Source: a virus. From it: 23,424 bases of DNA. The notes below the pieces were generated by a model. The model was not told the origin of the DNA, ran no database searches, and saw only the letters and a program-made list of their open reading frames with translations. Below, in pieces: positions 1-23,424 of this stretch. The position numbers and the translations under genes are program-made. Each line of letters begins with the position of its first letter. The first letter of the stretch is position 1. The DNA lies in the IMG/VR virus record IMGVR_UViG_3300044625_000915, positions 1-23,424 of that record; one strand, 5' to 3'.

Positions 1-653
1 TAAATGATTTCCTGACTGGCACCCCTTTGACCCAAGCCAAACACCTTCCACAAATTAGGGTCGGCATCTTTTAGGCTTTCGATTTCCTCAACCTGTTCCT
101 TTGGCAAAAAAGGGTTGTCTTTGTAGGTTGAATGAATCAGGATGTTGCCATCTTTGTCCGCTACCTCATAAACCCAACTTGCTTCGTCAACCGGGTTGAA
201 GTCAAGGAAAATCGTCTTTTTGGTTCGTAGTGCCAACTGGGTGTAAATCGTAAACGGCAACAAATTTGCCTCATTGATGTACAAAATATCCCGACCCGGC
301 CCCCTGACCTTCCCACTATCTTCCGCCCCAAAAAACTCAATATATGAGCCGTTGGGAAAGTTGTAAATGTTGTCGGTCTTATTGAATGCCTCGTCTGAAT
401 AAAGCCCAGCCTTGTCCAAAATCTCCAAGATGTCCCGTCTTGCCCCTCGTTTCAAGTGGGGTAAAGATGGGGACACCACCGAAATTGTGACCTTCTCATT
501 GTTCGCTATGTAAAGAGCTAAAAGTTGACTAATTGAATAAGTCTTCCCACTACGGGTTGACCCTTGGTTCGCCAACACCCGATATTTGCTCGAATCGTAG
601 GCTTTACGATTCAGATCAAATACCTTGGTTTTCTTTATCGTTACTGTCCGCAT
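1..653 (-). CDS. terL: Terminase large subunit (partial, C-terminus outside window)
   Basis: This is the ATP-driven DNA packaging motor of a tailed phage. About 217 N-terminal residues are visible, and the gene runs off the left edge. Reading from the ATG at 653, the Walker A loop is GSTRSGKT (residues 31-38), the Walker B strand is ILYINEA (123-129, with E128 as the likely catalytic glutamate), and a coupling-type motif LDFNP follows at 150-154. This order and spacing fit the PBSX/Terminase_3 type of large terminase. The start overlaps the end of the small terminase gene by 38 bases, so the two are translated from one message. The nuclease domain and the portal gene that usually follows would lie outside the window. 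Confidence 0.93.
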   Translation of the reverse strand, partial: MRTVTIKKTKVFDLNRKAYDSSKYRVLANQGSTRSGKTYSISQLLALYIANNEKVTISVVSPSLPHLKRGARRDILEILDKAGLYSDEAFNKTDNIYNFPNGSYIEFFGAEDSGKVRGPGRDILYINEANLLPFTIYTQLALRTKKTIFLDFNPVDEASWVYEVADKDGNILIHSTYKDNPFLPKEQVEEIESLKDADPNLWKVFGLGQRGASQEII

Positions 654-981
654 CTTGGAATATCAATTTGACACCCCCCTCAACACGGACATCCTGTTCA
701 ACCTTGTCCCTCCAACCCATGTTCTTCAACGCAAAAATCACCCCGGTTGGATTGTTTTCGTAAATCAATCGGCCTTCATACTTTGACTCAATCCTTGCAA
801 TGGCCTCTTTTACAATGTGTAATAATTCGTCTTGTTCTTTGTAATTGTAAAGAGTTTTACGTTCAACTCCAACGTGAACGGCCAATCCGGCAATGGTTGG
901 CTTTGGTTCGACCTCAAAGTATTCGTTGACCTTTGTTTGTAATTCGTCTGCCGTGTATTTGATGGGTCTGCCCGCTGGCAT
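616..981 (-). CDS. terS: Terminase small subunit
   Basis: This 121-residue protein would recognise phage DNA and load the packaging motor. It opens with MPAGRP and has a helix-turn-helix-like segment at about residues 27-48 (TIAGLAVHVGVERKTLYNYK). A helical part follows, with NPTGVIFALKNMGWRDK, a pattern common in small terminases of phages from Gram-negative and Bacteroidetes hosts. It lies directly upstream of, and overlaps, the large terminase. The ATG follows an A-rich leader with no Shine-Dalgarno sequence, and a good -7 box ends 18 bases before it. Identification is from the motif pattern plus position; the protein's exact family was not tested. Confidence 0.88.
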   Translation of the reverse strand: MPAGRPIKYTADELQTKVNEYFEVEPKPTIAGLAVHVGVERKTLYNYKEQDELLHIVKEAIARIESKYEGRLIYENNPTGVIFALKNMGWRDKVEQDVRVEGGVKLIFQDADSNDKENQGI

Positions 982-999
982 TGTGTTTGTTTGTTAGGT

Positions 1000-1007
1000 C
1001 AAAAATA
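1000..1007 (-). promoter_or_regulatory. Bacteroidetes-type -7 promoter box for terminase genes
   Basis: On the minus strand the sequence reads TATTTTTG, a full match to the TAnnTTTG -7 consensus of Bacteroidetes. It ends 18 bases before the terS ATG, the same spacing as the box at 5258-5265. No clear TTTG -33 element is present at the usual distance, so the promoter may be weak or need an activator. Confidence 0.5.
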
Positions 1008-1026
1008 AACTAAAAAGTTTAGTTTA
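1006..1026. repeat. Perfect 9-bp inverted repeat, candidate operator of the terminase promoter
   Basis: The arms TAAACTAAA (1006-1014) and TTTAGTTTA (1018-1026) are perfect inverted repeats around a 3-base spacer. The element overlaps the upstream edge of the -7 box by two bases and fills the spacer where a repressor or activator could act. It has no T-run directly after it in either direction, so a terminator is less likely. It is the only copy I noticed in the window. An operator role is inferred from symmetry and position. Confidence 0.45.
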
Positions 1027-1071
1027 CTCTACACCTTAACGGACACAATATACTAAAAATCTTGGAAATAA

Positions 1072-1485
1072 TCAAATAAAGATATTCACAATCTCATTCA
1101 TCACCCCCTCACCGCCTTTGACTGGTAGGATGTTTATGTCCTTAATAAACCGGACCTCCGATTGGGCATCTTTAGGGCAAAACATGAACTTGGCCTTTCG
1201 TAGCATTGGAATGTCCCAAGCCGAGTCCCCGATGGCAACATCGTAGTGGAATGGGATTTCCTCTTTGTTTCGAAGGATGTGCAATTGTGCCCCGGACTTT
1301 TTAAGGTACGATTCTGCCCCCGGCCAACTGGATGCGGTCACAATGTGGACCTCATGGCCGTTTGCGATTAGTTCCCTGATGGCCGTCAGATCACGGGAAT
1401 TGAATCCTTTGGAGATGTCCCCGTCCTTTGTGACCCAGATTTTGCCATCGGTCAGGACTCCGTCAATATCAACGCAGAATATCAT
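1072..1485 (-). CDS. KdsC-like HAD phosphatase
   Basis: This 137-residue protein has the HAD superfamily motifs: DIDGVLTDG at residues 6-14 (nucleophile D6, acid/base D8), T50 in VTAS, and GDSAWD at 86-91 with metal-binding D87 and D91. The C-terminal KGGEGVMNE matches the GGxGxxxE tail of KdsC-type 3-deoxy-manno-octulosonate 8-phosphate phosphatases, which have no cap domain. It is somewhat shorter than cellular KdsC (about 170-190 residues). It is the last gene of the glycosyltransferase/methyltransferase operon and starts one base after the stop of the DNA methyltransferase. The substrate is probably a sugar or nucleotide-sugar phosphate, inferred from family and neighbours. KDO-8-phosphate itself is only one option. 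Confidence 0.78.
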   Translation of the reverse strand: MIFCVDIDGVLTDGKIWVTKDGDISKGFNSRDLTAIRELIANGHEVHIVTASSWPGAESYLKKSGAQLHILRNKEEIPFHYDVAIGDSAWDIPMLRKAKFMFCPKDAQSEVRFIKDINILPVKGGEGVMNEIVNIFI

Positions 1486-2118
1486 TTAAAACAATTTTTG
1501 TTGCATTTTGTACTCTGCCCACCTTTTTTCTTGTGCCTCAAAATAATCTTTGTCTAATTCATAGCCAACAAAATCAATGTTTCCGGCTATGTCGGCTGCA
1601 ATTCGACTTGTTCCACTGCCCATAAATGTATCAATGACCTTTCCCCCTTGTGGCAGACATTTAATATAAAAGTGCTTATACCAATCAATAGGTTTTGGAC
1701 ATGGATGGTTGAAATTCCCCATTTTTTCAGTATTCGACAATTTTATAGTATCGTGTAAATATATTTTTTTGATTTTTCCATAAACCAACAATGGTTCATA
1801 AGTATTAAAACCAACATATGCTGAATGTCCTGTGCTACCTTTATACCAATTAATTAACCAATTTGGCTCATGATTTTGATAAATCCAACCAAGTTTTTTG
1901 ATTGAGCAACTTGGCATGATTACCATAGTAGTAATCCTTCTAATTTCAGGAATAAATTTGTTCATTAATTCATACCAATTTTCCTCAGTATCATTATAGC
2001 TATTATATTTTAAATTTACCCCATACGGAGGATCAACAACCGCTAAATCAAAGTATTTGTCAGGATATTCAGCCATCCCAACCATGCAGTCAATGTTAAA
2101 AACTTTACTGTTCATCAT
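1486..2118 (-). CDS. DNA methyltransferase (N4-cytosine/N6-adenine, beta-like order)
   Basis: This 210-residue protein would methylate an exocyclic amino group in DNA. The catalytic motif DPPYG lies near residues 29-33 and the SAM-binding motif DTFMGSGTS lies in the C-terminal third, so the catalytic motif precedes the SAM motif, as in the beta class. I place the start at 2118 because this ATG overlaps the TGA of the upstream methyltransferase gene as ATGA. An in-frame start at 2142 would overlap by 28 bases. No restriction enzyme gene is adjacent, so an orphan enzyme protecting phage DNA is likely. The middle of the gene is clearly more AT-rich than its neighbours, which suggests separate acquisition. 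The recognition site cannot be read from the sequence. Confidence 0.85.
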   Translation of the reverse strand: MMNSKVFNIDCMVGMAEYPDKYFDLAVVDPPYGVNLKYNSYNDTEENWYELMNKFIPEIRRITTMVIMPSCSIKKLGWIYQNHEPNWLINWYKGSTGHSAYVGFNTYEPLLVYGKIKKIYLHDTIKLSNTEKMGNFNHPCPKPIDWYKHFYIKCLPQGGKVIDTFMGSGTSRIAADIAGNIDFVGYELDKDYFEAQEKRWAEYKMQQKLF

Positions 2119-2735
2119 TTTTGTTTTATCCAGATAAACCAACGTTTGCCTTCAAATTCAACAAACTCAAGGTGTGTTGGGTCAACATCCATAATCATCA
2201 TTTGACCCAATTGGTTTTTGATGCAAAGGGTTTTGGCATCTACATAGATATCATGCTGGTGGAACCCTTGCCAATTTTCGTGTGTGCCCTCATTCTCAAA
2301 GCCTTGTAAAATCAAATAGCCTTTTGGTTTGACCGCATTCATCATGCTTTCATATGCCAATGTAGGCTGCTGGGTGTGGTCAATGGCATTTGAGCAATGC
2401 ACAATGTCAAAGTGGTTGACGGCTGGCATTTCCTCGGCCGGGAATGGCAAAGGATGGGCCAATTTGTGGGCTTTGTAGTCAAACACAAGTTGGTACAATT
2501 CCCCAAGTGGATCAATGGCCGTGACCGGAATCAACCCATTCAGGATTGAAACCACGCCCGACCCGACATCGGCAACCTGATTGTGTGGGACTGATTTTAT
2601 GAAATCGGCAACTGATTGTTGCAATTCGGGTGTCTTGACCTTTTTGACCCAGCCATTCAAAAACCTTTCGGTCTTGACAAAGCCTTTCCAAAAATTCAAT
2701 TCGTGATAGATTCCGTGTAGTTCTTTTGTTGTCAT
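2115..2735 (-). CDS. Class I SAM-dependent methyltransferase
   Basis: This 206-residue protein has the Rossmann SAM-binding motif VADVGSG (about 54-60), an acidic residue D75 at the end of the second strand (AIDPLGE), and a motif-IV-like stretch DIVHCSNAIDH, as in Methyltransf_11 enzymes. It does not look like a DNA methylase because no DPPY or NPPY is present. It lies between a glycosyltransferase gene (7-base gap) and the DNA methyltransferase (4-base ATGA overlap), so it is co-transcribed with both. A role in O-methylating a sugar or another glycan component is a reasonable inference. The acceptor is unknown. Confidence 0.75.
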   Translation of the reverse strand: MTTKELHGIYHELNFWKGFVKTERFLNGWVKKVKTPELQQSVADFIKSVPHNQVADVGSGVVSILNGLIPVTAIDPLGELYQLVFDYKAHKLAHPLPFPAEEMPAVNHFDIVHCSNAIDHTQQPTLAYESMMNAVKPKGYLILQGFENEGTHENWQGFHQHDIYVDAKTLCIKNQLGQMMIMDVDPTHLEFVEFEGKRWFIWIKQK

Positions 2736-2742
2736 TGTTTTA

Positions 2743-3372
2743 TTATTTAGGCCAAAGTTTCTTTTCCCATCCTTTACCCCACTTTTGGGTCATATGGTTT
2801 TGGCTTATTGGTGTCCAATATGCCCTCAATTGTTTCCGGATGCGTTGAATAGGGTGTTCATTCTCCGCATTTCTGAGGTAAATATGACGGATTTGACACC
2901 CGTGATCCACCCCAACCTTCAAACCTTGTTCCCGTACCCGGTAGGCCCAATCCAAATCCATGTAATAATAGGGCAACATTTCGTCCAACGGATTGTCAGC
3001 AAACACATCGGCCCGAACCATTGGGGCAGTCCATTCAATAAATGGTGCCTCCTTTTCAACTCCGATTGGGTGCAACCAATGGCTTCGATGGTCACTGGTT
3101 GACATTGCTGGGTGTATTCCGGCCCATCCGGTACGTTCTAAAGTTTGGGCCAATTTGAATGGGACATCCGCATCAAATCGGATATTGGTAACGAACCAAA
3201 GGTAATCAACTTGCCAAGTTGGGTCCATCAGGATTGTATTGAAGGCCCTTGACATATTACCCACCCCGTCCCGGCTCACGATTTCGTAACTGATTCCGCT
3301 GGCTTGGATGTCGGCGAATGTTTGCTCCCATTCCGGTTCTAAATATTCGAGTGCAACAATTAAAATTTTCAT
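2743..3372 (-). CDS. GT-A fold (family 2-like) glycosyltransferase
   Basis: This 209-residue protein shows a compact glycosyltransferase-2-like layout. The N-terminal strand is MKILIVALEY, a DxD-like element (RFDAD) sits near residues 65-69 after LWFVTN, and a late block YYMDLDWAYRVREQGLKVG ends in an RHIYLR segment. That block resembles the acceptor-side ED/D-x-R-x-x-x-x-G...H pattern of GT2 enzymes. The gene overlaps the upstream GT-B gene by 4 bases and is followed 7 bases later by a methyltransferase gene. It is shorter than most cellular GT2 proteins and has no membrane segment, so it would act in the cytoplasm. Donor and acceptor are unknown. Confidence 0.7.
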   Translation of the reverse strand: MKILIVALEYLEPEWEQTFADIQASGISYEIVSRDGVGNMSRAFNTILMDPTWQVDYLWFVTNIRFDADVPFKLAQTLERTGWAGIHPAMSTSDHRSHWLHPIGVEKEAPFIEWTAPMVRADVFADNPLDEMLPYYYMDLDWAYRVREQGLKVGVDHGCQIRHIYLRNAENEHPIQRIRKQLRAYWTPISQNHMTQKWGKGWEKKLWPK

Positions 3373-4340
3373 TGTGTTATGATTTGGTTGATTTTATTGA
3401 TCCATTTGTCCCAAGTGTTTTGTTGGGCATATTCAAGGCAGATTTTGGCCTTTTGATCCGTTAATTTATGGGAAGATAGTGCAATTTTTGCCTCGTCATA
3501 TAGCATTTGCTCATTGTATAGGCACCGGTAGGAATTTTCCATCGTTAGATCATCGTCACCCATTTCAATAGCCCTGACCGTCACCGTCCCCTTTGTCATT
3601 GCCTCAATCGGGCTGGTTGACCGGGCATCCATCTTTGTTGCCTTCAATAATATTGTGGCCCGTTGATATAGACTATTCAATCGACCCAATTCGGGTTTGA
3701 CATAATATTCGTCAACTGCTTCCGTCATTATGGTCAGCGGATTTGCCCCGTAGCCAATCACTTTGTAGCCGTCTGCCTTTAACCGCTTGGCCACTTTTAA
3801 GGTAATCAAATCCGGGTCTTTGGATGGGTTTGAAGTCTGAGGGGATTCAATCAAAATGGTTTTATAGTCTTTTATGTGTTCCAAAATTGGGAACTGATGC
3901 AAATTGATTCCATTGCCGATGTAGTGTATTAGCCCAGTTCGGCCCCATTTTGTCGTCATTTCCTCAATGTTCCAATGGCTAATTGAAAACATCGGGAATG
4001 GTGTTTGGTAAAACTTGGCACACATTTCGGCCCATTTGCGGTTGTCCGGTCGGAAATGGTGTTCCATCATTTGGACAAAGCCAAATTTTTTGGCAATCGG
4101 TTTGTCAAAATACTCCACCCCGTGTGGGCTGGTCACAATAAGGCAATCGCATCTTGTGAACACATAGGAGTTATTTGCAATCGGCACTTTAACGGGAAAC
4201 CATTTACAGGCCCTTCGCTTGGCTTGGTCGAAAATGGTAACGTGATGCCCTAAATCATGCAAATGGTTTGCCCATTCCAAAATGACACGGATGCCACCAT
4301 GTATTGAATTAACATTGGGGCAAGTGATGACAATTCTCAT
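3369..4340 (-). CDS. GT-B fold (family 4-like) glycosyltransferase
   Basis: This 323-residue protein has a two-Rossmann glycosyltransferase layout. The N-terminus (MRIVITCPN, then HGGIRVILEWANHLHDLGHHV) has the glycine-rich loop and the long following helix of GT4 enzymes. The C-terminal half has the sugar-nucleotide site, with SPIEAMTKG near residues 243-251 (E246 as the family's conserved glutamate). No membrane segment or signal peptide is seen. Start and stop overlap the neighbouring glycosyltransferase-like genes by 4 bases each, so all three are one translational unit. The sugar transferred and the target (DNA base, virion protein or host envelope) cannot be decided from sequence. Confidence 0.8.
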   Translation of the reverse strand: MRIVITCPNVNSIHGGIRVILEWANHLHDLGHHVTIFDQAKRRACKWFPVKVPIANNSYVFTRCDCLIVTSPHGVEYFDKPIAKKFGFVQMMEHHFRPDNRKWAEMCAKFYQTPFPMFSISHWNIEEMTTKWGRTGLIHYIGNGINLHQFPILEHIKDYKTILIESPQTSNPSKDPDLITLKVAKRLKADGYKVIGYGANPLTIMTEAVDEYYVKPELGRLNSLYQRATILLKATKMDARSTSPIEAMTKGTVTVRAIEMGDDDLTMENSYRCLYNEQMLYDEAKIALSSHKLTDQKAKICLEYAQQNTWDKWINKINQIITQ

Positions 4341-5026
4341 TGTTCGTATTTTGATGGGGTGGGGAAATGCTCACGCAATAACTGGGTCAGACCATTACAA
4401 ACCCCGTATGGGCCAATACTAAGCCATTTGCGGCCATTAATCTTGCCGACCCATTGTTCGTATGGCATCGGCTTATTGACCTTCAAATCGGCTAAAAACT
4501 CAAAGTTCCCGACCTCATTCATTGTATAGGCCGTTTTGATCACATACTCCTTTGACCAATCCAATCCCTCCAATGCCAAGTATTTGGCCCGTTGGTAGAC
4601 AATCGGGGTGTGGATGTCGGTGTAGTACCGATTGAGTCCAGTCAGCCCAGCCGTGTTAAGGATGGCCCCTTTGTAGTTGCCAATGGCCTTTTGCCCCCAT
4701 TCGTCAATGGTGCCATCGTACCAGTACCGGAAGTCTGCCACATCCATTTTGTCCATCAGAAAATGGTCATCGTTCCACATTATTGCCTTGTCAGAACATT
4801 CGGGATGCCGAAATGCCTCAGCGACCTTTGAGTAAATGCTCAATTGCTTTTTGCCCGGCCGGTCCTCTTTTCTTATATGGATGACATTGGTGACCCATTT
4901 GGGACACCAGCCCACAATGAAAACATTGCCGTACCCGGTCAGATTCTTTTCGATTGATCTGAGGGCATACCGCAACTCGTTGTCATTCCAACGGCTTTCA
5001 GTCCCGATCGGTAGGATAATATCCAA
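4337..5026 (-). CDS. Stealth-like sugar-phosphate/glycosyl transferase
   Basis: This 229-residue protein begins MDIILPIGTESRWNDNELR and contains WNDDHFLMD near residues 84-92 and DIHTPIVYQ at about 137-145. The N-D-D block after a hydrophobic strand and the later H-x-P block resemble the conserved regions of Stealth family capsule phosphotransferases (hexose-1-phosphate transferases), in which conserved acidic residues bind metal. It is shorter than most Stealth proteins. The gene overlaps the small regulator-like gene upstream by 29 bases and the GT-B gene downstream by 4. A role in moving sugar or sugar phosphate to an acceptor is inferred. A divergent GT-A protein is the main alternative. 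Confidence 0.6.
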   Translation of the reverse strand: MDIILPIGTESRWNDNELRYALRSIEKNLTGYGNVFIVGWCPKWVTNVIHIRKEDRPGKKQLSIYSKVAEAFRHPECSDKAIMWNDDHFLMDKMDVADFRYWYDGTIDEWGQKAIGNYKGAILNTAGLTGLNRYYTDIHTPIVYQRAKYLALEGLDWSKEYVIKTAYTMNEVGNFEFLADLKVNKPMPYEQWVGKINGRKWLSIGPYGVCNGLTQLLREHFPTPSKYEQ

Positions 5027-5201
5027 TGATTCGTTTTTTAAGGATCAGGGGGATCAAAATATCTCTCACGGCATTTGTCAAACTGCCAAATTCGGCCAAT
5101 ATCAAATTTTTTTCCTCGTCTGTTAAATATGCTGAAACCAACTTTTTGCGTTGATTATCAGGCAGTTTTGTCCGTCCTCGTTTCGGTTTGATTGTTTCCA
5201 T
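4998..5201 (-). CDS. Small ribbon-helix-helix-like protein, candidate regulator
   Basis: This 67-residue basic protein starts METIKPKRGRTKLPDNQRKK, followed by a strand-like YLTDEEKNLILAEFG and two helices (TNAVRDILIPLIL). A short basic arm, a beta strand and two helices is the ribbon-helix-helix plan of MetJ/Arc- and MobC-like DNA-binding proteins. It is the first gene of the leftward operon, and its start lies at the edge of a divergent promoter region with a palindrome, a usual place for an autoregulator. A perfect -7 box (5206-5213, minus) ends only a few bases before the ATG, so the message may be almost leaderless. Function is inferred from fold and place; no DNA-contact residues were tested. 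Confidence 0.6.
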   Translation of the reverse strand: METIKPKRGRTKLPDNQRKKLVSAYLTDEEKNLILAEFGSLTNAVRDILIPLILKKRIIGYYPTDRD

Positions 5202-5205
5202 TCAA

Positions 5206-5213
5206 CAAATTTA
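5206..5213 (-). promoter_or_regulatory. -7 promoter box for the leftward sugar-modification operon
   Basis: The minus strand reads TAAATTTG, a full match to TAnnTTTG. It ends four bases before the ATG at 5201, so a start site at the normal distance would give a nearly leaderless transcript. No exact -33 TTTG is seen upstream. Confidence 0.45.
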
Positions 5214-5223
5214 CGGGAAAATG

Positions 5224-5235
5224 AAAAATATTTTT
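5224..5235. repeat. 12-bp AT palindrome between divergent promoters
   Basis: AAAAATATTTTT is a perfect palindrome. It overlaps the -33 element of the rightward promoter (5233-5236) and lies about ten bases upstream of the leftward -7 box. One bound protein there could control both directions. The ribbon-helix-helix-like product of the adjacent gene is the natural candidate. AT palindromes can arise by chance in AT-rich spacers, so an operator role is only suggested. Confidence 0.35.
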
Positions 5236-5265
5236 GGTTTTGTGGAAATGTTTATGTTATCTTTG
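5233..5265 (+). promoter_or_regulatory. Early rightward promoter, Bacteroidetes -33/-7 type
   Basis: TTTG at 5233-5236 and TATCTTTG at 5258-5265 are separated by 21 bases, a good match to the TTTG/TAnnTTTG promoter. A second TTTG (5239-5242) would give a shorter, less usual spacer of 15. The box ends 18 bases before the ATG at 5284. This promoter would drive the small membrane proteins and the genes that follow. Confidence 0.65.
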
Positions 5266-5283
5266 AATCCTAAACCAACCACA

Positions 5284-5373
5284 ATGAAAAAACAAACAGA
5301 CCTCAACCCTTGGGCATTCTTAGCCATCATGATTGCTATCCTTTACATCGTAAACCAAATCGAAAACTTTTAA
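5284..5373 (+). CDS. Small single-pass membrane protein, first early gene
   Basis: The 29-residue product reads MKKQTDLNPWAFLAIMIAIL and then YIVNQIENF. One hydrophobic stretch of about 15 residues (WAFLAIMIAILYIV) could cross the inner membrane. I chose the ATG at 5284 rather than the longer in-frame start at 5188 because the -33/-7 promoter lies inside that extension. The gene ends three bases before the next ATG. Such small early membrane proteins are often host-takeover or superinfection factors, but nothing here proves that. Confidence 0.5.
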   Translation: MKKQTDLNPWAFLAIMIAILYIVNQIENF

Positions 5374-5376
5374 GCC

Positions 5377-5670
5377 ATGCAAATCAGCATCCCCAAACAA
5401 ACCACGGAATCGGTACACATTGCCGTCCCATCGTTTTACAAGTATTTTACCCGGTACATCGGGGTGATTGACGAAAACACATTGGTCACATTTGTGCAAC
5501 ATTCGTTTGTGACTGAGATGTCAAACTACAAATTGCCCGACAATGGCACCGTGTGGTTGGAATCAACCCAAGACAAAAACACCGAGTTGATAACCGAGGA
5601 CGAATTTTTTGAGGCATACGATCAGGCATTGAAACAATTAACAATCACCCCAATACTCAAAACATGGTAG
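5377..5670 (+). CDS. Hypothetical phage early protein
   Basis: The 97-residue product is soluble and mildly acidic, with beta-rich N-terminal sequence (MQISIPKQTTESVHIAVPSF) and a helical C-terminal part (EDEFFEAYDQALKQL). I do not recognise the family. It lies three bases after the preceding small membrane protein gene and overlaps the next one by seven bases (ATGGTAG). That tight packing and a codon pattern like the neighbours' support a real gene. The ORF on the opposite strand (5320-5502) is a shadow. Confidence 0.65.
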   Translation: MQISIPKQTTESVHIAVPSFYKYFTRYIGVIDENTLVTFVQHSFVTEMSNYKLPDNGTVWLESTQDKNTELITEDEFFEAYDQALKQLTITPILKTW

Positions 5671-5840
5671 ACATCCTTATTTATGTAGCTTTTACGGGCA
5701 TTATGGTCTATGGCATTTATGTACTTTATCTTGATTGGGATTTGGAACATAAACGAAAGCAGAAACGAGCCAAACGGCCAAAGGCTGGGCCAGTCAAAAA
5801 GGCTGAATACGATTGTACTGAAAACTTTTACCACGATTAA
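5664..5840 (+). CDS. Small membrane protein with basic cytoplasmic tail
   Basis: This 58-residue ORF starts at the ATG overlapping the end of the previous gene (ATGGTAG) and ends at TAA 5838-5840. It has one N-terminal transmembrane segment (ILIYVAFTGIMVYGIYVLYL, about residues 4-23) followed by a strongly basic stretch (HKRKQKRAKRPK) and an acidic, aromatic end. That charge pattern predicts an anchor with the C-terminus inside the cell. It was recovered by reading frames below 60 residues. The overlap with its neighbour and the clear topology support it. The role is unknown. Confidence 0.6.
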   Translation: MVDILIYVAFTGIMVYGIYVLYLDWDLEHKRKQKRAKRPKAGPVKKAEYDCTENFYHD

Positions 5841-5870
5841 TGCGTACGGGGAGCATCAACTGACCCGACC

Positions 5871-5927
5871 CCCCGGAGAAAAAAATCAATTGGGTTTGGT
5901 TTGGATCAAACTCCGGGGCAATTTTTT
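5871..5927 (+). terminator. Hairpin plus T-run, candidate terminator 1
   Basis: CCCCGGAG (5871-5878) and CTCCGGGG (5911-5918) are perfect 8-bp arms. They are followed by CAA and six T residues (5922-5927). The loop is long (32 bases), which weakens it as a simple intrinsic terminator, but the stem is GC-rich. It lies in the 176-base gap after the first early gene group. Confidence 0.45.
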
Positions 5928-5955
5928 CTCATATAGCAGTTGGTTTAATGGTAAA

Positions 5956-5986
5956 CCCCGATGTTTCTACATTGGGGGCATTTTTT
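5956..5986 (+). terminator. Intrinsic terminator 2 / attenuator before the recombination gene
   Basis: CCCCGATG (5956-5963) pairs with CATTGGGG (5970-5977) in an 8-bp stem with one G-U pair and a 6-base loop, followed by GCA and six T residues (5981-5986). A smaller inverted repeat just upstream, GGTTTA/TAAACC (5942-5957), shares two bases with this stem, so the two are partly exclusive. Confidence 0.6.
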
Positions 5987-5989
5987 CAC

Positions 5990-5997
5990 TAACTTAG
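5990..5997 (+). promoter_or_regulatory. Weak -7 box for the recombination gene group
   Basis: TAACTTAG differs from TAnnTTTG at one position and ends 19 bases before the ATG at 6017, matching the 18-base spacing of the boxes at 5258 and 1000. No convincing -33 element is visible. The leader that follows contains CAAACAAACACA, also found before terS. Confidence 0.35.
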
Positions 5998-6016
5998 ACA
6001 CTCAAACAAACACACC

Positions 6017-6703
6017 ATGTCAAACGAAATCACCACATTTGATTTGGGCAAACCAGCCCAAGCAATCGAAGTCGCTGCCATCCTTCAGCGGTTCGTCAAG
6101 GAAAAGAAACTCACGGCCAACATTAAAGGCAAGGATTATCCTATGGTTGAGGCTTGGGCCTTCGCCGGTTCCCAACTGGGCCTTTACCCGGTTCTGCAAT
6201 TTGTCCAAGATTTGTCAGACGGCAATCAAATCAAATACCTCGCCGAGGTAAATGTGTTCCGTTATTCGGACAATATGATGGTCGGCAAAGGCATTGCAGT
6301 ATGTTCCAACAAGGAGGCAAACAAAAGGCAATGGGACGAATATGCGATTTGTTCAATGGCACAAACACGGGCAACAGGTAAGGCATTCCGCAACCTTTTG
6401 AGTTGGATTATGAAGGCGGCCGGGTTTGAGGCTACCCCAGCCGAGGAAATGGATTTTAATGCCAAGCCATCGGAGGACAACTACCCAACCGATGGGGAAC
6501 GGGATATTTTGCGGAAATTGGTTTGGTCAACGGATATGAATGACGAGGAACGGGAACGGGCTTTTGAGGCAATTGATATGTGTCCCAATTATGACTACTA
6601 TCAAAAACTTCAATTTCGGTTGGAGGAACGTCAGTTACCTTTGGATCAAGTGCAAAACCCAACCCAAAAAGAGATTTCCAAACACATCAAAAAACTGAAA
6701 TGA
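6017..6703 (+). CDS. Putative phage recombination / ssDNA-annealing protein
   Basis: This 228-residue protein has a conserved-looking core: VEAWAFAGSQLGLYP (about 44-58), then MAQTRATGKAFRNLLSWIM and FEATPAEEM. A (Q/K)TRA...ALR-type helix followed by a TPAEEM tail is common in phage and plasmid proteins of the Rad52/Erf/Sak-like single-strand annealing group and in proteins next to them. It is followed by a possible ssDNA-binding protein and a NinG-like nuclease, the usual company of phage recombination systems. Its C-terminus is basic (SKHIKKLK). The annealing role is inferred from pattern and neighbourhood. A profile search would be needed to assign the family. Confidence 0.5.
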   Translation: MSNEITTFDLGKPAQAIEVAAILQRFVKEKKLTANIKGKDYPMVEAWAFAGSQLGLYPVLQFVQDLSDGNQIKYLAEVNVFRYSDNMMVGKGIAVCSNKEANKRQWDEYAICSMAQTRATGKAFRNLLSWIMKAAGFEATPAEEMDFNAKPSEDNYPTDGERDILRKLVWSTDMNDEERERAFEAIDMCPNYDYYQKLQFRLEERQLPLDQVQNPTQKEISKHIKKLK

Positions 6704-6972
6704 GAAAGCTAAATATCACCGTTGAACTATGGGACGAACAGGATGACGGCACTGAAACGGCCCAGTCATATGACCTATTCGTTGAGGTAGAATGGGAGGA
6801 TTCAGAGCCTGCCAGTCTTCACCATACTGCACATCAGGGATTTTTCCGAATTGATGTGTTGGATTGGAAAGGTGTGGACAAGGATTCGGAATTGGGCAAA
6901 CGCATATTGGATGCGGCCTATGACCTTGACTGGTGTGAAATGTTGGACGAAATAAACGATGAAATTTATTAA
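6700..6972 (+). CDS. Acidic hypothetical protein
   Basis: The 90-residue product is very acidic, with many D and E residues through its length (e.g. ELWDEQDDGTETAQ and the C-terminal EMLDEINDEIY). The start overlaps the upstream stop as ATGA, so translation is probably coupled to the recombination protein. Acidic partners of this size can mimic DNA or bind basic replication proteins, but I recognise no family and that is speculation. Confidence 0.7.
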   Translation: MRKLNITVELWDEQDDGTETAQSYDLFVEVEWEDSEPASLHHTAHQGFFRIDVLDWKGVDKDSELGKRILDAAYDLDWCEMLDEINDEIY

Positions 6973-6974
6973 CT

Positions 6975-7289
6975 ATGACTTACGCAATGGCTATCGCGAT
7001 ACGCGAAAAGGAAAAACTTAAATACGAAAAACAAATGGAACAAAAATTCCCCAAAGGCATCCGGGCCTTTAAGCCGAGAGAAAACGCACCTGATTTTGTA
7101 GTGACCGAATTGGTCATTGACCCAAAGGAATTGGTGCAGTATTGCAAAGAAAATCAAAACCTGTTGACCGAGTACAAAAATGCCGAGCAAATCAAACTGA
7201 CTGTTTTGAAGTCAAAGGATGGCACCAAGCACAACATCCAAGTCAACACATTCAAACCCAAAGTTGAATCAACAGACCTTCCGTTCTAA
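6975..7289 (+). CDS. Small protein with SSB-like C-terminal tail, possible ssDNA-binding protein
   Basis: The 104-residue product has a charged helical N-terminus (REKEKLKYEKQMEQKFPKG). A compact beta-rich region of about 60 residues follows (from FKPRENAPDFVVTELVID to KSKDGTKHNIQVNTFKPK). It ends in STDLPF. Bacterial SSB proteins end in an acidic tail closing with (D/E)xPF, which recruits repair and replication enzymes; this end closely resembles it. The gene lies between a recombination-like gene and a NinG-like nuclease gene, which fits DNA binding. The core does not match a standard SSB OB-fold by eye, so the ssDNA-binding role is inference. Confidence 0.55.
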   Translation: MTYAMAIAIREKEKLKYEKQMEQKFPKGIRAFKPRENAPDFVVTELVIDPKELVQYCKENQNLLTEYKNAEQIKLTVLKSKDGTKHNIQVNTFKPKVESTDLPF

Positions 7290-7675
7290 TGACACACGAA
7301 CAATTAACCGAAAAGGCGACTAAATTCCAATCATTTTTGGAGGGTAAGTTTGGCAACGAACCGGACGAACTATTAGAACGCATCCAGCACCTTGCAATTT
7401 TGGTCGCTCAGTCCGGGCAATGTTTGGCCGAGGCAAAGCAACACCAAGACGCAGTAATAAACGGGGCCATTGGTGAGGCCATTGAGAAACTATACAATGA
7501 AAAGTTGTCGGCCTCAACCATCAACCAATTTGTCCGAACCGCCGCCAAGGATCAAAACTACCTTGTCAACTGGTTGGACCGGATAAATGCCACGGCTACG
7601 CATCAACTGGATGCCATCCGCACAATCATTTCGTATCGCAAATCCGAGTTTAATGCTTTGAATTATGGCACTTGA
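7289..7675 (+). CDS. Helical hypothetical protein of the early operon
   Basis: The 128-residue product is nearly all helical, ending in a conserved-looking block (QNYLVNWLDRINATATHQLD, then IRTIISYRKSEF). Similar 'RINxTxTHQLDxxRT' ends occur in small phage proteins upstream of recombination or replication genes, but none has a role known to me. Start and stop each overlap a neighbour (1 base with the previous gene, 11 with NinG), so it is translated as part of the operon. Confidence 0.7.
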   Translation: MTHEQLTEKATKFQSFLEGKFGNEPDELLERIQHLAILVAQSGQCLAEAKQHQDAVINGAIGEAIEKLYNEKLSASTINQFVRTAAKDQNYLVNWLDRINATATHQLDAIRTIISYRKSEFNALNYGT

Positions 7676-8084
7676 AACAATCCCCAAATTGACGGCAAAA
7701 GCCCAACGGATATTCAACACCTATATCCGTGAGAGGGATAGCCGAAATGGGTTTTTCACTTGCATTTCGTGTTTCCGGTCATTGCCGACTGATCAAATGG
7801 ATGCTGGGCATTACGTTCCGGTTAAAGGTGGGTCATTCCTTAGGTTTCATGAGTGGAATGTAAATGGCGAATGTAAACGATGCAACGGCTTCGATGAATT
7901 TCATTTGATAGGCTACCGAAAACACCTGATAATGAAACTCGGAAAGGATGCGGTCGAATGGTTGGAAAGTCACCGCCATGAGGTTAAAAAGTGGACACGT
8001 ACGGAACTAAACGAAATCATCACCAAATACAAAACAAATGGCAAAGCAAAGTCAAACAGATCAGATTCTCAATTACCTTTCTGA
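7665..8084 (+). CDS. ninG: NinG/Rap-like recombination nuclease
   Basis: This 139-residue protein has the NinG (lambda Rap) plan: an N-terminal helix (LTAKAQRIFNTYIRERD), CxxC at C33/C36, the GHY block (D46, G48, H49), RFHEWNVNGEC and a second CxxC at C70/C73, then YRKHLIMKLGKDAVEWLE. In lambda, Rap is a structure-specific nuclease that cuts branched DNA such as D-loops and Holliday junctions in Red recombination. The four cysteines and the histidine suggest a zinc-bound HNH-like core. It ends in DSQLPF, which resembles an SSB tail, as does the gene two upstream. The gene overlaps the winged-helix gene downstream by 47 bases. Confidence 0.85.
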   Translation: MALETIPKLTAKAQRIFNTYIRERDSRNGFFTCISCFRSLPTDQMDAGHYVPVKGGSFLRFHEWNVNGECKRCNGFDEFHLIGYRKHLIMKLGKDAVEWLESHRHEVKKWTRTELNEIITKYKTNGKAKSNRSDSQLPF

Positions 8085-8241
8085 TGGTAAAGTGATCACC
8101 TCAATTGAAGCATTAAACAAATTCGGATGCTTCAGATTGGCGGCCCGTATTGCTGACCTAAGGAAAAGCGGACACCTAATTTTCACCGATTCAATCACCA
8201 AAAATGGCAAAACATATGCCAGCTACAAATTAATCAAATGA
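8038..8241 (+). CDS. Small winged-helix DNA-binding protein
   Basis: This 67-residue protein is one small HTH domain: a first helix (TDQILNYLSDGK), then ITSIEALNKFGCFRLAARIADLRKSG, with the recognition helix in the RLAARIADLRK segment, and a C-terminal beta wing (LIFTDSITKNGKTYASYKL). This matches the short phage helix-turn-helix proteins of the HTH_39 type. It starts 47 bases inside ninG in another frame and overlaps the next gene by ATGA. It could regulate early transcription or assist the replication protein that follows; the sequence does not decide. Confidence 0.75.
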   Translation: MAKQSQTDQILNYLSDGKVITSIEALNKFGCFRLAARIADLRKSGHLIFTDSITKNGKTYASYKLIK

Positions 8242-8678
8242 TCCAGTACATCAAAACAGCAAAGGCAATCATTGAAAAGTATTGTGAAACAATGGAAGTC
8301 CCGGTTGAGATTCTATTAAGGAGAAGTAAAAATAATAAGGGCAGATACGGGACAAGGTGTTCAAGGGTTTACAAAACAATTTCGCTTTCCTTTATGCGGC
8401 AATGCCTTGGGTATTATCTCTACAAAAACCTTCCACTAACAACCACCCAAATTGGTCAAATGATTGGGTATTCAGATCATTCGTCGGTTGTCCTTTACTC
8501 AAAAATCGTTGAGGACCATTTTCAAATTAAAGACCCGTATTTTATACCCTATTATGACAAACTGGTTGAGGTGGCCACCCCACTCATGAAAGATGTCGAA
8601 TTTGACCGGAATGACATTTGGAAGGTACGGTATCAAAGATCTGTGGATAAAAGAGTGGGCAAACTTTTGGCAGTGTAA
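8238..8678 (+). CDS. DnaA domain IV-like replication protein
   Basis: This 146-residue protein carries a region like the DNA-binding domain IV of DnaA: a long helix (SFMRQCLGYYLYKNL), then LTTTQIGQMIGYSDHSSVVLYSKIVEDHF (about 67-95). In DnaA the corresponding block is IGxxFGxRDHTTVxHA, which contacts the DnaA box. There is no AAA+ ATPase domain, so it could bind origin DNA but not form the DnaA oligomer. The gene's own 3' part contains a perfect DnaA box (8642-8650). A phage initiator or a recruiter of host replication proteins is the likely role. Start overlaps the upstream stop as ATGA. Confidence 0.75.
   Translation: MIQYIKTAKAIIEKYCETMEVPVEILLRRSKNNKGRYGTRCSRVYKTISLSFMRQCLGYYLYKNLPLTTTQIGQMIGYSDHSSVVLYSKIVEDHFQIKDPYFIPYYDKLVEVATPLMKDVEFDRNDIWKVRYQRSVDKRVGKLLAV
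8642..8650 (-). other. Perfect DnaA box (TTATCCACA on the minus strand)
   Basis: The plus strand reads TGTGGATAA, the reverse complement of the 9-base DnaA consensus TTATCCACA. It lies inside the DnaA-like gene, just before a structured non-coding region. A single 9-mer can occur by chance, but the location beside a DnaA-like gene makes it a candidate part of the phage origin. Confidence 0.45.
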
Positions 8679-8746
8679 CAAAAAAAGACTATTATTGTGA
8701 CAACAAAGGCTCACCGGATTTTCCGCTTTGTTTTGAATAAGATTGA

Positions 8747-8795
8747 AACCGATTGGGGGGAGGCTGTGAGCGCCGAACCTCGGTCGGTTTTTTTT
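8747..8795 (+). terminator. Intrinsic terminator after the DnaA-like gene
   Basis: Outer arms AACCGA (8747-8752) and TCGGTT (8784-8789) and inner arms GAGG (8760-8763) and CCTC (8778-8781) make a bulged hairpin, followed by an unbroken run of T to 8795 (8 T from 8788). This would end the early transcript. It also shows that the ORF reading through 8697-8933 is not a real gene. Confidence 0.65.
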
Positions 8796-8831
8796 ATAGG
8801 TTTTTGCCCCATTTTACCCAGCCATACAGGA

Positions 8832-8933
8832 ATGGCAAATAAAATGGTTCGGTTAGTCCACTACGAAGGCATAAAGTATTGGCAATGTCGACCCCTGACA
8901 ACCAATGACGGGCAAGTAGATTGTAAGCCGTGA
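8832..8933 (+). CDS. Possible 33-residue small protein
   Basis: From the ATG at 8832, preceded by AGGA, a 33-residue frame reads MANKMVRLVHYEGIKYWQCR and ends ...DCKP with a TGA. It has two cysteines and codon use similar to neighbours. It follows the terminator and precedes hairpins. Its shortness and lack of a known family make it uncertain, and a non-coding structured role for the same bases is equally possible. Confidence 0.25.
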   Translation: MANKMVRLVHYEGIKYWQCRPLTTNDGQVDCKP

Positions 8934-8976
8934 CAAACCCCTCCACGGATAGGGTGGAACGGACTGGAACCGATTG

Positions 8977-9023
8977 ACTGAGGACCCTGTAAACCCTTTT
9001 AGGGTCATTTTGATTGCCTCAGT
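8977..9023 (+). repeat. Nested inverted repeat upstream of the replication gene
   Basis: Outer arms ACTGAGG (8977-8983) and CCTCAGT (9017-9023) enclose ACCCT (8984-8988) pairing with AGGGT (9001-9005). A second ACCCT (8993-8997) can pair with the same AGGGT, so two inner hairpins compete. No T-run follows, so a regulatory or origin structure fits better than a terminator. Confidence 0.45.
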
Positions 9024-9102
9024 AATTTGGACCAAGGATTTGATTGGATGCGATCAACCCCCTTGCCCGGATATAGAGGGGATGTACCCAAACCTGAAGG
9101 AA

Positions 9103-9423
9103 ATGAGCAAACAAACCCAGATATTTGACCACGAACTCCCATTTGGGCCTTTATTTGCTCAAAAATGGGCTGAATGGTTGCAGTATAGGACGGAAAGGAA
9201 ATTGGCTAAATATCGCCCAATGGGTCTTAAAATGGCCTTAAAACGCATTGTTAGGGAATCTAATGACACAGAAACAATTGCCGTCGATATGTTGGACTAT
9301 TCAATGGAAATGAATTACCAAGGAATCTTCAAACGCAAATATGCTACACATCAACGAACTAATGAAAGTCCAAATCGGGTTGGAACCAGTGATGCCCGAA
9401 TTGATGCCCTCCAAAAATGGTGA
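9103..9423 (+). CDS. Phage replication-associated protein (replisome-organizer C-terminal domain-like)
   Basis: The 106-residue product, from the ATG at 9103, contains LPFGPLFAQKWAEWLQYRTE, then KYRPMGLKMALKRI...MLDYSMEMNYQGIF. A tryptophan-rich helix pair followed by a 'S...xxQGIF' block is the C-terminal domain often fused to phage replication initiators. Its end, GTSDARIDALQKW, also resembles ends of phage replication proteins. Here the domain stands alone, and the DNA-binding part may be the DnaA-like or winged-helix protein upstream. An in-frame ATG at 9082 would add seven residues; the longer frame from 8974 runs through the hairpin and is unlikely. The gene overlaps the next one by about 80 bases. 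Confidence 0.65.
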   Translation: MSKQTQIFDHELPFGPLFAQKWAEWLQYRTERKLAKYRPMGLKMALKRIVRESNDTETIAVDMLDYSMEMNYQGIFKRKYATHQRTNESPNRVGTSDARIDALQKW

Positions 9424-9865
9424 GGTTGCCAAATTTCAACAAGCCCTCCAAACCCAGCGGATTGCCCAACTGGACACCGAACCGCTAAAACAGGCCCTCC
9501 GTTATGCGATGGTCCTTGTCGGGATCAAAGCCCACAACGTACCCAATGACCGGGAAAAAACCGTGTTGATTCAGTTTATCCAAAAGAACTATGGCGGCCA
9601 CACCCCGGACGAAATTCGATTGGCCTTTGATTTAGCCGTGTCGGGTGAATTGGATGTTGAGGATGTGAAGTGTTACGAAAACTTCAGCCCCCTTTATTTT
9701 GCCTCAATTATGAATGCATACCGTATATGGGCAAGGCATAAGCACAAAGAATTGAAACCAAAACCCAATGAAATGACGGCCGATGAAAAGATAAACATTG
9801 AGTTGGAATATGCCGCTTACCTTCAAAAACAAGTTGACAAATGGCCAAGCAAGATTCGCCCGTAA
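9341..9865 (+). CDS. Putative replication protein, possible helicase loader
   Basis: This 174-residue protein is largely helical, with LKQALRYAMVLVGIKAHNVP, then FIQKNYGGHTPDEIRLAFDL and CYENFSPLYFASIMNAYRIW. The 'GxTxxEIxxAF...fSPxYFxxIMxAYR' pattern is seen in proteins next to phage replication initiators and could load or recruit the replicative helicase. I base this on pattern and position only. The assigned start overlaps the previous gene by 83 bases; an in-frame ATG at 9404 would cut the overlap to 20. It overlaps the next gene by 25 bases. No helicase gene is in the window. Confidence 0.5.
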   Translation: MLHINELMKVQIGLEPVMPELMPSKNGEVAKFQQALQTQRIAQLDTEPLKQALRYAMVLVGIKAHNVPNDREKTVLIQFIQKNYGGHTPDEIRLAFDLAVSGELDVEDVKCYENFSPLYFASIMNAYRIWARHKHKELKPKPNEMTADEKINIELEYAAYLQKQVDKWPSKIRP

Positions 9866-10164
9866 AGTTAGCCGAACGGCTTAATGAGGTAACCAACCAA
9901 GGTTTTATTGACTTGTCGGTAATTTATGCCCGTCTTTACTCAGAAAACCCAAAGGCATTCATTTCCGCCTTTCGCAACTACAAATCAATCCGGATGGCCT
10001 GTGCCTTTATTGTGCAGACCTACAAAGCAACCGGGGTGATGCGTGAAGTCCACGCAACCGGCAAAGATTTCAGCCAGTACGCAAAAAAGTATTTTGAAGG
10101 GCAGACGGCACGGGTATTTGGTGAAACCCTTTTGATCCTATACGCAATTATTCACTCGGATTGA
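9841..10164 (+). CDS. Hypothetical protein ending the replication gene group
   Basis: The 107-residue product is helical and mildly basic (e.g. ARLYSENPKAFISAFRNYKS and KKYFEGQTARVFGETLLILY). I do not recognise it. It overlaps the previous gene by 25 bases, so it belongs to the same transcript. It meets the last late gene (10148-10645, minus) tail to tail with a 17-base overlap, so the two transcripts converge with no room for a separate terminator. Confidence 0.65.
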   Translation: MAKQDSPVKLAERLNEVTNQGFIDLSVIYARLYSENPKAFISAFRNYKSIRMACAFIVQTYKATGVMREVHATGKDFSQYAKKYFEGQTARVFGETLLILYAIIHSD

Positions 10165-10645
10165 GTTGGTCGTAAAATACCGATTGGTAAATCTCAGCCA
10201 ATGCCCGGTAAGTGATGTGCATAGACATTGCTTGAATCTCTTGCACCATTTTACGTTCCTGATGGCTCATTAACATTTCGTCCTTGCCTTCGATGGCATA
10301 TAAAGCATTGACGGCCGCATCAATCTCAGTTGAACATATCAATAATCGGTCCTCACCCTCGGAATCTTCATCTTCGCCTTCCACTTCACCAAATCCTTCT
10401 CCACTTCCGTCCGGCTCTCCTTCCGATATTTTTCGCAAAGCGGCTCCAATATCGTCAGCCTCTCCGATGGTGCCAACTTGCTCAACATTTCCTGAATCTG
10501 TTTTTTGATTATCGGTGCGTCTTTGTGTCCCATGTTGTAATTTTTTCAAATATACGGCGGCATCCAATAACTCTTCGTATAAATGTTGCATCCATTCCGA
10601 ATGGCTTAAATCCGTCCGGTCCATTGTTGTCCCGTACGTTTCCAA
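10148..10645 (-). CDS. MazG-like N-terminal domain with acidic linker and C-terminal helical domain
   Basis: The N-terminal part reads ETYGTTMDRTDLSHSEWMQH followed by LYEELLDAAVYLKKL. YGTT...EExxD with flanking helices is the pattern of MazG-like nucleotide pyrophosphohydrolases, which hydrolyse NTPs or dNTPs. An acidic glycine-rich stretch follows, then a helical end (EIDAAVNALYAI to YQSVFYDQL). The given start is a TTG. The same frame is open further upstream and codes a helix (VIEDLRRRESKG) expected in this fold, so translation may begin at a non-ATG codon such as CTG 10714, inside the end of the metallophosphoesterase gene. A 64-codon ORF in another frame (10339-10533) is nested in the acidic part. 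This could be one gene or a compact gene set. Confidence 0.55.
   Translation of the reverse strand: METYGTTMDRTDLSHSEWMQHLYEELLDAAVYLKKLQHGTQRRTDNQKTDSGNVEQVGTIGEADDIGAALRKISEGEPDGSGEGFGEVEGEDEDSEGEDRLLICSTEIDAAVNALYAIEGKDEMLMSHQERKMVQEIQAMSMHITYRALAEIYQSVFYDQLNPSE
10339..10533 (-). CDS. Nested 64-residue ORF overlapping the MazG-like gene
   Basis: In the +1 frame relative to the MazG-like gene, an ATG (10533) after an A/T-rich leader opens a 64-residue frame: MGHKDAPIIKKQIQEMLSKL, then ERLTILEPLCEKYRKE and KWKAKMKIPRVRTDY. It looks like a normal small helical basic protein, whereas the same DNA in the host frame gives a low-complexity acidic linker. It ends in TGA that overlaps an in-frame TTG of the host frame (TTGA). 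Codon use alone does not settle which frame is translated: the host frame uses common GAA/GGA codons, the nested frame uses AAG and AGG more often. It may be a real overprinted gene. Confidence 0.4.
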   Translation of the reverse strand: MGHKDAPIIKKQIQEMLSKLAPSERLTILEPLCEKYRKESRTEVEKDLVKWKAKMKIPRVRTDY

Positions 10646-10692
10646 GCCCTTCGATTCTCGCCGTCTTAAATCCTCAATAACGGCGGCAACAA

Positions 10693-11661
10693 TTAGAGAA
10701 TTTGGCCTTTCCAGATGCGTTTGTTTCTGACTTCAAAGTCTTTGTTTCCGTGCAAATCAATAATAACAAACCCATGATTCCATGAGTTGATGGGCATATA
10801 TTGTGGGTGAAGTTCACTGAGGCACCCTACCGACCAAGTGGTGACAATCTTGCCCTCAATATTCTGCTCAGTGTGTTCGCTGGTTCGGTGGTGATGGCCG
10901 CAAATAGTGTTGGCCTTGGCCCGTAAATAAAGGCCACGGGCAATGTTCACCGGGGAAATGATTGAACTGGCAAATTCGTGGCCGTGGACGATGTTCAAAT
11001 CGTTGGCCTTTATGATCCGTTTGTCCGTGATAAACTTAATACCCGGCACCCGTTTGGTAATCAGGTTGTTCAGTTCAAAGTCCTCAACCCCGTGCAATTC
11101 ACCCAGTTTCTGCCAAAGGTAGTGTTGGTATCTTTCGTCATGGTTGCCATACTTAAAATAGATTTGGCAGTTGAGGGTTTTTTGTATCACCTCAATCACC
11201 TGACAACCAATTGACAATTCCTCGGCAAAATTCTTTTTCCGTGGGTCCTTTAAGAACCGGGACAACCCGTGAAAGTCAAACAAATCACCCCCAAGGACAA
11301 CCCCATCAACCTTTTCCTTTTTGGCAAAGTCAAGGGCAGCCGTAAGGGCCGGGATGGAGTGGTAAGGTGCGTGAATATCGAAAAGGCCAGCAATACGATT
11401 GTGGCCCTTCAACACATACGGCTCAAATGCCGTTTCATCTGACTCCGGTAGTTTGTACGGATTGAATGGGCGGTGTTCGGTTTTATGGGTGACCTTGGTT
11501 CGGTCAGCCCCTTTGCCCTCAATCTTCATGAGCATTTTGCGGATAGTTTCCACCTTTGTAAACAAGGCCGAATTTTCGTTGTAAATAATTCGGGCAAGTT
11601 TAAGTGAAGGGAAGTCCGGGTATTTGTCCCGATACTGCCGAACAACTGAAATTTTTGTCAT
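10693..11661 (-). CDS. Calcineurin-like metallophosphoesterase
   Basis: This 322-residue protein has all motifs of the two-metal phosphoesterase fold: D95-I-H97 in FDIHAPYH, GGDLFD (D126), GNHDE (N173, H174, D175), VHGHE (H226, H228) and GHHH at 255-258. About 85 residues before the catalytic domain look helical and may bind DNA or a partner. Phage enzymes of this family include DNA or RNA nucleases and phosphatases. The gene lies between the M15 endolysin gene (9-base gap) and the MazG-like gene. Possible roles are nucleotide metabolism or end processing; the substrate is unknown. Confidence 0.85.
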   Translation of the reverse strand: MTKISVVRQYRDKYPDFPSLKLARIIYNENSALFTKVETIRKMLMKIEGKGADRTKVTHKTEHRPFNPYKLPESDETAFEPYVLKGHNRIAGLFDIHAPYHSIPALTAALDFAKKEKVDGVVLGGDLFDFHGLSRFLKDPRKKNFAEELSIGCQVIEVIQKTLNCQIYFKYGNHDERYQHYLWQKLGELHGVEDFELNNLITKRVPGIKFITDKRIIKANDLNIVHGHEFASSIISPVNIARGLYLRAKANTICGHHHRTSEHTEQNIEGKIVTTWSVGCLSELHPQYMPINSWNHGFVIIDLHGNKDFEVRNKRIWKGQIL

Positions 11662-11670
11662 TTGTGGTGT

Positions 11671-12135
11671 TTAAGATGCCAACTCAAAGTGCATCCAATC
11701 GTAATCTTTGGCCGGGCCATATCCAACAAACCCGTGTTTGGCAAAGATGTCCAACATTGGCTTATATTCTGCCTTTGAGAATTGGGCAATGGGTTTCTTT
11801 GTTTTCAGTCCGTTCCGGGCTGGGTCAAGATCAATCGCAATGCCCCAAGCATGACGGGACCAACGGGTTGTAGACCCCCTCATTTTCCTTACATTGACAC
11901 ATCCCCCGAAAAGGTCAATCCCTAACCTTTGTAGTTCCGGAAGCCCGTAATGGGCAAGTAAATCACTAAAAACGGCTTTGAACGGGTTGGCTGCTAATTT
12001 GTGGCACTGCATCCGCTTCACAACCGCCTTTGTGTCCCACGCAATCCGCATCGGATAGGGTAAGTCAATGACAACGAAATTGTCAAGGTCACCCGGTTCG
12101 CCGTATTTGGCCCTGATTTGTTGGTCAGTTAGCAT
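11671..12135 (-). CDS. M15 family peptidoglycan peptidase (endolysin)
   Basis: This 154-residue protein has the M15 D-Ala-D-Ala carboxypeptidase/VanX-type active site: SRHAWGIAID at 93-102 (S-x-H-x-x-G-x-A-x-D; zinc ligands H95 and D102) and DWMHFEL with H149 as third ligand. Such phage enzymes cut peptide bonds in the cell wall at lysis. No signal peptide is seen, so it would need a holin to reach the wall. The gene overlaps the spanin candidate by 11 bases and follows the holin candidates, so the lysis genes form a cassette. Confidence 0.88.
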   Translation of the reverse strand: MLTDQQIRAKYGEPGDLDNFVVIDLPYPMRIAWDTKAVVKRMQCHKLAANPFKAVFSDLLAHYGLPELQRLGIDLFGGCVNVRKMRGSTTRWSRHAWGIAIDLDPARNGLKTKKPIAQFSKAEYKPMLDIFAKHGFVGYGPAKDYDWMHFELAS

Positions 12136-12616
12136 ACCTGAAGATAAATTTACGGAATGTCCATAATACCGACAAAATCACCACAATCCATAAAATCACC
12201 AACCTTTCACGGGCCAGCCGTTTCATTCGGTCCAATTCCTTCCGCTCCTCCAACATCCCCAAACTCATTTCCATAAAGTCATTGTTGCAAGCCTCCAAAG
12301 CCAATTGGACGGCCTCAATCTTGGCCGTGTTTTCCTTCACAATGGTTTTGGTCTTGACGATGGTTTTGGTGACTGGGACGGTCTTTGTGATGTACACCGT
12401 GTCAATGGTCCGAATGGTGTCGAATATGTATTCCCCCTCATAGGCCGTGTCAATACGGACCGAATACACAATGGAATCCCGTGAAGGGAACCGATCGGCG
12501 CAAATCTTCGCTAATCGGCCCCCTTGGGATAGTTTGGCCTCCGCCTTATGGAATTGCCTTTCAGATGCACAACCTATTGTGCAGAATGCTGACAATATTG
12601 CTATTTGTTTGATCAT
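12125..12616 (-). CDS. Candidate u-spanin: lipoprotein with C-terminal transmembrane segment
   Basis: This 163-residue protein starts MIKQIAILSAFCTIGCASER: a short basic end, a hydrophobic core and a lipobox-like TIGC with C16. Near the C-terminus lies a transmembrane stretch (LVILWIVVILSVLWTF, about 139-154) followed by basic residues. Between them are a threonine/valine-rich beta region (DTVYITKTVPVTKTIVKTK) and a helical, coiled-coil-like region. An outer-membrane lipoprotein end plus an inner-membrane anchor on one chain is the u-spanin layout known from phage T1 gp11, which disrupts or fuses the outer membrane. It lies between the holin candidate and the endolysin. The function is inferred from topology and place. 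An Rz-like protein is the alternative. Confidence 0.6.
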   Translation of the reverse strand: MIKQIAILSAFCTIGCASERQFHKAEAKLSQGGRLAKICADRFPSRDSIVYSVRIDTAYEGEYIFDTIRTIDTVYITKTVPVTKTIVKTKTIVKENTAKIEAVQLALEACNNDFMEMSLGMLEERKELDRMKRLARERLVILWIVVILSVLWTFRKFIFRYAN

Positions 12617-12622
12617 GTGGTT

Positions 12623-12784
12623 TTATTTTCCGGACACATCACCATCCTTGGCAATAATCAGACCGAGGGCAGTCAAGGCGGCAGTAATCTGTCCGGCTTG
12701 CTCACCACTGATCCATCCAAGATACGTACAAAGGGCAATGACCGCTACGGCCACCCCAGCAATTGTTGTTTTCCAACTTTTCAT
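12623..12784 (-). CDS. Holin candidate
   Basis: The 53-residue product has two hydrophobic segments, IAGVAVAVIALCTYLGW (about 8-24) and ITAALTALGLII (about 33-44), joined by a short SGEQAGQ turn and ending with a charged tail (AKDGDVSGK). Small two-helix proteins with this pattern are phage holins, which make lesions in the inner membrane for the endolysin. I chose the ATG at 12784; it overlaps nothing and sits one base after the previous stop, whereas the longer frame (12829) runs into the upstream gene. Confidence 0.7.
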   Translation of the reverse strand: MKSWKTTIAGVAVAVIALCTYLGWISGEQAGQITAALTALGLIIAKDGDVSGK

Positions 12785-12785
12785 A

Positions 12786-13007
12786 TTAATCACGGTTTTG
12801 TTTGTTTTGCAATTCCAATTGGATTTCACTGATTTTGTTGAAGATGGAATCCAATTTTTGACTCACATCTTGGTCCTTTTTTTCAATGTGTTCCAATCGG
12901 ATGTCCAATTCCTTCAATTTGATTGTCATTTGGGTATTAATTTTGACCCACCCATAAAGAATGGCAGCCCCTTGACCAATCAAAAAAATCAGCAATTCCT
13001 GATTCAT
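12786..13007 (-). CDS. Small membrane protein with coiled coil, lysis-cassette partner
   Basis: The 73-residue product has an N-terminal transmembrane stretch (ELLIFLIGQGAAILYGWV, about 4-21) and a long coiled-coil-like helix (IKLKELDIRLEHIEKKDQD, then DSIFNKISEIQLELQN). It resembles in topology the XhlA/antiholin-type accessory proteins beside holins. It overlaps the signal-peptide protein upstream by 4 bases and directly precedes the holin candidate. Role inferred from position. Confidence 0.6.
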   Translation of the reverse strand: MNQELLIFLIGQGAAILYGWVKINTQMTIKLKELDIRLEHIEKKDQDVSQKLDSIFNKISEIQLELQNKQNRD

Positions 13008-13207
13008 TTCGCTTCCAATTGTTTTTTTGCTTCCTGATAAAGTTTTGCCCGTAGCCCTTCCGACTTTTTGGCCGGAAGTTCCCCAAGGCCTTCAAATATC
13101 AAATTGACTTCCTCAACGGAAAGTTCCAACTTGACGGTTTGCGGTTCTGTTTGTGTTGTAAATCCGAACAGACCAAAAATGCTGAGTGTGAGAAGTAGTT
13201 TTTTCAT
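13004..13207 (-). CDS. Small exported protein
   Basis: The 67-residue product begins with a Sec-like signal peptide (MKKLLLTLSIFGLFGFTTQ) and has a mature part of about 48 residues with a VEEVNLIFEGLGELPAKKS block, a pattern I associate with small proteins of Bacteroidetes phages. It lies four bases before the preceding stop and overlaps the coiled-coil membrane protein by 4 bases. It would act in the periplasm. No function is known to me. Confidence 0.65.
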   Translation of the reverse strand: MKKLLLTLSIFGLFGFTTQTEPQTVKLELSVEEVNLIFEGLGELPAKKSEGLRAKLYQEAKKQLEAK

Positions 13208-13210
13208 TGT

Positions 13211-13570
13211 TTATTTTTTTGTTTCAATAAAGGTAAGATTGTATTTGCGTCCAACCAATACGAACGGCCACAAATTGCAAGGGGTGGAATTGTTGCACCA
13301 GTCGGTATATTCCTGACCTTGGATTGTGTAGTTCCCATTGACTGAAACCGCCCCGTTTGACATCAGCAATTCCCAATAAAGAGTTGCAGATGTTTTGAGA
13401 TCGTCTGCAATAACCCGAACCCCCAAATGAGTGGACATCAATGAATCACTAAATTGGGCTTTGATTGGCTGAATTTTGACCGCTGAAATGCTGGTAACGG
13501 TTGTGTCAATGGTTTGGGCATTTACCGACCCAAAGGCCAAGACGAAAAGGAAAATGATTGCTTTTTTCAT
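13211..13570 (-). CDS. Exported hypothetical protein of the fibre region
   Basis: This 119-residue protein has a clear signal peptide (MKKAIIFLFVLAFGSVNAQ, cleavage near A-Q) and a beta-rich mature part with two cysteines (DWCNNSTPCNLWPF) that could form a disulphide. It lies 20 bases after the large fibre-like gene and before the small exported protein. Possible roles are a periplasmic lysis helper or a surface moron gene. Its position beside the adhesin-like protein could mean they act together. Confidence 0.65.
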   Translation of the reverse strand: MKKAIIFLFVLAFGSVNAQTIDTTVTSISAVKIQPIKAQFSDSLMSTHLGVRVIADDLKTSATLYWELLMSNGAVSVNGNYTIQGQEYTDWCNNSTPCNLWPFVLVGRKYNLTFIETKK

Positions 13571-13589
13571 TTGTTTTTATTTAAGGTTA

Positions 13590-16403
13590 TTAATGTACTG
13601 CGACCCAGTTTGTTCCATCATATACGTTCAATTTATTGTTAGTGGTATCGTAAACAACCAACCCAGCGGCTGGGGTTGCGATTGCCACCATTTGAGCATT
13701 GGTCATTCTCGGAGGTAGGAAACCTTTTGTGGTGCTTGACACATCCAACAAAGCAGATGCGTTTGGTGAGGTAGTTCCGATACCTACTGAGCCACCCAAA
13801 GTTATCCGCATTCTTTCGTTTGTAGTTTCTGCGTATGCCGTACTAACCGCACCTGTCAAATTAGTGTGGAAGGTTATACCATCTTGATAGTTTAATCGAA
13901 GATAACTTGCTGGGTCAGCAGTAGATTTTTGAACCTCTGAACTGCTTGCAGTAGAGCGAACACTATTTGCGACAATAGTTGATAGGCTTGCATTTGTTTG
14001 GAATATTGATAGATAACTATCTGTTGCTAATATACCACGTGTTCCCGCTGCAAATTGAAAGAAACTGCTTGTCCTTACTGTACCGTTGACATCAAGCAAA
14101 AACGTCGATTCGGTAGTTGTTCCCAAAAGTAATCGCCCACTATTTGTAAATGTTGCAATATCACCTGCATTTGAATTATACAAACGCAAAGCATTTGAAC
14201 TTGCAGGTATATACAAATCCCATCTTGCATCTGAAACTCCACCTGTTCTATTTAATACTAATGAAGATTCAACATTTGATGTAGCAGTAATTTGTAACCA
14301 TCTACCTGTTTTACTAATTATTGTTGATGTTCCGATAGCAGCGTTTCCACTATTGTTAATATACAACCTCTGATTCCCTTGTCCATCTGCTAATATGATT
14401 GTATTGGAGAGGGAAGAGGAGAGACCTGTGATTCCTTGACCAATCAATACGTTATATGAACCAGTTGTAATACCTGTTGTTGATGAGCCTATTGAAATGT
14501 TTTGTGAACCAGTTGTAAATCCCGGATTTCCACCAAAAATCAAATTTAAAGCCCCAGTTGTAATTGTTTTACCAGCATCAGCTCCGATGGCAATATTGCC
14601 ATAGGATGTCATATTTTGTAATGCTGAAGGACCTATCGCTATCGAATAACCTCCGGTAGTGTTATTCTCTAAAGCATTACTTCCTAATGCTATGTTGTAT
14701 GTTCCAGTCGTTGTTAATCTTGCTGCTCTATATCCAATGGCAACATTCCAATCTCCAGTTACTGCATTTAAAGCAGATTGACCAATTGCAATTCCATTTG
14801 TAGAACGAGTACCAAATGTTGCTCCGTTTATGTTGGCATCTAAGGTAGAACGGAAAGTGCCTGACACATCAAGACGGTAACCCGCATCGGTTGTACCTAC
14901 TGCAATCCCAACATTACCAGTTGGGAAAACAACCATTTGAACATTGCTATTATTGCCAGTATTAAATTTAATTCTTCCACTTGGGTTATCATTAAGGAAA
15001 AAAATGTCACCTTGTGAATTATATATACCTCCATCATTTGCAGATATTATCTTATACCCACTAAAACCAGTTCCGTATTTGGCTAAAATTACAACCCCAG
15101 TATTATTGAATGCTGAATTATATGCAGCAAATCCTGATTGAGCATTTGTACCAGAATTATCATTTCTTACTACAACTTGTGTAATAGAATTTTGGTCTTT
15201 TTGAAATTGAGCAAATGCAGATGTTAATGGAGAAATTGTCCCTATCCCAATTTGTGTTCCATTATCAAATATCTGTGAGTTCCCCAATGCAGTAGAACCT
15301 GTCCACTTAGGTACGTAGTTGGTAGTACCCGAACCTCCGACCTTTCCGTTGAATGTAGTCCAATCTGCCGAACTCAAAGCACCCCGATTTGAACCTGATG
15401 CAGTTGGTAGGTTGAAAGTATGGGTTGCCGTTGAACTTGAAATGGCAAAGTCCGTCCCACTTGTCCCCGTTGCAAAATACTGGGTTGGGGCAGTCAGTCC
15501 GTTCAATGACCCAATACCCGTTGTGAATGTTGTGTGAACCTCACCAATATAGCCATTTTGGGTGTATAGTGTCACCGTTTTGCCGTTCGTGTTTGTGATA
15601 TAAAACTGAATGATGATTCGGTCAGTCACCGCCAATGTTGTGGTCGGAATTGAAACCCCCCAAGTGTAAAGGTCAATGACGTTTCCGTTTGTGATTTCTT
15701 CAATTGGTGATGTTGCAATGGTTGTGATTGATGTTCCGTCCCATTTTTCAACCTCAATCCAAATTTGAGCATGGTTTGAACCACCACCCGTTTCACTTAA
15801 ATAAGCATCAACCGTCCAAACACCAGCCGGAATTTGCAACAATCCGGGCCGGTTGACATCTGTGATAAAATTGGCCAAATTACCAGTTGTTGAACGGGTG
15901 AAATTCGCAGCCGCAGAAGTTACCGCAGTGTCACCCAATTCATACATAGTAAGCCCCGCAAATGTTCCCAAATTGACACCACCATTAAAATAATAAATTT
16001 TACCACCACCACCGCCACCACCGACATTGCCGATGGAATCACGGAAGGCAAATGTGGATGTGCCACCTTTTACATAAAACACCGAATCCGTACCGGTTTG
16101 ACGATACACATTGGAAATCCAAATGCCAGCCGTATCCGTTGGACTTACCCCAGCCCTCAATTTTATCCATTGTGTGCCGGTGTATTGGTAAACCGTTGAA
16201 TCGGTTGTCCGATAAAACAAGGCACCCGGACCAGTGCCGCCACCTACCCGCAAACTTGGGGTTGTGCCGGATGGAATTGTGAATGTCGAATCGAATTTGC
16301 CAGCGATCCATTTGTAACGACCATTGATGTTGGTGTAGTTAAGAAACTGCCCAAACGATTGAAATGAGGCCAACAATAGGACCGCCAATAGGTATTTTTT
16401 CAT
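13590..16403 (-). CDS. Large fibre/adhesin-like protein with Sec signal peptide and YadA-type repeats
   Basis: The 937-residue product begins with a signal-peptide-like segment (MKKYLLAVLLLASFQSFGQ). A glycine run (about seven glycines, near residue 130) separates the N-terminal part from a beta-rich body. The middle (roughly 540-700) has many AIG/SIG...N-type repeats (e.g. NVAIGYRAA, NIALGSNAL, SIAIGPSAL, NIAIGADAG) as in the head of YadA-like trimeric adhesins. The end reads LLDVSSTTKGFLPPRMTNAQ and finishes LNVYDGTNWVAVH, seen in Bacteroidetes surface proteins and phage fibres. Its place after the tail tip genes suggests receptor binding. The signal peptide is odd for a virion part, which normally assembles in the cytoplasm, so an exported adhesin is the alternative. 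The middle of the gene is AT-richer than its ends. Confidence 0.65.
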   Translation of the reverse strand: MKKYLLAVLLLASFQSFGQFLNYTNINGRYKWIAGKFDSTFTIPSGTTPSLRVGGGTGPGALFYRTTDSTVYQYTGTQWIKLRAGVSPTDTAGIWISNVYRQTGTDSVFYVKGGTSTFAFRDSIGNVGGGGGGGKIYYFNGGVNLGTFAGLTMYELGDTAVTSAAANFTRSTTGNLANFITDVNRPGLLQIPAGVWTVDAYLSETGGGSNHAQIWIEVEKWDGTSITTIATSPIEEITNGNVIDLYTWGVSIPTTTLAVTDRIIIQFYITNTNGKTVTLYTQNGYIGEVHTTFTTGIGSLNGLTAPTQYFATGTSGTDFAISSSTATHTFNLPTASGSNRGALSSADWTTFNGKVGGSGTTNYVPKWTGSTALGNSQIFDNGTQIGIGTISPLTSAFAQFQKDQNSITQVVVRNDNSGTNAQSGFAAYNSAFNNTGVVILAKYGTGFSGYKIISANDGGIYNSQGDIFFLNDNPSGRIKFNTGNNSNVQMVVFPTGNVGIAVGTTDAGYRLDVSGTFRSTLDANINGATFGTRSTNGIAIGQSALNAVTGDWNVAIGYRAARLTTTGTYNIALGSNALENNTTGGYSIAIGPSALQNMTSYGNIAIGADAGKTITTGALNLIFGGNPGFTTGSQNISIGSSTTGITTGSYNVLIGQGITGLSSSLSNTIILADGQGNQRLYINNSGNAAIGTSTIISKTGRWLQITATSNVESSLVLNRTGGVSDARWDLYIPASSNALRLYNSNAGDIATFTNSGRLLLGTTTESTFLLDVNGTVRTSSFFQFAAGTRGILATDSYLSIFQTNASLSTIVANSVRSTASSSEVQKSTADPASYLRLNYQDGITFHTNLTGAVSTAYAETTNERMRITLGGSVGIGTTSPNASALLDVSSTTKGFLPPRMTNAQMVAIATPAAGLVVYDTTNNKLNVYDGTNWVAVH

Positions 16404-16645
16404 ATATCTCCGATTATTATTTGTATTGTTTCACCCGGATTGAAGTTACTGGCAAATTTGAGATACCCAAAGGCATCGGAATATTGAACCTGACGGCTCC
16501 CAATTGCATAAAACGGGTCATTTGACATGACCACATCATATTCCAAACCCTCCCTTGAACAAAACAACAAATTCACATAGGCAATCTCCGAATCATAAAG
16601 AAACGGCTGACCGGGGGTTGTATTGTAAACGAAACTTTGTGTCAT
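16400..16645 (-). CDS. Small tail protein sharing a domain with the upstream tail protein
   Basis: The 81-residue product starts at the ATG overlapping the upstream stop as TAATG (16645). Its C-terminal 55 or so residues (from NLLFCSREGLEYDVVMSND to FNPGETIQIIIGDI) resemble the C-terminus of the upstream protein (TVLAVAREGTVYD to FNPGETVWVMWKD), with shared REG-x-x-YD and FNPGET blocks. It would be a small tail-tip or receptor-binding module. It overlaps the start of the fibre gene by ATGA. The assignment rests on this similarity and on gene order. Confidence 0.6.
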   Translation of the reverse strand: MTQSFVYNTTPGQPFLYDSEIAYVNLLFCSREGLEYDVVMSNDPFYAIGSRQVQYSDAFGYLKFASNFNPGETIQIIIGDI

Positions 16646-17352
16646 TAGTCTTTCCACATTACCCAGACTGTTTCACCGGGGTTGAAAGGTATATTTGAAT
16701 CAAATGTCACCGATCCGGCACCGCTATTGACACGGGCCAAACGATTGGTTGCAGTACCCGAAAAAATTGGATCGTAAACCGTACCCTCACGGGCCACTGC
16801 CAACACCGTTTTGCCAATAATTGACTTTGAATTGACAGATGACCCACTGATTGAATTGGCACCGGCCGTTGTGTTCCAATAGTCGCTATCAACATTCTCG
16901 TCATCCGGACCACTGGACGGGCTGGCATCAATTGTGAATGCGCCCGTTCCGACTATGTTCACGGATGCTTGGGCAAACCCATTGACATCCCCAGTCAACG
17001 GCAATGATTCAACAAGGGCAAAACCCTCAATGGTTTTCACATCCCCGTCCAAATTGGTGAACTCAAATTGCCATTCCCTTTCACTTCTACGCACCCCATC
17101 CTGTAACAAATAAAACGGAGAATATCGGTTGGCCGTGTTATCAGTTACGATAACCCCAGCCGCAGAACCTGACCAATCTGACCGCCGCACCCTACGTTTT
17201 GGGAAAAGGCCGTCATTGACCCCAGTCCGCAAAATTATCTCATTTGAGAAGTCAAACGAACAAGATTTGGCACAAAACACCGGGAACCAACTGGCCCCGA
17301 CCTTTATGCTGGCAATCATTTGTCTGCCGTTTACCGCTTTATTATCTGTCAT
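16645..17352 (-). CDS. Tail protein with tail-tube-like N-terminus and FNPGET C-terminal domain
   Basis: This 235-residue protein opens with MTDNKAVNGRQMIASIKVGA and SWFPVFCAKSCSFDFSNEII, similar in style to TP901-1-type tail-tube proteins. A variable middle with an SSGPDDE linker follows, then the C-terminal FNPGET domain shared with the next gene. I chose the ATG at 17352 rather than the longer frame from 17415, because the longer frame is mostly read inside the upstream gene. It overlaps that gene by 11 bases. Likely role: distal tail or tail-tip part with a receptor-side domain. The family was not confirmed. Confidence 0.6.
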   Translation of the reverse strand: MTDNKAVNGRQMIASIKVGASWFPVFCAKSCSFDFSNEIILRTGVNDGLFPKRRVRRSDWSGSAAGVIVTDNTANRYSPFYLLQDGVRRSEREWQFEFTNLDGDVKTIEGFALVESLPLTGDVNGFAQASVNIVGTGAFTIDASPSSGPDDENVDSDYWNTTAGANSISGSSVNSKSIIGKTVLAVAREGTVYDPIFSGTATNRLARVNSGAGSVTFDSNIPFNPGETVWVMWKD

Positions 17353-19690
17353 TTTGCAAGAATTTGAACGAATGCCCGGTGTAGACTTTCGGGATTGTTG
17401 AATCGTAAACCTCAATTAAATACAACCCCCACTCACAAAGGTCATAGTTTTGATCCATGTGCAACAATTTAAACTTTTTGTTGTTGGTCGCTGGGTGGGC
17501 ATCCATAATGAAAAATGAGTGCATCAAATCGGGTATGTCAATCCTGTCCTCGCCGTCTTTGACATAGGTGTCCAATCCGTCAATTGTCCCCTCAAAGGCC
17601 GTAAAAACCCGGTTAAATTGGTTCCAAACGGCTTCATTTTGTATCTGTCCGTATGGCTTTACAAATGTCGGATCGGGAGGGCCGGATGGGAACACCGCCC
17701 CATTGTAAAACCCTTCAGTCAGTCCGAAAAGGTTTTTTGAAATGGTGCAACTGACAATCTCATTTGTAAATGTACCCGACACGGTAATCAAGCTATTGTT
17801 TGACAATGGGTTGTAGTAATTGGCAACAATCTTTGTTGTGATGTTGTTGCTAACCGTCCCGGTAATCACAATGTCAGTGCCAACATTGAAATTCACCAAT
17901 TGGTTGCCCGAAATGACCATTTGGTTGCCATCATTGAATTGAACCGACCCCGTATAGATTACGGATGTCCCGGTCACCTTTTGCAATGCCCCTTTGTACA
18001 CACGGGCTGGGGAATCTGAAATATAAACATTTTCCTCTCGGCTTGCCTTATAGTCACCCGACTGCTCAACTTGGTGTTCCTGTCCAGTGTATTGCCGATA
18101 GGACCCATTTACCCATGGGATGTATTCAAATTGCACATTGCTGAAATATGTGTCACGGGTATTCCCGTAAAGACTTGACCGATACAACAAAATGCGGATT
18201 TCACCGCTGACGGGAATTTCAGCCGACTCGCCGTTATACAACCCAATGGCCTCAGTTAAATCATTTACAACATCCCCCTCAATGGCAAAATATTTTTGGT
18301 TTGTTCTGAATGTTGAAGTGCATTGAACCCATGCACGTTGCGGATCAACTGATGTTCCCGAATCGTGTGTCCAAAATGTTCCATTTGATCCGTATAAACG
18401 GACTTGAACGTGAAGGTCAATAAATGACCCGGACCCAGTTACATCAGAACTCAACCGCCGTTCCAAACTCAATTCAAATTTGTCCTTGGCTTGTACTGGA
18501 ATTGGTTCCGACATTACAAATGTAAATCGGCTCGCATTGTCATCTAAATTCAACGAATGTGCAAACTGGTTGCCAAATTCGTCAAATAGTTTCTTTATGT
18601 ATATGCCTGTATCTTGGTAATCGTCTGAACTGGTGTTTGACCAAAGAGGGTCCCAACATTGTACTTCATAACTCTTTGCCGTGTAGGTTTTGCCGTCAAT
18701 TGTTTCGTCAGGCAAATCTGCAATGAAGTCACCTCGATTAAAATCAATATTGCATGGCAACTCTTCCGGCAATTCAAAATTGAAAATGTGTTTGACAAAT
18801 TTGTACGGCCTTTGCAAACTCATGCTTGCATCGTCATTCATGAAACCCATTTGATAAAGGGCCATGTTTGAACCAATCAATTTGTCATAGGCAACAATGG
18901 GCAACTGGCTTTGTATCTGACCAGCGGAATTGAATCGGACTTGGATGCTATCCTGTGCGTCAAATTCGTCAATGGCACGGATATACCATTCATTTTTTTG
19001 CTGACTCAACTCACAATATTCGCCCAATATCCTTTCAAGGACCGTAAAACAATCTTGATATTCCTGTATGCTTGTCGCAAAGGTTTGTGCATCCACATAA
19101 ATTGTGTGATACATATGCCCCAAATAGCTGGCAACTTGGGTTGATTCTCGGACATTCATTTCGGCAATTAGCGACTTTTCCAACCCGGTTTTGCGTAAAC
19201 ATCCGGCAATGTAATCAGCCAACCGATTTGGGCCTTTGAATGTGTTGCCATTGTAATCAGTTAGCGGCACATCCTTCAAAAACCCAAGGCCATCGGTAGC
19301 CGTCAAAACCAATACATTCGGATCAGGCTGAAAATCCTGACGCAAATCACTAATTGACAACCAACCCTCAAACACATCCAAGTCGCTCGAATCCATACGG
19401 ATTTGGACTTTGTATTGATTGTCACCACCACCCCCAAATGTCATAATATTAATGTTTGGGGATGTATGCAACCGCAATTCGCAAGCCTTCGACCGGATGG
19501 GTGTAAACTTGTCCTCATTGTTGTCAATCACCCGGATTGTGACCGGGTTGTCAGCCAATTCAATTTCAATTTCCTGATCGGATGTATCAGTGACATCAAT
19601 GATTTTGACAATCACCTCTTGTCCAAAGTCGGAGTTGTCAGAATATAGAACCTGACTATTCGTAAACCTTCCAATGTATACTTTAGGCAT
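17342..19690 (-). CDS. Tail tip/baseplate hub-like protein
   Basis: The 782-residue product lies directly after the tape measure gene (8-base overlap), where tail tip or hub proteins are encoded. Its N-terminal third has hub-like beta sequence (ELRLHTSPNINIMTFGGGGD, then FEGWLSISDLRQDFQ and NVLVLTATDGLGFLKD). The centre is long and mostly beta (DRFTFVMSEPIPVQAKDKFE-like stretches), and the end is helical and aromatic (LMHSFFIMDAHPATNNKKF). No peptidase or lysozyme domain was recognised. It would join the tail tube to the fibres. Its exact family is unknown. Confidence 0.7.
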   Translation of the reverse strand: MPKVYIGRFTNSQVLYSDNSDFGQEVIVKIIDVTDTSDQEIEIELADNPVTIRVIDNNEDKFTPIRSKACELRLHTSPNINIMTFGGGGDNQYKVQIRMDSSDLDVFEGWLSISDLRQDFQPDPNVLVLTATDGLGFLKDVPLTDYNGNTFKGPNRLADYIAGCLRKTGLEKSLIAEMNVRESTQVASYLGHMYHTIYVDAQTFATSIQEYQDCFTVLERILGEYCELSQQKNEWYIRAIDEFDAQDSIQVRFNSAGQIQSQLPIVAYDKLIGSNMALYQMGFMNDDASMSLQRPYKFVKHIFNFELPEELPCNIDFNRGDFIADLPDETIDGKTYTAKSYEVQCWDPLWSNTSSDDYQDTGIYIKKLFDEFGNQFAHSLNLDDNASRFTFVMSEPIPVQAKDKFELSLERRLSSDVTGSGSFIDLHVQVRLYGSNGTFWTHDSGTSVDPQRAWVQCTSTFRTNQKYFAIEGDVVNDLTEAIGLYNGESAEIPVSGEIRILLYRSSLYGNTRDTYFSNVQFEYIPWVNGSYRQYTGQEHQVEQSGDYKASREENVYISDSPARVYKGALQKVTGTSVIYTGSVQFNDGNQMVISGNQLVNFNVGTDIVITGTVSNNITTKIVANYYNPLSNNSLITVSGTFTNEIVSCTISKNLFGLTEGFYNGAVFPSGPPDPTFVKPYGQIQNEAVWNQFNRVFTAFEGTIDGLDTYVKDGEDRIDIPDLMHSFFIMDAHPATNNKKFKLLHMDQNYDLCEWGLYLIEVYDSTIPKVYTGHSFKFLQNDR

Positions 19691-21401
19691 TTACTCGGCT
19701 GATTGATCTTTGTGTCCTTGCACTTGCAAGCAAAATGTCTGTTCCACGAACTATTGAACGGCCACCACCACCCGTTGCGAATGATGAACGGCCATTGAAT
19801 GATCCCAATTGGTTATTTGGCACCACTCGTCCACTCACCGAAGGTACAAACAATTCCGGACCCCTTTCCCCCACAATGTATGGCGAATTTCCACTAACAG
19901 GGCCTCCATTTGCACGGAATCCCAATAAGCTACTAAATATGTTTTGAAACCCAACCGCACCACCAACCCCAGTGACCGGAAATATAAAACTTAAAATTGC
20001 CGCAGTCGCAGCCGTTGCCAATAGCTTTTCAATCACCCCCAAAAGGGCATTGATTGCTGCATTTCCAAATGCCTTGAAAGCATTTTCGCCACGTTTTAAC
20101 GCATCAAATAAACTATTGATTGCCGACCCAACAACATTTTTGATTTGGTCACCAATTAGGTTGTTTATTTCAACAACCCTTTTTAATGAATCGAATGTTG
20201 ATTTGTCAATTGTGGCCGCAACCTTAAATTGAAAAGCCTCTGGGAATGCCTTGGCAATCTTTTCGCTTGTTTGACTTTGTAATTGTTCAAAAAATGATGG
20301 CTTTGGTTCAAATGCAACACCAGAAACGGCAATTTTTATTTTGCCAATATCAATTGCCCGACCTAATATAACCTTTAACGCATCCTCAAAACCTTTCAAT
20401 CCGGCCTGAATCCCAGCAATGAAATCAAAGTCACCAACTTTTACCTCTTTTGCCTTAGTCCCAACAGCCCCAAGCAATGATGTTGATTTTTGGGCTTGCT
20501 CATTGAATTGCTTTTGTATGTCAACAACCTCTTTGGTGACATTTGAATAATCTGTTTGGGCATCAGTTAGGTTTTTTAGGGCCTGATTTCTTTGGGTGAT
20601 AAATACCAACCCACGGCCCAATTCCTGATCCCTTACGCTTAATGCTGGTCTATTTATGAAAGCCTGTTGTGCCTTATTGTATTCGTCCTGTGCCTTTGTG
20701 ACTTTGCTTTGTGCATCCGCTTGTTTGATTAACAAGGTTGCAGCCCGGTCGGCAAACTGATTTGCTAACGCTTGGGCAGTCAGTCCCTCAGTATAGTTTT
20801 TGACCAATTCGGTGGCCTTAGCCGTTGCAATGTTGGTCAGGGTTAATGTTTCCCCGTATTTGCCAAGGATTTCGTTGGCTTTCCTTAGTGCTTCATTCCT
20901 TTGCTCAAGTGGAATGGTGCTATTTTTAGCAGTGTCAACAAATTGTTGCAATTGCAACCCAGTTGAAACCGCCTGTGCCTTTGCATTTTGCAATGACTTG
21001 GCAAAGTCATCCGTGTCGCTTTTGGCTTGCTTAGATCTGCCACCCCACAAAACCAATGCCGATGTGACCGCTGAAATGGCCAAACCGATACCAGCCGGAC
21101 CAATCAATGACTTACCGATTTCCTTTAACGTTCCACCAAATGTGCCACCCTGTTGCCTTGCCCGTGTGAATGATTCAACGAGTGGGTCAATGTTGTTGGC
21201 AATGGCTCCAATATTGCCAGCAATTACGGCATAGGGAGCATCCTGAATGACACGGCCAAAATTTAAGACCGTTTGTTGAGCGGCACCCGATGACCGCCTA
21301 ACCTCATTAAATGCCTTGGCCGTTTTTGTTTCTAATTGATTTAGGCCACTAATGGCACCAGAAACATCGGCCCCGACCTGTATATTTAATTGATTCGCCA
21401 T
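19683..21401 (-). CDS. Tape measure protein
   Basis: This 572-residue protein sets tail length and takes part in DNA ejection. It is rich in alanine and helix, with coiled-coil-like stretches (e.g. QSKVTKAQDEYNKAQQAF), two hydrophobic segments (IGPAGIGLAISAVTSALVLW near 99-118 and LLATAATAAILSFIFP near 455-470), and a C-terminal block NGGPVSGNSPYIVGERGPEL, then FVPSVSGRVVPN. That 'GGPV...VGERGPELFVP' end is typical of tape measure proteins. The start overlaps the chaperone stop as TAATG. At 572 residues it implies a fairly short tail. Confidence 0.9.
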   Translation of the reverse strand: MANQLNIQVGADVSGAISGLNQLETKTAKAFNEVRRSSGAAQQTVLNFGRVIQDAPYAVIAGNIGAIANNIDPLVESFTRARQQGGTFGGTLKEIGKSLIGPAGIGLAISAVTSALVLWGGRSKQAKSDTDDFAKSLQNAKAQAVSTGLQLQQFVDTAKNSTIPLEQRNEALRKANEILGKYGETLTLTNIATAKATELVKNYTEGLTAQALANQFADRAATLLIKQADAQSKVTKAQDEYNKAQQAFINRPALSVRDQELGRGLVFITQRNQALKNLTDAQTDYSNVTKEVVDIQKQFNEQAQKSTSLLGAVGTKAKEVKVGDFDFIAGIQAGLKGFEDALKVILGRAIDIGKIKIAVSGVAFEPKPSFFEQLQSQTSEKIAKAFPEAFQFKVAATIDKSTFDSLKRVVEINNLIGDQIKNVVGSAINSLFDALKRGENAFKAFGNAAINALLGVIEKLLATAATAAILSFIFPVTGVGGAVGFQNIFSSLLGFRANGGPVSGNSPYIVGERGPELFVPSVSGRVVPNNQLGSFNGRSSFATGGGGRSIVRGTDILLASARTQRSISRVNA

Positions 21402-21685
21402 TAGATTTTGCCCTGTTTTTTAAGCCTTGCCAATTCCTCCCGTTCCCGTTTCTCTTTCAATGCCTGTTTGACTTGTTCCCTTGTCAATTCAACTTTTTCC
21501 TCCAATTGCCATGCTTCCATGACAAACCTTGTCCCCTGACCTTTGCCCAAAAATGCTTCACATATCAGGGCAGTCTGAAACCGCAACAATTGACTGTCAA
21601 CTTTGACCTTGTCAATATAACCCCTTCGCATCAGGAAATAGTCCCCGAACTCAAGGTCATAGAATTGGTCAGGCATCAATCCCAT
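21401..21685 (-). CDS. Tail assembly chaperone, second part (T), made by -1 frameshift
   Basis: From its ATG this frame gives 94 residues, but homology-like sequence starts earlier: the same frame is open from about 21772 and reads TPSESLTWDEIRAEAFGQMG just upstream of LMPDQFYDLEFGDYFLMRRG. The W-D-E-x-R...A-F-G-x-x-G pattern is typical of the T domain of phage tail chaperones. The G gene stops at 21721 in the 0 frame, and this frame is -1 to it, so the natural product is probably a G-T fusion. The C-terminal end is charged (KEKREREELARLKKQGKI), as in many chaperones that bind the tape measure protein. It directly precedes the tape measure gene. Confidence 0.75.
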   Translation of the reverse strand: MGLMPDQFYDLEFGDYFLMRRGYIDKVKVDSQLLRFQTALICEAFLGKGQGTRFVMEAWQLEEKVELTREQVKQALKEKREREELARLKKQGKI

Positions 21686-21720
21686 TTGGCCGAATGCTTC
21701 GGCCCTTATTTCGTCCCAAG

Positions 21721-22065
21721 TTAGGGATTCACTTGGGGTTGCCCTTCCCCCGGTTCTGCCGGTTTTTGAGCATCAACGAACTTTGTAATCAACAAAGCGG
21801 CATCTGTGTCGGTCATTTCACCGACCCATTCCTGACATTGGGCCATTGTCACCAAATTGGTGTCCTTTGTGACCTTTTTGTGGCAGTTGATACCAGCATA
21901 AACGATTCCACAAATGAAATCGAATTGCTTGTCCGGCTTTGTCAATAGTTCTGACATTTGGAGTGGATCGGAGGCCGTGGCTTCACCAAAGAATTTGGAA
22001 AACCACAACCTACCGAAGTCCAGTGTATATTCTACCCCTCCAATTGTGTGTTGCGTTTGTTTCAT
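21721..22065 (-). CDS. Tail assembly chaperone, first part (G)
   Basis: The 114-residue product lies between the tail tube gene and the T frame, where the G chaperone is encoded. It has VEYTLDFGRLWFSKFFGE, an IVYAGINCHKKV helix and an acidic-proline end (QKPAEPGEGQPQVNP). Chaperones bind and shield the tape measure protein. Near its end, the bases G-GGG-GAA (21751-21745, minus) and CAA-AAA (21768-21763) are possible slip sites that would switch ribosomes into the T frame. The match to known chaperones is by gene order, size and frame relation. Confidence 0.75.
   Translation of the reverse strand: MKQTQHTIGGVEYTLDFGRLWFSKFFGEATASDPLQMSELLTKPDKQFDFICGIVYAGINCHKKVTKDTNLVTMAQCQEWVGEMTDTDAALLITKFVDAQKPAEPGEGQPQVNP
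21745..21751 (-). promoter_or_regulatory. Candidate -1 frameshift site for the G/GT chaperone
   Basis: In the G reading frame the codons are CCG GGG GAA; the heptamer G-GGG-GAA lets the P-site glycine tRNA re-pair perfectly after a -1 slip, while the A-site pairing is imperfect. The alternative slip is CAA-AAA at 21768-21763, with perfect A-site re-pairing. Both lie in the 50-base overlap in which the T frame is already open (21772 onward). The exact site needs experiment. Confidence 0.45.
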
Positions 22066-22079
22066 GTGTTTGTGATTTA

Positions 22080-22505
22080 TTAAGACTGAGGTGTAATATC
22101 AATGTCACCATCAATTTCAATGGTCATGGTGAACTTTGCAGTTTGACCAGACACATTTTGTTGGCCGAGGGCAGCAATCCAACCATAACCGCCATGATAG
22201 AGGTCATTGTTAGAATCTGTCAGATGCCAATACTTTTGGGTATTGTTCTGATACAATGCTTGGTAGTCATTGTAGCTTGCCTCACCAGCATCAGGGGCCA
22301 AATCAACAACGGCATTCAATGTGAATCGGTTGTTTGCTGGACCCATAGATTTCAGAACTCCGCAGTTTGTTTCATCACTTACTACGTTGCGACTGCCGTC
22401 AAATGATCCCTCACTTTGACAAACAGCCGACTTTTTTGCACCAGCCGGAGTATCTGAATATTCAATGAACATCAGCGACCCGGAGATTGTTGTTGGAGCA
22501 GCCAT
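22080..22505 (-). CDS. Major tail tube protein
   Basis: This 141-residue protein opens MAAPTTISGSLMFIEYSDTP and continues with beta-rich sequence (FTLNAVVDLAPDAGEAS, then AKFTMTIEIDGDIDIT). Gene order gives the assignment: tail terminator upstream, G/GT chaperones and tape measure downstream. The sequence style matches tail tube subunits of siphoviruses. It has a clean start after a short AT-rich leader and a 14-base gap before the chaperone gene. Confidence 0.7.
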   Translation of the reverse strand: MAAPTTISGSLMFIEYSDTPAGAKKSAVCQSEGSFDGSRNVVSDETNCGVLKSMGPANNRFTLNAVVDLAPDAGEASYNDYQALYQNNTQKYWHLTDSNNDLYHGGYGWIAALGQQNVSGQTAKFTMTIEIDGDIDITPQS

Positions 22506-22516
22506 TTTTGTACTTT

Positions 22517-22939
22517 TTATTTTTGTGTTAGAAAATGCTCAAATCTTTTTATGACACGGAAGATTTTTGTGCTTCCATCATCTTCGTATATTTCGTCTTC
22601 GCTTTGTAGTGTTATTTGAGTGATTTGGTGATTTGTCAAAGTTATTCCAAAAGTGTTTGGACTCAACAAAATCAGGTCACTAATTTCCTGAGCGACTTCA
22701 TATGCAGTTACCGAGTTTCCGATTGTTGGATTTTTGCAATTGATTTCAACCACAATCACCACAGACCGAAAAAAACCTGTATTGGTGATCCCAGTGTCCG
22801 TTGACCCCTCTGACCTAATCAAAACATAGTTAGTGATCTGATTGATTGGGACCGAATCCTTGTAAACGGGCAAACTGATCCCATTGAGCAGTTTGAACCA
22901 TTCGGTTTTCAATTCATATATTGCCTCTTTATACGCCAT
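22517..22939 (-). CDS. Tail completion/terminator protein
   Basis: This 140-residue protein lies between the HK97 gp10-like and tail tube genes, where tail terminators of the gp11/DUF3168-like kind are encoded. It has an N-terminal helix with YKEAIYELKTEWFKLLNG, then a beta core (ITNYVLIRSEGSTDTG, RSVVIVVEINCKN) and a mixed end (IYEDDGSTKIFRVIKRFEHF), consistent with that fold. I start it at ATG 22939, which overlaps the upstream stop by 11 bases; the codon before it is a TTG. It caps the tail tube and fixes its length, if the family call is right. Confidence 0.65.
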   Translation of the reverse strand: MAYKEAIYELKTEWFKLLNGISLPVYKDSVPINQITNYVLIRSEGSTDTGITNTGFFRSVVIVVEINCKNPTIGNSVTAYEVAQEISDLILLSPNTFGITLTNHQITQITLQSEDEIYEDDGSTKIFRVIKRFEHFLTQK

Positions 22940-23424
22940 CAATTATTGCTTTTATTCGTGTCAATAAGTTGCTGCGAACTGGGGCAACATTCTTATAGAA
23001 AAAGGGCTTTGGCGAAATACCATTTCGGTAAATTGAACGGGCAATGTTAAATGCCGCCCGATCAGCATCTTTGCCTTTAGCAATCCCTTTTCGCTTTACC
23101 CATGCTTTTATTGCCTCAATCAATGACAATGTCCCTGTCCCCTTTTGCCCCCTAAATTGGGCCGCCACATCTTCAAACCCCGGTTCAATTCTGACCTTAC
23201 TTTTTGTCCCAAACTCTACAAATGGGGCATATGATATGCCAGCAAAAACCTCATATGTCAACGCATTGATTTGACGATGGCCAATTGACTTTTGCAATCC
23301 CCCTTGGTCACCGCCGTTGTTTGCTGCGTTTCTTTTAGCCAATGCCTCAAACTCCATTGCAGCCGCACGGATTTCGTTGGATATGTTCGTTTGCACATCC
23401 TTTTTTGCCGTTTTTATGGCATTT
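22929..23424 (-). CDS. HK97 gp10-like head-tail joining protein (partial, N-terminus outside window)
   Basis: The visible 165 residues run into the right edge. SYAPFVEFGTKSKV and SPKPFFYKN are the family's well-known blocks, and an AIKAWVKRKG helix lies between them. A GTG at 23396 could start a 155-residue protein, but the frame stays open to the window edge (about nine more codons, reading NAIKTAKKD), so the true start is probably upstream. The protein helps join tail to head. The capsid and portal genes should follow outside the window. Confidence 0.8.
   Translation of the reverse strand, partial: NAIKTAKKDVQTNISNEIRAAAMEFEALAKRNAANNGGDQGGLQKSIGHRQINALTYEVFAGISYAPFVEFGTKSKVRIEPGFEDVAAQFRGQKGTGTLSLIEAIKAWVKRKGIAKGKDADRAAFNIARSIYRNGISPKPFFYKNVAPVRSNLLTRIKAIIDGV

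Follow-up and report, generated by a model that had tools for sequence, protein, structure and literature searches.

Two conserved, covarying RNA structures upstream of replication-type genes in a predicted Bacteroidota phage

Much is known about the control of replication genes by leader RNAs in the plasmids of enterobacteria and in lambdoid phages; in phages of Bacteroidota, to our knowledge, such control has hardly been studied. Plasmids of the pT181 type use countertranscript attenuation: the control point is a terminator in the replication-gene leader, and an antisense RNA drives the process. In phage lambda, the layout is the nin region, Q, pR', the 6S RNA, and tR', and Q controls the leader. 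In the IncI-alpha, IncB, and IncK plasmids (SLI and RNAI), a leader pseudoknot controls the replication initiator, and the loop sequences set the specificity (PMC10724649). The put RNAs of phage HK022 are short, two-stem-loop elements located close to where an early transcript begins, and they prevent termination (PMC9378689).

The locus described here is a 424-bp gap (8679–9102) in positions 1–23,424 of the IMG/VR virus record IMGVR_UViG_3300044625_000915; this whole stretch of 23,424 bases is hereafter called the window. The gap, given as about 400 non-coding bases in a preliminary description of the same DNA, is the longest in the window. Comparison with related contigs indicates that it is the gene, or genes, for two folded, previously uncatalogued phage RNAs (RNA1 and RNA2), with a probability of about 0.95 for their existence and structure. 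The region appears most similar to the plasmid replication leaders controlled by pseudoknots or attenuators, and its layout resembles those of phage leader RNAs, a likeness that stops short of a membership established by tests. Like the IncI-alpha/IncB/IncK leaders, it is a structured leader located 5' of a replication gene with a long-range loop pairing (here a kissing helix). In those leaders, the loop is contested by an opposite-strand antisense RNA and translation is the step controlled; here, the second hairpin of RNA1 is an intrinsic terminator. The minus strand at ~8.7–9.1 kb yielded no TTTG...TAnnTTTG-like site, and hence no antisense promoter, and a sigma-70-type scan of this strand gave only one consensus match (8838–8811), at chance level. 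The leader terminator as the control point for a replication gene is shared with the pT181 type, which differs in its antisense RNA, of which the minus-strand promoter scan gave no sign here. Lambda pR'-6S RNA-tR' likewise has a promoter, a short RNA, and an intrinsic terminator that immediately follow a DNA-binding gene close to NinG, but here replication genes lie downstream. No Q homolog was found, and we know of no lambda counterpart to the kissing helix. With HK022 put, RNA1 shares its small size and its two stem-loops; unlike put, it ends in a terminator and possesses a loop-to-loop helix, a feature not known to us from the description of put (PMC9378689).

The late genes of the window (neck, tail, and endolysin) run leftward from its right end to about 10.15 kb, and the terminase genes, also leftward, run off its left end. 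Because the two groups are arranged in this manner, the window is probably a piece of a circular or circularly permuted genome. Positions 1072–5026, between the terminase genes and the rightward module, hold genes for a DNA methylase, a methyltransferase, and a HAD-like protein, as well as two genes with weak matches, one glycosyltransferase-like and the other Stealth CR2-like; these genes possibly have a role in surface-sugar modification. The rightward module (~5.3–10.2 kb) is of recombination- and replication-type content and consists, in order, of small genes, NinG (7665–8084, + strand), a winged-helix gene, a DnaA-domain-IV-like gene, the 424-bp gap, an O-like gene, and two more genes. 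A probable promoter of this operon lies at 5234–5265 (+) in the 350-bp gap (5027–5376) between the leftward and rightward genes; its -7 box TATCTTTG at 5258 marks the only perfect TTTG...TAnnTTTG copy in the window, at the point where the rightward module begins. The O-like gene (9103–9423, +) corresponds to a C-terminal domain, matching PHROG 678 (replication initiation O-like) with an E-value of 3e-5 and, weakly in tblastn, the O proteins of Gifsy/SPN3UB (E 0.02). The second replication-module gene (9341–9865, +) has tblastn relatives in phages of Bacteroides, Parabacteroides, Alistipes, and Elizabethkingia, and in Bacteroidota phages these relatives sit behind initiator-type genes. On the basis of the promoter type and these relatives, we infer that the host group is Bacteroidota.

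Relatives were drawn from IMG/VR contigs, and the number of members is a lower bound. A protein search found L002 and L003, and DNA patterns from the gap found L007 and L009. A relaxed pattern of the terminator core then gave L037, where the entire gap is retained but is less similar, and seven contigs retaining the first element (RNA1) alone (L021, L022, L025, L027, L029, L030, and L031; the L021 group). Matches to L005, L008, L023, L024, L026, L028, L032–L036, and L038–L058 lacked the flanking features of RNA1 and were attributed to chance, as were a single match in an alphaproteobacterial assembly (L010) and the extra matches of a still looser pattern. Among the window, L002, L003, L007, and L009, the gap is better conserved overall than the preceding DnaA-like gene (mean identity of 0.66–0.94 per part versus 0.62). 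Folding of the single sequence found the region just slightly unusual (z = -1.9), and the case for folded RNAs therefore depends on the comparison with relatives. No significant DNA match was found in cultured phages for RNA1 or for 8238–9110, nor in plasmids for RNA1. Rfam gave nothing at gathering score in the window, and at E-values as high as 10 the window region, L021, and L037 showed only chance-level matches. In the open-access literature, no account of this RNA came to light; novelty was judged against Rfam and that literature. Large collections of candidate RNAs from human microbiomes also exist (PMC8040213).

RNA1 extends over ~8700–8795 on the + strand (about 95 nt), its elements being, in order, a promoter, a hairpin, and a terminator hairpin. 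The promoter (8666–8697, +) is of the Bacteroidota type, composed of TTTG (8666–8669), N20, and TATTATTG (8690–8697). It overlaps the end of the DnaA-like gene and has one mismatch to the consensus TTTG/TAnnTTTG (PMC7366714), and perfect forms occur at the homologous place in L037 and in the L021 group. Both components of a small-RNA unit, a TTTG...TAnnTTTG promoter and a 3' terminator, are thus present at RNA1. Hairpin H1 (8703–8731) has an outer stem (8703–8708/8726–8731) and an inner stem (8715–8718/8722–8725), and the latter covaries as CGGA/UCCG, CGGC/GCCG, and CAGC/GCUG. The terminator-like hairpin of the preliminary description proved to be real (8745–8791, G+C-rich, followed by 8 T). 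In this hairpin T (8745–8795), 8745–8758 pairs with 8778–8791 below an upper stem of GGC (8762–8764) and GCC (8772–8774), and the U run occupies 8788–8795. Its core, GGGGGAGGC-N7-GCC(A/G)AACCTC, occurs in at least 13 contigs. The stem substitutions in L037 are compensatory; the T tract is weaker in the L021 group, and the hairpin itself is conserved in all 13.

The two hairpins are joined by a 6-bp kissing helix, in which GCUCAC of H1 (8709–8714) pairs at all six positions with GUGAGC in the loop of T (8766–8771). The helix is perfect (6/6) in 13 IMG/VR contigs with seven distinct base-pair sets: GCUCAC/GUGAGC in the window and GGCCAC/GUGGUC, GUUCCC/GGGAAC, GACGAC/GUCGUC, GGCUAC/GUAGCC, GUGCAG/CUGCAC, and GAGCGA/UCGCUC in the others. 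When the arms were swapped between members, full pairing resulted in just 1 of 42 combinations. In a search of all covarying helices in the gap, the kissing helix was the best, having four compensated pairs against a maximum of three in 100 column shuffles. For RNA1 as a whole, 9 of 33 pairs are compensated, with a covariation score of 0.252 versus 0.115 after shuffling; these formal counts slightly understate the pairing, since MAFFT displaces H1 by one base in some members. The RNAalifold z-score was -6.5 for RNA1 as compared with -0.2 and -2.7 for coding controls, and a covariance model built from five members recovered the seven L021-group RNAs (E 5e-8 to 1e-9; next chance match, 0.16). 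Over RNA1 and RNA2 together there were 27 G-U cells and one A-C cell, which identifies the + strand RNA as the molecule that folds.

Apart from two kissing alleles, a single G/A change, and a missing G, the promoter and RNA1 (97 nt) are identical in the seven L021-group contigs. Between L021 and L022, six differences fall in these 97 nt, all of them within the 12 kissing positions; assuming equally likely sites, the chance of this clustering is about 9e-7. The gene in front of RNA1 is 99% identical between the two contigs, whereas the gene behind is 34% identical, and the downstream flanks within the group form a mosaic with identities of 31–100%. In L022 and L029, RNA1 is fully shared and the flanks are unlike on either side. 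RNA1 in this group is thus an island among mosaic modules, with the kissing pair exchanged as a matched set. Selection on the exchanged pair is suggested, and not more, because the independent events are few. RNA1 of this group ends a few bases 5' of genes with weak-to-moderate matches to replication-initiation, winged-helix/DnaD-like, or primosomal families, and a DnaB helicase gene comes next where the contig extends far enough. The replication-initiation gene 3' of the near-constant RNA1 comes in several unlike versions (L021 2223–3180; L027 525–1238; L022 3821–4204, reverse strand), and the DnaB helicase downstream of the swapped gene is nearly constant (L021, L027, L029, and L031). RNA1 therefore precedes replication genes in two unlike contexts, namely O-like genes in the window type and initiator genes in the L021 group. 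No RNA2 follows RNA1 directly in the L021 group, which means that the two RNAs need not work together.

RNA2 (~8800–9081, + strand, about 280 nt) has at least seven helices and ends 21 nt 5' of the O-like gene. Compensatory changes were observed in 17 of 40 tested pairs, and 98.8% of cells are paired, a value that falls to 33–46% when the partner is slid by one to three columns. The covariation score is 0.408 versus 0.138 for shuffled columns and at most 0.063 for slid ones. Run on RNA2 by itself, RNAalifold gave no significant result (z = -1.5), and the case therefore depends on the pair-by-pair counts with L037 included. Hairpin H3 (8809–8847) covaries in its outer and inner stems. Hairpin H5 (8877–8907) has four compensated pairs in its outer stem, which occurs as UAUUGG/CCAAUG, UUUGGG/CCCAAG, UGUUGG/CCAACG, and UGAGAG/CUCUUG. 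The H5 loop CCCCU (8892–8896) may form a long-range pseudoknot with AGGGG at 9077–9081, a proposal with moderate support: the pairing is present in six of six homologs, and L037 has CUCCU/AGGAG, in which one compensatory change gives a U-A pair. The long-range stem P1 joins CGGGCAAG (8909–8916) to 9062–9069 and encloses P2 and P3; in L037 it reads CGGUGAAG/CUUCACCG, with two compensatory changes across about 150 nt. The 3' strand of P1 together with GGAUAUAGAGG covers 9062–9081 just 5' of the O-like gene, and GGAUAUAGAGG is identical in all six full homologs. Two of the elements had been noticed before. The competing hairpins described at 8928–8958 are present, but only P2 (8939–8954; 8939–8942/8951–8954, CCCU/AGGG) is conserved across relatives, with the variants CCAC/GUGG, CCGC/GCGG, and CUGC/GCAG. 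The nested repeat at 8977–9023 is real and constitutes P3, whose outer stem has four covarying pairs and carries a single mismatch in L007 and another in L009, but its inner ACCCT/AGGGT pairing is limited to the window and L003. L002 is a recombinant within the leader (window 8967–9060; L002 4726–4830): its DnaA-like gene is window-like, and its P3 and P4 are L009-like, with identities of 93–100% to L009 versus 50–62% to the window. Immediately 3' of the terminator, UAGGUUUUU(G/U)CCC (8797–8808) is kept in all six full homologs, and no conserved pairing partner was found for it.

The preliminary description had left open whether the region is an origin or a regulatory RNA. The strong covariation found in the related phages and the G-U pattern of a + strand RNA support the latter. 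That the region is, or contains, a replication origin, with RNA1 (which has a conserved G run) giving a primer or R-loop and the DnaA-like protein binding nearby, appears quite improbable to us. In its favor, the window's longest non-coding gap is flanked by DnaA-domain-IV-like and O-like genes, and RNA1 is located 5' of replication-type genes in both contexts seen. The gene on the upstream side (8238–8678, +) indeed encodes a lone DnaA-domain-IV-like DNA-binding protein of 146 aa, as had been described: the match to Pfam Bac_DnaA_C (E 1.7e-5, below the family cut-off) and the predicted fold agree. The AlphaFold model has a mean pLDDT of 74, and its best fold matches, modest ones, are the DnaA DNA-binding domains 3pvp and 1j1v (target TM 0.73–0.75, E 0.007–0.04). 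R54, D80, H81, and S82 are invariant across six relatives, and the profile gave no match against PDB sequences. This gene and the lone O-like C-terminal domain stand on either side of the RNA (8238–9423) and together could be a split initiator. The DnaA box reported at the end of the gene is an exact TTATCCACA (8642–8650, minus strand), but it lies inside the coding sequence, within S-V-D-K codons, instead of adjoining the gene. It is kept in L002, L003, and L007 and missing from two of the five relatives: other letters replace it in L009, and the corresponding place in L037 lacks it. It is therefore no evidence of an origin, and the string is probably incidental. Boxes with one mismatch are not enriched in the window either (5 found versus 8.7 expected). 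The repeated ACCGATTG was confirmed at 8749–8756 and 8969–8976, and the pair is kept in four near relatives (with one change in the second copy of L009) but lost in L037; a role as an iteron, or in pairing of a terminator arm with the leader, was ruled out by its loss there. The GC skew, proposed earlier as a check, is near zero and shows no switch, and at the scale of 1-kb windows the GC content is 0.41–0.44 over 8.0–9.5 kb with no AT-rich dip. With the conservation accounted for by RNA helices, the candidate origin is left unsupported. The lambdoid plan suggested for the locus fares likewise as to an origin in or next to the initiator, and holds insofar as the downstream gene is weakly O-like and NinG lies upstream. 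We find it scarcely credible that the conserved stretch is protein-coding (small ORF 8832–8933) with structure as a by-product. The window, L003, L007, and L009 share, with small changes, an open ATG-started frame of ~28–33 codons, but it is frameshifted in L002, third codon positions are not enriched for changes, the ATG falls between the paired arms of the covarying H3, and the frame spans just a quarter of the conserved region. The ORF was rejected for its frameshift, its change pattern, and its overlap with H3.

No Bacteroidota promoter with a -33 box common to the relatives was found at 8796–9102, between the terminator and the O-like gene. The replication genes therefore probably depend on read-through at T, and we propose RNA1 to be an attenuated leader, or small RNA, gating them; the O-like genes could also use a promoter type outside those scanned. 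Polymerase would start at the RNA1 promoter or arrive from the upstream operon, most transcription would end at T with release of RNA1, and the read-through fraction would allow the replication proteins to be made. T, held by the kissing H1, would then be a checkpoint in the replication-gene leader and, as an attenuator, would time or restrict replication; RNA2 would be a second cis-acting control by the start codon, probably on translation. To this two-layer gating by RNA1/T and RNA2 we give roughly even odds. Because no alternative anti-terminator pairing was found, any switch would need an additional factor; the kissing helix spares the terminator stem and alone would favor termination.

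Two further readings concern how RNA1 acts. RNA1 may instead be mainly a trans-acting small RNA, its loops acting on a different RNA or on another RNA1 molecule (a loop-exchange dimer), with the fast-changing kissing pair as the specificity key, as is the case for antisense-controlled plasmids; we regard this as possible and rather unlikely. RNA1 is a complete unit with its own promoter and terminator, and the L021/L022 differences are confined to kissing positions while the flanks are mosaic. Against this reading, no complementary stretch of at least 11 nt occurs elsewhere in the window, the matches in the L002 genome have no counterpart in the window, the antisense-strand promoter scan of the region was negative, and intramolecular pairing accounts for the covariation with no target needed. 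Alternatively, the DnaA-like protein could be a Q-type antiterminator or activator at the RNA1 promoter, with RNA1/T equivalent to the 6S RNA and tR' of a lambda-like late arrangement. The order of NinG, a small HTH gene, a DNA-binding gene, promoter, short RNA, and terminator does recall that of the nin region, Q, pR', and tR'. This seems highly improbable, given that replication genes and not lysis or late genes follow RNA1 and that the window's late genes are on the other strand. The upstream DNA-binding gene occupies the Q-like place in the window and L037, but a different gene precedes RNA1 in the L021 group.

Even with the attenuated leader as the preferred reading, the kissing pair may also carry allele-specific trans pairing between RNA copies, since its two arms change together in an otherwise fixed RNA1. 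A bolder proposal, which we consider distinctly unlikely, is that RNA1 represents a new phage RNA class in which the kissing helix is an exchangeable identity key, so that each lineage would control or block replication only where phages share its key, as in plasmid incompatibility. One locus has thus yielded two well-defined RNA structures, neither represented in Rfam, and covariation sufficient for designing clean break-and-restore mutants. Because the kissing pair is matched and exchangeable in an otherwise fixed RNA, whether RNA loop identity separates the replication control of related phages can be tested directly.
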